A program made the position numbers and the translations under genes. 64,000 nt of DNA from an uncultured Prevotellaceae bacterium (GTDB lineage: Bacteria > Bacteroidota > Bacteroidia > Bacteroidales > Bacteroidaceae): positions 1-64,000 of the forward strand of contig OMXS01000009.1 of the NCBI GenBank assembly GCA_900315095.1, written 5' to 3'. The notes under the pieces were generated by a model. It ran no database searches and was not told the DNA's origin. It saw nothing but the letters and a program-made list of their open reading frames with translations. Positions 1 through 64,000 of this stretch are shown here, one piece after another (the first letter of the stretch is position 1; every line of letters begins with the position of its first letter).

Positions 1-22
1 TACGAGGCCTTTGAGATAAAAA

Positions 23-57
23 GAAAAGCCGAAACACACGAGGCGTTTCGGCTTTTC
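23..57 (-). terminator. Hairpin terminator after tsf
   Basis: A 13-bp perfect inverted repeat (23-35 and 45-57; arm GAAAAGCCGAAAC) encloses a 9-base loop. It lies just past the tsf stop codon on the minus strand and probably ends the rplM-rpsI-rpsB-tsf transcript. The T-run is weak, so it could also act on plus-strand transcripts entering from the left. Confidence 0.7.
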
Positions 58-93
58 ATTATACTGAGATTGCTTTAAGCAACACTCTACTTA

Positions 94-1092
94 TTAGTCA
101 GCTACAAGGGTGAAGCGCTTGAAAGCAACCACCTTCAGTTCCTTGTCCTGAGCAGCGAGCCACTGAGCAACAGTAGCCTTGTCGCCGTCACCGAACTGGA
201 ACTCCTGGTCAACGAGGCAGTTCTCCTTCAAGAACTTAGCCACGCGGCCCTTAGCGATGTTCTCAACCATCTGTGCAGGGAGGTTGGCAGCCTTCTCGGC
301 AGCGGTCTTCTCACGGATTTCCTTTGCCTTGTCAGCCTCTTCGCGTGTGAGCCAGCCCTTAGCGATGTTTGACTCGATGTGGTCGTCGCTGTCAACGAGG
401 TTAGCGTTGATGCCAGCCTTCTTCAGTGCAGCCACAACAGCCTTCTCCACCTGCTCTTCCTTGGTCTTCTCAACAGCCACCTTGTACTCCTCGTCGAGAA
501 TCTTCTGAGGAACACTCTCTGCATCGAGAGCCACTGGCTTCATTGCAGCAACCTGCATTGCCACCTTGTGACCTGCGTCAGCAGCTGGTTTGTTGGTCTG
601 TACCATAGTGCAAAGGGTGTGCTTGCCCATGTGGTCGTAAACCTCAACGTTCTCACCCTCGAGTACGAGGTATCCGTCGAGTTCCATCTTCTCGCCAGTA
701 ATACCTGAACGCTGTGTAACAGCATCCTGAGCCTTCTGACCGTCAGCGAGCACCAGTTCCTTAACCTCGTCGAGAGTCTTAGCCTTTGCTGCGATGGCAG
801 CATCGAGGATAGACTGTGTCAGGGCGATGAAGTCAGCGCCGTTAGCAACGAAGTCAGTCTCGCACTTCAGAGCCAGTGTGGCAGCGAAGCCGTCTACACT
901 CTTCACGAGAACGCAGCCGTTAGATGTCTCACGGTCGCTACGCTTAGCAGCGATAGCCAGTCCGCGCTCGCGGAGCAGTTCCTTCGCCTTGTCGAAGTCG
1001 CCCTCTGCCTCTGTCAAAGCCTTCTTGACGTCAGCAAGACCAGCGCCTGTCATTGCGCGAAGTTTCTTGATATCTTCTATTGAAATAGCCAT
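94..1092 (-). CDS. tsf: Translation elongation factor Ts
   Basis: Guanine-nucleotide exchange factor that recycles EF-Tu from its GDP to its GTP form in the cytoplasm. The protein has 332 residues. The N-terminal UBA-like helical domain carries the typical MTGAGLADVKKAL stretch (residues 14-26), and the TDFVA motif that contacts EF-Tu is at residues 79-83. The dimerisation core follows. The length exceeds the roughly 280 residues of the E. coli protein, as is common in Bacteroidales. It lies 53 bases downstream of rpsB, the usual rpsB-tsf pairing, and is the last gene of the operon. A hairpin terminator follows. Confidence 0.98.
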   Translation of the reverse strand: MAISIEDIKKLRAMTGAGLADVKKALTEAEGDFDKAKELLRERGLAIAAKRSDRETSNGCVLVKSVDGFAATLALKCETDFVANGADFIALTQSILDAAIAAKAKTLDEVKELVLADGQKAQDAVTQRSGITGEKMELDGYLVLEGENVEVYDHMGKHTLCTMVQTNKPAADAGHKVAMQVAAMKPVALDAESVPQKILDEEYKVAVEKTKEEQVEKAVVAALKKAGINANLVDSDDHIESNIAKGWLTREEADKAKEIREKTAAEKAANLPAQMVENIAKGRVAKFLKENCLVDQEFQFGDGDKATVAQWLAAQDKELKVVAFKRFTLVAD

Positions 1093-1145
1093 ATTTATTA
1101 TACAATTATTGATTTGACAATTTTACGATTGTACTGTTCTACAGT

Positions 1146-2042
1146 TTACTCTTCACTCTTAGCCTCTTCTGCAGGAGCCTCAGCCTCTTCTGCTGCTGGA
1201 GCTTCCTCTGCTGGAGCCTCTGCTACTGGTGCTTCTGCCTCTTCAGCTGGAGCCTCAGCCTGCTCGTCCTTGCGCTGACGGCGCTGACGGCGTGGCTTAG
1301 CGTCCTCAGCCTCTTCGCTCTGCTCCTTAGCGGCCTTCTCGTCGGCACGCTCAGCCTTGCGCTCAGCGAGACCTTCGTTGATAGCCTCACAGCAAGCGTT
1401 GAGGATTACCTCGATAGAGTCCTTAGCATCGTCGTTAGCAGGAATCATGAAGTCGATGTTCTTCGGGTCGCTGTTGGTGTCAACGATAGCGAACACAGGA
1501 ATACCGAGACGTACAGCCTCGCTAACTGCGATGTGCTCCTTCATAACGTCGATAACGAAGAGCGCAGAGGGCAGACGTGTAAGGTCAGCGATAGAACCGA
1601 GGTTCTTCTCGAGCTTTGCACGCTGGCGTGTAATCTGCAGCATCTCGCGCTTAGAGAGGTTAGAGAATGTACCGTCGTTGATCATCTTGTCGATGGTAGC
1701 CATCTTCTTCACAGCCTTGCGGATAGTTGGGAAGTTGGTGAGCATACCGCCTGGCCAGCGCTCGATAACGTAAGGCATGCTGATGCTTGTAGCCTTCTCT
1801 GCCACGATATCCTTAGCCTGCTTCTTTGTAGCTACGAAGAGGATTTTCTTGCCTGACTTAGCGATTTGCTTCAATGCGTCAGCAGCCTCGTCAATCTTCA
1901 CTACAGTCTTGTTGAGGTCGATGATATGAATACCATTGCGCTCCATGAAGATGTAAGGAGCCATTGCTGGATTCCATTTGCGCTTGAGGTGACCGAAGTG
2001 GCAACCTGCCTCAAGCAGTTGGTCAAAGTTTGTTCTTGCCAT
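1146..2042 (-). CDS. rpsB: Small-subunit ribosomal protein S2 (uS2) with acidic tail
   Basis: Structural protein of the 30S subunit. Residues 1-225 match the S2 fold: the start MARTNFDQLLEAGCHFGH, the FVATKKQA stretch, the RWPGGMLTNF motif and the DTNSDP motif near residue 190. After about residue 230 comes a basic patch with repeated RRQRR-type residues, then a roughly 45-residue tail made almost only of Ala, Glu and Pro. This makes the protein 298 residues, against about 240 in E. coli. The tail is low complexity and probably disordered. The gene sits between rpsI and tsf in the same direction. Confidence 0.98.
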   Translation of the reverse strand: MARTNFDQLLEAGCHFGHLKRKWNPAMAPYIFMERNGIHIIDLNKTVVKIDEAADALKQIAKSGKKILFVATKKQAKDIVAEKATSISMPYVIERWPGGMLTNFPTIRKAVKKMATIDKMINDGTFSNLSKREMLQITRQRAKLEKNLGSIADLTRLPSALFVIDVMKEHIAVSEAVRLGIPVFAIVDTNSDPKNIDFMIPANDDAKDSIEVILNACCEAINEGLAERKAERADEKAAKEQSEEAEDAKPRRQRRQRKDEQAEAPAEEAEAPVAEAPAEEAPAAEEAEAPAEEAKSEE

Positions 2043-2149
2043 TTTTACTTTAATTTTGTTTGTTGTTTACTTTCTTTTTTAATTCTTTTAGTCGCTACGC
2101 TTGGTAAAAGCGCTAAAGCGATTACTTGTTAGAATCAGCCACTGGGTAA

Positions 2150-2271
2150 TTGATAATTGACAATTAAGAATTGACAATTCAAGTCTCAGCGGTTTAGATA
2201 CTAAACGTTTCAGTTATACCCTCAGATAACTGTCAACTGATAATTATCCATTATCAATTGTCAATTATCAA
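2150..2271. repeat. Word-repeat inverted repeat between rpsI and rpsB
   Basis: A perfect 16-bp inverted repeat (2150-2165 and 2256-2271, arm TTGATAATTGACAATT) whose arms are part of longer AT-rich tracts that reiterate the words GATAATT and GACAATT. It fills the 236-base gap between rpsI and rpsB, inside the ribosomal-protein operon. No gene or clear promoter is seen in the gap. It belongs to the same class as the word-repeat dyads at 7145, 28685, 35167, 41695 and 43837. Confidence 0.75.
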
Positions 2272-2278
2272 CTGGATA

Positions 2279-2665
2279 TTAACGCTTACTGAACTGGAAG
2301 CGACGACGAGCCTTTGGCTGACCTGGCTTCTTACGCTCAACAGCACGGCTGTCGCGTGTCAGGAATCCGTGATCCTTCAGGTTCTTCTTGTCCTCGGCAT
2401 TAATCTTAACCAGCGCACGAGCGATGGCAAGGCGCAGAGCCTGGCTCTGACCAGTGAAACCGCCACCGTCGAGGTTAGCCTTAATATCATATTTCTCTGC
2501 TACCTCGAGCAGGTTCAGCGGCTGCTTAACCACATACTGAAGTATTGCAGATGGGAAATAAACCTCGAGTTCCTTCTTGTTTATAATGATTTTGCCTGTT
2601 CCTTCGCTTACGTAAACACGTGCTACAGCACTCTTACGGCGACCTATTGCATTAACTACTTCCAT
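2279..2665 (-). CDS. rpsI: Small-subunit ribosomal protein S9 (uS9)
   Basis: 30S protein whose C-terminal tail reaches the P-site tRNA. The 128-residue product has the GRRKSAVARVYV N-terminal motif, the GGGFTGQSQALRLAIARAL core motif and the conserved Lys/Arg-rich tail ending in SKR. It starts 13 bases after the rplM stop, the usual rplM-rpsI gene pair, and is surely co-transcribed with it. Confidence 0.98.
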   Translation of the reverse strand: MEVVNAIGRRKSAVARVYVSEGTGKIIINKKELEVYFPSAILQYVVKQPLNLLEVAEKYDIKANLDGGGFTGQSQALRLAIARALVKINAEDKKNLKDHGFLTRDSRAVERKKPGQPKARRRFQFSKR

Positions 2666-2678
2666 TTTTCTTTATTCT

Positions 2679-3140
2679 TTATTTGTACTGATTAATATCA
2701 ATTGCCTTTGGCTTCTGTGCCTCGTGTGGATGCTCAGTGCCCTCATAAACATAGAGATTGTCGAGCAGAGCGCGGCCCAGACGACCCTTTGGAAGCATAC
2801 CCTTTACAGCATGACGGATGATCTTGTCAATACCGCCCTTGCGCAGACGCAGCTGTGCAGGAGTGTTGAATCGCTGACCACCAGGATAACCTGTGTAACG
2901 GGTGTAGAGTTTGTCAGTCTCCTTCTTGCCAGTGAAGATAACCTTCTCGGCATTGATGATAATAACATTGTCGCCGCAGTCAACATGAGGAGTGAACGTT
3001 GGCTTGTACTTACCGCGAATCAACTTCGCTACCTTAGAGCAGAGACGTCCCACTACCTGGTCGGTGGCATCGACAATCACCCACTCTTTCTGTGCTGTCT
3101 CCTTGTTCACAGAGACAGTCTTGTAACTTAAAGTGTCCAT
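2679..3140 (-). CDS. rplM: Large-subunit ribosomal protein L13 (uL13)
   Basis: Early-assembling 50S protein. The 153-residue product has the WVIVDATDQVVGRL N-terminal motif, the conserved G-D-N-V-I-I-I-N-A stretch, and the AVKGMLPKGRLGRALL motif near residues 113-128. It is the first gene of the rplM-rpsI-rpsB-tsf operon. The roughly 200-base leader in front of it is GC-rich and noncoding, and is described separately as a possible autoregulatory RNA. Confidence 0.98.
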   Translation of the reverse strand: MDTLSYKTVSVNKETAQKEWVIVDATDQVVGRLCSKVAKLIRGKYKPTFTPHVDCGDNVIIINAEKVIFTGKKETDKLYTRYTGYPGGQRFNTPAQLRLRKGGIDKIIRHAVKGMLPKGRLGRALLDNLYVYEGTEHPHEAQKPKAIDINQYK

Positions 3141-3154
3141 GTAATTTTGAAATT

Positions 3155-3345
3155 ATTACTTAAAACGTTTTATATTGCCGGATATGTCGCCATCCGATTG
3201 CGCCTGGCTTCACGCACCTGGGAGCGAGCAGACTCTCCGCCTGCCAGTGAGCACCGATTCACAAACCGCGATGACCGTCATAATCTCATTCAGGTGACCA
3301 CTATTTACACGGTGACTCTGGGGGTTCTAAGGCCCCTCTAAAATT
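3155..3345 (-). ncRNA. Candidate structured leader of the rplM operon
   Basis: Between the promoter-like TAACTTTG (minus strand, 3354-3361) and rplM lies a noncoding stretch of about 190 bases, much richer in G and C than the flanks. Several short stems can be drawn on the minus strand: GGGG/CCCC near 3318-3333, the ATGAC/GTCAT palindrome near 3271-3281, and CGGAT/ATCCG near 3180-3197, close to the start codon. Leaders controlled by L13 are known in other bacteria, so autogenous control by L13 is a reasonable inference. I did not fold it by computation and cannot name an RNA family. Confidence 0.5.
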
Positions 3346-3351
3346 TGTGGG

Positions 3352-3362
3352 TGCAAAGTTAC
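3352..3362 (-). promoter_or_regulatory. Promoter -7 box of the rplM operon
   Basis: On the minus strand this reads GTAACTTTGCA, containing TAnnTTTG, the Bacteroidetes -7 element. No clear -33 TTTG is seen at the usual 19-21 bases, as expected for some strong ribosomal promoters. It would start the long leader of rplM. Confidence 0.6.
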
Positions 3363-3483
3363 TTCTTTTATTCCTAATAAAATACGCAAGGGGAAAGAAG
3401 AAATAAAGATTTATGTTTATTTAACAAATGACCGCTTCTTATTACTTGAACATAAAGACATACAGCTGCCAGGAGATACACTT

Positions 3484-3595
3484 GAGGTTGTCAAGAAGCA
3501 CTTCTGAGGAGGTCAGATGTATACAAGTGAGGTGCTCAAAGGTATATAAATGAGGTGCTCAGATGGCACAAGTGAGAGAACGATTAAGCACTAAT
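3484..3595. repeat. 22-bp-period degenerate array, five units
   Basis: Five consecutive units of 22, 23, 23, 22 and 22 bases (3484-3505, 3506-3528, 3529-3551, 3552-3573, 3574-3595). Each starts with GAG; the middle ones read GAGGTGCTCA or GAGGAGGTCA, then a variable part, then AAGT or AAAT. The array sits in the noncoding gap downstream of the nadD stop (3641, minus strand) and upstream of the rplM promoter. It is related to the array at 14151-14282, which contains TGAGGAGGTC as well. Confidence 0.7.
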
Positions 3596-3640
3596 CACTT
3601 CCTAAAAAGACACAAGCGGCAGAACAACAAGCGTTTTCCC

Positions 3641-4216
3641 TTACTTATAGAGGTGGTTCGACTCGATGTAAGATATTACATCTGGGTGAAGATAGCGGCG
3701 GACTCCGCGACCGTCTGCTATGAGTTGTCGGATAAGTGTGCTGCTCATATTGTAAAGCCGGGTATTTACGAGGCGCACGTTGGGTGGCAGAGAGGCCTCA
3801 TCAATGGGATAGCCGTCACGAGGATAGATGACTATGGGGTAGTTCTCGATTATCTCACGGCTGTTGCGCCACTGGCCGAAGAGTTGCCAGTTGTCAGCAC
3901 CGATGAGGAGGGTGAAGTGGTGCTGTGGATAGTCTTGAGAGAGATGCTGCAAAGTGTTCCATGTGTATGACGGTCGCGGCAAATGGAACTCATAGTCGCT
4001 TGCCACAAGGCTAGGCTCATCTTTGAGTGCCAGCCGCGCCATCTCAAGACGCATATTGTCATCGAGAAGTGACGACTGGGGCTTCAGCGGATTCTGCGGC
4101 GAGACAAGGAACCACACCTCGTCAAGTTGCGCACGCTGCAACAGTTGACGAGCGAGAGCAACATGACCTTTGTGTATGGGGTTAAATGAACCGCCGAAGA
4201 TGCCGATGGAGGACAT
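3641..4216 (-). CDS. nadD: Nicotinate-nucleotide adenylyltransferase
   Basis: Transfers AMP from ATP to nicotinate mononucleotide, giving deamido-NAD in NAD synthesis. The 191-residue product is a normal-length nucleotidyltransferase. It has the GGSFNPIHKGH signature at residues 8-18 (with the HxGH-type HKGH) and the C-terminal SSTLIRQL (ISSTxIR-type) motif, followed by a YLHPDVISYI tail. It lies 24 bases downstream of gmk on the same strand. The yicC-gmk-nadD order is common in Bacteroidetes, but here yicC is separated by two extra genes. Confidence 0.95.
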   Translation of the reverse strand: MSSIGIFGGSFNPIHKGHVALARQLLQRAQLDEVWFLVSPQNPLKPQSSLLDDNMRLEMARLALKDEPSLVASDYEFHLPRPSYTWNTLQHLSQDYPQHHFTLLIGADNWQLFGQWRNSREIIENYPIVIYPRDGYPIDEASLPPNVRLVNTRLYNMSSTLIRQLIADGRGVRRYLHPDVISYIESNHLYK

Positions 4217-4240
4217 TTGTAAAAGGTTAGGGGTTATAGG

Positions 4241-4825
4241 TTATGGGTTATGGGGAGTTAAGAAATCGTTGATGATCTGGAATGTCTCTTCTTCTGCCGT
4301 CTTGAGGTCATCGTTAACTACCACACGGTCGAACTTGTCGGCAAACGAGAGTTCGAACTCGGCACGTTGCAGACGCTGCTCTATAACCTCGGGGGCATCA
4401 GTACCGCGGCCTTCAAGACGCTGGCGAAGTGCCTCTATCGACGGGGGCTGTATGAAAACACTAAGTGCTCGGTCGCCATAGAACTTCTTAATGGCGCAGC
4501 CTCCCTTGACATCAACATCGAAAACAACATTCTGTCCTGCCTCCAACTGTCGCTCCACCTGAGACTTCAATGTACCGTAAAAGCGGTCCTCATATACCTC
4601 CTCATACTCAAGGAACTCGTCGTTGGCGATGCGCTGGCGGAACTCCTCGGGCGTAAGGAAGAAATACTCCACGCCGTTCTGCTCTGTTCCGCGCGGTTTG
4701 CGGCTGGTGCATGAGATACTGAAAGCCAATGAAAGTTCTGGATGTTCTGCCATCAGCCAGTTGATGATGGTGCTCTTTCCACTCCCGCTGGGAGCAGAGA
4801 AGATTATAAGTTTCTTGTTGTTCAT
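4241..4825 (-). CDS. gmk: Guanylate kinase
   Basis: Phosphorylates GMP to GDP with ATP. The start at 4825 gives 194 residues beginning MNNKKLIIFSAPSGSGKST, with the P-loop at residues 14-19. An in-frame start at 4900 would add 25 residues but lies across a promoter-like TACTTTCG (minus strand, 4833-4840), so it is rejected. The GMP-binding SCTSRKPRGTEQNGVEY stretch and the YG(T)LKSQVE stretch are present. The last residues (FLTPHNP) are encoded by a word-repeat tract of AACCCATAACCTATAACC type that continues past the stop codon, so the C-terminus seems to have taken in repeat DNA. Confidence 0.95.
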   Translation of the reverse strand: MNNKKLIIFSAPSGSGKSTIINWLMAEHPELSLAFSISCTSRKPRGTEQNGVEYFFLTPEEFRQRIANDEFLEYEEVYEDRFYGTLKSQVERQLEAGQNVVFDVDVKGGCAIKKFYGDRALSVFIQPPSIEALRQRLEGRGTDAPEVIEQRLQRAEFELSFADKFDRVVVNDDLKTAEEETFQIINDFLTPHNP

Positions 4826-4907
4826 GGCTGCGAAAGTACGAAAAAAGTTTGTAATAAGCGCCCTTTTCAATAACTTTTTATCATTTCCACATGAAAACAT
4901 TACTGCA

Positions 4908-5861
4908 TTAAGGGTTATAGCGTCGCAACGTCTCGCGCACCATCTTACCCCAAGGCTTGATTAGGTCAGGTGTCCACTGGCCTGTCGCCTTTGCTCTCGG
5001 CAGCAGCATCGAACAAGTCTCGTTCTTGTCGGATAGCGACCAGCAGGCGTAACTTATACCGTTCGTTTCCATACAATCCACCCATGCCTGCCATTCCGCT
5101 TCATTCAGCGGACCATCGCCCGAGGCTTCCATACCTGCACACTCGCTCACGAAGATGGGGATGCCACGCTTTACGACATCGGTCATACGGTCGCGCAACT
5201 GTTGTTTGTGCGTTGCGGCGTAGAAATGGAGTGTGTACATAAGGTTGTTATAACCCTGCATGGGAGAGTCGGCAACGATATGCACATCCTGATCCCAATG
5301 AGGACAGCCCATAAGAATCACATTGTCGGGGTCATATTGGCGTATCGCCTTTATACATGCATCGGCATATGCTTTCAAATCATCCCAGCTGTCGTTAACA
5401 GGCTCGTTGTACAGTTCATAGATGACATGTGGATGCTTGCCATATTTCTTAGCAATCATACTGAAGAACTTGCATGCATCATCGGTAAGTAACTTATGAC
5501 TGTGCCAATCAACTATTACATAAAGATTCTCCTTTATGGCCGCCTGAATGACTGGCTCAATGCACTTCAACGCGAAGTCGGGGTTCTCGAGATAGTTGTC
5601 CTCTATCATCACTCCCATAGCAGCACGGACAACTGTCGGGTGCCAGTCTTGCTTAAGCCACTTTATGGCTTTCTTGTTATAGAATCTTGGCCATAGGTTG
5701 TGCCATCCGAGACTCACGCCCCTAAGAACAACAGGATTGCCTTTTTGGTCGCATAGTTGCGCTCCCTTCACTTGCAACTGTCCCCATTGCTTCACGGGAT
5801 CAGCCGCCTTAATAGTCATTATGCCCATCATGAGGACTAAGGTAATTAATAGTTTTTTCAT
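4908..5861 (-). CDS. Secreted GH5 glycoside hydrolase (endoglucanase-like)
   Basis: Likely an endo-beta-1,4-glucanase of family GH5, probably GH5_2-like. The product from 5861 has 317 residues and begins with a signal peptide (MKKLLITLVLMMGIMTIKA). Family motifs: LRGVSLGWHN near the N-terminus, VIVDWHSH, the acid/base Glu in ELYNEP, and the nucleophile Glu in PIFVSECAG. A start at 5894 would overlap the promoter -7 box at 5892-5899, so 5861 is preferred. No binding module or dockerin is seen. It stands alone between gmk and a divergent secreted protein, not in a polysaccharide utilisation locus. Substrate is inferred from the family only. Confidence 0.88.
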   Translation of the reverse strand: MKKLLITLVLMMGIMTIKAADPVKQWGQLQVKGAQLCDQKGNPVVLRGVSLGWHNLWPRFYNKKAIKWLKQDWHPTVVRAAMGVMIEDNYLENPDFALKCIEPVIQAAIKENLYVIVDWHSHKLLTDDACKFFSMIAKKYGKHPHVIYELYNEPVNDSWDDLKAYADACIKAIRQYDPDNVILMGCPHWDQDVHIVADSPMQGYNNLMYTLHFYAATHKQQLRDRMTDVVKRGIPIFVSECAGMEASGDGPLNEAEWQAWVDCMETNGISYACWSLSDKNETCSMLLPRAKATGQWTPDLIKPWGKMVRETLRRYNP

Positions 5862-5891
5862 AATATGTGAGTTTGACATGTTATTTTCTTG

Positions 5892-5922
5892 CAAAGATAA
5901 ATATAATCATTGTATTAACAAA
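5892..5922 (-). promoter_or_regulatory. Promoter of the GH5 gene
   Basis: Minus strand: TTTG (5922-5919), 19 bases, TATCTTTG (5899-5892). This is a full match to the Bacteroidetes -33/-7 consensus and fixes the start codon at 5861 rather than 5894. Confidence 0.8.
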
Positions 5923-5961
5923 ATAAGTAAATAGTTTTATGTGATTTTCAATTCTTTTTAT

Positions 5962-5969
5962 TATCTTTG
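5962..5969 (+). promoter_or_regulatory. Promoter -7 box of the WKNGK-repeat gene
   Basis: TATCTTTG lies 27 bases before the start codon at 5996. No good -33 element is seen at 19-21 bases, so only the -7 box is supported. It is divergent to the GH5 promoter. Confidence 0.6.
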
Positions 5970-5995
5970 CCACAGAAACCTAAAAACAAAAACAT

Positions 5996-7138
5996 ATGAA
6001 AAAGTATCTTATTGCTTTATTGGTTATTGCTTGCAACATATGCAATCAAGGAAAGGTGTTTGCCAACACAAGCAATGATGGCAACGTCAAAAAAGTAAGT
6101 GGCGTTTATGTCTTTGGTTATGAGAGAGATATGAGCGACAACGTCAACTTTGAGGAATATCCCGACGGCAAGGCGAACTCGGTTTACTGGAAGGACGGAA
6201 AGTCAACGATTATCACAGATGAAATAGGAATACCCGAAGGATACGACGATTTCGATGCTCAGGACATGATTATTGTAAACGGGGAACGTGTGTACTGGGG
6301 ATATGCAAAGAAAAAAGAAAATTTCTATCTTATGCCTTTCATCTATAACAAAGGTAAATTCACCAGACTTCAGGATAGTGAATTGGCAGAAGACATGAAA
6401 CTCTGTTGTGTCGGCGAACGGGTGAAAGTGGTGGGCTGCCTGGAAAATTTGGGCAATGATCAAGGCATTGAGAAAATTCCCGCTATATGGGATGAGGACG
6501 GCAACATGACCACAATGGAAATGGGAGAATACACCAACTGCTCGCTGGAAGACATCGCTGTGTCAGGAAATGATGTGTATGCATGCGGCAGAATTTATGG
6601 TGACGACATATGGCAGGGTGTTGGTGCGGTATGGAAGAACGGGAAACTGACCACCTATCCCGCTCCCGACGGCGGCATCACGATGTTTGGTTTCACCGCC
6701 ATTGGCGTTTCCGGCAATGACGTTTACACCACTATGGTGTCTCGCGAGAACAAAGATACAGACGACAACAGCCTCACATTATGGAAAAACGGCAAGATGG
6801 AGACTGTTCTTGTGAAGAATAACAACATCCCGATGGCAGAATGCATCGTCATTGACGGCAACGATGTATATGTGGGGGGAACCGCAGACAAACTTACAGG
6901 CGAAAACAACACCGTTATAAACATGCCGCGCATATGGAAAAACGGCAAACCTATGACTATTGACAAGATGAATGATATGGGGCGCATCACGTCTATTGCC
7001 GTTTACAATGGCAACATTTATGCTGCTGGCGACCATATCTTCTCTGGTGCTTTATGGACAAACGGTAAGATGAAACTCATACCTGGTGCCGAGGGTGAGC
7101 GTTCGGCATGGAAAGTAATCTTGGATGTTGAGCGCTGA
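5996..7138 (+). CDS. Secreted WKNGK-repeat protein, propeller-like
   Basis: Not assigned to a named family. The 380-residue product has a signal peptide (MKKYLIALLVIACNICNQG...). The rest is a series of similar units of about 45-55 residues, each with a sequence like SGNDVYxxG followed by xxWKNGKxxxL. WKDGK, WKNGK (three times), WTNGK and weaker copies are visible, from about residue 60 to 365. Short repeats ending in a Trp-Lys-Asn-Gly-Lys turn suggest a beta-propeller in the envelope or secreted. It is divergent from GH5 and convergent with yicC. No catalytic residues can be pointed to. The inferred fold is uncertain. Confidence 0.75.
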   Translation: MKKYLIALLVIACNICNQGKVFANTSNDGNVKKVSGVYVFGYERDMSDNVNFEEYPDGKANSVYWKDGKSTIITDEIGIPEGYDDFDAQDMIIVNGERVYWGYAKKKENFYLMPFIYNKGKFTRLQDSELAEDMKLCCVGERVKVVGCLENLGNDQGIEKIPAIWDEDGNMTTMEMGEYTNCSLEDIAVSGNDVYACGRIYGDDIWQGVGAVWKNGKLTTYPAPDGGITMFGFTAIGVSGNDVYTTMVSRENKDTDDNSLTLWKNGKMETVLVKNNNIPMAECIVIDGNDVYVGGTADKLTGENNTVINMPRIWKNGKPMTIDKMNDMGRITSIAVYNGNIYAAGDHIFSGALWTNGKMKLIPGAEGERSAWKVILDVER

Positions 7139-7144
7139 GAAGAT

Positions 7145-7227
7145 GGTTGAAGGTTGAGGGTTGAGCGAAGTTTGCTAAGAATACTAATGTCGCTTAACCA
7201 TCAACCTTCAACCCTCAACCTTCAACC
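7145..7227. repeat. Word-repeat inverted repeat, GGTTGA family
   Basis: A perfect 20-bp inverted repeat (7145-7164 and 7208-7227) built from reiterated GGTTGA/AGGTTGA words, with a 43-base centre. It lies between two convergent genes, and its right arm ends directly at the yicC stop codon. It could work as a bidirectional terminator. It belongs to the same class as those at 28685, 35167 and 43837. Confidence 0.8.
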
Positions 7228-8106
7228 TTACAAAGCGTTCAGCACCTGCTCTTTAATCTGCTCGAGTTCGTCTTTCATCTTTACGACGATGTTCTGCATC
7301 TCCGCCTGATTACTCTTCGAACCGGTGGTGTTTATTTCACGTCCCATCTCCTGAGCGATGAAGCCCAATTTCTTTCCTTGACAGTCGTCCTGCTCCATTG
7401 TCTCGCGGAAATAGCGAAGGTGATTGGTAAGGCGCTGCTTCTCCTCACTAATGTCAAGTTTCTCGATGTAGTAGATAAGTTCCTGCTCAAGGCGGTTCTT
7501 GTCGTATTCCACCTCTGGAATGGAACTCAGCCCGCCTACAATGCGTTGACGAATCTTCTCCACTCGCGACTTCTCATACGGCTCGATGCTTGCCAGCAGT
7601 GCCGCAATGTTATCTATTTTCTCTGTGAATTTCTTCTGAAGTGCAGCACCTTCTTGGCGACGGAACTCAGTAATGGCGTCAATAGATTGTGTCAATGCCT
7701 GCTTCACGGCTGCCCACTCCTCGTCGGTAAGCGTTTCCACCTCAGTCTTAGCAAGCACATCGGGCATGCGCATAAGCGTTGGGAGCAGTTGGTCTGGTGC
7801 CACCTCAAAGCCCACCTTCTCAGCTATTTCCTTTATCTGCTTGAAATAGTTCTCTACAAGTGCACCGTTGATGGGTGTGGCGTCGGCACCTGCCTCTTTC
7901 TCTATCCACACGTTAAGGTCTATCTTTCCCCTGACAAGGGCAGCCGAAACCATTTGTCGCATCTCCATCTCCTTCTCCCGATAGAGCGGCGCAATGCGCG
8001 TAGAAAGGTCTAAAGACTTGGAATTAAGCGACTTAATCTCCACGTTTATCTTCTTCTCTTTGTAGGTAACAACGGCTTTGCCGTATCCTGTCATTGACTG
8101 TATCAT
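7228..8106 (-). CDS. yicC: YicC-family endoribonuclease
   Basis: Member of the YicC/YloC family; E. coli YicC is a ribonuclease implicated in small-RNA turnover. The 292-residue product has the diagnostic MIQSMTGYGKA start, an EIKSLNSKSLDLSTR stretch near residue 24-38, and the conserved C-terminal GREINTTGSKSNQAEMQNIVVKMKDELE-type region (residues about 255-282, not quoted in full). Start and length fit the family. A promoter TACTTTTG sits 26-33 bases upstream on the minus strand. Gmk and nadD, its usual downstream partners, are displaced by about 2.4 kb. Confidence 0.93.
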   Translation of the reverse strand: MIQSMTGYGKAVVTYKEKKINVEIKSLNSKSLDLSTRIAPLYREKEMEMRQMVSAALVRGKIDLNVWIEKEAGADATPINGALVENYFKQIKEIAEKVGFEVAPDQLLPTLMRMPDVLAKTEVETLTDEEWAAVKQALTQSIDAITEFRRQEGAALQKKFTEKIDNIAALLASIEPYEKSRVEKIRQRIVGGLSSIPEVEYDKNRLEQELIYYIEKLDISEEKQRLTNHLRYFRETMEQDDCQGKKLGFIAQEMGREINTTGSKSNQAEMQNIVVKMKDELEQIKEQVLNAL

Positions 8107-8131
8107 AACTATCTAACACGTTAATTTTTTG

Positions 8132-8169
8132 CAAAAGTACTATTTTTTCTGGAAAAATGCGTACTTTTG
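8132..8169. promoter_or_regulatory. Divergent promoter boxes of yicC and tsaB
   Basis: Two opposed TACTTTTG boxes: minus strand at 8139-8132 for yicC and plus strand at 8162-8169 for tsaB. They are 22 bases apart, so the two promoters overlap in their -33 regions and could compete. The tsaB box also argues that the ATG at 8157 is upstream of the transcript, so translation starts at 8196. Confidence 0.65.
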
Positions 8170-8195
8170 CAAAATTATTAAGATTATCTTTAATT

Positions 8196-8885
8196 ATGTC
8201 GTGTATTTTAAGCATAGAGACAAGCACCGATGTATGTTCTGTTGCGATGAGCGAGAACGGCCAATGCATCTTCAAGAAGGAAGACCATAGCGGTCCGAAC
8301 CATGCCGTGAGTCTGGGCGTTTTCGTTGACGAGGCATTGTCGTTCACCGACAATCACGCCATACCTCTTGGAGCGGTGGCCGTGAGTCAAGGGCCTGGTT
8401 CCTATACAGGACTGCGTATCGGAGTGTCGATGGCGAAGGGAATATGCTATGGAAGGGATGTGCCTCTGCTGGCAGTGCCTACTCTTGAGGTAATGGCTGT
8501 GCCTGTGTTGCTCAACCATGAGATTGAAGAGGATGCCCTGCTCTGCCCTATGATTGATGCACGACGCATGGAAGTGTATTCCGCCATTTACGACCGTGCG
8601 TTGAAACCACAGCGCGAGACACGTGCAGATATCGTTGACAGCGATACCTATCGCGAGTTCCTTGACCGCCACCCCGTGTATTTCTTTGGCAACGGGGCAG
8701 CTAAATGCATGGAGACGATAAACCATCCTAATGCTCACTTGATAAAGGGAATAGAGCCACTTGCCAAGTATATGTTCCCATTGGCAGAGAGGAGATGGGT
8801 GCAGAAGGAATATGAAGACGTGGCATACTTCGTTCCATTCTATCTGAAAGACTTCGTAGCGAAGATGCCGAAGAAGCTTATTTGA
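8196..8885 (+). CDS. tsaB: tRNA threonylcarbamoyladenosine (t6A) protein TsaB
   Basis: Scaffold and partner of TsaD in forming t6A at position 37 of ANN-decoding tRNAs. From ATG 8196 the product has 229 residues, the family's normal length. It begins MSCILSIETSTDVCSVA, an ASKHA-fold phosphate-1-like motif, and has the GPGSYTGLRIGVSMAKG signature near residue 70. Starting at 8157 would add 13 residues encoded across the promoter box, so it is rejected. It is the first gene of a plus-strand run of core genes. Confidence 0.93.
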   Translation: MSCILSIETSTDVCSVAMSENGQCIFKKEDHSGPNHAVSLGVFVDEALSFTDNHAIPLGAVAVSQGPGSYTGLRIGVSMAKGICYGRDVPLLAVPTLEVMAVPVLLNHEIEEDALLCPMIDARRMEVYSAIYDRALKPQRETRADIVDSDTYREFLDRHPVYFFGNGAAKCMETINHPNAHLIKGIEPLAKYMFPLAERRWVQKEYEDVAYFVPFYLKDFVAKMPKKLI

Positions 8886-8956
8886 ATTAGGAGGTCTACC
8901 TCTTATCTCCCCAAAAGGGAGAAGATATTACAAAAGAAAACAAATAGTGACGAAAT

Positions 8957-9568
8957 ATGAATATTGAAGGACTTGACTACAACACACAACGCGAGAAGCT
9001 GGTGATGCCCGAATATGGTCGGGAAGTGCAGAACATGGTTGACTATGCCATGACTCTGGAGTCGAAACAGGAGCGTCAACGCTGTGCAAACACCATCATA
9101 AAAGTGATGGGACAGATGGTTCCGAAGAACAAGGAGAGCGTCGACTACGAGCGCAAACTATGGGATCATCTCGCCATCATGAGCGGTTTCAAGCTCGACA
9201 TCGATTATCCCTACGATGTGTCGGGGGCTTTGAAGATTGCCACCAAGCCCGAGCCGATGGAATATCCCATGCAACAGATACCAGTAAGGCATTATGGCAA
9301 GATGATGTTCGAGCTCTTCGAGAAACTGAAGACCATGCCTGCTGGCAAGGAACGCGACCAGTTGACACGCCTCACTGCCAACCAGATGAAACATAATCTG
9401 GCACAATGGGGACACGGGTCGAGCGACGATGAGAAGATAGCAAGCGACCTCGCACGCTTCACAGACGGCGTAATACAACTCGATCTTGCCACATTTAAGT
9501 TCGACACTCAGTATTCGCAGAAGCAGCCAGCGCAGTCACAACAGTCAAAGAAAAGAAAAAGAAAATAA
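8957..9568 (+). CDS. DUF4290 family protein
   Basis: A Bacteroidetes-specific conserved protein of unknown function, here 203 residues. The recognisable start MNIEGLDYNTQREKLVMPEY and the following REVQNMVDYAM region fit the DUF4290 family. It is predicted soluble and helical, with a basic tail (SKKRKRK at the C-terminus) and no signal peptide. It lies 71 bases after tsaB and 15 bases before murA, on the same strand. This placement in front of murA is conserved in the phylum and suggests a link to envelope or cell growth, which is inference. Confidence 0.85.
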   Translation: MNIEGLDYNTQREKLVMPEYGREVQNMVDYAMTLESKQERQRCANTIIKVMGQMVPKNKESVDYERKLWDHLAIMSGFKLDIDYPYDVSGALKIATKPEPMEYPMQQIPVRHYGKMMFELFEKLKTMPAGKERDQLTRLTANQMKHNLAQWGHGSSDDEKIASDLARFTDGVIQLDLATFKFDTQYSQKQPAQSQQSKKRKRK

Positions 9569-9583
9569 CCAAACCCATCTGCT

Positions 9584-10930
9584 ATGCAATCATTCATTAT
9601 CGAAGGTGGTCACATGCTTAGCGGCACCATAGTGCCGCAGGGGGCAAAGAACGAGGCGCTGCAGGTGATTTGCGCGTCGCTGCTCACGGCAGAGAAGGTG
9701 AGGATATGCAATGTTCCCGACATCCTCGATGTCAACAACCTCATCCAGTTGTTGCGTGACATCGGCGTGGAGGTAGAGAAACAGGGCGATGGCGACTTCA
9801 CGTTCTGCGCTGCAAGTCTTAATCTCGACTATCTCGGCAGCGATGTTTTCGTGCGCAAGTGTTCGGCCCTGCGTGGCTCGGTGCTTATGATTGGTCCGTT
9901 GCTGGCACGCTTCGGCAAGGCCGTTGTGGCGGAGCCCGGTGGCGACAAGATAGGCCGCCGACGTCTCGACACCCATTTCATGGGATTCAAAAACCTTGGT
10001 GCGCGCTTCGAGTTCAACGACAATCGCAATGTATATGAGATACAGGCATTGCCCGAGGAGAATGCAGGAGACAAGCAACGCAGCAACTCCCTCAAGGGAA
10101 CATATATGCTGCTCGATGAAGCAAGTGTGACAGGTACGGCAAACATCATCATGGCTGCCGTGCTCGCTGATGGCACAACGACGATATATAACGCAGCATG
10201 CGAGCCATACATACAGCAATTATGCTCTATGCTCAACAAGATGGGAGCACGCATTTCCGGCATTGGCAGTAACCTGCTGACCATCGAGGGCGTAGCATCT
10301 CTTGGCGGTGCCGAGCACAAGATACTGCCCGACATGATTGAGGTGGGTTCTTTCATCGGAATGGCGGCGATGATTGGCGACGGCATCCGCATCAAGGACG
10401 TGTCGCTTCGCAATCTCGGCATCATCCCAGATGCATTCCGCCGACTGGGAGTGGAGATTATTGCCGACGGCGATGACCTTATCATTCCGCGCCAGCCGCA
10501 TTATGTGGTCGATTCTTTCATCGACGGTTCGATAATGACTCTTGCCGATGCACCGTGGCCGGGACTTACTCCCGACCTCATCTCTGTACTCCTTGTGGTG
10601 GCAACGCAGGCACGCGGGTCGGTGCTCATCCATCAGAAGATGTTCGAGAGCCGCCTGTTCTTCGTTGACAAACTAATAGATATGGGCGCACAGATAATCC
10701 TTTGCGACCCTCACCGTGCTGTGGTTGTGGGACATGACCACCAGAAACGCCTGCGTGCAGGTCGCATGACGAGCCCTGACATCCGTGCAGGTATCGCGCT
10801 GCTCATTGCTGCGCTCACCGCCAACGGCACCAGCCGCATAGATAACATCGGACAGATAGACCGCGGATATGAGAACATCGAGAAGCGACTTAATGCCCTT
10901 GGTGCACGCATAACGCGAGTGGAGAGCTAA
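9584..10930 (+). CDS. murA: UDP-N-acetylglucosamine 1-carboxyvinyltransferase
   Basis: First committed step of peptidoglycan synthesis: adds enolpyruvate from PEP to UDP-GlcNAc. The 448-residue product has the QGAKNEALQ motif (catalytic Lys-Asn near residue 22), the ARFGKAVVAEPGGDKIGRR loop, and the C-terminal RGYENIEKRLNALGA region. The loop residue that is Cys115 in E. coli is Asp here (residue 121, PGG-D-KIG). Asp at this position is known from naturally fosfomycin-resistant MurA enzymes. It lies 15 bases after DUF4290 and 1 base before rimM. Confidence 0.97.
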   Translation: MQSFIIEGGHMLSGTIVPQGAKNEALQVICASLLTAEKVRICNVPDILDVNNLIQLLRDIGVEVEKQGDGDFTFCAASLNLDYLGSDVFVRKCSALRGSVLMIGPLLARFGKAVVAEPGGDKIGRRRLDTHFMGFKNLGARFEFNDNRNVYEIQALPEENAGDKQRSNSLKGTYMLLDEASVTGTANIIMAAVLADGTTTIYNAACEPYIQQLCSMLNKMGARISGIGSNLLTIEGVASLGGAEHKILPDMIEVGSFIGMAAMIGDGIRIKDVSLRNLGIIPDAFRRLGVEIIADGDDLIIPRQPHYVVDSFIDGSIMTLADAPWPGLTPDLISVLLVVATQARGSVLIHQKMFESRLFFVDKLIDMGAQIILCDPHRAVVVGHDHQKRLRAGRMTSPDIRAGIALLIAALTANGTSRIDNIGQIDRGYENIEKRLNALGARITRVES

Positions 10931-10931
10931 T

Positions 10932-11453
10932 ATGATTCGAGAAGAGGACGTTTATCGCATAGGAAAGATAGGTAAACCGCACGGAGTAAAGGGTGAGGTT
11001 ACCATGATGTTCAGCGACGATGTGTTTGACCGCGTCGATGCTGAATATGTTGTGCTGATGCTCGACGGCATCCTCGTGCCTTTCTTCTTTGAAGAGTACC
11101 GCTTCCGCACCGATGAAACGGCAATAGTGAAGTTCTGCGACATCGACACACAAGACCAGGCACGAGAGCTCACCAACTGCGAAGTCTATTTCCCACGCCA
11201 TCTATCCGACAGCGGCGATGATGACATCTCGCTGAGCGAACTTAACGGGTTCAAACTGATAGACCATATATATAATAAGGTAGTAGGTACTATCTGCGGC
11301 ATCGACGACAGCACACAGAACATTCTCTTCGAGGTGAAAACAGAGGGCGGTGACGAACTGCTGATACCTGCATCGCCCGAACTGATACGCAGCATAGATA
11401 CCGAAGAGCATACAATAAACATGGAGCTGCCCGAGGGGTTGCTTGACATCTGA
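10932..11453 (+). CDS. rimM: Ribosome maturation factor RimM
   Basis: Assists 30S subunit maturation (the 16S 3' head region) and binds S19. The 173-residue product has the YRIGKIGKPHGVKGEV N-terminal RimM motif, and its C-terminal half is a PRC-barrel domain with LLIPASPELI near residue 140. It starts one base after the murA stop and ends 17 bases before dxr, so it is translationally tied to the murA-dxr run. Confidence 0.93.
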   Translation: MIREEDVYRIGKIGKPHGVKGEVTMMFSDDVFDRVDAEYVVLMLDGILVPFFFEEYRFRTDETAIVKFCDIDTQDQARELTNCEVYFPRHLSDSGDDDISLSELNGFKLIDHIYNKVVGTICGIDDSTQNILFEVKTEGGDELLIPASPELIRSIDTEEHTINMELPEGLLDI

Positions 11454-11470
11454 CAAAGAAAACAACGAAT

Positions 11471-12622
11471 ATGAAGAAACAAATAGCCATCTTAGGTTCC
11501 ACAGGAAGCATTGGAACGCAGGCATTACAGGTCATCGAGGAACACAGCGACCTATATGAGGTGTATTGCCTGACAGCAAACAACCGCGTGAAAGAACTCG
11601 CCGAACAGGCACGAAAGTTCCGTCCTGCAGCAGTGGTGATTGCCAACGAGGCACATTACGATGAACTGAAAGCAATGCTCAGCGATGTTCCTGAAGTGAA
11701 GGTGTATGCCGGCACTCGCGCCATCGACGAGATTGTGGAGGCCGACCCCATTGATATGGTGCTCACGGCGATGGTGGGTTTTGCTGGACTTTCGCCCACT
11801 ATCCACGCCATTAAGGCGAAGAAGAAGATATGCCTTGCTAACAAAGAGACTCTGGTTGTTGCTGGAGAACTCATCACAAGACTGGCAATGGAGAACCATG
11901 CTCCGATACTCCCCGTCGACAGCGAGCACTCCGCGATATTCCAGAGCATTGTGGGCGAGGGCGACAACCCCATCGAAAAGATACTGCTTACTGCCTCAGG
12001 AGGTCCTTTTCGACTGATGACGAAAGAGCAGATAGCACGTGTCACGAAGGCCGATGCTCTGAAACACCCCACTTGGGACATGGGAGCGAAGATTACAATA
12101 GACTCTGCCACGATGATGAACAAAGGCTTCGAGGTAATCGAGGCGAAATGGCTTTTCGGCGTAGATGCCAGCCAGATACAGGTGCTTGTTCACCCGCAGT
12201 CAATCGTTCACAGTGCTGTGCAGTTCTGCGACGGCGCTGTCAAGGCGCAGCTTGGCGTTCCCGACATGCGTCTTCCGATACAATATGCATTCTCGTTCCC
12301 CGACCGTCTGACGCTCACCGGCGACCGTCTTGACCTCTTCAAGCATCCGCTGGAGTTCTTCGAGCCCGACCTTGAGAAGTTCCGTTGTCTGGCATTGGCC
12401 TTCGAGGCGATACGTCGCGGCGGCAACATGCCGTGCATCGTCAATGCTACTAACGAGATAGTGAACCGCGCCTTCCTTGAAGACCGCTGCTCGTTCCCGC
12501 AGATTGCAGAGACAATTGAGCGCACTATGGAACGCGCCACATTCAATGCCAACCCCGACTACGATGTTTACATTGAGACAGACCGTGAAGCAAGGGCAAT
12601 CGCAAGGGAACTAATTAATTGA
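11471..12622 (+). CDS. dxr: 1-deoxy-D-xylulose 5-phosphate reductoisomerase
   Basis: Converts DXP to 2-C-methyl-D-erythritol 4-phosphate with NADPH in the MEP isoprenoid pathway. The 383-residue product has the NADPH-binding ILGSTGSIGTQAL motif at residues 7-19. It also has the metal and substrate region PVDSEHSAIFQ near residues 149-159 and TIDSATMMNKGFEVIEA near residues 210-225. Length and motifs are normal. It lies between rimM and rseP in the conserved core run. Confidence 0.97.
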   Translation: MKKQIAILGSTGSIGTQALQVIEEHSDLYEVYCLTANNRVKELAEQARKFRPAAVVIANEAHYDELKAMLSDVPEVKVYAGTRAIDEIVEADPIDMVLTAMVGFAGLSPTIHAIKAKKKICLANKETLVVAGELITRLAMENHAPILPVDSEHSAIFQSIVGEGDNPIEKILLTASGGPFRLMTKEQIARVTKADALKHPTWDMGAKITIDSATMMNKGFEVIEAKWLFGVDASQIQVLVHPQSIVHSAVQFCDGAVKAQLGVPDMRLPIQYAFSFPDRLTLTGDRLDLFKHPLEFFEPDLEKFRCLALAFEAIRRGGNMPCIVNATNEIVNRAFLEDRCSFPQIAETIERTMERATFNANPDYDVYIETDREARAIARELIN

Positions 12623-12653
12623 GAATTTATAATTAATAATTGATAGATGTTTA

Positions 12654-12691
12654 TCGCGCATGCGCGACCGCTCGCCCCTAAGAGGCGCGAG
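12654..12691. repeat. GC-rich palindromes between dxr and rseP
   Basis: The 104-base gap between dxr and rseP is AT-rich word-repeat DNA, except for this GC block. TCGCGCATGCGCGA (12654-12667) is a perfect 14-base palindrome. Next to it, CTCGCCCCT (12671-12679) pairs with AGGCGCGAG (12683-12691) with one mismatch and a 3-base loop. It may be an intergenic regulatory hairpin or a small repeat element. Confidence 0.55.
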
Positions 12692-12726
12692 AACTTATAA
12701 TTCAAAATTTAAAACGTGTAATTCTA

Positions 12727-14133
12727 ATGGAAGAATTCTTAATCAGACTGCTGCAGTTCATGCTGGCAATCTCGCTCTTAGTGCTCCTTCACGAGGGAGG
12801 GCACTTCTTCTTTTCAAAACTTTTCGGCGTAAGGGTAGAGAAGTTCTACCTCTTCTTCGATCCTTGGTTCCATCTTTTTGAATTCAAGCCGAAGAAGTCT
12901 GACACCACCTACGGCATCGGATGGCTTCCTTTGGGAGGCTATTGCAAGATATCGGGAATGATAGACGAGAGTTTCGACACCGAACAAATGAAGCAACCAG
13001 CACAGCCTTGGGAGTTCCGAACGAAGCCCGCATGGCAGCGACTGCTCATCATGATAGGCGGTGTTCTCGTTAATTTTCTCCTCGCACTGTTCATCTATGC
13101 TATGGTGCTTTTCACCTGGGGAGACTCTTACTTCAAGACAAGCGACCTCTCGATGGGATGGAAATTCAACACCGAAGCAAAGAAACTGGGATTCCAAGAC
13201 CATGATATCCTCGTGGGATACGACGGCAAGGACTTTGGGAAATTCAATGTTGACGTCTACCGCCACATTGCTGACGCACAGACGGTACAGGTGGTTCGCA
13301 ACCAGACCGACTCTACCGGCAAGGTTGTAGCAAGCAAAAAGATTGACGTGAAGATGCCAGGCGACATGAGCCTGCTCACTATGCTCAAGGAAGAACCTGT
13401 CTTCGCGCGTCCCTTTATACCAGCAGAGATAGACAGCGTGTTGCCCGGCTCGCCTGCGATGAAGGCAGGAATAAAGAAGGGTGACCGTCTGGTAGCCATC
13501 AACAACAAGCCTATCGACTCATGGAATGAGTTCAACTATCAGCGTGGAGTGCTCGTTGACATGCTTGCAACAGCACAGACACCCACTGACTCCATGAAGG
13601 TGAGAAACGCCAATGTGGTCATCGAGCATGCAGGCACTAAGACAATTGACTCACTTAAAGTAGTTCTTACTCCAGAACTCCTGCTCGGCGTGACACAGAC
13701 AAGCATCGCGACATACTACAAGCCCACTGATGTTAACTACGGGTTCTTTGAGAGTATCCCCGCTGGTATTGCCTACGGATGGAACACTCTGAAAGGATAT
13801 GTCAGCGACCTGCGTTACGTTTTCTCTGCCGAAGGTGCTAAGTCACTCGGCGGTTTCGGTGCTATAGGAAGTCTCTTCCCGCCAACATGGGACTGGCATT
13901 CGTTCTGGCTGATGACTGCATTCCTGTCAATCATCCTCGCCTTCATGAACATCCTGCCCATCCCTGCACTCGATGGAGGTCACGTCCTCTTCCTTATCTA
14001 CGAGATGATTACGGGCCGCAAGCCGTCGGAGAAGTTCCTCCTGTATGCCGAGTACGTTGGTTTCGGTATTCTCATCCTGCTTATGGTTGTCGCAAATCTC
14101 AACGACATCCTGCGCTGGCTGGGATATATGTAA
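12727..14133 (+). CDS. rseP: RIP metalloprotease RseP (site-2 protease)
   Basis: Inner-membrane zinc protease that cuts membrane-embedded substrates, in other bacteria anti-sigma factors. The 468-residue product has HEGGH (an HExxH variant) at residues 22-26 in the first membrane segment. A segment at about 103-123 and C-terminal membrane segments follow. The NILPIPALDGGH motif supplies the third zinc ligand. A PDZ domain is visible around residues 235-300 (SVLPGSPAMKAGIKKGDRLVAI). It is the last gene of the tsaB-to-rseP run and faces a convergent nitroreductase. Confidence 0.95.
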   Translation: MEEFLIRLLQFMLAISLLVLLHEGGHFFFSKLFGVRVEKFYLFFDPWFHLFEFKPKKSDTTYGIGWLPLGGYCKISGMIDESFDTEQMKQPAQPWEFRTKPAWQRLLIMIGGVLVNFLLALFIYAMVLFTWGDSYFKTSDLSMGWKFNTEAKKLGFQDHDILVGYDGKDFGKFNVDVYRHIADAQTVQVVRNQTDSTGKVVASKKIDVKMPGDMSLLTMLKEEPVFARPFIPAEIDSVLPGSPAMKAGIKKGDRLVAINNKPIDSWNEFNYQRGVLVDMLATAQTPTDSMKVRNANVVIEHAGTKTIDSLKVVLTPELLLGVTQTSIATYYKPTDVNYGFFESIPAGIAYGWNTLKGYVSDLRYVFSAEGAKSLGGFGAIGSLFPPTWDWHSFWLMTAFLSIILAFMNILPIPALDGGHVLFLIYEMITGRKPSEKFLLYAEYVGFGILILLMVVANLNDILRWLGYM

Positions 14134-14150
14134 AAGGCATTTTGTATCGT

Positions 14151-14282
14151 TGGGAAACGTATAGCATACAAGTCATTTCCCATTTGTATATGAATGAGGA
14201 TGCAAAAGGGCATCAATGAGGAGGTCAAAAGCCATCAATGAGACAGCAAGAAGGCATCTTTCGCAATGCGAGAGATGCCTTC
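14151..14282. repeat. 22-bp-period degenerate array with terminator hairpin
   Basis: Six consecutive 22-base units (starts 14151, 14173, 14195, 14217, 14239, 14261). Units 3-5 start TGAG and all share A/G-rich centres; units 3 and 4 both end CATCAA. The last two units form a hairpin, stem AAGAAGGCATCT (14248-14259) with 14273-14284, followed by T-rich DNA. The array occupies the gap between convergent rseP and nitroreductase. TTCGCAATGCGA in the last units recurs in the array at 39974. Confidence 0.75.
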
Positions 14283-14284
14283 TT
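14248..14284. terminator. Bidirectional terminator between rseP and nitroreductase
   Basis: A 12-bp perfect stem with a 13-base loop, followed on the plus strand by GTATTTT. It lies 21 bases before the nitroreductase stop and formally overlaps the last two units of the 22-bp array. Confidence 0.7.
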
Positions 14285-14304
14285 GTATTTTAAGGAATTG
14301 CTTC

Positions 14305-14841
14305 CTAATAGATTTTCATAATGTCATCGAGTTCCTTTCGTGGCGGGCGAGCAGGGTCGGCGGCACGTTTGCCTACTGCAATGACATCAACGATAGTCTC
14401 GTTTTCTGGGATGTTGAGTTCTCGGCGCAGAGCATCGGCATCGCGAAGTCCCATCACCAGCGTGTCGAGTCCTAATTCGGCAGCCTTCAGCATCAGCAGC
14501 ATGTTGTGCAGACCTGCGTCGTAAATGCCCCACCCGTTGCCCAGTTCGTTATTTGGCTCACCCTCAAGCGTGAAGCCCGCGATGTTCTTCACGAAGGTGA
14601 CCACAACGAGAGCCTTCGACCCTTCCACACGACTGGGGTTGGTGCTGAGCAGACATTGTTGCACCGCCTTGAACTTCTCGTCGCTGAATGCTATGTGATA
14701 GCGTGTCGTTTCCTGGTTTTTCCACGAGGGAGCCTCTTGTGCTGCACTTACTATCTGTCGCAACTGCTCCTCTGTCACCACTGCCTCCGCATCATAATTC
14801 CTAATGCTGCGGCGTTTCATCATTACTTCATCAAGTGTCAT
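14305..14841 (-). CDS. Nitroreductase-family flavoprotein
   Basis: FMN-dependent NAD(P)H oxidoreductase of the nitroreductase family; true substrate unknown. The 178-residue product has the N-terminal RRSIRNYDAEAV motif (residues about 11-22) that binds FMN. It continues with AAQEAPSWKNQETTRY, and the AVGKRAADPARPPRKELDDI C-terminal motif is typical. It stands alone on the minus strand between convergent rseP and divergent GH3. Length fits the small nitroreductases of this clade. Confidence 0.85.
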   Translation of the reverse strand: MTLDEVMMKRRSIRNYDAEAVVTEEQLRQIVSAAQEAPSWKNQETTRYHIAFSDEKFKAVQQCLLSTNPSRVEGSKALVVVTFVKNIAGFTLEGEPNNELGNGWGIYDAGLHNMLLMLKAAELGLDTLVMGLRDADALRRELNIPENETIVDVIAVGKRAADPARPPRKELDDIMKIY

Positions 14842-14994
14842 TGTTCGTGAGTTTATGAGTTTGTAAGTATGTATGTTTATATGTTTTCACGCTACAAAGA
14901 TAGCAAATTATTTTCAAAAGGCAACTGCCTGCATATAATATTATATGTAAGGAATCGTTATTTATAATGATTAATCATCATCTACAGAACCGTT

Positions 14995-17685
14995 ATGAAA
15001 CAGTTATTATTAGCCGTTGCTCTAGTTTGCTGTTGCGGTGCTAATGCACAAGATTACAAAGACCGTACTTTATCGCCCGAGAGAAGGGCACAAGATCTGC
15101 TCAGCCGACTAACCATCGAGGAGAAAGTGGCGCTGATGCAGAATAACTCCGCTGGCATCGAACGACTCGGAGTGCGCCCCTATGAATGGTGGAACGAAGC
15201 ACTTCACGGTATTGCTCGCTCGGGACGCGCCACCGTTTTCCCACAGGCTATAGGAATGGCAGCCAGTTTTGACGCGCCATTATTATATAATGTGTTCTCA
15301 GCAGTCAGCGATGAGGGGCGCGTGAAGAACCGCATCGCCAGACAGAAAGGTTCGCGCCTGCGTTATCAGGGACTTACATTCTGGACGCCGAACATCAACA
15401 TTTTCCGCGACCCTCGATGGGGACGGGGACAGGAGACATACGGAGAAGACCCCTTCCTGACAAGCATCATGGGACAGGCCGTTGTATGCGGACTGCAAGG
15501 AACACCGTTCCTGACACCCGAAGAAGAATGGGATTACAACACACAGCGCAATATAACATACGACCAACACCCAACACCTAACACCCTATTCCCCACCCTT
15601 AAAGCCCACGCCTGCGCCAAGCACTTCGCCGTTCACAGCGGTCCGGAGTGGAACCGTCACACATATAATGCGGAGAACATTAACCCTCGCGACCTCTATG
15701 AGACATATCTGCCAGCTTTCAAGGACCTCGTTCAGAAAGCACATGTGCAGGAAGTAATGTGCGCATACAACCGATATGAAGGCGACCCGTGCTGCGGCAG
15801 CGACCGTCTTCTTACCCATATACTACGCAACGACTGGGGATATGAAGGGCTGGTGGTATCCGACTGCGGTGCCATCGATGACTTTTACCGCAAAGGACAT
15901 CATGAAGTGACGACGTCAAACGTCGAGGCTTCGGCTATGGCTGTGCTCAGCGGTACCGACCTTGAGTGTGGACAGAGTTACCGAGGACTGGTGGAAGCGG
16001 TGCAGAGAGGACTGATAAAGGAGAGCGACATCGACCGTTCGGTGATGCGACTGCTTAAGTCTCGCTTCGAACTTGGCGAGATGGACGACACTTCGGAATG
16101 GGACCTTCTGCCCGACTCTCTGCTCGACAGCAACGGTCATCGTCAACTGTCGTTGCAGATGGCACGCGAAAGCATCGTGCTGTTACAGAACAATGAGATT
16201 CCGTCTTTGGGTAAAGGCGAGGGACTGTTACCGCTCACCTCTGAGAAACTGCAGGCACTTAACAGGCTGTTGGGCATCAACGGCAACGCCCGCATCGCTG
16301 TAATCGGCCCTAATGCCAACGACTCTGTGATGCAGTGGGGCAACTACAACGGGTTCCCTTCGCATACTGTGACTCTGTTGGAGGGCATGAAGAACATCTT
16401 CGGAAAGGAGAATATAATTTACGACTTTGCATGCGACCGCACATCAAAGGACATCTTCAAAAGTCTGTTCGACAAGTGCCGAAATCAAATGGGTGAAGGA
16501 TTCAAGGCGACATATTATAATAATCAGGACTTTGAAGGCACACCTGCAGCCACAGCCCACTACCCCACCACATTCCAGTTGACCACCGACGGCGGTACAG
16601 CATTTACCGCAGGAGTGCCCATTGATGATTTCTCAGCTATCTACGAGACATCATTCACACCCGACCATAAGTGCAAAGTAGAGTTTTTCCTTACTCTATG
16701 GGGTGCTGCTGAGCTGCGCATAAACGGCAAGACGGTGGCAAAAGAGGAGCGCAGGAACAACGGGCGACAGTCGTTCTACACACTTAACGCCGAGCAAGGA
16801 AAACGCTATGACATCGAACTGCGCTATCAGAACAAGCGCGGAGTGAGCCGTCTGACGTTCAATATGGGTGAGTTTGTTCCGTCGTCAACAGAACAGTTGC
16901 TCAGCAAAGTCAAGGATGCCGCTGTTGTGGTGTTCGCCGGTGGCATTGCGCCAAGTCTCGAAGGTGAGGAGATGGCGGTAAATATTGAAGGCTTCAAGGG
17001 CGGCGACCGCACCGACATTCAACTGCCACAAGTGCAGCGCGACCTGCTTGCAGCATTGCATAAAGCAGGAAAACGCGTGGTGTTTGTTAATTTCTCGGGG
17101 TCAGCGATAGCACTTGTTCCCGAGACAGAGAACTGCGACGCCATTCTGCAAGCATGGTATCCAGGACAGGCGGGAGGCACAGCCATCGCGGAGGTGCTAG
17201 CAGGCAAGTATAACCCTGCTGGCCGTTTGCCCGTAACATTCTATAGTAGCATAGAACAACTGCCCGACTTCGAGGACTACAGCATGCAAGGGCGCACCTA
17301 TCGTTACATGCAAGAAAAACCTCTCTTCTGTTTCGGTCACGGACAGAGTTACTCGAGTTTCGAGTATGGCAAGCCACAAATTAAAGACAACGTGCTTACC
17401 ATCAACATTAAGAACAAGAGCAAGAGAGACGGCGAAGAAGTGGTGCAACTCTATCTGCAACGCCCCGATGACAATGCAGGTCCACAGAAAACGCTGCGCG
17501 CGACAAAGCGAGTGAAGATTGCAGCGGGCAAGACCGCCAACGTAACTTTCACACTCACGAACGAGACTTTCAACTGGTGGGATAGCGACCACAATGTAGT
17601 GCGTCCGCTGAAAGGCAAATATAACATTCTTGTCGGCGGTTCTTCAGACGACGAGAAGTTGAAGAAAGTAGAGTATATTTACTAA
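14995..17685 (+). CDS. GH3 beta-xylosidase/beta-glucosidase with PA14 insert
   Basis: Secreted or periplasmic exo-glycosidase that likely removes xylose or glucose from oligosaccharides. The 896-residue product has a signal peptide (MKQLLLAVALVCCCGANA). The GH3 N-domain (about 25-330) contains the nucleophile Asp290 in LVVSDCGAIDDF and the substrate-binding HACAKHFAVHSG motif. The GH3 C-domain is split by a PA14-like segment (about 495-640), and a fibronectin-III-like domain lies at the end. The GH3 N-domain also holds an odd stretch just before the KHFAVHSG motif (residues about 178-203), encoded by CCAACACCCAACACCTA-type word repeats, that is probably an insertion. Confidence 0.9.
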   Translation: MKQLLLAVALVCCCGANAQDYKDRTLSPERRAQDLLSRLTIEEKVALMQNNSAGIERLGVRPYEWWNEALHGIARSGRATVFPQAIGMAASFDAPLLYNVFSAVSDEGRVKNRIARQKGSRLRYQGLTFWTPNINIFRDPRWGRGQETYGEDPFLTSIMGQAVVCGLQGTPFLTPEEEWDYNTQRNITYDQHPTPNTLFPTLKAHACAKHFAVHSGPEWNRHTYNAENINPRDLYETYLPAFKDLVQKAHVQEVMCAYNRYEGDPCCGSDRLLTHILRNDWGYEGLVVSDCGAIDDFYRKGHHEVTTSNVEASAMAVLSGTDLECGQSYRGLVEAVQRGLIKESDIDRSVMRLLKSRFELGEMDDTSEWDLLPDSLLDSNGHRQLSLQMARESIVLLQNNEIPSLGKGEGLLPLTSEKLQALNRLLGINGNARIAVIGPNANDSVMQWGNYNGFPSHTVTLLEGMKNIFGKENIIYDFACDRTSKDIFKSLFDKCRNQMGEGFKATYYNNQDFEGTPAATAHYPTTFQLTTDGGTAFTAGVPIDDFSAIYETSFTPDHKCKVEFFLTLWGAAELRINGKTVAKEERRNNGRQSFYTLNAEQGKRYDIELRYQNKRGVSRLTFNMGEFVPSSTEQLLSKVKDAAVVVFAGGIAPSLEGEEMAVNIEGFKGGDRTDIQLPQVQRDLLAALHKAGKRVVFVNFSGSAIALVPETENCDAILQAWYPGQAGGTAIAEVLAGKYNPAGRLPVTFYSSIEQLPDFEDYSMQGRTYRYMQEKPLFCFGHGQSYSSFEYGKPQIKDNVLTINIKNKSKRDGEEVVQLYLQRPDDNAGPQKTLRATKRVKIAAGKTANVTFTLTNETFNWWDSDHNVVRPLKGKYNILVGGSSDDEKLKKVEYIY

Positions 17686-17691
17686 AAGGAG

Positions 17692-18285
17692 TTATTCCCA
17701 GACCACTAGTTCACGGGGGAGAGTGATAAGTTTCAGACGCTTGTACCAGATGCGGGCGGATGACTGCACTTGTTTCTTCGTGTGACTCGACACGATGTAA
17801 TAGCTTGCGGAATACTCGTCCATCATCTGCAGGAACGTGTTTTTGATGCGCGAGCACTTCTCGCTAATCGCATTATCAAGCGGATTAACGAGACGTGAGA
17901 CGCTTTCCTCCAGTCTTTCGGTGTCGAGGTTGGGTGCCACAGCAGCGTAGTAGAAGCGCAGCTCGTCGCGATAGTCCTGCAAGAACTTGAACTCTATGCC
18001 CTCGGGATGTGCGAGGAAGAGCAGATATACCGCCTTATGCACAGGCTGTATCTCCACCTCCCGATTACCGTAATCCATAAGGAAGAAGCGGAAGTCGGCA
18101 GTTATGCGAAGCCTACTGAGTCGCGGCCGCGCTGCCTCGATGCGCAGTTCTTCGAGCAACGGCGCACCGATGGCATGCAGCAGGAGGTCGGTGCGACCTG
18201 CCATCTGTAACTCCTCTACAAGTTTTTTCAGTGTCTCCGCCTTCTCCTCAGGGGTAAGCTCCACATTAATTGCATCTCTATTCAT
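17692..18285 (-). CDS. Unknown conserved protein downstream of ftsZ
   Basis: I do not recognise a named family. The 197-residue product appears soluble. Its start codon overlaps the ftsZ stop (ATGA, 4 bases shared), so it is translationally coupled to ftsZ. The middle (about residues 75-110) reads like a winged-helix unit with VHKAVYLLFLAHPEGI followed by FKFLQDYRDELRFYY, and a charged region with WYKRLKLI lies near the end. That resembles response-regulator-like DNA-binding C-domains, but the similarity is weak. It ends 6 bases from the GH3 stop, with no room for a separate terminator. Confidence 0.75.
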   Translation of the reverse strand: MNRDAINVELTPEEKAETLKKLVEELQMAGRTDLLLHAIGAPLLEELRIEAARPRLSRLRITADFRFFLMDYGNREVEIQPVHKAVYLLFLAHPEGIEFKFLQDYRDELRFYYAAVAPNLDTERLEESVSRLVNPLDNAISEKCSRIKNTFLQMMDEYSASYYIVSSHTKKQVQSSARIWYKRLKLITLPRELVVWE

Positions 18286-19649
18286 TCGTCTTCTTGCAAA
18301 AATGGCCCTGTTTTTTCAATTAACCACGACTTCCATTTATCAATGATAGATGGCTGTGGCGTTGCCTTTGACTGCCCTGGTTCTGTTTTTTCGGGTTCTT
18401 TCTTTATTGGTCTTGGTTCCTCTTCTTTCTCTATTGGAAGCGGGGGAGGCGTTTGGCTGGGTGATGGGTGTTCGTCATCAGGTATTGGCTGATCGCTTTG
18501 CTGCGATGACATCTCAGCAGACGGGACGGGCTGTTGCTCTGATTCTACAGCCTCAGAAGCGGGCTTTTTATCTTTCTTTCGCGACTTATATAGCAGAGGG
18601 ATGAGACTCTCGAAATACTCATCGTCCTTTTCCTCCATCGCCTTTTTACGCCCGTTACTGCCCAAAATGTCGTCATCATCGCTGTCCATGCCCGTCGCCA
18701 AGATGGTCACCTTGGCGTCCTCACCCAACGACTCGTCGGTACTGGTGCCCCAGATAACCTCGATATTGGGATCCAGTTGGTCGAAGAAGTCGTCGATGTC
18801 CTGCATTTCGTTGATGATGATAGGGCACGACTCGCTGCCGTATATATTGAAAAGGATACGCTTGGCACGACCTATGTCGTTGCCATAGAGCAACGGTGAG
18901 TCGAGCGCATCAATGATAGCACGTTCCACTCGATGGTCGCCGCTGGCACGTCCCATAGCCATTATCGCACCGCCTCCATTCCTCAGCGTTGTCTCCACAT
19001 CACGGAAGTCAAGGTTGATGTTGCCATCGCTGTGCACCGTTATCAGTTCTGAAATTCCCTTCACGGCATCTTTCAAGATGTTATCGGCACGCTCGAAGGC
19101 CTCTTTCAGCGAGATTCGAGAGTCGCTATACACATCACAAAGCCTCTCGTTGTTCACTATCAGCAGGGCATCGACATGTTTCCTTAGTTCCTCAACGCCT
19201 CGAAGCGCCTTTATTATCTTACGTTTGCGCTCGAAATAGAATGGTATGGTGACCACACCGACGGTGAGTATTCCTGCCTCTTGTGCCACCTTAGCCACCA
19301 CTGGGGCTGCGCCTGTACCCGTGCCGCCGCCCATTCCTGCGGTGATGAACACCATCTTGGTGCCGTCATCGAGCAGATGGCGGATGTCCTCAATGTTCGA
19401 TTCCGCCTCCTTTCGTCCCACTTCGGGCTTCGCACCAGCGCCAAGTCCCTCGCCAAGTTGTATCTTAACGGGGATGGGAGAGCGTGACAGCGACTGGCTA
19501 TCGGTATTGCAGACGGCGAAAGTGACGCCCTGCACGCCTTCATTATACATGTTGCGGACGGCATTCTGACCGCCCCCGCCGACACCAATCACTTTGATAA
19601 TATTTTGTGAGAGGTCGTCTATAGGTCCGAAATCTAGAAGATCTGGCAT
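18282..19649 (-). CDS. ftsZ: Cell division protein FtsZ
   Basis: Tubulin-like GTPase that forms the division ring. The 455-residue product has a GTPase domain (about 15-320) with the tubulin signature GGGTGTGAAPVVAK near residues 108-121 and the T7 loop NLDFRDVE near residues 213-220. The long linker from about 335 is rich in Lys, Glu, Pro, Gln and Ser. The tail ends WLIEKTGPFLQEDE and does not carry a clear IPAFLR-type C-terminal conserved peptide. It is the start of a two-gene unit with the downstream unknown gene, and a promoter is seen at 19718-19748. Confidence 0.97.
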   Translation of the reverse strand: MPDLLDFGPIDDLSQNIIKVIGVGGGGQNAVRNMYNEGVQGVTFAVCNTDSQSLSRSPIPVKIQLGEGLGAGAKPEVGRKEAESNIEDIRHLLDDGTKMVFITAGMGGGTGTGAAPVVAKVAQEAGILTVGVVTIPFYFERKRKIIKALRGVEELRKHVDALLIVNNERLCDVYSDSRISLKEAFERADNILKDAVKGISELITVHSDGNINLDFRDVETTLRNGGGAIMAMGRASGDHRVERAIIDALDSPLLYGNDIGRAKRILFNIYGSESCPIIINEMQDIDDFFDQLDPNIEVIWGTSTDESLGEDAKVTILATGMDSDDDDILGSNGRKKAMEEKDDEYFESLIPLLYKSRKKDKKPASEAVESEQQPVPSAEMSSQQSDQPIPDDEHPSPSQTPPPLPIEKEEEPRPIKKEPEKTEPGQSKATPQPSIIDKWKSWLIEKTGPFLQEDE

Positions 19650-19654
19650 ATTTG

Positions 19655-19689
19655 AGTTAGGAGTTATAAGTTAGGAATTAGGAGTTATG
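19655..19689. repeat. Single-arm word repeat upstream of ftsZ
   Basis: A tract reiterating GAGTTAGGAGTTA-type words lies directly before the ftsZ start codon, in what would be its 5' untranslated region. No partner arm is seen within 200 bases, so it does not form a hairpin by itself. It has the same word content as the tract at 41695 (GTTAAGGAGTTA). Confidence 0.6.
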
Positions 19690-19717
19690 AGTTTGGATTT
19701 ATTCCTTTTTTTGCCTG

Positions 19718-19748
19718 CAAAGATAGGAAAGATTTTTCATTAGGGCAA
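19718..19748 (-). promoter_or_regulatory. Promoter of ftsZ
   Basis: Minus strand: TTG (19748-19746), 20 bases, TATCTTTG (19725-19718). Spacing and boxes fit the Bacteroidetes consensus. The 5' untranslated region then runs through the GAGTTA word repeat. Confidence 0.75.
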
Positions 19749-19774
19749 CTTTCCGCAAGGTTTGCGGCACGATA

Positions 19775-22700
19775 TCAGGTGCCGAGTGGTGGCTGCGCGG
19801 CGTTCTCGATGCTCTCTATGAGTTGCTTGAATATTGGGTTGCGGCAGATGACTCGTCGGTTTCCCGTTATAATCAGTTGGTTGCGCGCTCTCGTAAGGGC
19901 AACGTTCAGTTTACGGTCGATGGTCATTCCATCTTCCTCAAAGCAGTTGGCGGTGAGGAAATCGAGCTGATACGGGTTCTGAATGGTGAAAGAATAAATA
20001 ATGACATCACGCTGCGAACCCTGATAACGCTCCACGGTATCGATGGAAATCTGCTCCAATGGCGGTATGCCCAGCGACTCAATCTCGCGCCGTATCACAG
20101 CTATTTGGTTGCGATAGGGCACGATGACACCTACCGTTTGTTGCGGCAAGAAGTCTTCGTGATGTTCTTCATAGATGCGTTTCAGCTGGTCGCGCACGAT
20201 TGTTGCCTCGCTAACGTTCACCTTGTCGGAACGTCCAGGCTCGCGGCAGTCGTCAGAGGGGATGTAGACGAGCCGCTTGTGCGGGTCGGATGGTTCGCTC
20301 TGATGTTCCAAAGGCACAGGAACAATATCCTCACGGGCATAGAACATGCGGCACGGGAATGCTGCGATGTCTGGGTGCATGCGCCCTTGCTTGTGAAGAA
20401 TGCCTATGAACTGTTCCCTGCCCGCACGTCTCTCAATCCTCAACAAACGCTCAAAGAGACTATTACGGCAGTTGTCAAGGCAGATGTCTTGCAGGCTCTG
20501 CTCCTCCACCCTACTGTCGTTGATGCTCTGTTGAACCACCGCCGGCAGTTGCTTGTGGTCTCCAATGAGAATGAAACGGGCGGTGGATGACTGGTGATGG
20601 ATATGGAGTTGACTCAAAAGTCCAACGATGTCAGGCTCAAGTATCTGACTTGCCTCATCGATGATGGCAAGCGTGAAGTGCTTGAGACGGAACAATTCCT
20701 CCTGTGACGACATAGTTGTAGTGGTGCCAACGATAACCCTTGTCTCGGTCAATAACTGCTTCATGCCCGCCAAAGTAGCATTTTCGCCCACGGCATTAGC
20801 AAAAAGTCGGTCATGGAAACGTGGGTCGCAACGATATGGTGAGCCTATACGGAGGTAATTGATACCGGCATCGGTGAGCATAGCACATATCTCATCAACG
20901 GCACGGTTGGTATAGGACATCAGCAGAAGTTCAGTCTCTGGCGATGCCGCTAGTTCCCCTTCTACGAGGCTGCGCAACGCTCGTGAGGTCTTGCCTGTGC
21001 CCGGCGGGCCAACGAGGAGGAAATAGTCTTGAGCTGAGAGGGCGCGGGCGGTGATGTCATCAGTAGATGTTTTGGGGGCTGCGATGGCATCGCAGCATAC
21101 AGAACAAGGCTCGCGCTGAGCCAAGAGCAGGTCGCGGAAGGGTTTGGGGGAGGTGATGAAAGAGTGTAGAGAGTGTATCTTGGCGCGCTGCGAGAGGTCG
21201 CCGGGGGCGTGCTCCACGGCATATGAACCTTCCTGTTGCGGCAAGAGTATGTTCGGGTTCTGCTGTCCGTCGGTGAGAGCGATGGTTATTTCGGTGCTCG
21301 TTATTTCTTTTAGCGAACCTTTAAAGAGAATACTTCGACGCACATCGGGCTCCCCTTGGTATTCATAAAGATATACCCCGTCGCCACGACGGAAGTTCGG
21401 CAGAAAGTCGTCACCTTGGTCTGGCACCGCAAGTGTTATGAGGTCGTAACCACGATAAGGCTCGCTCTTCTCCTTCTTTGTTATCGTCAGGTTGATGTAA
21501 ATATTGCCTGTTTCACGCTTTTCGGCAAGAGGCATGTTCCAAAGGTCGGCAGCCGACGAGCCGATTCCTTCCTGCAGACCCAGACGTGCCACCCTCTGCT
21601 CGCGGAAAACAAATGTCATCATACGGCAAAAATAGTCCTTCTCAAGCGGTGAAAGGCTATGAAGCGGGTCAAGAAGACATTGAAGTTGCGGCAACTGATA
21701 CCTTACATATAACGCATCGTTGCACTTATTCTCGTTCAGTTGCTGTGGAGTGAGCAGCGGAAGAACGGTCTCGAAGCCGCGGTCTGCTATCACCATGTCC
21801 ATCGCCACCATGCGGTTGCGCAACTTGATAGCATCACGGAACAAACCGCGGAAGAAGTTCATAGACACCAGTCCTTGCTCTGGCGGGTACTTGGAGTAGA
21901 GCAAGTGCATGTTAACTTTATTGTTGCCGAGTTGGAAATTATACTGAAGCACACCATAATAGAGCAACATCTGAACGTAGTTTTCCTCCAGTTGCACTCC
22001 GTGTTTTTCTTTCTTGCCCGTCTCGATGTTCCAGTTCTTTCCCGATTTCTGCTCCACCAGCACTCTCTTGTCCATACTCATAAGGTCCACACGACCCATT
22101 ATTCCGAGTTGCTCGCAAACGAAAGAGGGCTCGAGCAGCGCCTTTTCAGTCTCGAGCGGAGCCACGCTATCATTCTTGAGCACATCGATTGCAGCACGGA
22201 TATTTTCCGCCTGTCGCCGCGCATCGTCAACAAACGTACTGGGAAAGAATGGTTCGCATGTGCTGAAGCCCATCGCCTTGTCGCAGAAGTTATGGCGAAT
22301 GGTGTCGTTTGTGGTGGTCTCTGGTGCGTTGATGGTGTCATCGAGCACCGCACTTGCAAGGTTTCCGAGTAATATCGGCTGTGTGTTTACTGGCGGACCG
22401 AGGCGCTTCACAATATAGTTCAGCGGACTCTGCCCGTAATTCTTAAAGCAAGAGGCGATGGTACTGATATCTATTAGGAAATCAGGTTCTATGATTATGA
22501 GCGACGGTTGCAGGTAATGGACACCCTCCTTATCGCCCTTTGACGAACGACAGTCAAGCAAGTTAAGTTGCATTCCAGGGCGGAGTATGCCCTGCAAGTA
22601 CCGCAGATGCTCTGCCGAAAGGTCCACCATAACCGCCCGTCCGTCACCGAGGTCATCGGTAGTGGCGGTGAACGAGGTGTTCTCCACATTATCAACGATA

Positions 22701-23146
22701 CATCTGGCATAAGGATAGCGCTCGCGTTTCGCTTCCTCCTGTTTCGCCAGTTTCTCGCTTGTTGTCTGCGGCACCATGCCGACTATCGAGCCAGGAACAT
22801 CCTCGCCGAAGACAGCAGAGATGAAGATGCATAGCGCTCGCACATCATACAGCAACTGTTCGGGCGTAATCGGCTTCGAGGAATTGCTGTGGCGACGCAT
22901 TGACTGAATGTCAACAACATCACTAATCTTAATGTTATGGCGCTTGCAAAGATAGTCCACCTGCGAGAAGAGGTTACCGTATGCCTGTCGTGTGTCGGCA
23001 ATTCCCGCCGCGCACGTCATAACCAGGGTCTCGTGCATGTGGCGCAGCAGTTTCGGACAAAGTTCCATATACTGCTCTGCCCCATTGGTGTTGCGTACTG
23101 CATGGGCTATTTCAGATGCCCTGCTGAATAGTTCTTCTGCTGTCAT
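19775..23146 (-). CDS. Dna2-like nuclease-helicase fusion (PD-(D/E)XK + SF1)
   Basis: Large DNA-processing protein of 1,123 residues. A roughly 300-residue N-terminal part has no recognised domain. A PD-(D/E)XK nuclease motif is visible at about residues 345-370 (GRVDLMS, then VEQKSGK), followed by a helicase domain. The helicase has a P-loop GPPGTGKTS near 710, Walker B IIDEAS near 828, GVIVPYR, the ERYQGSQRDVII motif and the LNVALTRAR motif at the C-terminus. This is the layout of Dna2-like enzymes and of the UPF1/Dna2 helicase superfamily. It starts downstream of an esterase-HAD gene on the same strand and may be co-transcribed through the 22-bp array. Confidence 0.8.
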   Translation of the reverse strand: MTAEELFSRASEIAHAVRNTNGAEQYMELCPKLLRHMHETLVMTCAAGIADTRQAYGNLFSQVDYLCKRHNIKISDVVDIQSMRRHSNSSKPITPEQLLYDVRALCIFISAVFGEDVPGSIVGMVPQTTSEKLAKQEEAKRERYPYARCIVDNVENTSFTATTDDLGDGRAVMVDLSAEHLRYLQGILRPGMQLNLLDCRSSKGDKEGVHYLQPSLIIIEPDFLIDISTIASCFKNYGQSPLNYIVKRLGPPVNTQPILLGNLASAVLDDTINAPETTTNDTIRHNFCDKAMGFSTCEPFFPSTFVDDARRQAENIRAAIDVLKNDSVAPLETEKALLEPSFVCEQLGIMGRVDLMSMDKRVLVEQKSGKNWNIETGKKEKHGVQLEENYVQMLLYYGVLQYNFQLGNNKVNMHLLYSKYPPEQGLVSMNFFRGLFRDAIKLRNRMVAMDMVIADRGFETVLPLLTPQQLNENKCNDALYVRYQLPQLQCLLDPLHSLSPLEKDYFCRMMTFVFREQRVARLGLQEGIGSSAADLWNMPLAEKRETGNIYINLTITKKEKSEPYRGYDLITLAVPDQGDDFLPNFRRGDGVYLYEYQGEPDVRRSILFKGSLKEITSTEITIALTDGQQNPNILLPQQEGSYAVEHAPGDLSQRAKIHSLHSFITSPKPFRDLLLAQREPCSVCCDAIAAPKTSTDDITARALSAQDYFLLVGPPGTGKTSRALRSLVEGELAASPETELLLMSYTNRAVDEICAMLTDAGINYLRIGSPYRCDPRFHDRLFANAVGENATLAGMKQLLTETRVIVGTTTTMSSQEELFRLKHFTLAIIDEASQILEPDIVGLLSQLHIHHQSSTARFILIGDHKQLPAVVQQSINDSRVEEQSLQDICLDNCRNSLFERLLRIERRAGREQFIGILHKQGRMHPDIAAFPCRMFYAREDIVPVPLEHQSEPSDPHKRLVYIPSDDCREPGRSDKVNVSEATIVRDQLKRIYEEHHEDFLPQQTVGVIVPYRNQIAVIRREIESLGIPPLEQISIDTVERYQGSQRDVIIYSFTIQNPYQLDFLTANCFEEDGMTIDRKLNVALTRARNQLIITGNRRVICRNPIFKQLIESIENAAQPPLGT

Positions 23147-23162
23147 CTATATGTTTTTATAG

Positions 23163-23250
23163 TATTACAAACTGTTTGTAATCTTGTTACAAAGCATCTG
23201 TAATAGTGTTACAAGCGGCTTGTAATAAGATTACAGACGGCTTGTAACAC
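23163..23250. repeat. 22-bp-period array with palindromic units (TTACAA/TTGTAA)
   Basis: Four 22-base units (23163-23184, 23185-23206, 23207-23228, 23229-23250). Each contains TTACAA or TTACAG, a 6-8 base centre, and TTGTAA or CTGTAA, so each unit is an imperfect dyad and repeats with a period of two helical turns. The array lies between the esterase-HAD stop (23267) and the helicase start (23146). Confidence 0.8.
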
Positions 23251-23266
23251 ATTATAAGATGGTTTT

Positions 23267-24271
23267 TCAATGCCCGTTCAACCGTGAGAAATACTCCATT
23301 ATGTCATCCCATGTCTTGAATGTATCGCTTCCCAACTCTATGACTGTGCCCATGAAGGAGCTATGAGGGTTGATGGCGGAGGGCTGAATGAGGAAGTCTC
23401 CGAGCAAAAGTTGCGGTTGGTTGGCAAAGATGATGTGGTCATATGCAGGCACACTGATAACATCTTTCAACCACGACTGCACGTCGGCGCACCCGTCACC
23501 GCTATAGTTGGGCGAAGGAGCAACGATAAAGAGATTGTACGTCTCGAGCAGTTGACGGAACGCCTTGCGCGCTGATGGCTGCTGACCGCCGTTCTTGTCG
23601 CGCAACGCATCGATGCTTATGAATACCACCTGGCGCTCTTTCTTGTTCTGGCGATCGTCTATCCAGCGTATCACAGGTATGACGCTGTTCAGGAAGATGT
23701 CGTCGTTCATGCGGTGCTCACCATGAAACCATATCGCATGACGGTAATGCTCGGAGAAGAGTGGATAGGTATGAACGAGCGGGTCCTCATCGCCGAAGAG
23801 TCCCCAGACGTGCTCTTGCTCCGCTTCTGACGTGTCGGCAAAGCATTGCTCCTGCACATCGTGATATTCCTTCACCATCGCTTTAGTCACAATGAACTCC
23901 TGCACGCCGTCCTTTCTCGGGTTCTGAAAGGTCTGCTTGCCCACCATACCATGCGCGCCCATAGTGTCTGCTATACGAAGAGCAGGGTTTACGAGAATTC
24001 GGTCGAAGCCATGCAGTTGCTCGGTATACATTCCTCCCATCGATGTTCCTATGATGAGGTCGGGCTGCTCGCGCTCTACCATCGAGCGAAGCATGGCAAG
24101 TCCTTCGTGCGGGTCAACGGGAATATCGTCTGCAACAACTGTTGCCGAGGGCAACATGGTGCGTATCCTCGTTACCGTTCCACTTTTTGCAGAAGATGCA
24201 AAGCCGTGAACATACATTATCTTCTTACCCTCCATGATGTCGGGGAATTGCTTTTGATACTGGTTTTCCAT
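23267..24271 (-). CDS. YqiA-like esterase fused to HAD-like domain
   Basis: The 334-residue product has an N-terminal alpha/beta hydrolase part (about residues 16-205). It contains the YVHGFASSAKSGT oxyanion region and the nucleophile motif GTSMGG near residues 98-103, as in YqiA/YcfP esterases. The Asp and His of the triad are likely near residues 161 (GDEDP) and 185 (HR). The C-terminal part (about 214-334) has FISIDALRDKNGG, FIVAPSPN, DHIIFANQPQLLLGDFLIQ and FKTWDDIMEYF, which resembles 5'-nucleotidase-type HAD proteins but seems to lack a clear DxD pair. Substrates are unknown. It is on the same strand as the helicase and divergent from the dynamin pair. Confidence 0.7.
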   Translation of the reverse strand: MENQYQKQFPDIMEGKKIMYVHGFASSAKSGTVTRIRTMLPSATVVADDIPVDPHEGLAMLRSMVEREQPDLIIGTSMGGMYTEQLHGFDRILVNPALRIADTMGAHGMVGKQTFQNPRKDGVQEFIVTKAMVKEYHDVQEQCFADTSEAEQEHVWGLFGDEDPLVHTYPLFSEHYRHAIWFHGEHRMNDDIFLNSVIPVIRWIDDRQNKKERQVVFISIDALRDKNGGQQPSARKAFRQLLETYNLFIVAPSPNYSGDGCADVQSWLKDVISVPAYDHIIFANQPQLLLGDFLIQPSAINPHSSFMGTVIELGSDTFKTWDDIMEYFSRLNGH

Positions 24272-24435
24272 ACTAGAAGTAAATTTATTGGGGCGTACCT
24301 CCTTGTGCGCCCATTAGTTAGAGAATTCTTTTTTGATGCTTCAAAGTTACAAGTTTTTCCGCTCTTCGAGCAACATTCATGGTTAATAAAGCATAAAACA
24401 GCGATTGTTCCCTATGCTATCTCATAACAATTATT

Positions 24436-24443
24436 TATTTTTG
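24436..24443 (+). promoter_or_regulatory. Candidate promoter -7 box of the dynamin pair
   Basis: TATTTTTG fits TAnnTTTG and is followed 23 bases later by the GTG start at 24467. The -33 element is not clear. The region of about 195 bases between this operon and the divergent esterase gene is short and would also contain the esterase promoter. Confidence 0.4.
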
Positions 24444-24466
24444 CCTTGTAAAACTCTTTGGGATAA

Positions 24467-26281
24467 GTGAACGACGACGCGAAGCTTAAAGTGCAACGGG
24501 AATATAGGCGCATAGTGGCTGAGCTGCAACAGGCGGCAAGCAACATGCGAGGGACCAGTGGGCGCGATGCCTCATTGGAGCAAAGCCGTGATGCACTCGC
24601 CACAACACTTGAGCGACTCATCAGCGAATACAGCACACAGGCGGAGCAAACGATAGGTTCCACGGTGTGGGACCAACTGGTGATTGCCTTCTTCGGCGAG
24701 ACGAATGCTGGCAAGAGCACTCTCATAGAGACAATGCGCATTCTGACAAACGAGGAGACTCGCGCACAGGCACGTGCCGAGACGGGCAACGCACAGGATG
24801 GAATGATTGTCGGTGACGGGCGTGCTGACTTCACTAAAGTGTATAGCGAGTATCATCTTAAGATTAACGGCAAGCCGTTCACCCTTATCGATGTGCCGGG
24901 CATCGAGGGTCGCGAGGAGGACTACTCCGAAGAGATAAAGCGCGCACTTGCCAAGGCTCATTGCATCTTCTACGTGCAAGGACACAACAAACAGCCAGAC
25001 ACGGCTACGGCAGAGAAGATAAAACGCTATTTAAAAGACTGGGTGAGCGTTTACTCAATATATAATATAAGAGGTGGAAGTGGTGACTACGATATGCCCG
25101 AGGAACGCGAGACGCTGATGAAGGAGAAAGTGGTGAAGACCGAAGTGCTCATCACAAACACCTTCCGCGATATCCTCGGCGAGCGCTACAAGGGAAACAT
25201 ATCTCTTCAAGGACTGCTCGCAATGTGTTCCGTGGCAGAGTTTGCCGAGAGCCGTACCGACCTTCTGCGCACTCAAAAGAAACTGAAAGCCTACTTCGGA
25301 GACGGCGATGCTCTGTTCCGCTTCAGCCGAATGCACTCGTTGATAGAACTTATTGACGATATGGCCGACCACTTCCTGGAAGAGATAGTGGAGGCAAACA
25401 AACAGAAGATGATATCGTTGGCGCGCACCGCATACCACGGAATAAGCGACGAACTGAGCCGACAACAGGATGCAACGCGCCGCACCCGACTGTTGCTTCA
25501 CACCCTTCAGGGCGACATAAGAAGCATTGCCGTGAAGACACAGGCGGCCGTAGAACGTGACATAAAGCAGGTGAACGACAACGCATACAATCAACTGAAG
25601 GATAAGGTTTGTGCTGCAATAGACAATAAAGTGCTTAACGAGAAGCAGCGGAAGTTTGCTATCGAACAACTGGAATCTACTCTTCCGTCACGTCTCGAAC
25701 GCGACATCAACGAGGTGGTGGCGCGAGATATCGGCGAGATGAATGAATACATAAAGCAGCGGAAGCAGCAAATAGACTATATACCGATAACCGAACAACT
25801 GAGCATCGACGACCCGCAGAAACGTCTCGGCTCGTTCTTCGTGAGCACAAAACGCATAGAGCAGGCACTCAATCTGGGCATGAGCGATGTCGGCAGCTTC
25901 GCCATCTCGGTGGCAGGAGGTGCTTCTATAGGCAGTTTCTTCACCTTTATAGCACCAGGAGTGGCAACAGCGACAGGCGCAGTACTTGGTGGACTGTCGC
26001 ACATAGCACGCAAGACAATATTTGGAGATGAACGACGCAGCAAGGCAAAACAGGTGGCACGCCGACAGATAGACGCGGCACGCATAGACAGCAAGATACG
26101 TCTAAAAGAACTCACAAAGGGCATCTGCGACCAAATTGCAGAGAACCGCGACCGCATGATGGGCGCCATCGAGGAGGAGACGCGCAACTTGCAGACAATA
26201 GAAGGAATCATCGACGACACTCAACAAAGCATAACAACATTCATTGAAGACATAAAATCAAAGGAATATGGCACAATTTGA
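24467..26281 (+). CDS. Dynamin-like GTPase, first of a pair
   Basis: Large GTPase of the dynamin superfamily (bacterial dynamin-like protein), 604 residues, with a GTG start. The P-loop GETNAGKST lies at about residues 77-85 and G3 DVPG at about 141-144, followed by a helical stalk rich in charged residues. A hydrophobic Gly/Ala-rich segment of about 35 residues (near 475-510) could be a membrane-inserting hairpin or paddle. A G4 motif is not obvious. The stop overlaps the next GTPase start by 14 bases, so the two are translationally coupled. Such pairs form hetero-oligomers that tubulate or fuse membranes; the role here is inferred. Confidence 0.75.
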   Translation: MNDDAKLKVQREYRRIVAELQQAASNMRGTSGRDASLEQSRDALATTLERLISEYSTQAEQTIGSTVWDQLVIAFFGETNAGKSTLIETMRILTNEETRAQARAETGNAQDGMIVGDGRADFTKVYSEYHLKINGKPFTLIDVPGIEGREEDYSEEIKRALAKAHCIFYVQGHNKQPDTATAEKIKRYLKDWVSVYSIYNIRGGSGDYDMPEERETLMKEKVVKTEVLITNTFRDILGERYKGNISLQGLLAMCSVAEFAESRTDLLRTQKKLKAYFGDGDALFRFSRMHSLIELIDDMADHFLEEIVEANKQKMISLARTAYHGISDELSRQQDATRRTRLLLHTLQGDIRSIAVKTQAAVERDIKQVNDNAYNQLKDKVCAAIDNKVLNEKQRKFAIEQLESTLPSRLERDINEVVARDIGEMNEYIKQRKQQIDYIPITEQLSIDDPQKRLGSFFVSTKRIEQALNLGMSDVGSFAISVAGGASIGSFFTFIAPGVATATGAVLGGLSHIARKTIFGDERRSKAKQVARRQIDAARIDSKIRLKELTKGICDQIAENRDRMMGAIEEETRNLQTIEGIIDDTQQSITTFIEDIKSKEYGTI

Positions 26282-27953
26282 GAACAACATTGAGCGGTTA
26301 AGACAACTGAAAAGCATAGTGGAGCAAGGACAGGAACTGGGACTTGAACTCAGCGATGTTGCCGAGAAGATAAACTCGGCGATACGTAGCGCACAGGCAG
26401 GAAAGACACGCATCGTGATGCTTGGCTCGTTCAGCGACGGCAAGACAAGTGCTGTGGCAGGCATGCTGGGCAAACTGCACGACTCAATGAAGATTGATGT
26501 GGCGGAGTCTTCTGACGAAATAACGGTATATCACCTCGACTCTCTTGGTCACGACTACGAGATAGTGGACACTCCAGGACTGTTCGGGACAAAGGAAAAA
26601 GAGATAGACGGGCAGCAGGTACGTTGCTCCGAGATTACCCGTAAGTATATTTCTGAGGCAGAGGTAGTGGTTTATGTCTGCGACGCTGTACTGCCTTTGA
26701 AGGACTCCCACAAGGAAAGCCTGCGACTAGTGCTGCGCGATTTCAAGAAACTTCCTGTCACCATTTTCGTTATTAACAAAATGGACGAGGCGGGAACAGA
26801 CATGACTGACGAGGAAGACTACCAAGATCATGCCGCCGTGAAACGTGAGACGCTGGCGCAAAGACTCACCGACACCCTTGAACTGAGTGACGAGGAGCGT
26901 GCCGCCTTGCGCATCATCTGCATCGCTGCCGACCCGAAAGGGCGAGGACTGGAATACTGGATGGAGCACAAGGACGACTATGAGCGCCGCTCACACATCG
27001 GTTTGCTGCGTGCGGAAGTGGAACAATTAATAGGCTCTACATCTGCCGTGCAACTGGCAGAAGGGTCGAGTATGGCGGTGGTTCGTGACGTACTGATGGA
27101 CATTGGCGAAAACATCGACGTGGTGAACCGTCAGATGGCAACGCCGCTGATGCGCTGTCGCGAGGAGATTGCTGACATGAGAAGCGACTGCTCTATTCTC
27201 CGACAAGAACTGAACAGCAGTCGAGGCACTATGACCGACCGCATGAACGACCTCAAGCAACGTGTGCTGAGTGAGATACGTCACGCCGAATCAGCCGACC
27301 AACTGGTACAGGTAGTGGAGGAACAACTCGGAATGGAGCACGGCAAGGTGACATGCTATATATTAAATAGAAACATCAGCCAGATTATGTCTGAGTGTGC
27401 CGAGGCTAACAACACGTCGCTTGAACGCAAGGAAATAGAGTTTGAGAGTCGCTTCCAAGCACAAAATGACCTGCTGGGTAATAGTCTTAAGGAGTCACAG
27501 AAGGTGCTGCGCGATGTTAAGTCGAAACTGGAGGTGGTGAGTCATGCCTATAGCGTGTTCTCACAAACATACCGCACAGCTATCGGTCACGCAGCGAAGT
27601 TCGAGACAAAGGCAGGTCGTTGGATTGGCAACGCCAGCGTTGCGCTAGGCGTGGCGATGGAACTATACGACTGGTATGAAGCAAAACAACGCAACGAAAA
27701 GGTTGCCGAACTGCAGCACACGTTACGAGAGAGCGTCAACGAGATATTCTCTGGCATCTTCAAGATGTTCGACAGCGACGAGAGTTACTACAAGACCTTC
27801 GCCCCAAGTTATCCCGAGATGCTGAAACTCATATCCACCCGTGAGGAAGAACTGCAGCAAATGCAGCAGCAGAGCGACAACCTCGCTGGCTACCGTGACC
27901 GTCTGCGCCAATGGATGGAGCACGATATCGAGGATGCCGAGATTGTTTCCTGA
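26268..27953 (+). CDS. Dynamin-like GTPase, second of a pair (LeoA-like)
   Basis: A 561-residue GTPase with P-loop GSFSDGKTS at about 52-60, G3 DTPG at about 101-104 and G4 NKMD near 170. Long predicted helices follow (residues 270-420, many Glu and Arg), then a segment with a Gly-rich start (GRWIGNASVALGVAMELYDWYE, quoted here only as motif around 449-470) like the C-terminus of LeoA/HP0731-type proteins. Overlap with the first GTPase shows a joint operon. No transmembrane helix is certain. Nothing else follows on the same strand for about 80 bases. Confidence 0.75.
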   Translation: MAQFENNIERLRQLKSIVEQGQELGLELSDVAEKINSAIRSAQAGKTRIVMLGSFSDGKTSAVAGMLGKLHDSMKIDVAESSDEITVYHLDSLGHDYEIVDTPGLFGTKEKEIDGQQVRCSEITRKYISEAEVVVYVCDAVLPLKDSHKESLRLVLRDFKKLPVTIFVINKMDEAGTDMTDEEDYQDHAAVKRETLAQRLTDTLELSDEERAALRIICIAADPKGRGLEYWMEHKDDYERRSHIGLLRAEVEQLIGSTSAVQLAEGSSMAVVRDVLMDIGENIDVVNRQMATPLMRCREEIADMRSDCSILRQELNSSRGTMTDRMNDLKQRVLSEIRHAESADQLVQVVEEQLGMEHGKVTCYILNRNISQIMSECAEANNTSLERKEIEFESRFQAQNDLLGNSLKESQKVLRDVKSKLEVVSHAYSVFSQTYRTAIGHAAKFETKAGRWIGNASVALGVAMELYDWYEAKQRNEKVAELQHTLRESVNEIFSGIFKMFDSDESYYKTFAPSYPEMLKLISTREEELQQMQQQSDNLAGYRDRLRQWMEHDIEDAEIVS

Positions 27954-28035
27954 TGTATCGTGAGGGTTCTTCCGCATTTGCATTCAAATAATGGAGGTTT
28001 TATATATGGTCACCAATTTAATATTATAATTGTTT

Positions 28036-28620
28036 ATGAAGAATAAACTAAATTCCAAGAAGACAATATGGATATCGGTGGTAACTATAACTTTTATAGC
28101 AATCATTGTGCTGTGTTATATACCCTTTATCCAGATGAAGAACATGGATGTGTCTAGAAATGTAGGTTTTTATTTTGATAACTCCTTTCAAGATAAATTA
28201 CAAGAACATTTAGAACGTCTGCGGATATATCCGATATGTTGGTTCATTCATAAAGGGGATGTGTATCCCGATATTCCGCTACTTGACCAGGATAGTATCC
28301 CGCAAATAATGACTATTAAGTTTAACTGGAACAATAGCGTTACAATTAGTGAGGGAGACCATAAACATGACATACATGTTAACAAGGTTTTGATAGAACC
28401 TAAGTTGTATCCATTTAGTGATAACGACTACCCATTTAAACACCATGAAACTGACGACTCTCTTTTTGTTGGGATTTTCATGATTGATAATAGTAAGAAT
28501 GAAATCGACATATACAGACAAAAAAGTTCTATGCCATATAAGGGCAGACGTGTCGGATTTCGAATTGTCATTGATGGGAAAGTCTATGTAACAGAAGGAA
28601 AAGAACGGTTCAATTATTAA
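28036..28620 (+). CDS. Unknown single-pass membrane protein
   Basis: No family recognised. From the ATG at 28036 (the upstream TTG at 28030 is a weaker choice) the product has 194 residues. It has a basic N-terminus, one transmembrane segment at about 12-32 (VTITFIAIIVLCYIPF) and a soluble C-terminal part with many aromatic residues. The gene is clearly more AT-rich than its neighbours, which fits recent transfer or low expression. It lies about 80 bases after the dynamin pair and could belong to the same unit, but that is not shown. Confidence 0.65.
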   Translation: MKNKLNSKKTIWISVVTITFIAIIVLCYIPFIQMKNMDVSRNVGFYFDNSFQDKLQEHLERLRIYPICWFIHKGDVYPDIPLLDQDSIPQIMTIKFNWNNSVTISEGDHKHDIHVNKVLIEPKLYPFSDNDYPFKHHETDDSLFVGIFMIDNSKNEIDIYRQKSSMPYKGRRVGFRIVIDGKVYVTEGKERFNY

Positions 28621-28684
28621 AATCATGGGGTCGGTTCTTCTAATCATTTTTAAAGATAAACGTGAATAGTTTAGAATGCAAAAT

Positions 28685-28766
28685 GGAGAATGGAGAGTTA
28701 TGATTAGAACAATGAACAGACCATAAGGACAAGTTCATAAAAAATAATCATAACTCTCCATTCTCC
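28685..28766. repeat. Word-repeat inverted repeat, GGAGAATGGAG family
   Basis: A perfect 21-bp inverted repeat (28685-28705 and 28746-28766) with a 40-base centre. The arm contains GGAGAATGGAGAG then TTATGATT. It lies between the convergent 28036 gene and glnN. It shares ATGGAGAATG and TTATGATT with the arms at 35167-35262 and with the GH2 coding tract near 33688. Confidence 0.85.
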
Positions 28767-28802
28767 GATTTACAATATAAATTGGAGCGATAGCATCAAA
28801 CA

Positions 28803-30992
28803 CTAACGGATGAACAGCAGCTCACGATACTTCGGGAGTGTCCACAACTCATCGGCAACGATGAGTTCCAGTTTGTCGATGTGATAGCGTATCTCGTCCA
28901 TCTTGGGCTCTACGGTGTCGTGATAGGCGATGGCTTTCTCGCGCTCACTCTCGATGCGGTTAGCCACCTTGCGGGCCTCAACCAGTTCTTCCACCTTTGT
29001 CTCTATAGCCTGTGTGCGCTCTGCTATCTCCCGAACAATCTTTATACTGCGTGCTGTAAGAGCCTTGGCCTCTTCATCACCGAACACTTCCATCATAGAA
29101 CTGACGTTCTTTGCCAGTCGTGTCTGATAGTGAACGGCAACAGGAATGATATGGTTCAGCGAGAGGTCGCCAAGCACGCGCGCCTCTATCTGAATCTTCT
29201 TAGTGTAGGTTTCCCATTTCACCTCGTTGCGGGCACGCAGTTCCTTGCGGTTCATGATGTTCAGACTCTCGAACATCTCGATGCTTTCGGGGTCGAGATA
29301 GCGGTCGAAGATTACAGGGCACGACTTCTCAACATCGAGTCCGCGGCGTGTTGCCTCTTCCACCCATTCGTCTGAATAGCCGTTACCGTCGAAGCGTATC
29401 GGAGCACATGTCTTAATATCCTCGCGAAGAACGTCAACGATTGCCTCCTCGGTACTTGAACCATTCTTCATTCTTTCATCTACCCGTTTCTTGAAATTGA
29501 CCAGCGCTTCGGCAACAGCACCATTCAGAGCAATCATCGCCGATGCACAATTTGCCTCACTTCCCACAGCACGGAACTCGAAACGGTTACCCGTGAAGGC
29601 GAATGGCGATGTGCGGTTGCGGTCGGTATTGTCTATCAGCAGTTCAGGAATCTCCGGTATGTCAAGCTTCATTCCCTGCTTGCCCTGCATCGTGAAAAGG
29701 TCTTCCTTGTCTGCTTTCTCTATATGCTCGAGCAGTTCACTTACCTGCTTGCCGAGGAAACTGGAGATGATAGCAGGCGGAGCCTCGTTTGCGCCCAGTC
29801 GATGTGCGTTGGTGGCACTCATAATGCTCGCCTTGAGGAGTCCGTTATGGCGATACACTCCCATAAGAGTCTCCACGAGGAATGTCACGAAACGCAGGTT
29901 CTGCTCAGCATTCTTGCCTGGTGCATGCAGCAGTACCCCTGTGTCAGTAGAAAGACTCCAGTTGTTGTGCTTACCGCTACCGTTGATGCCGTCGAACGGC
30001 TTTTCGTGCAGCAATACACGGAACCCATGCTTGCGTGCCACCTTCTTCATCAGCGACATCAGCAACATGTTATGGTCTATGGCGAGGTTCATCTCCTCGT
30101 ATATGGGCGCAAGCTCAAACTGGTTTGGTGCCACCTCGTTGTGTCGTGTCTTGCAAGGGATGGCCAGTTCGAGTGCTTGTATCTCAAGGTCTTTCATGAA
30201 CGCCTGCACGCGGTCGGGGATGGTGCCAAAGTAATGGTCGTCCATCTGCTGGTTCTTCGCCGAGTCATGTCCCATCAGCGTGCGTCCTGTGAGCATCAGG
30301 TCGGGACGAGCTGAATAGAGACCCTCGTCAACGAGGAAATACTCCTGTTCCCATCCGAGGTTTGTCTGCACCTTCTTCACAGCAGGGTCGAAGTATTTTG
30401 CCACAGCCGTTGCAGCCTCATCGACGGCACGGATGGCACGTTTCAGCGGCGCCTTGTAGTCGAGTGCCTCACCTGTGTATGAGATGAAGATTGTAGGGAT
30501 ACACAAAGTGTCGTCGATGATGAATACCGGCGATGTAGGGTCCCATGCCGAGTAGCCACGCGCCTCAAAAGTAGCGCGGATACCGCCGTTAGGGAACGAC
30601 GAGGCATCTGGCTCCTGCTGCATGAGCAGTTTGCCCGAGAATTCCTCTATCATTCCGCCCTTGCCGTCGTGTTCTATGAAAGCATCATGCTTCTCAGCGG
30701 TACCTTCCGTGAGTGGCTGGAACCAATGTGTATAGTGCGTAACGCCGTTTTCGTTAGCCCATTGCTTCATCCCCTTCGCCACCTCGTCGGCGATAGAGCG
30801 ATCGAGACGTGCACCATTGTCAATTACGTCGATGAGTTTCTCGTAAGTGTCTTTCTGCAAGTACTTGTACATCTTCTCGCGATTGAACACATACTTGCCG
30901 AAATACTCCGATGGACGTTCTACTGGAGCAATCACTTCAACGGGCTTTTTCTTGAAAGCCTCCTCTACAACTTGGAATCTCAGGTTTGCCAT
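28803..30992 (-). CDS. glnN: Type III glutamine synthetase
   Basis: Makes glutamine from glutamate and ammonia with ATP; type III enzymes are dodecamers of about 80 kDa subunits found in Bacteroides and cyanobacteria. The 729-residue product is of normal type III length. Visible features include the start FEKxxYFGKYVFNRE-like region, LIDDTLCIPTIFISY-like and CKTRHNEVAPNQFE motifs, and NGSGKHNNWSL near residues 330-340. A promoter is seen at 31047-31077. Regulation by nitrogen supply is known for the family but no operator is visible here. Confidence 0.95.
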   Translation of the reverse strand: MANLRFQVVEEAFKKKPVEVIAPVERPSEYFGKYVFNREKMYKYLQKDTYEKLIDVIDNGARLDRSIADEVAKGMKQWANENGVTHYTHWFQPLTEGTAEKHDAFIEHDGKGGMIEEFSGKLLMQQEPDASSFPNGGIRATFEARGYSAWDPTSPVFIIDDTLCIPTIFISYTGEALDYKAPLKRAIRAVDEAATAVAKYFDPAVKKVQTNLGWEQEYFLVDEGLYSARPDLMLTGRTLMGHDSAKNQQMDDHYFGTIPDRVQAFMKDLEIQALELAIPCKTRHNEVAPNQFELAPIYEEMNLAIDHNMLLMSLMKKVARKHGFRVLLHEKPFDGINGSGKHNNWSLSTDTGVLLHAPGKNAEQNLRFVTFLVETLMGVYRHNGLLKASIMSATNAHRLGANEAPPAIISSFLGKQVSELLEHIEKADKEDLFTMQGKQGMKLDIPEIPELLIDNTDRNRTSPFAFTGNRFEFRAVGSEANCASAMIALNGAVAEALVNFKKRVDERMKNGSSTEEAIVDVLREDIKTCAPIRFDGNGYSDEWVEEATRRGLDVEKSCPVIFDRYLDPESIEMFESLNIMNRKELRARNEVKWETYTKKIQIEARVLGDLSLNHIIPVAVHYQTRLAKNVSSMMEVFGDEEAKALTARSIKIVREIAERTQAIETKVEELVEARKVANRIESEREKAIAYHDTVEPKMDEIRYHIDKLELIVADELWTLPKYRELLFIR

Positions 30993-31046
30993 ACAACTCT
31001 ATATTTGTTTCTCTTATGTTGATAAGTAAACTTACTTTATCGGCTG

Positions 31047-31077
31047 CAAAGTTACACTATTTTATTAAAAACAGCAA
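31047..31077 (-). promoter_or_regulatory. Promoter of glnN
   Basis: Minus strand: TTG (31077-31075), 20 bases, TAACTTTG (31054-31047). It leaves a 5' untranslated region of about 45 bases before the glnN start codon. Confidence 0.75.
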
Positions 31078-31123
31078 GTAATTGAGTAGTTCGCTTCAAA
31101 AAAAAATAGAAATCACAAAAAGA

Positions 31124-31381
31124 CCTCACCACCTCACTTTTTAGCTCGCAACGTCCGTGTTTATCGGGGTTTTGGAGAGGGAGGTGTTTTGTAAAGACCT
31201 CACTCAACACCTCACTCAACACCTCACTTTTTTCCTCGAAGTATCTCTTTTTCAGTTTGTTCGCAGAAACATTTTGAGGGAGGTGTTAAGTGAGGTGTTG
31301 AGTGACCTGTTTGAGAAACACCTCCCTTACGATATCCCCTTTGTTTAAAGGGAATTCGAGAAGAAAAGTGAGGTGGTGAGG
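31124..31381. repeat. Nested 258-bp inverted repeat of ACCTCAC words
   Basis: Three pairs of arms are nested around one centre: 31124-31141 with 31364-31381 (18 bp, CCTCACCACCTCACTTTT), 31179-31189 with 31316-31326 (11 bp), and 31212-31229 with 31288-31305 (18 bp). All arms are perfect. The arms reiterate CACCTCAC or CAACACCTCAC. The whole block lies upstream of the glnN promoter in a 520-base stretch with no gene, and could fold into a long branched hairpin. Confidence 0.85.
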
Positions 31382-31407
31382 CGTTTTTTCATTTTCTATA
31401 TATTCGA

Positions 31408-31517
31408 GAAGCAACTGACAGGTCAATGGGAAGCAACTGATATATGAATGAGAAGCGGTTAGTAGACAAATGGGAAACGACCAATCGATCAACGAGAAGC
31501 TATTGTTATATAACTAA
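31408..31517. repeat. 22-bp-period degenerate array, five units
   Basis: Five exact 22-base units (31408-31429, 31430-31451, 31452-31473, 31474-31495, 31496-31517). Each starts GAAGC or GAAAC; units 1-3 end ATGG, ATGA and ATGG. The final unit covers the stop codon of the small minus-strand gene at 31514. The phase TGGGAAACG in unit 4 also appears in the array at 14151. Confidence 0.8.
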
Positions 31518-31714
31518 AGAATGATTCGTTCCAAATCATCAGGAACAACGACACGCCCGCTGAAAACAGTCTCTGCCTCAGCCGTGTAACGCTGGCGGCG
31601 GGAATCAAGAGTGCGGTCTTCTGTGTGATAAAGTATAAGATTCCTTACACTAAGACTCTCTGCCAAACGAGCCACCATTATTATCACCGATAATGCTAAT
31701 TGTCTTTTATTCAT
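31514..31714 (-). CDS. Small unknown protein, 66 residues
   Basis: A 66-residue product, MNKRQLALSVIIMVARLAES..., with an N-terminal hydrophobic stretch that could be a signal peptide or an anchor, and a basic C-terminal part. I recognise no family. Support comes from a perfect promoter 55-85 bases upstream (31769-31798, minus strand) and from the 22-bp array that begins at its stop codon, a position those arrays take at gene 3' ends in this window. It is a plausible real small gene, not certain. Confidence 0.5.
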   Translation of the reverse strand: MNKRQLALSVIIMVARLAESLSVRNLILYHTEDRTLDSRRQRYTAEAETVFSGRVVVPDDLERIIL

Positions 31715-31768
31715 ATTTGTTATTTATATTTGATGTAAGGTTCAGACTATCATTACTTAACGCAATTG

Positions 31769-31798
31769 CAAAGATACTAAATTTCTATTATCTGGCAA
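31769..31798 (-). promoter_or_regulatory. Promoter of the small gene at 31514-31714
   Basis: Minus strand: TTG (31798-31796), 19 bases, TATCTTTG (31776-31769). It matches the Bacteroidetes consensus exactly. Its only sensible downstream gene is the 66-residue ORF. Confidence 0.75.
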
Positions 31799-31897
31799 GT
31801 GTTTCTTTCCCAAAGTAATAAACACTCTGTATTTTCATCTGTAATGTCTCATGTGGTGGGTATTAGATTCTGCGTTCTATATTTTTAAATGATTTAT

Positions 31898-31928
31898 TTT
31901 GGCATTTCACATTTTATTTTTAACTTTG
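31898..31928 (+). promoter_or_regulatory. Promoter of the GH2 beta-galactosidase
   Basis: TTTG (31898-31901), 19 bases, TAACTTTG (31921-31928), exact consensus. It places the transcript start after 31930, so the long reading frame that opens at 31889 is too early and translation starts at 31958. Confidence 0.8.
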
Positions 31929-31957
31929 TAGCATCAAATAACCTAAACATACTGAGC

Positions 31958-34900
31958 ATGAAGATAAATATGATAAAGGCAGCTGCGGTTGCCGTTTTGA
32001 TATTGACTGGCACCGCTGCCAGCGCACAGACATGGACCGAGTGGCGCGACTTGCAAGTGAACGAGGTGAACCGTATGCCTATGCACGCGGCGTACTACAA
32101 GTACGAAACGCCATCACTCGTTATCTCAAGCAACCCCAACGAGCATGCTGGAATAGTGTCGTTACACGGCAACTGGAAGTTTAATTGGGTGGAGAATGCC
32201 GACCAGCGGCCCACCGACTTCTACCGCACCGACCTCGACGACAGCAACTGGGGCACGATGCCTGTGCCCGGAATGTGGGAACTGAATGGCTATGGCGACC
32301 CTGAATATGTGAACATCGGCTTCGGATGGCGAGGACATTTCAAGAACAATCCGCCTGAAGCACCAGTAAAGGACAATCATGTCGGCACATACCGTCGTGA
32401 GATAGAAGTACCTGAGAACTGGCAAGGCAAGCAGGTGATAGCCCACTTTGGCAGCGTCACCTCATGCATCTATCTGTACGTCAACGGCTCGTTCGTGGGT
32501 TACAGCGAGGATTCCAAAGCGGCTACAGAGTTCGACATCACGCCCTATGTAAAGGCGGGCAAGAACCTCATTGCATTCCAGGTGTTCCGCTGGTGCGACG
32601 GCAGTTACTGCGAAGACCAGGACTTCTGGCGTCTCTCCGGCGTGGCTCGCGACAGTTATCTATATGCACGCGACAAAGACATTCATCTTGATGACCTTCG
32701 CATAAACGCCGACTTAGTGAACAACTACCGCGACGGCAAACTCACTATTGATGCCAAGACAACGGGCAATGTTGACATCGTATATACTCTTCGCAACGAT
32801 GAGGGCCAGCAAGTGGGCACTCAAAGCGGTAATGTAATCACCGTAGAGAACGTGAAACCGTGGACTGCCGAGACTCCAGTTCTATACACTCTGACGGCCA
32901 AGATATGCCGGAAAGGCAATCGTCATGAACCTGGCGAGGAGATGGAGACAATCACCGAGCGCATTGGATTCCGACATGTTGAGATAAAGAACGCACAACT
33001 TCTGCTGAACGGGAAACCAATATTAATAAAAGGTGTCGACCGACATGAGATGGACCCCGACGGCGGTTATGTGATGAGTCGCGAGCGTATGTTGCAAGAC
33101 ATCATGCTGATGAAGCGTTTTAATGTTAACGCCGTGCGCACCAGTCACTACCCCGACGATCCGCAGTGGTATCATATGTGCGACGAACTAGGCATCTATC
33201 TCGTTGCCGAGGCTAATCAAGAGAGCCACGGATTCGGTTATAACCCTGCCGACGCTCCTACCTATAAGCCGATGTTCGGATGCCAGATACTGGAGCGCAA
33301 CCAGCATAACGTTACCGTAAACCGCAACCGCCCAAGTGTCATAATATGGAGTTTGGGCAACGAAACCATCAACGGCGAGAATTTCAGCGCTGCCTATCGA
33401 TGGATTAGAGAGCAAGACCCCAGTCGACCGATACAGTTCGAGCAGGCAGGCAAAGGCAACAACACAGATATCTTCTGCCCGATGTATTTCTCACAGGTAT
33501 GGAGCGAGGGATACTCTAAATCGACTGCTCCCGAGGACCAGAAACCACTCATCCAATGTGAGTATAGTCATGCTATGGGCAACTCTTGCGGCGGTTTCAA
33601 GGAGTATTGGGACCTCATCCGCAAATACTCGAAGTTCCAAGGCGGTTTCATCTGGGATTTTGTTGACCAAGCATTGCACCGCACGCCAATGGAGAATGGA
33701 GAGGTGAGAATGGACAATTTTGATTACCTTTCAGAACGAGGCAACATAAACTACTCTCTACTAACTCCTAACTCTTCACTTAAAGAATATACCTACGGCG
33801 GCGATTATAACAACTATGACCCATCAGACAACAACTTCAACTGCAACGGACTGGTATCGCCCGACCGCGTGCCTAACCCGCAGATGTACGAGGTGGGTTA
33901 TTTCTACCAGAACATCTGGACAGAATATAAGGGAATAAAGAACGGCAACATCGTGCTGGAAGTGAAGAACGAGAACTTCTTCCGCCCACTCGACTACGTT
34001 CAACTCGACTGGGAGACCATCGGCATTGACGGCAAAGTGGCAAAGCAAGGCACTGTGGAGGAACTGAAACTGATGCCTCAACAGACCACAACCATCGAGG
34101 TTCCGTTCAGCGGAAACGAGGCAGAGATTGCGTTAGTAAATGTCTTCTATCGTCTGCTGCGCGACGAACCGTTGATGAAACAAGGCCAAACAGTTGCCTA
34201 CCAGCAATTCCCCGTAGCAAAGCCGACAGCCATCACCCAACACCTAACACCTAACACCCGTAAGGTAAAGATAGACCGCAAGATGACAGACATCGTCCTC
34301 AAGGCTGGCAACAGCGAGATGGTGTTCTCTAAAATCTCTGGATTCCTCACCTCATGGATTGTTGACGGTAAGTCGGTTCTTGGCGAGGGAGGTACGCTGA
34401 AGCCTAACTTCTGGCGCGCAGTTACCGACAATGATATGGGAGCAAGACTGCAACACAAGTACAAAGTATGGCGCACCCCGCAGTTGGTGCTTGCCGACAT
34501 CAAGGCTGAGAAAGCCGAAAACGGCAACGGAGTAGAGGTTATTGCCTATTATGACTTGAGTGAGGCGGGCGCTAAGATGCGCATTACCTACCTGTATGAC
34601 GGCACAAGTCTTAACGTTACAGAACAGATGGTACCTGCCGACAGCAATAAGGAGGTGGCAGGAATGTTCCGTTTCGGTATGGTGATGGGGCTTCCTTACA
34701 CTATGGACAAGAGTCATTTCTTCGGTCGCGGACCTATAGAGAACTACAACGACCGCAAGGAGTCGCAACTCCTTGGATGGTACACGCAGACGGCAGACGA
34801 GCAGTTCTATCCCTACATCCGTCCGCAAGAGACAGGCACAAAGAGCGACATCAGCATCTGGGAGCAGACCGACGGCAATGGTTATGGAGTTATTGTGACG

Positions 34901-35155
34901 CCAGCAAACCCGTCGCTGATGTATGCTTCAGCGCTTCATTATGACATAAAGGAACTGGACGAGGGCGACAACAAAGCACAACGCCATCCTGAACAACTCA
35001 CGAAGTCGAAGTACACCAACCTCTACATTGATGGTTACCATACTGGTGTGGGCGGTGTAGACAGTTGGAGCGGATGGGCAGAAGCTCTGCCGCAGTACCG
35101 AGTGAAACTCGACAAAGAACTTTCATTCCAGTTCTGTATAACACCGAAACGATAA
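31958..35155 (+). CDS. GH2 beta-galactosidase, secreted
   Basis: Likely removes terminal beta-galactose from plant or host glycans in the periplasm. From ATG 31958 the product has 1,065 residues with a signal peptide. A sugar-binding domain (about 45-240), an immunoglobulin-like domain, the TIM barrel and the small-chain domain follow, as in LacZ-type enzymes. Acid/base Glu469 is in SLGNET and nucleophile Glu535 in QCEYSHAMGN. Two stretches look inserted: about residues 577-608, coded by ATGGAGAATGGAGAGG-type and CTAACTCCTAACTC-type words, and about 758-768, coded by CACCTAACACCTAACACC words. Neither appears in the usual family alignment as I remember it. Confidence 0.9.
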   Translation: MKINMIKAAAVAVLILTGTAASAQTWTEWRDLQVNEVNRMPMHAAYYKYETPSLVISSNPNEHAGIVSLHGNWKFNWVENADQRPTDFYRTDLDDSNWGTMPVPGMWELNGYGDPEYVNIGFGWRGHFKNNPPEAPVKDNHVGTYRREIEVPENWQGKQVIAHFGSVTSCIYLYVNGSFVGYSEDSKAATEFDITPYVKAGKNLIAFQVFRWCDGSYCEDQDFWRLSGVARDSYLYARDKDIHLDDLRINADLVNNYRDGKLTIDAKTTGNVDIVYTLRNDEGQQVGTQSGNVITVENVKPWTAETPVLYTLTAKICRKGNRHEPGEEMETITERIGFRHVEIKNAQLLLNGKPILIKGVDRHEMDPDGGYVMSRERMLQDIMLMKRFNVNAVRTSHYPDDPQWYHMCDELGIYLVAEANQESHGFGYNPADAPTYKPMFGCQILERNQHNVTVNRNRPSVIIWSLGNETINGENFSAAYRWIREQDPSRPIQFEQAGKGNNTDIFCPMYFSQVWSEGYSKSTAPEDQKPLIQCEYSHAMGNSCGGFKEYWDLIRKYSKFQGGFIWDFVDQALHRTPMENGEVRMDNFDYLSERGNINYSLLTPNSSLKEYTYGGDYNNYDPSDNNFNCNGLVSPDRVPNPQMYEVGYFYQNIWTEYKGIKNGNIVLEVKNENFFRPLDYVQLDWETIGIDGKVAKQGTVEELKLMPQQTTTIEVPFSGNEAEIALVNVFYRLLRDEPLMKQGQTVAYQQFPVAKPTAITQHLTPNTRKVKIDRKMTDIVLKAGNSEMVFSKISGFLTSWIVDGKSVLGEGGTLKPNFWRAVTDNDMGARLQHKYKVWRTPQLVLADIKAEKAENGNGVEVIAYYDLSEAGAKMRITYLYDGTSLNVTEQMVPADSNKEVAGMFRFGMVMGLPYTMDKSHFFGRGPIENYNDRKESQLLGWYTQTADEQFYPYIRPQETGTKSDISIWEQTDGNGYGVIVTPANPSLMYASALHYDIKELDEGDNKAQRHPEQLTKSKYTNLYIDGYHTGVGGVDSWSGWAEALPQYRVKLDKELSFQFCITPKR

Positions 35156-35166
35156 TATTGGAGAGT

Positions 35167-35262
35167 GTAGAATGGAGAATGTAGAATTATGATTACCATT
35201 AGGAACTTGTCCTATTTGCCTAAAGCTCAGTTGTAATCATAATTCTACATTCTCCATTCTAC
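35167..35262. repeat. Word-repeat inverted repeat, 30 bp perfect arms
   Basis: Arms 35167-35196 and 35233-35262 pair perfectly over 30 bp around a 36-base centre. The arm is GTAGAATGGAGAATGTAGAA followed by TTATGATTAC. It sits between convergent genes (GH2 and DUF2207) and is the longest perfect dyad in the window. It shares words with 28685-28766. Confidence 0.9.
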
Positions 35263-35290
35263 ATTTTACATTAAAAGAAAAACGCAGTAA

Positions 35291-37054
35291 TTATCTGAAG
35301 CCACTTCCGCCGCCGCCAGAGTGACCGCCACCGCCACTATACGAAGAGTGGCCACCACCGCCACTTGAACGTGAACTTGAGCTCTCGTAAGCCCTTTCTT
35401 CTGGTGTCTTATAATCGCGTACATGCTGCATACCTGAGTTGAGAGAAGATGCCGCGTAATAAAAGAGCGGAGCCTCGGAGATGGAGTTATATAGCTCGAC
35501 ATCGCTGACAGGCATCTCCGGAAGCATAGCACGAAGCTCTTTTGCAACACGCTTTGAGATGCCGAACATCGTGGCAAAGGTCATATACTCCTTCCAAAGC
35601 GTTGCCTCCATAGTGCCGCGCTCGCTCAACAGAGTGAACTCTCTGAGGAATTTCTCGAATCCCAGCACAGCGTGAGCCTCCTCCCTTTTCACACTCTTCA
35701 GCTGCATGTTTCCTGACGATGTCAGTATGCCGTCTATCTCACGCACATTCTTTCTGTACATCACAGGATTATCATTGAAGTATTTCTTTATCTCTTTCGG
35801 CTCCAACAAGTGGTCTGTTCCCGCAGCATCATAATAGAGTTGGTGTATGCTCTTCTGTATTTTGGTTTCCCGCTGGTCTTCCCTTGTGTCGTTAAACTGT
35901 TGGGGATCGTTCACCAAAAGCAGGTCCTCATAAGTACCGTCGGCATTGGTGCGCCTACGGACTTCTATCTTCTTTTGCAACATGAGACGCAGGGTGTAGG
36001 CGGCAATAGTGTCATCGGTTTTGAACAGTTCACCCTCTACGGCGTGATATATGGCACGAGCACGCAGCAAATTGCCATTAACCGGCACATCGCGATACCA
36101 CAGTATGTTTTTCTTCTTGCCGAAAAGATTTACCAGCATTTGCTTCTTTTTATTCTCATCAGACACTACCAATCCACCAAAAAAAGTTGTTATCAATAGT
36201 GAGACGAGACCACCCAAAGCGAACATCCATTGGTCTGGGTCGTGTGCGATGTGCGCAAAAGGTGACGGATTGTTCTCCAATGCCACCTCAGCATATGAAC
36301 TTCCCTCCAGCGCTATATCCTTAACCTGTGTCTTGAAATCGCTATCGACATTTACACTGGGGTGGAACATACCCTTCGGAAATTCCATCATGACAACCAT
36401 TTCTTCACCGCTGGTTATGAAATCGGTAAGATTTGCCTCGGCTTTTCCATCCACCACATTAATATTTCCATAGCATCCAAACATCCACACCCTAGGCTTG
36501 TACTGTTCGAAGACCTTGTCCTTGCTGTAGAATGTCAACGAGACGGAGTCCACACCAGCTTCACTTGTAGAGAAAAAACAATGGTTGAAGCCGTCGCTTT
36601 CTTTATATCCCATCAACAAGCCCACCACACGATACCTTATATAATATGTCCTCATGCCAGGCTCACCAATACCCCAACACAGCTCCACGCCCTTATCGGT
36701 CATGTTATAGCCGCACTTGTTGGTCTTCTGTTTTCTGCTTCGGTCAACATCCCACTTTTCTTCCACTTCATATTCAATGCCTGTCTCATCGCTGACTTGC
36801 AAGTCAGTGATTCTCATTCCTGGTCTGAGGTTATACTGGGCGATGTAACCTTCAGTACCATAAGAAGAGATATCCGCTATGCGTTCCTCTGTGACTATAG
36901 CATCACCGTTGTCTAACAGTTCGATACCAATATTCACTTTGAGTGTCCTGCTGCCATAAGCCTTTGATGCGGCGAGGCACAACAGCAAGACTAGAAGCAC
37001 CATAACGGGTGACAGGTGACGGGTGATGATTGATGTACGGGCTTTCTTATCCAT
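35291..37054 (-). CDS. DUF2207-domain membrane protein
   Basis: A 587-residue membrane protein of the DUF2207 family, unknown function. The start MDKKARTSIITRHLSPVMVL is a signal peptide or anchor whose coding DNA is a GGGTGACAGGTGACGGGTG-type word repeat. An extracytoplasmic domain occupies about residues 25-250, a membrane segment lies near 275-297, and a cytoplasmic part follows. The C-terminus is Ser/Gly-rich and ends HSGGGGSGFR, the Gly-rich end typical of the family. It overlaps the small upstream membrane gene by 8 bases. It is part of a minus-strand group with MaoC. Confidence 0.88.
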   Translation of the reverse strand: MDKKARTSIITRHLSPVMVLLVLLLCLAASKAYGSRTLKVNIGIELLDNGDAIVTEERIADISSYGTEGYIAQYNLRPGMRITDLQVSDETGIEYEVEEKWDVDRSRKQKTNKCGYNMTDKGVELCWGIGEPGMRTYYIRYRVVGLLMGYKESDGFNHCFFSTSEAGVDSVSLTFYSKDKVFEQYKPRVWMFGCYGNINVVDGKAEANLTDFITSGEEMVVMMEFPKGMFHPSVNVDSDFKTQVKDIALEGSSYAEVALENNPSPFAHIAHDPDQWMFALGGLVSLLITTFFGGLVVSDENKKKQMLVNLFGKKKNILWYRDVPVNGNLLRARAIYHAVEGELFKTDDTIAAYTLRLMLQKKIEVRRRTNADGTYEDLLLVNDPQQFNDTREDQRETKIQKSIHQLYYDAAGTDHLLEPKEIKKYFNDNPVMYRKNVREIDGILTSSGNMQLKSVKREEAHAVLGFEKFLREFTLLSERGTMEATLWKEYMTFATMFGISKRVAKELRAMLPEMPVSDVELYNSISEAPLFYYAASSLNSGMQHVRDYKTPEERAYESSSSRSSGGGGHSSYSGGGGHSGGGGSGFR

Positions 37055-37286
37055 GATACTTCACCATTTTACATAATATATAAGCCAGTATTATCACCAC
37101 AACATGCAGCAATATGAGTGTCACATTGGGGTTGTTAAGGATAAAAAGCCACACCTTCATAGGCAGGCTGTGCTCCGTTTGCAGTCCCGGATATGTTTCC
37201 AAAAGCAGGGATAACATTATAGTAAAGGTGTTACGGGTTATGTAATGGAGGTTAAAAGTTTGTAGTTCCAAGTGTTCGACTTCCGC
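37047..37286 (-). CDS. Small membrane protein upstream of DUF2207
   Basis: A 79-residue product if it starts at the internal Met (37286); the longer reading frame from 37376 would run into the end of the maoC gene. The C-terminal half has one clear membrane segment, VTLILLHVVVIILAYILC. It shares 8 bases with the DUF2207 start, which suggests translational coupling. Family not recognised. Confidence 0.45.
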   Translation of the reverse strand, partial: AEVEHLELQTFNLHYITRNTFTIMLSLLLETYPGLQTEHSLPMKVWLFILNNPNVTLILLHVVVIILAYILCKMVKYHG

Positions 37287-37335
37287 CATTGGGCTGTCAG
37301 ACGTGATGTCTTCCACCCTTTTAAGTACGGAGAGA

Positions 37336-37803
37336 TCAGTTGTTGAAGTAGTACAGGAATGTTGCAATTCCCTCAATAGCTGGTTTACGCTCGTTCTCTA
37401 TCTCAAGCTTGAACGCCACCTCGGCCTTGCAAACGCCGCGAAGGTTTGTTATGTTGTGGAGAGAAGCGTTGAGACGCACGCGCGAACCGCTCTTCACCGG
37501 CAGTCCGAAGCGCATCTTGTCCATACCGTAGTTGACGAGCAACTTGATGTTCTGAGCCTCAATAACTTCCTCCCAAAGATGCGGAAGCAGCGAGAGCGTA
37601 AGATATCCGTGTGCTATCGTTGTCTTATACGGACTCTCCTTCGCGGCACGTTCTGTGTCAACGTGAATCCACTGGTGGTCGATAGTGGCATCGGCAAAAA
37701 GATTTATACGCTCCTGGTCGATAACAAGCCATTCTGATTTTCCAAGTTCTTTACCTAAATAAGATGCAAATTCATCATAGGATTTGACTATTAACTTTGC
37801 CAT
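37336..37803 (-). CDS. MaoC-like (R)-specific hydratase
   Basis: A 155-residue hotdog-fold protein of the MaoC dehydratase family, which adds water to trans-2-enoyl-CoA or acts on similar thioesters. Visible are a DHQWIHVDTERAA motif (Asp and His of the active site, residues about 62-70) and an IAHGYLTLSLLPHL stretch near 88-101. That is a standard MaoC signature. A promoter TACTTTTG (37838-37831, minus strand) precedes it. It is followed by two membrane-protein genes. Confidence 0.85.
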   Translation of the reverse strand: MAKLIVKSYDEFASYLGKELGKSEWLVIDQERINLFADATIDHQWIHVDTERAAKESPYKTTIAHGYLTLSLLPHLWEEVIEAQNIKLLVNYGMDKMRFGLPVKSGSRVRLNASLHNITNLRGVCKAEVAFKLEIENERKPAIEGIATFLYYFNN

Positions 37804-37830
37804 TATGTGTGTGTTTTATGTTTTACTCTG

Positions 37831-37838
37831 CAAAAGTA
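37831..37838 (-). promoter_or_regulatory. Promoter -7 box of the maoC gene
   Basis: Minus strand TACTTTTG, 28-35 bases upstream of the maoC start codon. No distinct TTTG at 19-21 bases upstream was seen because the DNA there is T-rich. Confidence 0.55.
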
Positions 37839-37881
37839 CGCATTTTTTTTGTTATAAGGATAATTTACAGAAAAAAAATAT

Positions 37882-37889
37882 TACCTTTG
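37882..37889 (+). promoter_or_regulatory. Promoter -7 box of the GH51 gene
   Basis: TACCTTTG fits TAnnTTTG and lies 97 bases before the GH51 start, leaving a long 5' leader with no clear structure. A good -33 element is not visible at 19-21 bases. Confidence 0.5.
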
Positions 37890-37985
37890 CAGTCATAAGC
37901 AGAGAGGTCACGATATGGCATCTCTGCACAAAAGAATAGAAACTGCTAAAAACCGATATTACATACAAATAACATATCATATCTT

Positions 37986-39974
37986 ATGAAAGCAAACCAT
38001 TTATTTAGCACATTGCTGGCCGGGACTTTGCTCTCGCTGGCACAAACGGCAATGGCACAGGGCGAGCACAAGATTCTGGTGCAAGCCAACAAACCTGGAG
38101 CCGCAGTACAACCCACGATGTACGGCATCTTCTTTGAGGACATTAACTTCGGCGCCGACGGCGGACTCTATGCCGACCTGGTGGAGAACCGCTCGTTCGA
38201 GTTCCCCCAGCACCTGATGGGATGGGAGTCATTCGGCAGCGTTGAGGTTATGGACGAGAAACCCGCCTACGACCGCAACCCTCACTATGTGGCACTTACC
38301 GACGACGGACATCTGCACAAGCAGACGGGCATTGAGAACCGCGGACACTTCGGAATGGGGTTCAAAGAGGGGATGGAGTATAATTTTACCATTACCGCAC
38401 GCCGTCACTACTCCGAGTCGCCCGATGCTCGCATCCGCGTGGAACTGGTGGGTAGCGACAACGAGGTAATCAACCGCAAGACCATTACTATTGCTTCCGA
38501 CGAGTGGAAGAAATACACCGCCACGCTGAAGTCAAACAAGACAGACCAGAAGGGAATGCTCCGCATATTCCTCGAGACACCGCAGGGCGTTGACATCGAC
38601 CACGTATCGCTCTTCCCGGCGGACAACTGGAACAACCTGAGAGCCGACCTTGTGAAAGACCTTGCCGACCTCCATCCTGGCATTTTCCGCTTCCCGGGCG
38701 GTTGCATCGTCGAGGGTACCGACCTCGCTTCACGCTACCAATGGAAGAACTCCGTAGGTCCTGTTGAGAACAGACCACTCAACGAGAACCGCTGGAACTA
38801 CACCTTCCCGCACCGCCTCTATCCTAACTACTACCAGAGTTACGGACTTGGCTTCTATGAGTTCTTCCTCTTGTCGGAGAAGATAGGTGCTGAGCCGCTG
38901 CCAGTAGTAAGCGTCGGACTTGCATGTCAGTTCCAGAACGACGACATCTGCGCACATGTGTCGCCCGACGAACTGCAACCTTACATCGACGATGCACTCG
39001 ACCTCATCGAGTTTGCTAACGGTTCCACCGACACAAAGTGGGGAAAGCTGCGCGCAGAGATGGGACATCCCGCTCCGTTCAACCTGAAACTGATTGGCGT
39101 GGGCAACGAGCAGTGGGGCGAGTTGTATCCTGTAAGACTCGAGAAGTTCATCAAGGCTATCCGCGCCAAGTATCCCGAAATAAAGATTGTGGGCTCTTCA
39201 GGCCCGTCGCCAGATGATAACGACGGCAAGGAGTTCACCTACGGATGGGAGCAGATGCGCCGACTGAAGGCCGACCTCGTTGACGAGCACTTCTATCGCA
39301 GCCCCGAGTGGTTCCTCAGTCAGGCAGGACGCTATGACAACTACAGCCGCAAGGGCCCGAAGGTGTTTGCTGGCGAGTATGCATGTCATATCTCTGGAAG
39401 CGAAGACCCGGCACCTGCTGCTGAGCCAATGAGCAAGAACACGTTCAACGCAGCACTCTGCGAGGCGGCGTTCATGACAGGACTGGAGCGCAATGCTGAT
39501 GTTGTTCACATGGCCACCTACGCCCCGTTGTTCTCTCATGTCGACGGATGGCAGTGGCGTCCCGACCTCATATGGATGGACAACCTCACCACCGTGCGCA
39601 CCCCGAACTACTATGTGCAGCAACTCTATGCCACCAATGCCGGCACCAATGTTCTCGAAACGACTGAGAACAAGAAACCTCTCGAGGGCAACGACGGCAT
39701 GTTTGCATCGGCCGTTTACGACAAGCCGTCGGGCGACTACATCCTGAAGGTTGCCAACACCAACGCCACCGAGCGCACAATCGAGGTGACATTCAAGGGC
39801 GTGAAGAGTCTGGGCGAGGGCACCGTGACCTCCATTCACGACGGCAACCCCGATGCCTTCAACTCTCTCAGCAATAAAAACAACGTGACACCGAAGACCT
39901 CTAAGGTAAGCGCCGACGGCAACATACTGCGCGTAACGATACCTGCCAAGACCTTCTCGGTATATCGTTTCTAA
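37986..39974 (+). CDS. GH51 alpha-L-arabinofuranosidase, secreted
   Basis: Removes arabinofuranose side chains from arabinoxylan or arabinan. The 662-residue product starts with a signal peptide (MKANHLFSTLLAGTLLSLAQTAMAQ, first about 25 residues). An N-terminal carbohydrate-binding-like region (about 30-210) precedes the GH51 barrel. The acid/base is Glu375 in GVGNEQWGE and the nucleophile is Glu464 in FAGEYACH. A beta-sandwich C-domain follows. Domain order and length are normal for Bacteroidetes GH51 enzymes. It stands alone with its own promoter. Confidence 0.92.
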   Translation: MKANHLFSTLLAGTLLSLAQTAMAQGEHKILVQANKPGAAVQPTMYGIFFEDINFGADGGLYADLVENRSFEFPQHLMGWESFGSVEVMDEKPAYDRNPHYVALTDDGHLHKQTGIENRGHFGMGFKEGMEYNFTITARRHYSESPDARIRVELVGSDNEVINRKTITIASDEWKKYTATLKSNKTDQKGMLRIFLETPQGVDIDHVSLFPADNWNNLRADLVKDLADLHPGIFRFPGGCIVEGTDLASRYQWKNSVGPVENRPLNENRWNYTFPHRLYPNYYQSYGLGFYEFFLLSEKIGAEPLPVVSVGLACQFQNDDICAHVSPDELQPYIDDALDLIEFANGSTDTKWGKLRAEMGHPAPFNLKLIGVGNEQWGELYPVRLEKFIKAIRAKYPEIKIVGSSGPSPDDNDGKEFTYGWEQMRRLKADLVDEHFYRSPEWFLSQAGRYDNYSRKGPKVFAGEYACHISGSEDPAPAAEPMSKNTFNAALCEAAFMTGLERNADVVHMATYAPLFSHVDGWQWRPDLIWMDNLTTVRTPNYYVQQLYATNAGTNVLETTENKKPLEGNDGMFASAVYDKPSGDYILKVANTNATERTIEVTFKGVKSLGEGTVTSIHDGNPDAFNSLSNKNNVTPKTSKVSADGNILRVTIPAKTFSVYRF

Positions 39975-40061
39975 ACAGTTGTATACCTTTCGGCATGCGA
40001 AAGATGGCTTTTCGCAATGCGATTGATGGGCATTTAGGACTCCCATTGATGACCTTTCGCT
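39974..40061. repeat. 22-bp-period degenerate array downstream of GH51
   Basis: Four 22-base steps (39974-39995, 39996-40017, 40018-40039, 40040-40061). Units 2 and 3 both begin TGCGA. The phrase TTCGCAATGCGA matches the array at 14151-14282. It lies between convergent GH51 and the DASS transporter, directly after the GH51 stop. Confidence 0.65.
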
Positions 40062-40076
40062 AAGTCAAAGACCATA

Positions 40077-40113
40077 AAACGCGGAACGAAGCATAATGTT
40101 TCGTTCCGCGTTT
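40077..40113. terminator. Terminator between GH51 and DASS transporter
   Basis: A 14-bp perfect stem (40077-40090 AAACGCGGAACGAA and 40100-40113) with a 9-base loop, flanked by A/T-rich DNA on both sides. It suits both converging transcripts. Confidence 0.75.
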
Positions 40114-40149
40114 GACATATATGTAAAACTATAGTTTGTTTTCCTAATG

Positions 40150-41652
40150 TTACAGCATGCCGTTAGTACCGAGCAGATAAAGCAGCAGATAGCCCATCAC
40201 CATGCTGATTACGCCCATTATGATACCTATCTTCACCATATCGTTCTGCTTAACGAGGTTGGTGGAGAACGCCAATGCGTTCGGCGGTGTTGATATCGGG
40301 AGAATCATTGCACTTGAAGATGCTACCGCAATGCCGATGAGTACCGTTGGCGTTCCGCCGATGGCACCAAGTTTCTCGCCCATACCCGTACATACGACGA
40401 GCAGGATAGGCATGAGCAATGCTGCTGTTGCAGAGTTGCTGATGAAGTTGGAGAGCAGGTAACATATAAGTCCTGAAACCACGAGAATGAGCACAGGCGA
40501 CCACATTCCGAAAGGAATGCTCTCCACAGCGTTGGCTGCCAAGCCTGAAGCATTGAGTGCATCGCCCAGCGCAAAACCGCCGGCAACCATCCAAAGCACG
40601 CTCCAGTTGATTTCCTCAAGGTCGTACTTGTTGATTATTCCCGTAAGAGCGAACACCATGAACGGTATCATTGCCACCGTGTTTGAGTTCACTCCGGTGT
40701 ATTTATCGAACAACCACAGCAGCACGGTGACGATGAATGTCACGATGACGGTGTAGGTTTTCCAGTCTTTTTTCATCTCGCCCTCAATCTCAAGTTGCAC
40801 CGTTTTCTGGGTGAAGGGAAACAGAGAGCGCAGCAACAGCCAGCCGATGAACAGCAGCACGAGCACCAGCGGGAGCATGAAAAGCACCCACTCGCCGAAT
40901 CCGAGATTCATGTTGAGTCCCTCAGGGTCGTTGAGATACTTCAGCGCGATGGTGTTTGGAGGGGTTCCGATAGGCGTTGCCATACCTCCAAGGTTGGCTG
41001 CCACAGGAATGGAAAGCGCCAATGCGATGCGTCCCTTACCCTCTGGCGGCAACTGCTTGAACACAGGTGTGAGGAACGTAAGCATCATTGCGGCGGTTGC
41101 GGTGTTGCTGATGAACATCGAGAAGATGCCCGTAATAAGAATGAATCCCAGCAAAACGTTGTTGCTCTTCGAGCCAAACGGCTTGAGCAACACCTTCGCC
41201 AACTGAGCGTCAAGGCCTGTTTTCGTAGCGGCAATGGCTAGCACGAAACCGCCGATGAACAGCATAATGATAGGGTCGGCGAATGAAGCCATGATGCTCT
41301 TGTATTGCAACGGCTCGCCCACATCACCCGAAAGGAAGAACTTGAACGCGCTGTTCGACGTGGTAAGCAGCATCGTTACGATTACCGCTATTGATGTAGC
41401 CCACGACGGCACCACCTCAAATATCCACATCAAAGTGGCGAAAACGAAGATTGCAATGATGCGCTGCTGCACTACGGTGAGGTTATTGATACCGAAACTC
41501 TCGGTAGGCAGGTTCCACACTATCAGCGTCACGGCAAGCGTGATGAGTGCGAGAATAAGTTTCTTCAGGACATGCGACTCGCTGCCTCTCTTCTCTCTCT
41601 TTGCCTTGTGGTAACTTTCCACAAGGTGAAATCCTGTAAAAATCTTAAACAT
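40150..41652 (-). CDS. DASS (SLC13) sodium/anion symporter
   Basis: Inner-membrane transporter for dicarboxylates, phosphate or sulfate, driven by sodium. The 500-residue product has about 10-12 membrane segments. It carries the two SNT-type motifs, SNTATAAMMLTFLTP in the first half and SNSATAALLMP in the second, and the paired GTPPNTIAL and STPPNALAF motifs, typical of the divalent anion/Na+ symporter family. The substrate is not determinable here. It lies next to a glutamine synthetase on the same strand. Confidence 0.9.
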   Translation of the reverse strand: MFKIFTGFHLVESYHKAKREKRGSESHVLKKLILALITLAVTLIVWNLPTESFGINNLTVVQQRIIAIFVFATLMWIFEVVPSWATSIAVIVTMLLTTSNSAFKFFLSGDVGEPLQYKSIMASFADPIIMLFIGGFVLAIAATKTGLDAQLAKVLLKPFGSKSNNVLLGFILITGIFSMFISNTATAAMMLTFLTPVFKQLPPEGKGRIALALSIPVAANLGGMATPIGTPPNTIALKYLNDPEGLNMNLGFGEWVLFMLPLVLVLLFIGWLLLRSLFPFTQKTVQLEIEGEMKKDWKTYTVIVTFIVTVLLWLFDKYTGVNSNTVAMIPFMVFALTGIINKYDLEEINWSVLWMVAGGFALGDALNASGLAANAVESIPFGMWSPVLILVVSGLICYLLSNFISNSATAALLMPILLVVCTGMGEKLGAIGGTPTVLIGIAVASSSAMILPISTPPNALAFSTNLVKQNDMVKIGIIMGVISMVMGYLLLYLLGTNGML

Positions 41653-41694
41653 ATCTTATCAATAATTGAAGTTTCCCAAACTCAACTTCTTTGT

Positions 41695-41815
41695 AGTTAA
41701 GGAGTTATGTAGTTAAGGAGTTATGACATTAGTCGTTTTCTCCTTTTTCGTTTGAAGTTATATGATAGTAGAGTGTTGTCTTAACTCCCTAACTCCTTTA
41801 ACTCCTTAACTCCTT
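41695..41815. repeat. Word-repeat inverted repeat, GTTAAGGAGTTA family
   Basis: Left tract (about 41695-41725) reiterates AGTTAAGGAGTTATG and right tract (about 41781-41815) reiterates TTAACTCCTTAACTCC; the two pair imperfectly. It lies between the DASS gene and its promoter (-7 TACCTTTG on the minus strand at 41873-41866), so it would be in the 5' leader of the transporter transcript. Confidence 0.7.
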
Positions 41816-41865
41816 CAACTTGCGAATTATGAGTCAATAAATAATCCCTTTTGCAAAAACGACTG

Positions 41866-41873
41866 CAAAGGTA
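41866..41873 (-). promoter_or_regulatory. Promoter -7 box of the DASS transporter
   Basis: Minus strand TACCTTTG, about 215 bases upstream of the DASS start. The word-repeat dyad lies between it and the start codon. No good -33 element was seen. Confidence 0.5.
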
Positions 41874-41884
41874 CTCAAAAAATA

Positions 41885-41930
41885 GACACCAAAGGCATGA
41901 AAATGTCTCATTTTTCACACCTTTAGTGTC
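41885..41930 (-). terminator. Terminator downstream of the glutamine synthetase
   Basis: Arms 41885-41895 and 41920-41930 pair over 11 positions with one mismatch, and AAAATG/CATTTT pair in the centre. It lies 68 bases past the glutamine synthetase stop on the minus strand, with A/T-rich flanks. It sits just upstream of the DASS -7 box. Confidence 0.65.
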
Positions 41931-41997
41931 ATTTTTATACTAATTTGTTTCAGTGTCTGTCTTATTGTAAACTCCACTTAGCAAATGCTATCTGCAA

Positions 41998-43503
41998 TCA
42001 GCCACAATGGAAGTAGGCGCTCACGAGTTTCTTTATCTCATCGTGGTTGTTCTCGATGTCGCGACGAAGTGTACGGTCATCAAAGGAGCGCAGCTGGCGA
42101 ATGATGCCGTCAATCATTGCCTTGCTGAACACGCCTTTTGCCTCATATACAGCACGTTGGCGCTCAAGGCAGTCGGCAGAAGCACAGCAACTGTCGGGCA
42201 GTTGTGCCAGTTTCTCCAGTTTGTCTGCATTAGCGGCATCGTGGATGTTCACATTGACGTAAGTGCGTTCTGCCGTTTCGAGGGCATTGTCCATCTCAAA
42301 GCCGTGCCGACAGGCAACACATAAGCCAGCGATAAGCTGGTAGAGGTCGGCGCTTCCGTCGGGCGAGCGCATCTCTACGGTCTGCTTCGCGGTGGTGTCA
42401 ACATCTACCGACGGTTCCAGAGGATTGGCTGCATGACAGAGGTCGACGCCAGCGGTCCATCCCAGAGGCACTCTCACCAGCACACTACGGTTGCGGTCGC
42501 CCCAGCACACGTTTGTTGGCGCTTCCTGATGGGGCACCAGTCGGAAATATGACGTGGGGTTCTTGTTGCCGAAGGCGGTGATGCTCTCCGCCAAGTCCAT
42601 CATTCCCGCAATAGCCTTGCGTGCTGCATCGCTGAGCACTCCGTTCTCAAGCATCTGGTTCTTCTCGCCTTTCATCATGCGCATGTGGATATGGAGTCCG
42701 CTGCCTGCCTTGCCCACGGTAATCTTCGGGGCAAAGGTGACGTTGAGGTTCATATTATATGCCAGGTTCCTTATCACCCACTTGGCGAGCATCAACTGGT
42801 CGGCGGCTTTCTCGGCATAGACGGGCAGGAACTCTATCTCGTTCTGCTCGTAGAGTAAACCGTCCTCGGTGAAGTTGCCCACTTCAGAGTGTCCGTACTT
42901 AATCTGCCCTCCCGTCTGCGCTATATAGAGCATGCACTTCTGGCGGAAGTCGTTCATCTTGGCGTAAGGCGACGACTCATGATAGCCGTGCTGGTCGGTG
43001 GCGGGGAAACGAGAGGTGTCCTCCGTGATGACATAATACTCCAGTTCGCCCATAGCATGGAACTCCATTCCCGTTGTCTCTCGGAACGTTTGACACGCTT
43101 TCTTCAATGTCTGCTCGGGTGCAGAAGCCAGCGGTTGCCCGTCCTTGTCAAAGTAACTGCACAGCATGCAGAGTGTAGGAATCTCGGCAAAGGGGTCGAC
43201 GAAGGCGGTGCTGAATCGCGGAAGCACATAGAGGTCGCTGCTTCCTGCCTCGATGAAAGAGAAAAGGCTCGAGCCGTCAACACGCTCTCCGCATGTCAAT
43301 ACCGTATCAAGATAAGCCTTGTTCGTTATAACGAAGTTCAACGTTTTAAGTTTTCCGTCTCCGCCTGGGTACATGAAGTTCACCATCTTGACATCATTAG
43401 CCTCAATGAAACTTATGATGTCCGCTTTGGTAAAGTCCTCTGCGGGTTTCTGCAAGAATGCCACAACGGGGTTGGCATTCATCATCATATTTGCATTTGC
43501 CAT
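41998..43503 (-). CDS. Glutamine synthetase-family protein (type I-like)
   Basis: A 501-residue glutamine synthetase-like enzyme. The start at 43503 (MANANMMMNANP) is preferred; a longer frame opens at 43548. Visible are a beta-grasp N-domain with VNFMYPGGDGKLK, the GELEYYV and SGLHIHM stretches (metal and glutamate sites), and the ATP/Mn-type RSPDGSADLYQLIAGL end region. It is closer to type I-like sequences than to GlnN, which lies 11 kb away. A paralogue with a changed substrate, such as a gamma-glutamylpolyamine synthetase, is possible. Confidence 0.8.
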   Translation of the reverse strand: MANANMMMNANPVVAFLQKPAEDFTKADIISFIEANDVKMVNFMYPGGDGKLKTLNFVITNKAYLDTVLTCGERVDGSSLFSFIEAGSSDLYVLPRFSTAFVDPFAEIPTLCMLCSYFDKDGQPLASAPEQTLKKACQTFRETTGMEFHAMGELEYYVITEDTSRFPATDQHGYHESSPYAKMNDFRQKCMLYIAQTGGQIKYGHSEVGNFTEDGLLYEQNEIEFLPVYAEKAADQLMLAKWVIRNLAYNMNLNVTFAPKITVGKAGSGLHIHMRMMKGEKNQMLENGVLSDAARKAIAGMMDLAESITAFGNKNPTSYFRLVPHQEAPTNVCWGDRNRSVLVRVPLGWTAGVDLCHAANPLEPSVDVDTTAKQTVEMRSPDGSADLYQLIAGLCVACRHGFEMDNALETAERTYVNVNIHDAANADKLEKLAQLPDSCCASADCLERQRAVYEAKGVFSKAMIDGIIRQLRSFDDRTLRRDIENNHDEIKKLVSAYFHCG

Positions 43504-43611
43504 AGTGTTTTTGTTAGTTAGCGGGCTTTTCGGCTCTCCATAGGGCATATTCCACTCCCCTTGTCACCGTCTCTCCCAAATAATTATTAATGATTTAAGG
43601 TTTAACAGGGG

Positions 43612-43643
43612 CAAAGATAGCGAAAAAATAATGATTATCACAA
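43612..43643 (-). promoter_or_regulatory. Promoter of the glutamine synthetase at 43503
   Basis: Minus strand: TTG (43643-43641), 21 bases, TATCTTTG (43619-43612). It lies about 110 bases before the start at 43503 and supports a 5' leader. Confidence 0.65.
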
Positions 43644-43836
43644 CGAATTACAAGAAAAAGTTCAAAGCGAATACTATCTTTCCAATTATTTATTAATCTT
43701 TTTATTTACTAATCTTTGCAAATGCATTGTATTGTATGATGCTTCAAGTTAAGATTTTGTTAGGCTTGTTGGTAATGATAGATGTATGATTGCAGGAGGT
43801 GAGAAGGGTTAGGACTTAAGCCCGTTTTGTGTTGTT

Positions 43837-44020
43837 GTGTGACAGTTGACAGTTGACAGTTTTAAAATGAGCCTATAGTGATGATGCAGACAAGAAGAAT
43901 GTATAAATATATGTATATATATTTATTATATATATAATATATATATTATATATATAATAAAATTTTTGTGACGGGTTAGGGGGGGCTTAAAATAAAACTG
44001 TAAACTGTCAACTGTCACAC
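43837..44020. repeat. Word-repeat inverted repeat with AT-alternating centre
   Basis: Left arm about 43837-43860 (GTGTGACAGTTGACAGTT, then GACAGT) pairs with 43994-44020 with one mismatch. The centre of about 130 bases contains a run of alternating A and T (about 43917-43965). The arms reiterate GACAGTTGACAGTT. It fills part of a gap of about 750 bases between the glutamine synthetase and the TonB-like gene. Confidence 0.85.
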
Positions 44021-44165
44021 CCCATACTGTTTCGTGTGAAATGCCGCGCTAGTTTTGCGTATACTTTTACCCATTCAAAAATGCGCGCATCTACCTGATT
44101 ATTAATATATTGATGCGCATATACAACCGTGTGCTTCGTTTTTTCATCGTTTTTTTACCCTTTTA

Positions 44166-44197
44166 TTTGGAGCGTGCTCTTTTATTTTGTATCTTTG
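44166..44197 (+). promoter_or_regulatory. Promoter of the TonB-like gene
   Basis: TTTG (44166-44169), 20 bases, TATCTTTG (44190-44197). It lies 61 bases before the start codon at 44259, and fits the Bacteroidetes consensus. Confidence 0.8.
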
Positions 44198-44258
44198 CAG
44201 CAAGAAAACAAGTTACGAAGCATTATAAAATTAATTGAAAACTCATATTTCACACATC

Positions 44259-44792
44259 ATGAAGAAAACAATAGCAACAATACTGTTCGCTTCGCTTACG
44301 ATAAGTGCAGCAGCACAATGCGCAGACAGCACATGTGTAAAATGCCCAGAGCATGAGAAAACCTGTGCATGTAATAAAGACGCGAAGTGCGACAAGTCAT
44401 CAACAGATGAAAACAAGAATATTCCAGCTCAGTATCCTGGTGGAGTGAAGGCCTTGACTGAGTATTTGGGAAACAACATTAAATATCCTGAACTAGCAGA
44501 GAAATACGGTGTAGAGGGCAGGATTGTTATGCATTTCATAGTTGAAAAGGATGGTTCGCTGTCGAATATTACGGCAAGTGACTGTCAGATAAATCGCTTC
44601 ATCACCACAAAGTTCGCACAGGAGCCAGAGGCAAAGCAAAAGAAGCTGAGGGAGCAGTTTGCCCTTTTGTTTGCCAAAGAGGGTGCACGAGTGATAAAGT
44701 CGATGAAGAAATGGACACCTGGAATGATTAATGGTGTTCCCGCAAGTACAAAATATACTTTACCGATAACATTCAACATTCCCTACAAGTGA
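44259..44792 (+). CDS. Energy-transducer TonB-like protein
   Basis: A 177-residue secreted or periplasmic protein with a signal peptide (MKKTIATILFASLTISAAA). It has a Cys-rich linker (about residues 20-45) with ADSTC, CPEHEKTCACN and CDKSS, and then the TonB C-terminal-like domain (about 60-177). The domain shows IPAQYPGGVKALTEYL, YGVEGRIVMHFIVEKDGS and FVKSWKKWTPG-like stretches. Bacteroidetes have many such stand-alone TonB-fold proteins. It has its own promoter and terminator, so it is a single-gene unit. The Cys-rich part is unusual for this fold. Confidence 0.8.
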   Translation: MKKTIATILFASLTISAAAQCADSTCVKCPEHEKTCACNKDAKCDKSSTDENKNIPAQYPGGVKALTEYLGNNIKYPELAEKYGVEGRIVMHFIVEKDGSLSNITASDCQINRFITTKFAQEPEAKQKKLREQFALLFAKEGARVIKSMKKWTPGMINGVPASTKYTLPITFNIPYK

Positions 44793-44885
44793 TATAATTA
44801 CTGCCCAAGAGCAGAATCGTGAGAATCAGCATTATCTCCTATATATTTAGGACGCTATAAGTTCCGTTATAAGAAGATAAAACAA

Positions 44886-44920
44886 ATCCCCGCAACTCTT
44901 GTAATGATAGTTGCGGGGAT
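44886..44920 (+). terminator. Terminator of the TonB-like gene
   Basis: A 12-bp perfect stem (44886-44897 ATCCCCGCAACT and 44909-44920) with an 11-base loop, followed by a T-rich tail (TATTTCGTTTTT). Strong classic terminator on the plus strand. Confidence 0.9.
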
Positions 44921-44976
44921 TATTTCGTTTTTACCGAAAGCCACGATTGGGTGACTTCAATCGAAGGAATCAACGG

Positions 44977-46149
44977 TTAAAGACTCTCTTTCAGAATCTC
45001 CGTCACATCCTCAGGCGAGAGGTCGAGATAACCAGCGGGATAGATGACGGTGGTGCTGGTGATATCCGGAATCATTTCGGCAGTAGCGCCAAGTTCGCTG
45101 ATGGTCAGCGGAAGGCCTATCTCCACCATCCAGTCCTTAAGAGCCTGCAGACCTTTTTCTGCGACTTGCTCGTCAGTCATGCCCTCGCCACTTATGTTCC
45201 ACACGTTCTTGGCAAAACGAACAAACTTAGGAAGACCATTCTTCATGGCACGATGATAGTAGGCCATCGATACTGAAGCCAACGCATAGCCATGAGGGGC
45301 GTGTGTCCAGGCGCCCACGCTGTGGCCAATCATGTGTACCATCCAGTCTTGTTTCTTGCCTAATCCGATGAGAGTGTTCAGCGCCCATGTTGCTGTCCAC
45401 ATGATGTTGGAGCGGGCTTCATAGTCTTGAGGATTCTTCACGGCGATGCGACTGCTATGGATGACTGAACGCATCAGACCCTCAGCAAGGTAGTCACTGG
45501 TGTTATCGTCGAAGTCGCTGAAGTATTGTTCCATGATGTGGTTCATGATGTCGTAGATGCCAGCCTTCATCTGGTTGTCTGGCACGGTCATTGTGAAGCG
45601 CGGGTTCAGTATGGAGAACTTCGGCATAAGACGGTCGTCGAACACATGCCCTACCTTAAAGGTGTGTTCAGCATCGGTAATCACAGTTCCTGCGTTCATC
45701 TCTGAACCTGTTCCAGCCATCGTAAGGATGCATCCCACCGGCAGCAAGCGCTGATCTTCAGCAGGGTTCTGCTGCTTCAACCAGAACTGATCCCAGTAAT
45801 CGCCCTTGTAGAAGACAGATGCCGCTACGGCTTTCGAATAGTCGCATACGCTGCCACCTCCCAAGGCAAGAACCAGGTCGATATCGTTCTCGCGGGCAAT
45901 CTTCACGCCCTCGTTTAGTTTCTCCAACGTGGGGTTGGTCATCACGCCAGGATTCTCCACGATGGTCTTGCCTGCCTCCTTGAGAATAGCCACAACTTGG
46001 TCGTAGATACCGTTGCGTTTCACGCTGCCACTACCATAGTTGAGCAGCACATTAGGCCCATAATGGGTTAACTCGTCCTTGAGGAAGTTCAAGGACTCTT
46101 CACCAAAATAAAGTTTGGTGGGATTGTAATAAGAAAAGTTTCCTTGCAT
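44977..46149 (-). CDS. Iron-containing alcohol dehydrogenase
   Basis: Class III NAD(P)H-dependent alcohol dehydrogenase, probably a butanol-dehydrogenase or YqhD-like reductase of aldehydes. The 390-residue product has the nucleotide-binding GGGSVCDYSKAVAA motif near residues 99-112. Metal ligands lie in GIYDIMNHIMEQYF and in HMIGHSVGAWTHAPHGYALA (residues about 271-290). The length is right for the family. It is on the minus strand, upstream of the TonB terminator and downstream of luxS. Confidence 0.92.
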   Translation of the reverse strand: MQGNFSYYNPTKLYFGEESLNFLKDELTHYGPNVLLNYGSGSVKRNGIYDQVVAILKEAGKTIVENPGVMTNPTLEKLNEGVKIARENDIDLVLALGGGSVCDYSKAVAASVFYKGDYWDQFWLKQQNPAEDQRLLPVGCILTMAGTGSEMNAGTVITDAEHTFKVGHVFDDRLMPKFSILNPRFTMTVPDNQMKAGIYDIMNHIMEQYFSDFDDNTSDYLAEGLMRSVIHSSRIAVKNPQDYEARSNIMWTATWALNTLIGLGKKQDWMVHMIGHSVGAWTHAPHGYALASVSMAYYHRAMKNGLPKFVRFAKNVWNISGEGMTDEQVAEKGLQALKDWMVEIGLPLTISELGATAEMIPDITSTTVIYPAGYLDLSPEDVTEILKESL

Positions 46150-46225
46150 AGTAGTCTTTATTTGTTTATTCGCGTATGATTTCTTGGCTGCGATTCATAT
46201 TCTGTTATTTGTAATTAGCGCATCG

Positions 46226-46720
46226 TTATGCGTCTGCAAATGTTTTTCCGTCATCTAACCGAACCTGAAGTTTGTCATACTCACAGTGGAAATCGTTCTT
46301 CAGACGGTCCAAATATCGTCTGCACTCCCATTTGCACATCGGGAGGTCGTGGAGCAAGTAGTTGCCGCAGGTCTGCGGTTCCGTAGCAGGCACCTTCTCC
46401 TGTGTGATAATCCACTCCAGGCACTGTATCGTCAACTCCCGCATGTCCTGCACCGTGTAGTCGCCAGTCATTATGATATACATGCCCGTAAGGCATCCCA
46501 TAGGACCCACATACACCACGTCGTCTTTAACTGAAGAATTGCGGAACCAGGTAGCCATCAAGTGTTCTATGCTATGGATGGCAGCAGGGGCAACTGCTGG
46601 TTCTTTGTTCGGTTCTGTTATTCGAAGGTCAAATGTTGTGAATCCTTTGTCTTGTCTCGACACATAGATGCCTGGCTTCAGCCGGGTGTGGTCGATTGTG
46701 AAACTCTGTATTACTTCCAT
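46226..46720 (-). CDS. luxS: S-ribosylhomocysteine lyase LuxS
   Basis: Cleaves S-ribosylhomocysteine to homocysteine and the precursor of AI-2, in the activated methyl cycle. The 164-residue product has the metal-binding HSIEH (HxxEH) motif at residues 47-51 and the third ligand Cys in MGCLTGMYI near 82. The N-terminal IDHTRLKPGIYVSRQD is typical. A TACTTTTG promoter box lies about 60 bases upstream. It is a single gene on the minus strand. Confidence 0.96.
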   Translation of the reverse strand: MEVIQSFTIDHTRLKPGIYVSRQDKGFTTFDLRITEPNKEPAVAPAAIHSIEHLMATWFRNSSVKDDVVYVGPMGCLTGMYIIMTGDYTVQDMRELTIQCLEWIITQEKVPATEPQTCGNYLLHDLPMCKWECRRYLDRLKNDFHCEYDKLQVRLDDGKTFADA

Positions 46721-46780
46721 CTTTACTATAATTATATTTTCCGCATTGTATGCAGTATGTAAATCTTATTTATCTATTTG

Positions 46781-46788
46781 CAAAAGTA
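46781..46788 (-). promoter_or_regulatory. Promoter -7 box of luxS
   Basis: Minus strand TACTTTTG, 61-68 bases upstream of luxS. The 348-base gap between luxS and the permease contains this box and the permease -7 box (TACCTTTG, plus strand, 47009-47016), and no gene was seen. Confidence 0.55.
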
Positions 46789-47083
46789 GTGATAATTCAC
46801 GAAACATCCTTATTTTGATGCCAACATTTGAGAATTATTATGAAAAAAGTGATTTGTATATTAGTCACATGTGTCTGCAGCCAAACATTAATATCATTAT
46901 TCATCCATAACAAGTGCTAACATATTGAATTTCTTGAGAAAACACTCTAAATAATCTGCCAATAATAGTATTTTCCCCATTTGCGACCTTGTTGCAAATT
47001 ATTTTTCGTACCTTTGCAAATGAATTATTATACTTAACAAGGTAATTGAAAATCTTGAAATCGTAAAATTGTCCAATAAACCC

Positions 47084-48400
47084 ATGCTGCAATATATAGA
47101 GAAATACTGGGATGCACTGATAATGATGCTTGCGGAGATGGCGCCCTACCTGCTGTTGGGATTCTTCTTCGCAGGACTGCTGCGTGCCTTTGTGCCTAAA
47201 AGCATATACAGGAAACATCTCGCACCGCGCAACATGAAGAGTGTGGTGAAGGCGGCGCTGCTTGGCATTCCGCTGCCGCTATGCTCTTGCGGAGTGATTC
47301 CTACAAGTGTGGGGCTACGCCGAGAAGGTGCTTCACACGGAGCATGCACCAGTTTTCTCATCGCTACGCCGCAGACGGGAGTAGATTCCATAGCAGCAAC
47401 TTACTCACTCATGGGACTTCCCTTCGCCATCGTGCGCCCCATAGCGGCACTCTTCACCTCAATGTTCGGCGGATGGCTCGTGAATAAGTTCGCCCATGAA
47501 GACGAAACGCTCTCTGAAGAAGCGACAAAGGAAACTGCGGAATGCAGCTGCGACCAACAAACATCACCCTCATTTTGGAACAACTTCATCTCCGCAATGC
47601 GTTACGCATTCGTAGAGATGCTGCAGGATGTGGGCAAATGGCTCGTTGTTGGCTTGCTTATCGCGGCACTTATCACCGTCGCCGTACCCAACGAATGGCT
47701 CGCCGCACTTCACGATTACAAACTGCTGAACATGCTGATAGTGCTCGCTGTAGCCATCCCGATGTACGTCTGCGCCACAGGAAGCATACCCATCGCTGTG
47801 TCGCTGATGGCAAAGGGGCTGACACCAGGTGCGGCATTAGTGTTGCTGATGGCTGGTCCCGCCGTAAACAGCGCCTCGATGCTCGTTGTGGGCAAGGTGT
47901 TCGGGTGCCGCACATTGCGGTTATATCTCACCGCTATAATTACTGGCGCTGTAGTGTTCGGGCTTTGCATCGACTACCTACTGCCTCAGCAATGGTTCAA
48001 AGTAAGCGGTATGATAATGAGCGGAGGCCACTGTGCCCATTGTCTTGGCACAATGGACTGGGTGTGGATGACCATTTTCCTCCTTTTACTTGTCAACGCC
48101 TTTGTCGACCGCCTGCGCCATTCGTGGATGCTGCGGAGAGAAAAGAGCAAAGAGGAAAGAGGAGAGCAAAATATTAAAGAGGGAGATACGGTTTCCGACA
48201 TTACCATATACGATGTTAAAGAGATGGCATGCAACCACTGCAAGGCGAACGTTGAGAAAATCATCAGCGGCATCGCTGGCGTAGAGAGCGTTGAGGTTGA
48301 CCTCGTGAAAGGCATCGCCTACGTTCACGGACAGCATGACCACAGCGAGGTGGAACGACAAGTCACCGCCAATGGATATCCCACCACCTTAAAGGTATAG
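47084..48400 (+). CDS. Permease with C-terminal HMA metal-binding domain
   Basis: Likely a copper or other soft-metal efflux permease of the SO_0444 family (DUF318-like). From ATG 47084 (an in-frame TTG 15 bases upstream is possible) the product has 438 residues. About eight membrane segments carry the CSCGVIP motif (near residues 67-73) and a second half with cysteine-rich loops ECSCDQ and GGHCAHCLG. The C-terminus (about 370-438) is a heavy-metal-associated domain with MACNHC (CxxC from residue 383). The fusion of permease and metallochaperone would pass the metal to the pore. It stands alone and is convergent with glmS. Confidence 0.85.
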   Translation: MLQYIEKYWDALIMMLAEMAPYLLLGFFFAGLLRAFVPKSIYRKHLAPRNMKSVVKAALLGIPLPLCSCGVIPTSVGLRREGASHGACTSFLIATPQTGVDSIAATYSLMGLPFAIVRPIAALFTSMFGGWLVNKFAHEDETLSEEATKETAECSCDQQTSPSFWNNFISAMRYAFVEMLQDVGKWLVVGLLIAALITVAVPNEWLAALHDYKLLNMLIVLAVAIPMYVCATGSIPIAVSLMAKGLTPGAALVLLMAGPAVNSASMLVVGKVFGCRTLRLYLTAIITGAVVFGLCIDYLLPQQWFKVSGMIMSGGHCAHCLGTMDWVWMTIFLLLLVNAFVDRLRHSWMLRREKSKEERGEQNIKEGDTVSDITIYDVKEMACNHCKANVEKIISGIAGVESVEVDLVKGIAYVHGQHDHSEVERQVTANGYPTTLKV

Positions 48401-48410
48401 CTTTCGGTAC

Positions 48411-48498
48411 GCCATTAGTATATGTTTCACACTCCCAAACATGCTTGATTGGAATGCGAAACACCCTTTATTGACGTGCAATAAAGGGTGTTTCGCTC
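48411..48498. repeat. 22-bp-period array ending in 18-bp hairpin
   Basis: Four 22-base steps (48411-48432, 48433-48454, 48455-48476, 48477-48498). The last two are mutually inverted: GCGAAACACCCTTTATTG (48456-48473) pairs perfectly with 48479-48496 around a 5-base loop. This gives a terminator for convergent permease and glmS. The phrase GCGAAA recurs in other arrays. Confidence 0.7.
48456..48496. terminator. Bidirectional terminator between permease and glmS
   Basis: Perfect 18-bp stem with a 5-base loop, 22 bases from the glmS stop. It is embedded in the 22-bp array just described. Confidence 0.85.
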
Positions 48499-48517
48499 GG
48501 TAATATATGCTTAATGA

Positions 48518-50362
48518 CTATTCCACCGTTACACTCTTGGCGAGGTTTCGTGGCTGGTCTACGTTCTTACCCTTACATACGGCGATGTGATAAGCCATAA
48601 GTTGCAGAGGGATGGAGGCAATAAGAGGCTCCAGGCACTCAATGGTGTCGGGCAGTTCTATCACCTCATCGGCAATCTTGCTTATGGTGTCGTCGCCCTT
48701 GCTCACAAGAGCTATCACCCTACCCTTGCGCGCCTTTATCTCCTGAATATTGCTCAGCACCTTCTCGTACATAGCGTTATGCGTGGCAATGACCACAACA
48801 GGCATATCAGAGTCGATGAGCGCTATCGGACCGTGCTTCATCTCGGCTGCAGGATAGCCTTCGGCGTGTATATAACTGATTTCCTTCAGTTTCAGCGCAC
48901 CTTCCAAGGCTACAGGATAACTGAAGCCACGACCGAGATAAAGGAAGTTACGCGCATAAGTAAATGTGCGGCTGAGGTCTTTCACGCGGTCGTTCACCTT
49001 CAGCACTTCCTCTATTTTTTCTGGCATTGCCGCCAGTTCCCTCACCACCTCAGCATATTCGGCTGGTGCTATAGTGCCACGTTCCTTACCCAATGCGAGG
49101 GCAAGCATAACAAGCACGGTCACCTGTCCGGTGAACGCCTTTGTGGAAGCAACACCAATCTCAGGTCCAACGTGGATGTAAGAACCTGTGTTTGTGGCAC
49201 GCGGAATGCTCGAGCCGATAGCGTTACAAATACCATAGATAAAAGCGCCACGCTCCTTTGCGAGTTGCACAGCAGCCAAAGTGTCGGCAGTCTCACCACT
49301 CTGCGAGATGGCAATAACCACATCCTTATCGGTCACCACGGGGTTACGATAGCGGAACTCAGATGCATACTCCACCTCAACTGGTATACGGCAGAAGTTC
49401 TCTATGAGTTGCTTGCCTATAAGTCCTGCGTGCCATGAAGTTCCACAAGCCACGATTACGATGCGCTCAGCTGCCAGAAGTTGCTCTTTATAGTCGATAA
49501 CAGCACTCAAAATAACATTGTCTGCCTCGACATTAATGCGCCCGCGCATGCAGTTGGTGAGACATTCAGGTTGCTCGAAAATCTCTTTCAGCATAAAGTG
49601 AGGATAGCCGCCCTTCTCTATCTGGCCGAGACTGATGTCTACGGTCTTCACCTCTGGCGATAGCTTCACGTTGTACATGTTCACCACCTGCAGGTCTTCA
49701 CCACGACGCATCACGGCAATATTGCCGTCGTCCAGATATACAACACGGTCGGTATATTCAATGATAGGACTCGCATCGGAACCAAGGAAGAACTCATTCT
49801 CGCCAATGCCCACAACGAGCGGACTCTGCTTGCGCGCCGCAATGATGGTGTCGGGGTCGTTCTTGTCTACAATTGCGATGGCATATGCTCCTATCACCTC
49901 ATGTAATACAAGCTGAACGGCGGTGAGAAGATCTACAGACTTGCGTTGCATAACATACTCCACGAACTGCACTAGCACCTCGGTGTCGGTGTCGCTGCGG
50001 AAATTGATACCTTTCTCCTGCAACTTCCTTTTCAGGTCGGCATAGTTCTCTATGATGCCATTATGAATTATCGCAAGGTTCTTCGACTCGGAATAATGTG
50101 GGTGAGCGTTGCGCGACGAAGGCTCGCCATGAGTGGCCCAACGCGTGTGCGCTATACCTATAGTGCCCGTGATGTCCTTCTCGGCACAATAGTTCTCAAG
50201 GTCGCTAACCTTGCCTTTTGTCTTATAAACGTTCAGGTCACCGCCAGCATTGAGCAATGCCACGCCGGCACTGTCGTAACCACGATACTCCAGTCTTCTT
50301 AATCCTTTTATGAGGATAGGATAAGCATCCCTATCACCCAAATAACCTACTATTCCACACAT
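48518..50362 (-). CDS. glmS: Glutamine-fructose-6-phosphate aminotransferase
   Basis: Makes glucosamine 6-phosphate from fructose 6-phosphate and glutamine, the first step of UDP-GlcNAc synthesis. The 614-residue product has the N-terminal nucleophile Cys2 in MCGIVGY, the amidotransferase domain (1-220), and two SIS sugar isomerase domains (about 285-420 and 455-600). SIS motifs include ACGTSWHAG and SQSGETADTLAA. It ends with the usual LAKSVTVE tail. It lies 25 bases after dapF on the same strand and may be co-transcribed. No ribozyme-like leader was seen in that gap. Confidence 0.97.
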   Translation of the reverse strand: MCGIVGYLGDRDAYPILIKGLRRLEYRGYDSAGVALLNAGGDLNVYKTKGKVSDLENYCAEKDITGTIGIAHTRWATHGEPSSRNAHPHYSESKNLAIIHNGIIENYADLKRKLQEKGINFRSDTDTEVLVQFVEYVMQRKSVDLLTAVQLVLHEVIGAYAIAIVDKNDPDTIIAARKQSPLVVGIGENEFFLGSDASPIIEYTDRVVYLDDGNIAVMRRGEDLQVVNMYNVKLSPEVKTVDISLGQIEKGGYPHFMLKEIFEQPECLTNCMRGRINVEADNVILSAVIDYKEQLLAAERIVIVACGTSWHAGLIGKQLIENFCRIPVEVEYASEFRYRNPVVTDKDVVIAISQSGETADTLAAVQLAKERGAFIYGICNAIGSSIPRATNTGSYIHVGPEIGVASTKAFTGQVTVLVMLALALGKERGTIAPAEYAEVVRELAAMPEKIEEVLKVNDRVKDLSRTFTYARNFLYLGRGFSYPVALEGALKLKEISYIHAEGYPAAEMKHGPIALIDSDMPVVVIATHNAMYEKVLSNIQEIKARKGRVIALVSKGDDTISKIADEVIELPDTIECLEPLIASIPLQLMAYHIAVCKGKNVDQPRNLAKSVTVE

Positions 50363-50387
50363 ATTCTGTTATTCATTCAATGTTCAT

Positions 50388-51248
50388 TCAAATCCCCTCT
50401 GCCGCTCCCTCGAAAACAAATTCTGCGGGGCCCGAGAGGTAAACGCGATTGTCCACCTCATCCCAGCGCACATGAAGCGTGCCGCCGTCCATGATAATAT
50501 CCGACTCGCGACCAGCGCGACCGGTAAGTGATGCCGCAACAGCTGTGGCACAAGCACCCGTTCCGCATGCCATAGTGATGCCGCTGCCACGTTCCCATAC
50601 GCGCGTCCTTATCTTATTGTCGCCCAACAGTTGAGCAAATTCTATATTGCAACGCTCAGGAAAGGCTGCATTATGCTCAAGCAACGAACCATAAAGCGAT
50701 ACATCAACCTCATTGATATCATCTACAAAAAACACAAAATGAGGGTTGCCCATAGACACAAACGTACCACGCCACTCCTTTCCATCGGCCTCCAACAACA
50801 TATGTCCATCGTCCGCTGTCTTCAGATTCTCTGCATTCAGGAGAGACTGAGTGGTGATTTGCGGGGTCCCCATGTCTACTGTGACCGAGACGACTTTTTT
50901 CCCATCAACTTCAAGATGAAGATGTTTCACCCCCGAGAGAGTAAGCAAGCGGATGTCTTTCTTTCGCGTAAGTCCTTTCTCAAAGAGATACTTGCCTATG
51001 CAACGCGATGCATTGCCACACATCAGCGCCTCGCTGCCGTCAGCATTGAAGATGCGCATAGTGAAATCGGCTTCCGGAACAGGCGAAACACCTATCAACA
51101 CCAAACCGTCGCTGCCTATTCCTGTATGCGGCTGACTCCATTGTCGCGATGTTTCTTCAGGATTGGGCACTTTGTAAAGCGAGGTATCAACATAAATATA
51201 GTCGTTACCAGCACCATGCATCTTTGTGAAATGAATACGTCTCTCCAT
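50388..51248 (-). CDS. dapF: Diaminopimelate epimerase
   Basis: Converts L,L- to meso-diaminopimelate for lysine and peptidoglycan. From ATG 51248 (start [16 protein letters not shown]) the product has 286 residues; the frame opens 15 bases earlier at 51263 but the shorter start fits the family. The catalytic Cys pair is in MCGNASRC (near residues 73-80) and [10 protein letters not shown] (near residue 225). The promoter -7 TAACTTTG is at 51322-51315 on the minus strand. glmS follows 25 bases downstream. Confidence 0.96.
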
Positions 51249-51314
51249 ACAACTAATTGTCAACGGAACAAAGAGAAGAAATACTTAAAAACATAGCACT
51301 TCCCTTTCGCGCTG

Positions 51315-51322
51315 CAAAGTTA
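51315..51322 (-). promoter_or_regulatory. Promoter -7 box of dapF-glmS
   Basis: Minus strand TAACTTTG, 67-74 bases before the dapF start codon. The rest of the 312-base gap up to 51560 is AT-rich and holds only the plus-strand TAACTTTG at 51534-51541 for the next gene. Confidence 0.55.
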
Positions 51323-51560
51323 ATACAAAAAGACATAAAAAACATAATTCTTTCTGCTTTTTTGTTCAAGAAAAAGGGAAAAAATTACAAACCGGTACCA
51401 AACAGTCGCCTTTTCTCTCAAAATGAAAGCAAAGGCACAACAAATCAGGCAAAAGAGTAATGCCATAGTTTTTTATTAGCGAAAACGTTTGTTAAAAAGA
51501 CAACGATAAATGACGTAAATTGGAAAATAATAGTAACTTTGTGGACAAAAAGAGAAAAGC

Positions 51561-51953
51561 ATGCTTCAACAAGACTATTTTATCAGGATTCTTGAGGAAT
51601 TTGCTAAGGCGCTGAGCCTTTTCATGCTCAACAAGAAAGACCTCGGACATAAACAAGAGGAAATCCTGAAGCTTTATGACAGTTACGTGGGAGACAACAT
51701 CTTCTACCACACAGCCTCAATGGACGACATCATGGACTCGTTCACCCGTTTTCCTGAAGAGGAACGGCTCGATCGCATGGAAATGCTGGCCGAACTGTAT
51801 TACGCAGAAAGCTATCTGAAGTCTGGTCCTGCGCGCGACATGCTTCTCGAAAACGCTCATAAACTGTTCATCTTCATCGACACCCACAGCCATACTCTAT
51901 CTTTCCAGCGTCAGCAACGAATCATGCAAATAGGAAAGGAAATCGGGAAATAA
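51561..51953 (+). CDS. Unknown helical protein, 130 residues
   Basis: I do not recognise a named family. The product is charged and helical (MLQQDYFIRILEEFAKAL...), with no membrane segment or signal peptide, and looks like a conserved Bacteroidetes cytoplasmic protein. A promoter-like TAACTTTG (51534-51541) lies 20 bases before the start. It stands alone between the divergent dapF and the convergent biosynthetic operon. Confidence 0.7.
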   Translation: MLQQDYFIRILEEFAKALSLFMLNKKDLGHKQEEILKLYDSYVGDNIFYHTASMDDIMDSFTRFPEEERLDRMEMLAELYYAESYLKSGPARDMLLENAHKLFIFIDTHSHTLSFQRQQRIMQIGKEIGK

Positions 51954-51981
51954 TAAGGCTATTGACGACAAATCAGTACTA

Positions 51982-53322
51982 TTATGAACTTTTTGAACTC
52001 ATGTTAATATAGAACTTTCTATCTATTTTCCCGTTAAAGGTCCTTTTAACACATTCTACCTTTTCATAAAGCATTGGCACCTTATAAGGTTCAAGCCTTG
52101 ACTTAAGGAATAGAGCCAGCTGTCGTTTATTTATGTTTATCCCCTCATTTTCCACATATAACAACTTAAGTGCCGAGCCTGTAATTGGATGTCGAACAGG
52201 TATACATACACAATCTGAAATGCCAGGATAAGAAAGTACTGCATTTTCTACTTCTAAAGGAGCAACCTTAAAACCACCTACATTGATGACGTCATCTTCT
52301 CTTCCCATCAGATGCAACATACCTTCTTCGTCAAGAATGCCCATGTCTGAGGTGTAAATAGTTCCGTTCTTCAGGACCGAGGAAGTCCTTTCAGAATCAC
52401 CAACATATCCTGTCATGATTGTCTCACCCTTACATGCGATCAATCCTTGATCCGTAATGATTACCTGTGAGTGCTTCATAGGTTTCCCCAGACATCCTGC
52501 TATACATCTCCCGTCATTGTAATTATAGGTACAGATGATTCCCGTTTCTGTAGAAGCGTAGGTGTTATACAACCGACTGTTCGGCAGCAACTTGCATAAT
52601 GCCTCCATGTCTGCTTGAGAGATTGCTGCGGCACCCGTCTCTATGAAATCTATCTTGTCTTTTAAAAGTGCCAATCTTTCAGAGCAGAACAGCAACAAGA
52701 TTCTGATATTTGCAGGAACTAAGAATGTCGCCATCTTGGAGGAAGGGTAATCGAAAGCCTCAATGAATTTGTTCATGTCCTTCATCCCGTCAACAATAAT
52801 GAGCGTAGCGCCCAAGATGATAACAGGATATATCTTTGAAAGACTTCCTATATGATTAAGCGGTCCATTAACCACAAAGGCCAAATCATGACTAAAACCT
52901 TGTCCGGCAATCAGGTTCTCTGCATCAGCAATAATCGCACGATGGCTGATCATGACCCCCTTCGACAGTCCTGTCGTTCCTGTAGTATATAGTATGTCGG
53001 CAGTGTCCTCTGGAACAGTATGCTGCTCCAACTCTTTTGCTATCTTGCAGAACGTCTCTTCCGGTATATTCTGCTCTAATGGGGTGACAACACACCCTAA
53101 TTGATGTAAGGCAAAATAAGTAACCAGATAATCTATTGTCGGGAACGCACGCAAACAGACAATATGTCCCTTTTGCGGATATGACGTCCTTAATTCTTCC
53201 ATCCGGGAAACGACTCTGTCATACAACTCTTCATAGGTACACTGCTCTTGTCCACAGACCATAGCGGTCTTGTGAGGATACCGTTTAGCGTTGCTCTCAA
53301 GATAATCTTCTAAATGCATCAT
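51982..53322 (-). CDS. AMP-dependent acyl/aryl ligase of the polyene-type cluster
   Basis: ANL-superfamily adenylating enzyme of 446 residues. Motifs: ILYTTGTTGLSKGV (A3, residues about 110-123), YNTYASTETGII (A5), the YTSDMGILDEEGM stretch (A7), GREDDVINVGGFKV (A8) and a C-terminal FNGKIDRKF with the catalytic Lys. The enzyme is about 50-100 residues shorter than typical members, as in many cluster-embedded ligases. In aryl-polyene or flexirubin-like clusters such an enzyme loads an aromatic acid or fatty acid on an acyl carrier protein. Here an ACP gene lies 82 bases upstream on the same strand. Confidence 0.8.
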   Translation of the reverse strand: MMHLEDYLESNAKRYPHKTAMVCGQEQCTYEELYDRVVSRMEELRTSYPQKGHIVCLRAFPTIDYLVTYFALHQLGCVVTPLEQNIPEETFCKIAKELEQHTVPEDTADILYTTGTTGLSKGVMISHRAIIADAENLIAGQGFSHDLAFVVNGPLNHIGSLSKIYPVIILGATLIIVDGMKDMNKFIEAFDYPSSKMATFLVPANIRILLLFCSERLALLKDKIDFIETGAAAISQADMEALCKLLPNSRLYNTYASTETGIICTYNYNDGRCIAGCLGKPMKHSQVIITDQGLIACKGETIMTGYVGDSERTSSVLKNGTIYTSDMGILDEEGMLHLMGREDDVINVGGFKVAPLEVENAVLSYPGISDCVCIPVRHPITGSALKLLYVENEGININKRQLALFLKSRLEPYKVPMLYEKVECVKRTFNGKIDRKFYINMSSKSS

Positions 53323-53339
53323 TACTTGAATTTCTTTCG

Positions 53340-53395
53340 ACCTTTTCCTTGCCTCGGCTGAGTCGATGCAAGCATCGCCTCTGCTCTCGGCTGCA
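53340..53395. repeat. CTCGGCTG-containing dyad before the AMP ligase gene
   Basis: The 82-base gap between the ACP and AMP ligase genes holds two copies of CTCGGCTG (near 53355 and 53384) and a short perfect stem CGATGC/GCATCG (53364-53377). It is GC-rich in an AT-rich operon. It may be a mobile mini-repeat or a regulatory hairpin; I cannot choose. Confidence 0.45.
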
Positions 53396-53404
53396 TGAAA
53401 ACGT

Positions 53405-53629
53405 TCATTTTTCAGATAGTTTCTTTTCTACTAAGGACACTATACTATCAAGTGTCTTTAAGTTCTTGGGGGTCGCATCTGTTGACTCCATCTTAATACC
53501 AAACTCATCAGATAAAAGCATGAGAATGGTAGTGACACCCAAGGAATCCAGCTCACTAAACAGGAACTCTGAATCAAAATCCACCAATGGCAGGGCATCC
53601 TCTAATAAGTTTCTAATTCTTTCTTTCAT
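53405..53629 (-). CDS. Acyl carrier protein of the polyene-type cluster
   Basis: A 74-residue acyl carrier protein that would carry the growing or finished acyl chain on phosphopantetheine. The attachment serine is in the DSLG motif, ELDSLGVTTILMLLSDEFG, near residue 29. The rest is a typical four-helix ACP with acidic helix 2. Its start shares one base with the stop of the MMPL exporter (TAATG), so it is translationally coupled. Confidence 0.9.
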   Translation of the reverse strand: MKERIRNLLEDALPLVDFDSEFLFSELDSLGVTTILMLLSDEFGIKMESTDATPKNLKTLDSIVSLVEKKLSEK

Positions 53630-56541
53630 TATCGTTGTGGAATTATTATCGGATTGTATTTACTATAGACTCTCAGATCTTCTTCTGAGGGTTCTATCAT
53701 CACTAATTGCAGATGTTTATGTTTTTGGCATAACAGTTCTATTTGCTCTGCATCTTTTTTCATCTCTATTCTCAGTCTGGGAGCAATGCGTTCCGCACTA
53801 TAACGGGCCACATCATATTCATCCGCATCATTAGCATAAGCATAAACGTCTGCCTCTGGACGCATCACGGCAATAAGAAGAGAGCACTCCCCCCACCCGT
53901 TATTGATTATTGCGAAGGATGTAGTATCTGACTGTCTGCCAATAGCCATAAAGTCAGATTGATATTGTTTTAGCCTCCTTTTCACAGAGGAATAGATTTC
54001 TACGCCTTTATACCGATAGCAGTCTTTCACAAATTGTATATGATCATCCTTCCGGGGTTTGATGAGGAGGTTCCGTAACGTGATAGGACGTAAGCGGGAA
54101 CCCTGTTTACCCTCTACCAGCCAGCGGAAGATGAGCGGGGGAAACAGATAAGCCATCAGCACTACGGAGAACATGCCGACAATGGTTACTTTTGCCAAGG
54201 ATTGTAATGCAGGATGCTTAGCAATAATCAAAGCACCTATGCCAACAAACATAATTAATGCAGAGATGATGATACTGCTCTTGTAGGAGGAAAGCATCTT
54301 TCTGCGATACGCATACTCATACTGACAACCTTCGGTGATGAAAATGGTATAATCGTCTCCTTGGCCGAAGATGAACGTTGCAAGAATAACATTCACCACA
54401 TTGAACTGGATTCCCAACAATGACATCATGCCAAGTATCCACACCCAACTTAATGCCATAGGCAAGAACGACAGCATGGCAAGTTCGATAGAACCCAAAG
54501 AGAACCAGAGGAAGAAGAATACAATCAATCCGCATGCCCATCCGATATAATTAAAATCATCGGAAAGCCGAGTCGCAATGGAAGTGTTCATACTCGGCAC
54601 GTCAAACGCATATACTTCGGAAGAGCAACCTTGAATTTGATGAACAATATCAGATGTTAAGGACGGTTGCGTCTGAAGGGTCTGAATGACATGATAAGTA
54701 TGACTGACACTATCGGATATAATATTTGTCGGGAATGCCAATGTATACAACGACTCTAAGCCGGTAGCATCGCCTGCCTTGAATGGTGTATGCAACAACT
54801 TGTAGAACTCATCAAAGGTCTCAGGGATAAACCCTTCTGCTTGCGCTGCTTTTTTTACAGCCGTCTCTACCCTACCACCATATTTAGCAATGAAAGTGTT
54901 CCACTTGTTTAGTCTCTTTTCCTGTTCCCCCTTAGAACATATAAACTGATGGCAGTCATGGAAGTCTGAGATTTCTCCTTTCTCTTTCATTTCCTCTACC
55001 TTCGACCTGACTGACATACTCTTGTCTAAAGCCTTATCCAATGAAGAATCGGAAGATACCACATAGACACTCTCCAAAGAGGTAGATGCTGGCTTCATGC
55101 TTTGCAAGTAGGCTAAGTCTTCCTTTTGGTCGTCTGTCATATAATTAATGTGACTGATATCGGGATCAAAAGTCGTTTTAAAACTAAAATACCCAAAGAC
55201 AAATGTCAGTATTACAACTATCCATACCACCCTATGATTGCTTTCTAAAGAAAACTCGCTCATCCTGTTCAACAGACGGCTCTGTACATTTTGCTTTCCA
55301 CGTCTTAAGATATGAGGAAGATATAACAAAACAAACAATATAGTACCTACCAGTAACAAAGAACTGAAAAGTCCCAAGTCTCTCAGAGCCACTGACTCCA
55401 AAGGCACTAAGGCTAAGAAGGCACCTACCGTCGTGATATTCCCCACCACCAAAGGCATGGCAATCTCTTTTAAGGCGGCTTTTACCGTTGGGGTATGCTT
55501 TAAGTGAGCAATCAGATGCAATGGATAGTTGACCGCGATTCCTACTATCACGGATGAGATTCCTATGACTATCAACGAGACATTGTTGTGTATGAGGGTT
55601 AATGCACCCATCGCGAAGAGCCATCCCCATGCAACGGATATCACAATGAGCAAGATATTCCTGATGTCACGAAAAGCATAAAATAGCAGCATCACGATAA
55701 TCACGATGGCAATCGCCAAAGCCGTCAGGCTGTCTGTTTTTATCTGTTTGGCATTACCTACCGCAATGATGGGACCTCCTGTAAAGTGAATATCAATGAA
55801 AGGATACTTCTCTGCTGTTTGGTGAGCACAAGAGGAAAGAAGGCTATAAAGTTGAGCATTACCATCTGTCTCACTCGATCCATAGGGTGAATCCAGCATG
55901 ATGATAGCCTTCTTCATATCTGGCGTGAAGATATAGCCCTCGTAATTCTCATAGTTTAGACTTGAACCATTCTGAAGTTTCGCAGCAACGGGAGTAAAAA
56001 AGTTTAAGGGGTCACGCTGAAGATTATCAGACAACAGACTTGTTGCTGGAAGCATCATCATTTGTTTATCGTTATAAACCTGTGAAGGAATGTATCCCGG
56101 GTCTTCTAACAAGCTATCGAACCTACAATAATCCTCATCTGTCAAGAAACATGGTATATGCTGATAGATAAAGGACAGTGTTTCCGTCATCTTTTCCGTA
56201 TCTATCTGACTGACAAGGTTTCGAACCTCCTTTTCTGTATCCTTCGTTTTCAATAGTTCCACATAATCATCTATTGCCTGAATGATAGAATCAGGATCAG
56301 ATTTGGTGGAATCCGCATATTGGAAGATGACAAAAATCCTGTTTGTACCTGATATGCTCTGATATACCTTTAATGCCTTGTTGTATTTGTTGTTAAGTGG
56401 CAGGAATGCAGAGATGTCCTCTTGATAGGTCTGTTTAAGCAATAAGACCGATAAGAGAACTGTCAGAAGAATGAAAGAAAGCCAGCATACTGTTCTTTGC
56501 CGTCTCATCCATTCATATATTCGAATGATAAATGCCACCAT
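53629..56541 (-). CDS. MMPL/RND exporter with C-terminal extension
   Basis: A 970-residue integral inner-membrane protein of the RND/MMPL family, probably an exporter of the cluster's lipid or polyene product. It has an N-terminal membrane anchor (about 15-35), a large periplasmic domain, a first membrane bundle (about 265-405), a second periplasmic domain and a second bundle (about 665-820). After the last membrane segment is a cytoplasmic extension of about 150 residues. It contains NNGWGECSLLIAVMRPEADVYAYAN, quoted here only as a motif near 890-915, which resembles a degenerate SAM-dependent methyltransferase core. The stop overlaps the ACP start. Confidence 0.85.
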   Translation of the reverse strand: MVAFIIRIYEWMRRQRTVCWLSFILLTVLLSVLLLKQTYQEDISAFLPLNNKYNKALKVYQSISGTNRIFVIFQYADSTKSDPDSIIQAIDDYVELLKTKDTEKEVRNLVSQIDTEKMTETLSFIYQHIPCFLTDEDYCRFDSLLEDPGYIPSQVYNDKQMMMLPATSLLSDNLQRDPLNFFTPVAAKLQNGSSLNYENYEGYIFTPDMKKAIIMLDSPYGSSETDGNAQLYSLLSSCAHQTAEKYPFIDIHFTGGPIIAVGNAKQIKTDSLTALAIAIVIIVMLLFYAFRDIRNILLIVISVAWGWLFAMGALTLIHNNVSLIVIGISSVIVGIAVNYPLHLIAHLKHTPTVKAALKEIAMPLVVGNITTVGAFLALVPLESVALRDLGLFSSLLLVGTILFVLLYLPHILRRGKQNVQSRLLNRMSEFSLESNHRVVWIVVILTFVFGYFSFKTTFDPDISHINYMTDDQKEDLAYLQSMKPASTSLESVYVVSSDSSLDKALDKSMSVRSKVEEMKEKGEISDFHDCHQFICSKGEQEKRLNKWNTFIAKYGGRVETAVKKAAQAEGFIPETFDEFYKLLHTPFKAGDATGLESLYTLAFPTNIISDSVSHTYHVIQTLQTQPSLTSDIVHQIQGCSSEVYAFDVPSMNTSIATRLSDDFNYIGWACGLIVFFFLWFSLGSIELAMLSFLPMALSWVWILGMMSLLGIQFNVVNVILATFIFGQGDDYTIFITEGCQYEYAYRRKMLSSYKSSIIISALIMFVGIGALIIAKHPALQSLAKVTIVGMFSVVLMAYLFPPLIFRWLVEGKQGSRLRPITLRNLLIKPRKDDHIQFVKDCYRYKGVEIYSSVKRRLKQYQSDFMAIGRQSDTTSFAIINNGWGECSLLIAVMRPEADVYAYANDADEYDVARYSAERIAPRLRIEMKKDAEQIELLCQKHKHLQLVMIEPSEEDLRVYSKYNPIIIPQR

Positions 56542-56570
56542 CTTACCTTTGTACTTTGAACTTTTTATCT

Positions 56571-57698
56571 CTATTTATTGTCAATAGGATTGGCGTAAAT
56601 ACCTAAGAATATATCCTTAAGACGCTCCATGTCGCACGTATCATATTTATCAAGCTTTGATAACCTATAAGTAAATGCGTCATATTGTTCCTCAGAATAC
56701 ATAGATTTATATTTAGAATTACCATACAACAAGTCATGAGCAATATAGTTGTTAGGATATAGCCTGTAGGCAAGATTAATTCTTCTATCTATCAGTTTGG
56801 CTACTGACTTATGGTATTCGTTGTTCGTCTGTCCTTCAAAAGAACTGAGTTCTGCAAGAGAGATAGGCCTGCATATCTCAAAGTGGACCCGGCCCTTGGG
56901 TTGGAGGATACCCGTTAATATACTATTTAAGTCCTCACCGGGTTTCTTCGTATAACGCGTAAACTGAGATTCGTATAGTTCTAGAGACTTAAGAATGTCA
57001 CAGGATTCCCACTCATATGATACCGATACCGGTACGATATTAAGGTCTGCCAACGCCTTAATTTTATCTTTCGGCTCACTCATACAAAACATTTTTATAA
57101 TGCCTTGGTCTGTGGTATCGATTCCATTCTTTGTCCTGCCATTACGTTGTGCAATCCATACAGACTCACCCTTTTCTGTGATACAGTAACGAATATATTC
57201 AGACAGATGCATGGAAGCCCTGTAGAAATCTTTAATGTCTCCTCCTGGACGTTCCACCTTGAACATCTTGTTACATTTACCGACATCAATAACAACGGGA
57301 TTAATCATAAGATTTGCGCCAAATGTTATTTCGGTGGTTTCAAATCCATTAATGACAAAGAAATATTGTAACAAGCTGGCATCAAGCATTATATCCCTGT
57401 GATTGGAGACAAATAGATACCGTTTCTTGGAATCCAGGAATTCCAAACCAGAACAGGAGAAATCAGAAATACTACGAGCAATAATCTGTTCGTTAACCTT
57501 ACACATCGTATCTTCTTGAAACTCTTTAGTCGTAGCATAAGAACTGACTCTTTTCCGCACATCTTCTAAGGGCTCGTTGGGGAAGACATAAGAAGCCAGT
57601 AACGGAAACACATCACACTGGGCAATACGCTTCATCGCTGCAGGAATCTCATCCTCATAGTACGGACGGATGTCGTCAAATTTGGGATTCTTCATCAT
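56571..57698 (-). CDS. PlsC-type acyltransferase of the polyene-type cluster
   Basis: A 375-residue acyltransferase of the PlsC/LPLAT family. The catalytic motif HxxxxD is in SNHRDIMLDAS near residues 97-107, and a second glycine-arginine motif is QRNGRTKNG near 180. It lacks an obvious membrane anchor. It shares 4 bases (ATGA) with the esterase gene upstream, so it is co-translated, and lies 29 bases from the MMPL gene. In such clusters the enzyme may transfer the acyl product to a glycerophospholipid or glycolipid carrier, which is inference. Confidence 0.8.
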   Translation of the reverse strand: MMKNPKFDDIRPYYEDEIPAAMKRIAQCDVFPLLASYVFPNEPLEDVRKRVSSYATTKEFQEDTMCKVNEQIIARSISDFSCSGLEFLDSKKRYLFVSNHRDIMLDASLLQYFFVINGFETTEITFGANLMINPVVIDVGKCNKMFKVERPGGDIKDFYRASMHLSEYIRYCITEKGESVWIAQRNGRTKNGIDTTDQGIIKMFCMSEPKDKIKALADLNIVPVSVSYEWESCDILKSLELYESQFTRYTKKPGEDLNSILTGILQPKGRVHFEICRPISLAELSSFEGQTNNEYHKSVAKLIDRRINLAYRLYPNNYIAHDLLYGNSKYKSMYSEEQYDAFTYRLSKLDKYDTCDMERLKDIFLGIYANPIDNK

Positions 57699-58540
57699 AT
57701 CTTCAGTATTTTATTTATCCATTTTATAAATTCTTCTTTCCACTGTCTGCACTCTGGCGATCCCTTTATGTCACTCGCACCAAATCCATGTCCACCAGTT
57801 TCGTAAAGAAGGTATTGGTGAGATATCTTCTGTGATGTCAGGGCGGAGTCTAGTAATATGGAATTATGATAATCCACGACTGGGTCGTCTTTACAGTTTA
57901 TTAAGAATACGGGCGGACAATCAGACGGCACATGTTTCTCCAACGACAACAACTCCCTCAACTCCTTGTTCCTTACCCTTGAATCGCCTAACAGCCCTCT
58001 ACGTGAACGCTTATGCACACAAGGAGCCGTCATTGTCACCACGGGATAGACAGGAACGACAAATGCTGGCCAATCATCTTTTTCGAACAATTCCACGCTT
58101 GACATAACCAGATGTCCTCCCGCAGAAAAACCCATTACACCAATCTTATCTGGATCTATGTCGTATTCCTTAGCATGGTTTTTCACATAACGGATAGCCT
58201 GTCGTAAGTCATCTTGAGGATCTGGATAGCGATTTCCACGGAAGATATAGCGGAAATGGGTTATAAAGGCAGGCACATAGGCTGTCCTGTAATCCAGCAC
58301 AAAGGCTGTGATGCCATTCTCCTGCAACCAGTGTGCTACCTTATCGCCCTCTGTTTCCGTATCGTGCCAGAAATAACTACCGCCAGGACATACGATGATG
58401 GCGACATGACGGGACTTCTGAGCGGGGAAAGCATCCATCCCCACCTTCGGCCTACCAGACTCTCCCTCCCAGATGTTTATCTGTGCTAAGGAGCTCAGGC
58501 TGAGCATCAAGTATACTATGATGATTAACCTCTGTCGCAT
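57695..58540 (-). CDS. Alpha/beta hydrolase (esterase/thioesterase-like)
   Basis: A secreted or periplasmic hydrolase of 281 residues with a signal peptide (MRQRLIIIVYLMLSLSSLA). It belongs to the acetyl-xylan-esterase-like or BD-FAE-type alpha/beta hydrolases. The catalytic Ser is in GVMGFSAGGH (near residue 146), Asp in KDDPVVDY (near 222) and His in GGHGFG (near 254). In this operon it could cleave an ester or act as a thioesterase on the product. Its start overlaps the first FAD oxidoreductase gene by 16 bases. Confidence 0.75.
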   Translation of the reverse strand: MRQRLIIIVYLMLSLSSLAQINIWEGESGRPKVGMDAFPAQKSRHVAIIVCPGGSYFWHDTETEGDKVAHWLQENGITAFVLDYRTAYVPAFITHFRYIFRGNRYPDPQDDLRQAIRYVKNHAKEYDIDPDKIGVMGFSAGGHLVMSSVELFEKDDWPAFVVPVYPVVTMTAPCVHKRSRRGLLGDSRVRNKELRELLSLEKHVPSDCPPVFLINCKDDPVVDYHNSILLDSALTSQKISHQYLLYETGGHGFGASDIKGSPECRQWKEEFIKWINKILKI

Positions 58541-60036
58541 TCGTTTATCTTGTTAATCACGTGATTAATACCTAAGATGGCTTCGCAAGTATTGATTGCC
58601 GTAAGTGGAACCCCACAAAAGCCATGCATATTATTGTTTTGCCCTGTGAGAAAGAGATTGCTGACTTTCGTGACCACAGGAACCTGTGATAACGCAATAT
58701 GATGACAGTCTTTGCTGAAGCCGCAGATGCTCCCCTCTTTGACGTGATAATAGTCACGGATGGTTAAGGGGGACGAAGCATTGATGTCTGCGATACAATC
58801 CGTGAATCCCGGGTGGATATCCTCTATCTGGCTCAGCAAGGCTTCGGTCTTCTCTTTCTTCCATTCTTCGTAATCCTCACCTCGATGTCCTACGACAGTA
58901 TGTTCCCATTTCTTCACCATCTCAAAGGGCATGGGGGCTGTCACAAGGACTTTTGTTGCATATTGTCCCTGTTGATGATTGGGCGGTGTCATGAAAAGGA
59001 AACCTAATGGCCACGGCTTTCCTGGATTACTGAAGTTCCATACATCATCATAGCACGTCATATAATACTCGGAATAATTGATGTACGGAAAACTTCTTTC
59101 CTTTAACTTAATATATAACGAGAAAGCAGAATGGGAATTGGGAATGGAATTCAAACGCTCCCGATAGGACTTGGGCATCGCCTTCTCGTCCATCAACTGA
59201 AGCATCGTACACGGATGGATATCCGAGATATAATAATCTGCCTGATACCGTTCTCCTCTCTTGGTTTGCACGTAATCCACCACCCTATTATTCACTTCTA
59301 TCCATTCTACTTCTTCATTGGTGATGACATATCCGCCATGTGAGGTTATTACCTGCGCCAGCAGGTCTGCAAAATGGTGACTGCCGTCCACGAAACGACT
59401 GGCACCATTGATATACAATGTACTAATGATAGCATGGATATATGCCGGCGTCTGATGAGCACGTCCTCCATACAGAGGATTCATATAGGCTAAAACACTT
59501 CTTAGTTTCCTATTATCTGTATATTTGGCTATAAAGTCATTGGCAGACATCAAGAAGTCAGAGGAACCAGAGAAGAGACTCATCGCGCCCTCTGAAGGAC
59601 GAAGATTAAATAGATCCACATGAGCTGTCAGGTCAAAGACTGCCTCCACATATCTTTCCAGATTCTCTCTCTCTTCAGGGAAACTGGCAGCTAGAGAATC
59701 CACAAACCCACGTTTCCCTTTGGCGATGGTATAACACTCATGGTCTTCCGCAAAATACAAGCGGTCTGTACATTCATCATCCACGTCCATCAGCTTTACC
59801 TGGTCAAAAATACCGAGATAATTACATATCTTTCTGATATTCCCACCTGTCTGCATACCTCCTATCACATGCATGCCCGTGTCGAAAGTCTCACCAAACC
59901 TTTTAAAGGACTGAAGTCCCCCGCCTATCGTGGCGTTTTTCTCCAGCACAGTTACATGAAGCCCCTCCTTTGAAAGGATGGCTCCTGTAAAGAGCCCTCC
60001 AAGTCCACCGCCTATGATGACAACTTTTTTCTTCAT
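58525..60036 (-). CDS. CrtI-like FAD-dependent oxidoreductase 1
   Basis: A 503-residue FAD/NAD(P)-binding amine-oxidase-fold enzyme related to phytoene desaturase and carotenoid isomerase. The dinucleotide-binding motif VVIIGGGLGGLFTGAILSKEG is at residues 4-24 (quoted here only by position) and includes GGGLGG. The second Rossmann half and the C-terminal FLTGQNNNMHGFCG motif complete the FAD site. It shares 4 bases with the upstream paralogue and 16 bases with the downstream hydrolase. In polyene clusters such enzymes desaturate or isomerise long chains. Confidence 0.85.
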   Translation of the reverse strand: MKKKVVIIGGGLGGLFTGAILSKEGLHVTVLEKNATIGGGLQSFKRFGETFDTGMHVIGGMQTGGNIRKICNYLGIFDQVKLMDVDDECTDRLYFAEDHECYTIAKGKRGFVDSLAASFPEERENLERYVEAVFDLTAHVDLFNLRPSEGAMSLFSGSSDFLMSANDFIAKYTDNRKLRSVLAYMNPLYGGRAHQTPAYIHAIISTLYINGASRFVDGSHHFADLLAQVITSHGGYVITNEEVEWIEVNNRVVDYVQTKRGERYQADYYISDIHPCTMLQLMDEKAMPKSYRERLNSIPNSHSAFSLYIKLKERSFPYINYSEYYMTCYDDVWNFSNPGKPWPLGFLFMTPPNHQQGQYATKVLVTAPMPFEMVKKWEHTVVGHRGEDYEEWKKEKTEALLSQIEDIHPGFTDCIADINASSPLTIRDYYHVKEGSICGFSKDCHHIALSQVPVVTKVSNLFLTGQNNNMHGFCGVPLTAINTCEAILGINHVINKINECDRG

Positions 60037-61532
60037 TTGTTCGCTTCTATTATTTGGTGATATACTTTCTCTGCCGTCAGGAACTCACTACACGTCACGA
60101 TAGTTCCCACAAGAACTCCCAACATACCATGTGAATTAACATTCTGACCTGTCTGGAAGACATTGGGAATCTTTGTCTTATGAGGAATACGGCAAGTAGC
60201 ACCAAGACTAACGTCTTTCGCGACTCCATACATACCGCCATTCTCTGCTCCAGTATAGTCACGATAGGTTAATGGTGTGGAAGTATAGTAGTTCTGTATC
60301 GATTCCCTGATTCCCGGGAAACTCTTCTCTAAAGCATCTAACAACAGACAGGCTTTATGTTGCTTGAACTTTTCGTAATCCTCACCTCGACATCCTACTT
60401 TCGTATCTTTCCATCGGGCTACATCCTGCATCTGCATATATGAAACGACAACACCTGTCGAAGCATACTTCGGATTAGGCTCTTGACAGAAATGCATGTA
60501 AAGGAACCCCTTAGGCCATGAAGCCTCGTCATATTGTTCACAGTTCCATGGTGTATTGTCACGATACCCATAATAATTGTAGTTCATATAAGGAACGGAG
60601 TCCTTCTTGAAATCCAAATAGACAGAGAAACATCCTACACTCTGTGGAAGGGAATTGATCCTCGTCCTGAATGCGGGTCGTATCATCTTTGAGTCTATCA
60701 GTTCCAACGTTCTCATGGGATGAGCATCTGATATAATATAATCTGCAGGAAAGAATTTCTCTGAATTGACCTCCACACCGATGGCATGGGACTCATCACA
60801 GACTATTCTTGTTGCCTTATGACGCTTCAACACCTGACCGCCATACTTATTTATCGTATTGATTAAAGAAAAAGCAACCACCTCACTGCCTCCCACAAAG
60901 CGATAGGCACTTTGATTGTAGAAGTCCATGATAAAGGCATGTGTAGAGAACGGTGTCTTTCCCTTCTCTGCAGCATACAAGGGCAGGTTGCCTACTAACA
61001 CATCAGCGAGCAGAGGGTCTGATATTACTTCACGAATCACCTCATCAATAGCGCGAAGTTGATACTCCATACTGACCGCCACATCAGATTCAGCATACCG
61101 CAGTGAATGTAACGACGAGGCACCTGCCACCTTCTCCACCAAATCAAAGTATTTCACCAGATTGGAGCGTTGATTAGGGAAATAGGAGGTCATCTTTTCA
61201 ATGAAAGCATCACGACCATTGGCAAACTGATACTCCCGACCACCTAATGCAATCACTTCATAACCGTCTTTATCCAATGGTGATAACACAACATCCTCCT
61301 TCATTTCAAGATAACGCATGATTCTGTCAAGCGTCTGTCCTTCCGATGCACTTCCTACGAAATGCATTCCCGTCTCGAACTTAGCACCCTTTCGAGAGAA
61401 ACATTGAAGGCAGCCCCCCAGTTGAGGTGCTTGTTCCAAAACAGTAACCTCATAGCCGTTCTTTGAGAGGATCAAGCCACATGACAGACCTCCCAGTCCA
61501 CTTCCTATGATAACGACCTTCTTCTTAGACAT
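60033..61532 (-). CDS. CrtI-like FAD-dependent oxidoreductase 2
   Basis: Paralogue of the preceding enzyme, 499 residues. The N-terminal motif is VVIIGSGLGGLSCGLIL near residues 5-21, and the FQTGQNVNSHGMLG motif is near the end. The two proteins can be aligned by eye over most of their length, including ETGMHFVG versus DTGMHVIG, so they look like a tandem duplication with divergence. The gene shares 8 bases with the glycosyltransferase-acyltransferase gene. It may act on a different double bond or as a hetero-partner. Confidence 0.85.
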   Translation of the reverse strand: MSKKKVVIIGSGLGGLSCGLILSKNGYEVTVLEQAPQLGGCLQCFSRKGAKFETGMHFVGSASEGQTLDRIMRYLEMKEDVVLSPLDKDGYEVIALGGREYQFANGRDAFIEKMTSYFPNQRSNLVKYFDLVEKVAGASSLHSLRYAESDVAVSMEYQLRAIDEVIREVISDPLLADVLVGNLPLYAAEKGKTPFSTHAFIMDFYNQSAYRFVGGSEVVAFSLINTINKYGGQVLKRHKATRIVCDESHAIGVEVNSEKFFPADYIISDAHPMRTLELIDSKMIRPAFRTRINSLPQSVGCFSVYLDFKKDSVPYMNYNYYGYRDNTPWNCEQYDEASWPKGFLYMHFCQEPNPKYASTGVVVSYMQMQDVARWKDTKVGCRGEDYEKFKQHKACLLLDALEKSFPGIRESIQNYYTSTPLTYRDYTGAENGGMYGVAKDVSLGATCRIPHKTKIPNVFQTGQNVNSHGMLGVLVGTIVTCSEFLTAEKVYHQIIEANK

Positions 61533-63024
61533 CTTGCTCTATCTTATTGGTTATGTCCTGATATTCCTGGATATATCGTTTTCGCATCCACGATGCCTGA
61601 GCCTTGTAATCACCGACCTCTTTTAATGTTGAAAGTGATATCGGGCTATCAACCTGAATATATATCGGGCTTTTGTTGAGTGAATATGTTTTCTTGGGTA
61701 ATACTTTCCCTGGTCCATAGAGACACATCGGCAGTATAGGTATCCCCAATTGCTCTGCCAGATAGAAAGCACCTTGATGGAAACGCCCGATACGACAATC
61801 CTTAGAGCGTGTTCCTTCAGGGAATACAGCAATACTGTATCCTCGTTCTACCAATGATCTTAACTTAGGCAAGAGGGCTTCTATTCCGTCTGCAACAGGA
61901 TAGTATTCTGCATGACGTATCATAAATCCATAGAACGGATTATTCCATACCCAGTCGTTCGTTAGGAAAATCATCTTAGGGGAAAAGACCAACTGGCACA
62001 CTAAATCCAAATGCGACTGATGGTTACAGATGATGATATGAGGGCTATCGAAAGAAACATCCTTGGCTACCTGATATTTAAATGACGTACCAGGTATACC
62101 ATGCTTCTTCATAATAAATTTAGAGAGCCATTGTATCAATTGATGTATGCGAAACTTCTTTTCCTCCGTCATGGCTCCCCAGTGTACATATATCCAACAT
62201 AATGGGGTTACGATGAACAAAGAGAAGAATATAAAGAAAAGCAATGAGTAAATGGTTCTTATATATTTACAGAGGAAACGCCAGATTCTTAGCGGTAAAC
62301 CATAGACTACTGCCAAGAAGCATAAAACCGTATTAAGGATGCTTATTCTTGCGAAATCCTTCACAGGGCGGAAATGACTGACCCTTTCCTCTTTGGGTGG
62401 ATAGTACACTTCTATAGGAATGGGATGTATGCTGATTCCATGCCAGGAAGAGAAGACCAACAGTTCCAGTTCTGCCTCATATCTTGAAGTCAGCAGTGAC
62501 AAAAAAGGCAGTTTCTTGATGGGATATAAGCGATAACCTGTTTGGGTATCAGAGAGTCTTTTCCCTGTCTGGATAAAAAACCAGAAATTAGAGAACTTGT
62601 TGGCGAAACTACTCCCTTTTGAACGTTCTACACCTGTAAGATTCCTATTTCCAATGATTAAAGAACCGGGATACTGCTGGTTAGCTTGAAGAAACAAGGG
62701 GATATCCTCAGGGTAATGCTGCCCGTCACCGTCAATCGTTATTGCATACGAGAAACCCATCTGAAGTGCCTGAGTAAACCCCTTTTTCAACGCATATCCC
62801 TTTCCCTTATTCTTGTCGTATTCAACCAAGGTAATACGTGGAATACTTCTTAATATTGAAGAAGTCTCATCTGTCGAACCGTCATTAACCACAATGATAT
62901 CATTACATTCTACCAGAGCTTTGTTTACGACAGAGTCTATCGTTCCAGCATTGTTGTATGTTGGAATCACGACGCATATTCCTCTGTCGTGGAGTAATTT
63001 CTTCTGGTATTCCTTCTCTGTCAT
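61525..63024 (-). CDS. Glycosyltransferase 2-acyltransferase fusion protein
   Basis: A 499-residue two-domain membrane protein. Residues about 12-230 are a family 2 glycosyltransferase of dolichol-phosphate-mannose-synthase type, with VVIPTYNNAGTIDS, NDGSTDETS and TIDGDGQHYPED (the DxD-like site). Two or three membrane segments follow (about 235-300). The C-terminal PlsC-type acyltransferase has CNHQSHLDLVC (HxxxxD, about 330-340) and FPEGTRSKD (near 400). Such fusions are found in flexirubin and aryl-polyene clusters. The domain order suggests a glycolipid or acylated sugar product, which is inference. Confidence 0.85.
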   Translation of the reverse strand: MTEKEYQKKLLHDRGICVVIPTYNNAGTIDSVVNKALVECNDIIVVNDGSTDETSSILRSIPRITLVEYDKNKGKGYALKKGFTQALQMGFSYAITIDGDGQHYPEDIPLFLQANQQYPGSLIIGNRNLTGVERSKGSSFANKFSNFWFFIQTGKRLSDTQTGYRLYPIKKLPFLSLLTSRYEAELELLVFSSWHGISIHPIPIEVYYPPKEERVSHFRPVKDFARISILNTVLCFLAVVYGLPLRIWRFLCKYIRTIYSLLFFIFFSLFIVTPLCWIYVHWGAMTEEKKFRIHQLIQWLSKFIMKKHGIPGTSFKYQVAKDVSFDSPHIIICNHQSHLDLVCQLVFSPKMIFLTNDWVWNNPFYGFMIRHAEYYPVADGIEALLPKLRSLVERGYSIAVFPEGTRSKDCRIGRFHQGAFYLAEQLGIPILPMCLYGPGKVLPKKTYSLNKSPIYIQVDSPISLSTLKEVGDYKAQASWMRKRYIQEYQDITNKIEQDV

Positions 63025-63404
63025 TAATGAGACTTCTTAAAGATTATTGATAATTTAGCAAACAGGACATTGTCCTGCTGCACTTGTACTTGAGTCTTAC
63101 ATTCATTCGTTTCCGGCAAAAAAGTTACCTTATCAAAGACATAGGCAACAGTAGGTGTTGATAAAGGAGAAAGCACAGACAGGAACTTGATGTTCTTGAT
63201 GTACGAGATTTCATATTCCTCATGCAAATAGTCTTCCAAGAGTTCCTTGGCAATCTGTATGATACAGACTCCAGGCGTGATAGGTTCATTAGGGAAGTGA
63301 GCCTTATATATGAAATGATTCTTGTCCAGCAGTATCTGATAAAAGACACCACTTCCTTCCGTTTTCTTATCGGCTATTGTATAAAGACTATTCTTCAGTA
63401 TCAT
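63024..63404 (-). CDS. FabZ-like dehydratase-family protein, catalytic Glu replaced
   Basis: A 126-residue hotdog-fold protein related to 3-hydroxyacyl-ACP dehydratases. The catalytic His is in KAHFPNEPITPGV (near residue 36), matching HFPGxPIxPGV. The usual catalytic Glu (as in LILEAMAQ) is replaced by Gln in CIIQIAKE. The enzyme may be inactive, or may bind acyl-ACP without dehydration, or use another residue. It shares one base with the glycosyltransferase gene and 17 bases with the upstream gene. Confidence 0.75.
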   Translation of the reverse strand: MILKNSLYTIADKKTEGSGVFYQILLDKNHFIYKAHFPNEPITPGVCIIQIAKELLEDYLHEEYEISYIKNIKFLSVLSPLSTPTVAYVFDKVTFLPETNECKTQVQVQQDNVLFAKLSIIFKKSH

Positions 63405-63834
63405 ACACTTCTTCAGTATTTAATGTCGAGAAACTATAGGTGATATGGTATTTTACGTCCTGATAGACAGATTCTCCTTTCTGAAGACACTTCATCAGTT
63501 GTTTTAAGTCCTTCTTAAGAATCTTCTTGATATACCATTTATCCATCAATTTAACGACCGAATATAGTTTTATCTTTTCTTTCTTTATATCATACGAGAA
63601 ACTTAATGCCGTTATTCCAAATTCATTGAAAAGAGAACCTCGAATGACAGTTCCCTCATTGAAAAGAACACAGACACCACTAACATATCCTTGCGGCATG
63701 TCTATATACGCAGAATACTTAGCCTTCTCCCCTTGGGCAGAAGGAAAGCAAACCTGAGCATTGACTGTACTAAAATGTGCAGTCAAGAATGTCAAGCTAA
63801 CGAATATTAAACAGACTCGCGCTAATTGCTTCAT
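63388..63834 (-). CDS. Unknown secreted protein in the polyene-type operon
   Basis: A 148-residue protein with a signal peptide (MKQLARVCLIFVSLTFLTAHFSTVNA; cleavage likely after about residue 26). No Cys follows the signal at a lipobox position, so it is not clearly a lipoprotein. The mature part is beta-rich with a basic C-terminal half. Polyene clusters often contain one or more small secreted proteins of unknown role next to LolA. The start overlaps the LolA-like gene by 38 bases. Confidence 0.7.
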   Translation of the reverse strand: MKQLARVCLIFVSLTFLTAHFSTVNAQVCFPSAQGEKAKYSAYIDMPQGYVSGVCVLFNEGTVIRGSLFNEFGITALSFSYDIKKEKIKLYSVVKLMDKWYIKKILKKDLKQLMKCLQKGESVYQDVKYHITYSFSTLNTEEVYDTEE

Positions 63835-64000
63835 TTATAGATATGTTTTGTAATTCTATGATTGTTTTGTCTCCATTCTTTTCTAACAATTCAACCTTAG
63901 TCACATACTTTTTCTTCTTGTCAAAGTGAATAACTATTGTCTTAAACATCTGCTTCATGTTCTTACGCAGAGGTATCATAGATGCTACATACTCCAAAGA
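63797..64000 (-). CDS. LolA-like outer-membrane carrier, C-terminal part (cut by window end)
   Basis: Only the last 66 residues or so are in view, and the frame continues past 64000. They contain MIPLRKNMKQMFKTIVIHF, quoted as a motif only, then YVTKVELLEKNGDKTIIELQN and a tail like ISASLF. This matches the C-terminal part of LolA-family periplasmic lipoprotein carriers, which aryl-polyene clusters encode in a special copy. It overlaps the next gene by 38 bases. The true start lies outside. Confidence 0.7.
   Translation of the reverse strand, partial: SLEYVASMIPLRKNMKQMFKTIVIHFDKKKKYVTKVELLEKNGDKTIIELQNISINEAISASLFNIR

Follow-up and report, generated by a model that had tools for sequence, protein, structure and literature searches.

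Family-wide 22-bp tandem arrays, often palindromic and spelled in lineage-private words, at gene ends of Bacteroidaceae

Intergenic regions of Bacteroidaceae carry degenerate tandem arrays with a step of 22 bp. These arrays extend across the sampled genomes of the family, are often palindromic, use private words in some lineages and lie mostly at gene ends, and we consider this finding sound. It is larger than a first-pass annotation had it, which described six blocks in a 64,000-nucleotide stretch of an uncultured Prevotellaceae bacterium (contig OMXS01000009.1, positions 1 to 64,000, hereafter the window). Our tentative reading, the best supported of those considered and in our view somewhat short of an even chance, is that the blocks, as members of this family-wide set, are helically phased strips for a putative dimeric DNA-binding protein acting at gene ends.

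The source genome of the window (G000) is a 3.24 Mb, Prevotella-type genome from the rumen. Judged by the GH3 protein, its closest named relatives are Prevotella sp. UBA4330 (91% identical, genome G041) and RGIG7809 (87%, genome G042). The six blocks with a 22-base step are real. Tandem Repeats Finder recovered five of them at period 22 or 23 (Table 1); the block at 48411 was missed by the program. When the 28 intergenic segments of the window were pooled and compared with dinucleotide shuffles, lag 22 reached a z of 4.6 and lag 44 a z of 3.3. Other lags equalled or exceeded lag 22, namely 7 (z 8.7), 3 (4.7) and 14 (4.6), of which 7 and 14 belong to a distinct kind of array. In a sample of 624 kb from the same genome, made up of the window and 28 stretches chosen without regard to matches, 19 of 273 segments, one of them a TA run, scored at lag 22, versus a mean of 0.6 in five shuffles.

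With a stricter score (at least 16, one period allowed for each segment), period 22 is assigned to just two blocks of the window, 2 and 3, and period 23 to block 1; the scores of blocks 5 and 6 (13.0 and 12.2) are below the threshold. Another repeat in the spacer of block 4 gives that spacer a period of 12, and block 4 is not one of the 66 period-22 arrays described below. The glutamine synthetase-LacZ spacer holds 12-bp repeats at 31192-31311 (ACCTCACTCAAC at 31197-31228 and GAGGTGTTAAGT at 31280-31305) with a dyad at period 12. By eye, the units differ widely yet recur in style, as the annotation had said; blocks 1, 2, 4 and 5 consist of related-looking words, and block 3 is plainly palindromic. 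That all six blocks lie just past stop codons was likewise borne out. The stop adjoining block 4 (31408) is that of a short ORF for which a Pfam search gave no match; it matches only the C-terminal end of a G041 frame and looks like the remnant of a decayed gene.

Table 1. Blocks and adjoining features in the window (periods called by Tandem Repeats Finder, TRF, in brackets; z, lag-22 score of the segment named)
Feature	Coordinates	Strand	Placement	Evidence
Block 1, 22/23-bp units of TGAGGTGCTCAGATGTATACAAG type	3484..3577		3' of stop of gene 3641-4216(-), 5' of L13 leader and gene	TRF 3505-3576 (23); z 1.8 in 3141-3640, where 23 fits better; dyad p 0.007 at 23
Block 2, GCATCAATGAGGATGCAAAAGG-type units	14151..14273		between two convergent stop codons	TRF 14193-14258 (22); lag score (14190-14273); z 6.2 in 14134-14304; dyad not significant
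Terminator-like hairpin, bidirectional, last block 2 unit plus inverted copy	14248..14284			sequence; 14247-14285 matches itself on minus strand
Block 3, five palindromic units TTACAA-N5-TTGTAA-N5	23154..23265		directly 3' of stop of gene 23267-24271(-)	TRF 23159-23227 (22); z 7.0 in 23147-23266; dyad z 5.5, p 0.002
Block 4, GAGAAGCAACTGACAGGTCAAT-type units	31406..31502		past stop of ORF 31514-31714(-)	TRF 31406-31456 (22); z 2.3 in 30993-31888; dyad p 0.06
Short ORF, 66 aa	31514..31714	-	stop borders block 4	aligns with C-terminal end of longer G041 frame
Block 5, CTTTTCGCAATGCGATTGATGG-type units	39975..40075		between convergent stops	TRF 39988-40029 (22); lag score; z 2.6 in 39975-40149
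Perfect terminator-like stem AAACGCGGAACGAA/TTCGTTCCGCGTTT	40077..40113		3' of block 5	sequence
Block 6, short degenerate 22-bp array	48401..48455		past stop of 47069-48400(+)	z 4.4 in 48401-48517
Perfect terminator-like stem	48456..48496		after block 6	sequence

To each intergenic segment of nine sequence groups we assigned one fundamental period (range 5-60, score at least 16). The Bacteroidaceae groups comprised the source genome, with stretches chosen without regard to matches; G041 and G042; 20 genus members with at most 20 kb each, all surrounding one orthologous gene; an extra 120-140 kb from each of G010, G016 and G024; and 32 loci of Bacteroides, Phocaeicola, Mediterranea and others. 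Loci L011-L048 surround the GH3 orthologue and were assigned to Bacteroidaceae from their record titles, L047, with a Planctomycetota title, being excluded from both groups. Genes were called as the longest ORFs of at least 100 aa, which misses short genes.

The fundamental period was 22 in 66 of 1010 Bacteroidaceae segments, 21 in 9 and 23 in 8, and every other period from 13 to 40 gave at most 5 arrays. The G041/G042 sample also covers stretches orthologous to the window, the source of 7 of its 14 arrays, as well as some contigs that match block 1. When the window and the stretches orthologous to it were set aside, 57 arrays remained at 22 (33 with a dyad), 9 at 21 and 7 at 23. Period 22 occurred in none of 183 segments of other Bacteroidales, in none of 96 segments of E. 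coli K-12 and in no segment after a single dinucleotide shuffle of each. Harmonics of 22 were sharp (lag 44 in 55 segments, lag 66 in 26), and array length had a median of 4.6 units (range 2.2-13.2). One genus genome, G024, gave no array at 22 and two at 44 among 49 segments. The lag-22 peak, whose absence genome-wide the annotation had named as fatal to its reading, exceeds shuffles well outside the window; one further sample behind this statement was partly placed on matches. A second degenerate kind of array, with a period of 7 or 8, was seen in the window at 7139-7227, 19650-19774, 28621-28802, 35156-35290 and other places. Periods 7 and 8 account for 53 and 36 of the 1010 Bacteroidaceae segments, and for 3 and 4 of the 183 outside; such arrays have nearly no dyad symmetry at the multiples 14 and 16 and often touch gene ends or starts.

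The symmetry of the units is a new finding, overlooked in the annotation. Each array was folded on its period and the resulting profile compared with its own reverse complement, with column-permuted profiles as the null. A dyad at p ≤ 0.01 was present in 37 of the 66 arrays at period 22, in 1 of 9 at 21 and in 4 of 8 at 23; the remaining 29 arrays at 22, block 2 included, had none at this level. Among control arrays at lags 14 and 16 (four of the groups) 1 of 63 had a dyad. Lag 24, which also picks up neighbours of true 22/23 arrays, gave 3 of 16. Since a repeated palindrome is symmetric about two centres in every period, the arrays read X-a-X'-b, 22 letters in total, as in the block 3 unit TTACAA-GCGGC-TTGTAA-TAAGA; in the 37 palindromic arrays a dyad centre thus recurs every 11 bp. 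ACAAAGTTAATAACTTTGTTCA is a palindromic 22-letter unit found at several places, and further palindromic words are GGTAAAAGGTAAGCTTTTGCAT (consensus of one G010 array), TAGTTTCACCATGGTGAAACAT (G003) and CTTTAAACTATCAGTTTACACG (consensus, Mediterranea). Within some arrays (L195, L032) the palindrome shifts from unit to unit and the step stays constant.

Arrays, species and orthologous loci differ in their palindrome but not in the 22-bp step. At the block 3 locus the array runs at 22 bp in all three genomes, with TTACAA/TTGTAA in G000, CAGTACG/CGGACTG in G041 and TTACCA/TGGTAA in G042 (spacers of 120, 120 and 186 bp). Similarity of these units to the window is 0.35 for G041 and 0.62 for G042, which has the same change in both arms. 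The block 5 locus has similar arrays in G000, G041 and G042 (similarity 0.93 and 0.83), and the block 6 locus of G041 holds a palindromic array of other units, with its best score at lag 20 (30.6) and 24.6 at lag 22. Block 2 is nearly identical in G041 (0.96) and absent in G042, block 4 has an array at the orthologous place in neither, and block 1 is absent in G042. In G041, a 3.7-kb spacer including an ACAAAG palindrome array (L145, G041:C30:57000-62200) takes the place of the 500-bp spacer that holds block 1 in the window. Block 2 plus its terminator shows 8 differences from G041 in 125 bases; in the two genes on either side, identity at third codon positions is 78%. The slower change of the block is weakly a sign of constraint, which is not special to the array because the whole spacer is 89.4% identical and a neighbouring array-free spacer 87.6%.

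This coming and going of arrays, as of block 2 in G042 and block 4 in both relatives, would suit a passive or selfish dispersed minisatellite, that is, an ancestral 22-bp element that was multiplied and is tolerated 3' of genes, keeps its period by descent, drifts in sequence and has no role in binding. We regard such an origin as somewhat unlikely. That symmetry survives the replacement of the sequence, as it did at the block 3 locus, is not what one would predict from the drift of a palindromic ancestor, nor does the slow change of block 2 relative to adjacent third codon positions speak for it. Dispersal itself is evident. Block 1 belongs to a dispersed family with at least 39 further matches in G000 (of 75 candidates 40 were scored, and every one of them, block 1 included, matched) and at least 27 in G041 (40 of 87 candidates scored). 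Several copies have, by eye, a common leader and tail, and copying is therefore part of the story, just as it is for BrickBuilt (PMC4596501) and may be for PINSR (PMC4755523). At least seven places in G041 carry the same ACAAAG word pair 66 bp apart, and several G016 arrays have flanks in common, which again fits a minisatellite, whereas nine G010 arrays with a common word gave a single 19-bp flank match. The comparable BrickBuilt and PINSR elements, as far as their published descriptions are drawn on here (PMC4596501, PMC4755523), also lend it weight, and the scarcity of arrays near promoters (see below) could be plain purifying selection. We treat the spread of the arrays as a separate matter from their role: at least one word family, that of block 1, has been copied to many places as an element with common flanks.

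In some lineages the words are private. Unit similarity is 0.496 within a genome versus 0.321 between genomes (label permutation p 0.001); G010 (0.65) and G016 (0.71) use mostly one word each, and G000, G041 and G042 several. With one mismatch allowed, TAAAAGRTNAYCTTTTA occurs at 118 places in G010 and at 0-11 in eight other genomes (reversed control, 0-2). ACAAAGTTAWTAACTTTGT was found, with two mismatches, at 101 places in G000, 153 in G041 and 90 in G042, and at most once in each of six others. With one mismatch it was present in 3 of 201 Prevotella genomes (53, 85 and 46 copies) and in none of the other 198; besides the source genome, the bearers are G041 and G042, judged by identical coordinates. 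Private words of this sort would serve as sharp lineage markers, ACAAAGTTAWTAACTTTGT being all-or-none across the 201 genomes. Word matrices, built from the very arrays that they score, gave 57 matches in arrays, 3 elsewhere in intergenic DNA and 1 in a gene over 140 kb of G010, where both phases of the palindrome can count, and 36, 19 and 6, respectively, over 160 kb of G016. Register is kept across the junction of two different words within an array. In 29 clusters of the ACAAAG module, a CAARTGRG-like flanking word, picked after viewing the flanks, stood at an offset of 11 (mod 22) in 31 of 37 cases, of 12 in 5 and of 10 in 1.

Palindromic units could also work in RNA, as tandem 3' UTR hairpins. 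These would stop transcription or shield the 3' ends of mRNAs, and the terminator would be made by the last units. The arrays do fold: all 66 had a folding z of -4.35 versus -1.75 for control spacers (controls cut at 100 bases, arrays with a median of 100), and by eye some adjacent G010 units can form near-perfect 15-bp stems next to T-runs. Folding showed no sense-strand advantage, however. In the 39 arrays of tandem spacers z was -4.69 for the sense and -4.94 for the antisense strand, with the sense strand better in 17 of 39. Mispaired arm positions, read on the gene strand of these 39 arrays, comprised 102 G.T and 97 A.C (ratio 1.05, where composition predicts 0.95), and 69 and 53 in the 28 of them with a dyad (1.30, with 1.06 expected). 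By comparison, 47 terminator-like hairpins, picked on Watson-Crick pairs only, had 24 G.T and 9 A.C. These counts are noisy, since eleven convergent arrays, read on an arbitrary strand, gave 42 and 18.

Compensatory changes were not found either. In 46 arrays with a dyad at p ≤ 0.05, arm complementarity was 0.574 to the arm's own partner and 0.572 to a neighbouring unit. A deviant base was matched by its partner in 159 cases per thousand, with the centre set on non-local pairs, versus 193 for the arm of another unit; with both centres, the figures were 173 and 191. A whole-unit comparison agreed in giving no compensatory changes between arms. Our first compensation test had shown an excess (0.563 versus 0.525, z 5.3), which is explained at least partly by a bias, the centre having been chosen on the same pairs. 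A pattern-selected covariation test, biased by its mismatch limit, gave no positive covariation, and close pairs of arrays had too few substitutions for compensation to be judged (6 for L032/L033, 6 for L042/L043 and 8 for the window and L009). L195 alone displayed strong unit-level pairing (0.70 versus 0.44, p 0.0015). In an Rfam search of the window the arrays stayed below the cut-off of every family; the sole match, at 3256-3336(-), was the L13-Bacteroidia ribosomal protein leader (RF03127), upstream of the L13 gene at 2679-3140(-).

The arrays thus lack the marks of a structured RNA, namely strand-specific pairing, tolerance of G.U and compensatory changes. In addition, stems are weak and A/T-rich in many words, and a fixed 22-nt step has no reason in RNA. 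We therefore think that RNA-level elements are an unlikely explanation. The lack of a clear G.T excess, the equal folding of both strands and the failure to find compensation favour a site in double-stranded DNA, bound by a dimeric protein, over an RNA hairpin. A word that is symmetric as a whole but whose arms do not compensate each other suggests, in our opinion, a site for a protein dimer.

Placement is mostly at gene ends. The annotation had held that its reading would fall if arrays were equally common at 5' ends, and the counts went the other way, with divergent spacers depleted and stops favoured. Divergent spacers held 8 arrays versus 18.1 expected from length-matched spacers (P 0.005), convergent spacers 19 versus 12.9 (P 0.03) and tandem spacers 39 versus 35.1. 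In 30 of the 39 tandem spacers the array was closer to the upstream stop (median distances of 70 bp to the stop and 201 bp to the next start). The spacer of block 4 was called divergent by the gene caller, and block 4 is not among the eight divergent arrays.

Terminators speak for an action at the RNA level. In the blocks at 14151, 39974 and 48411 (blocks 2, 5 and 6) the last units either make up a terminator stem or have one directly after them, as the annotation had remarked of some arrays, with the caution that palindromes are easily called terminators. Of 31 terminators called in array-bearing tandem spacers, 17 were inside the array, which makes up 25% of those spacers. The idea that arrays substitute for terminators found no support in spacers of at least 150 bp, where terminators were as common or commoner with an array. 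In convergent spacers with versus without an array they numbered 10/11 versus 20/36 above 350 bp and 5/7 versus 25/50 at 150-350 bp; the corresponding figures for tandem spacers were 12/23 versus 43/96 and 5/11 versus 47/161. Shorter spacers gave 0/1 and 0/4 with an array versus 31/71 and 30/220 without.

If the arrays are strips for a dimeric DNA-binding protein, the symmetry would be read in double-stranded DNA by the protein dimer, and consecutive dimers would sit on one face of the helix, 22 bp being close to two turns. The annotation had proposed proteins on one face from the period; the dyads and the strict 11/22 register fit this proposal of a putative binder. Such a protein would occupy gene ends as a roadblock, an insulator or a topological clamp, and word and binder may change together between lineages. 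The arrays would then be stepping-stones for a paired DNA-binding protein, predicted to mark or insulate gene ends. Against a protein strip, G000 has several unrelated words, so that one sequence-specific protein would not read them all. A fuller version of the proposal, which we rate as rather unlikely in its entirety, is a hitherto undescribed gene-end system in which each genome has a lineage-private, palindromic 22-bp word in about a hundred copies, grouped into arrays, and a putative fast-evolving dimeric protein reads them. This protein would polymerise on the helix by one turn per protomer and form a fence between transcription units, both convergent and consecutive ones; the word would co-evolve with its binder until related species no longer share either, with the geometry fixed family-wide.

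If the strip reading is right, a protein-DNA array of fixed geometry and free spelling marks the gene ends in a family that is dominant among gut and rumen bacteria. It would offer a new handle on the separation of transcription units, on DNA topology between convergent genes and on the way in which a DNA-binding protein changes in step with a hundred sites. On the modest reading, the arrays would be a 22-bp minisatellite present throughout the family and spelled in private palindromic words; this alone would account for intergenic repeats that lack annotation in these genomes. As for the first-pass annotation as a whole, the period, the 3' placement and some of the terminators stand, while the palindromes, the dispersal of block 1 and the lineage specificity of the words had escaped it.

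It had also stated that it knew of no described family of this kind. For family-wide 22-bp palindromic arrays we found no description in the open-access literature (subscription journals were outside the scope), while related elements, namely BrickBuilt, PINSR and REPs, are in print. BIMEs are REP-type elements and are grouped with REPs among the closest known systems. Heptanucleotide STRR arrays of cyanobacteria are degenerate, short-period and intergenic, with a period of 7. They belong to a different phylum and resemble only the period-7/8 arrays of Bacteroidaceae, not the 22-bp ones.

REP sequences with their RAYT transposases share with our arrays that they are extragenic palindromes, have lineage-specific words and are often grouped, as described in the parts of the literature considered here (PMC3733652, PMC6006769). 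REPs are described there as lying mainly downstream of coding regions (PMC3733652), in spacers of unidirectional and convergent genes, and the arrays, downstream of genes in tandem and convergent spacers, are placed in the same way. Transposase-driven extragenic palindromes, either REPs with a RAYT or a MITE driven by an insertion sequence, would account for dispersal, palindromes and placement alike, and Y1 transposase genes are indeed present, with one each in G000 and G041 and two in G042. Three of the four Y1 loci (G000, G041 and one of G042), however, are flanked by a different, GTAG-tagged palindrome, and none was seen at the fourth; the spacers around all four loci in the three genomes held no 22-bp array. 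Several words per genome, with no terminal GTAG or CGTC tag seen by eye in the consensus words inspected, also argue against a RAYT-REP system, which we reject, and make transposase-driven palindromes in general quite improbable. L219 (1236-1359) and L218 (1195-1353) represent such RAYT-like Y1 transposase genes with inverted GTAG-tagged palindromes (GTAGGGGCGTACC...) in their flanks; some elements of the block-1 type have pieces of the GTAGGGGCGTACC palindrome in their leader as well. A GTAG or CGTC tag marks REPs, their dimers have a variable spacing (20-100 bp in most), and head-to-tail dimers are given as absent or rare in most genomes in the parts of these sources that treat them (PMC3733652, PMC6006769). 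Our arrays, in contrast, keep a constant step of 22 bp, and the palindrome beside the local RAYT is a different one.

PINSR of Prevotella intermedia and P. nigrescens resembles the arrays in being intergenic, present in many copies (177-184 per genome) and confined to one clade within Prevotella (PMC4755523). It is also presumed non-coding and, in the description on which our comparison is based, without terminal inverted repeats; it differs in being a 188-bp repeat (PMC4755523). BrickBuilt, a MITE minisatellite of Porphyromonas gingivalis, consists of 23-nt imperfect tandem direct repeats in 19 intergenic copies, many with a leader and a tail around the repeats, and has a variable unit number and predicted stem-loops; terminators or polyadenylation sites were predicted around 10 of the 19 copies (PMC4596501). 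It thus resembles our arrays as an imperfect, short, intergenic, dispersed tandem repeat with a variable number of units. According to the same account, though, BrickBuilt has one word with a 23-nt unit in one species and P. gulae (PMC4596501). In our data 22 was the fundamental period in 66 arrays versus 8 at 23, and only block 1 of the six fits 23 better. The Bacteroidaceae arrays belong to another family and differ from BrickBuilt in their 22-bp step, in their many words and species, in the symmetry of their units and in having common flanks in some copies only.
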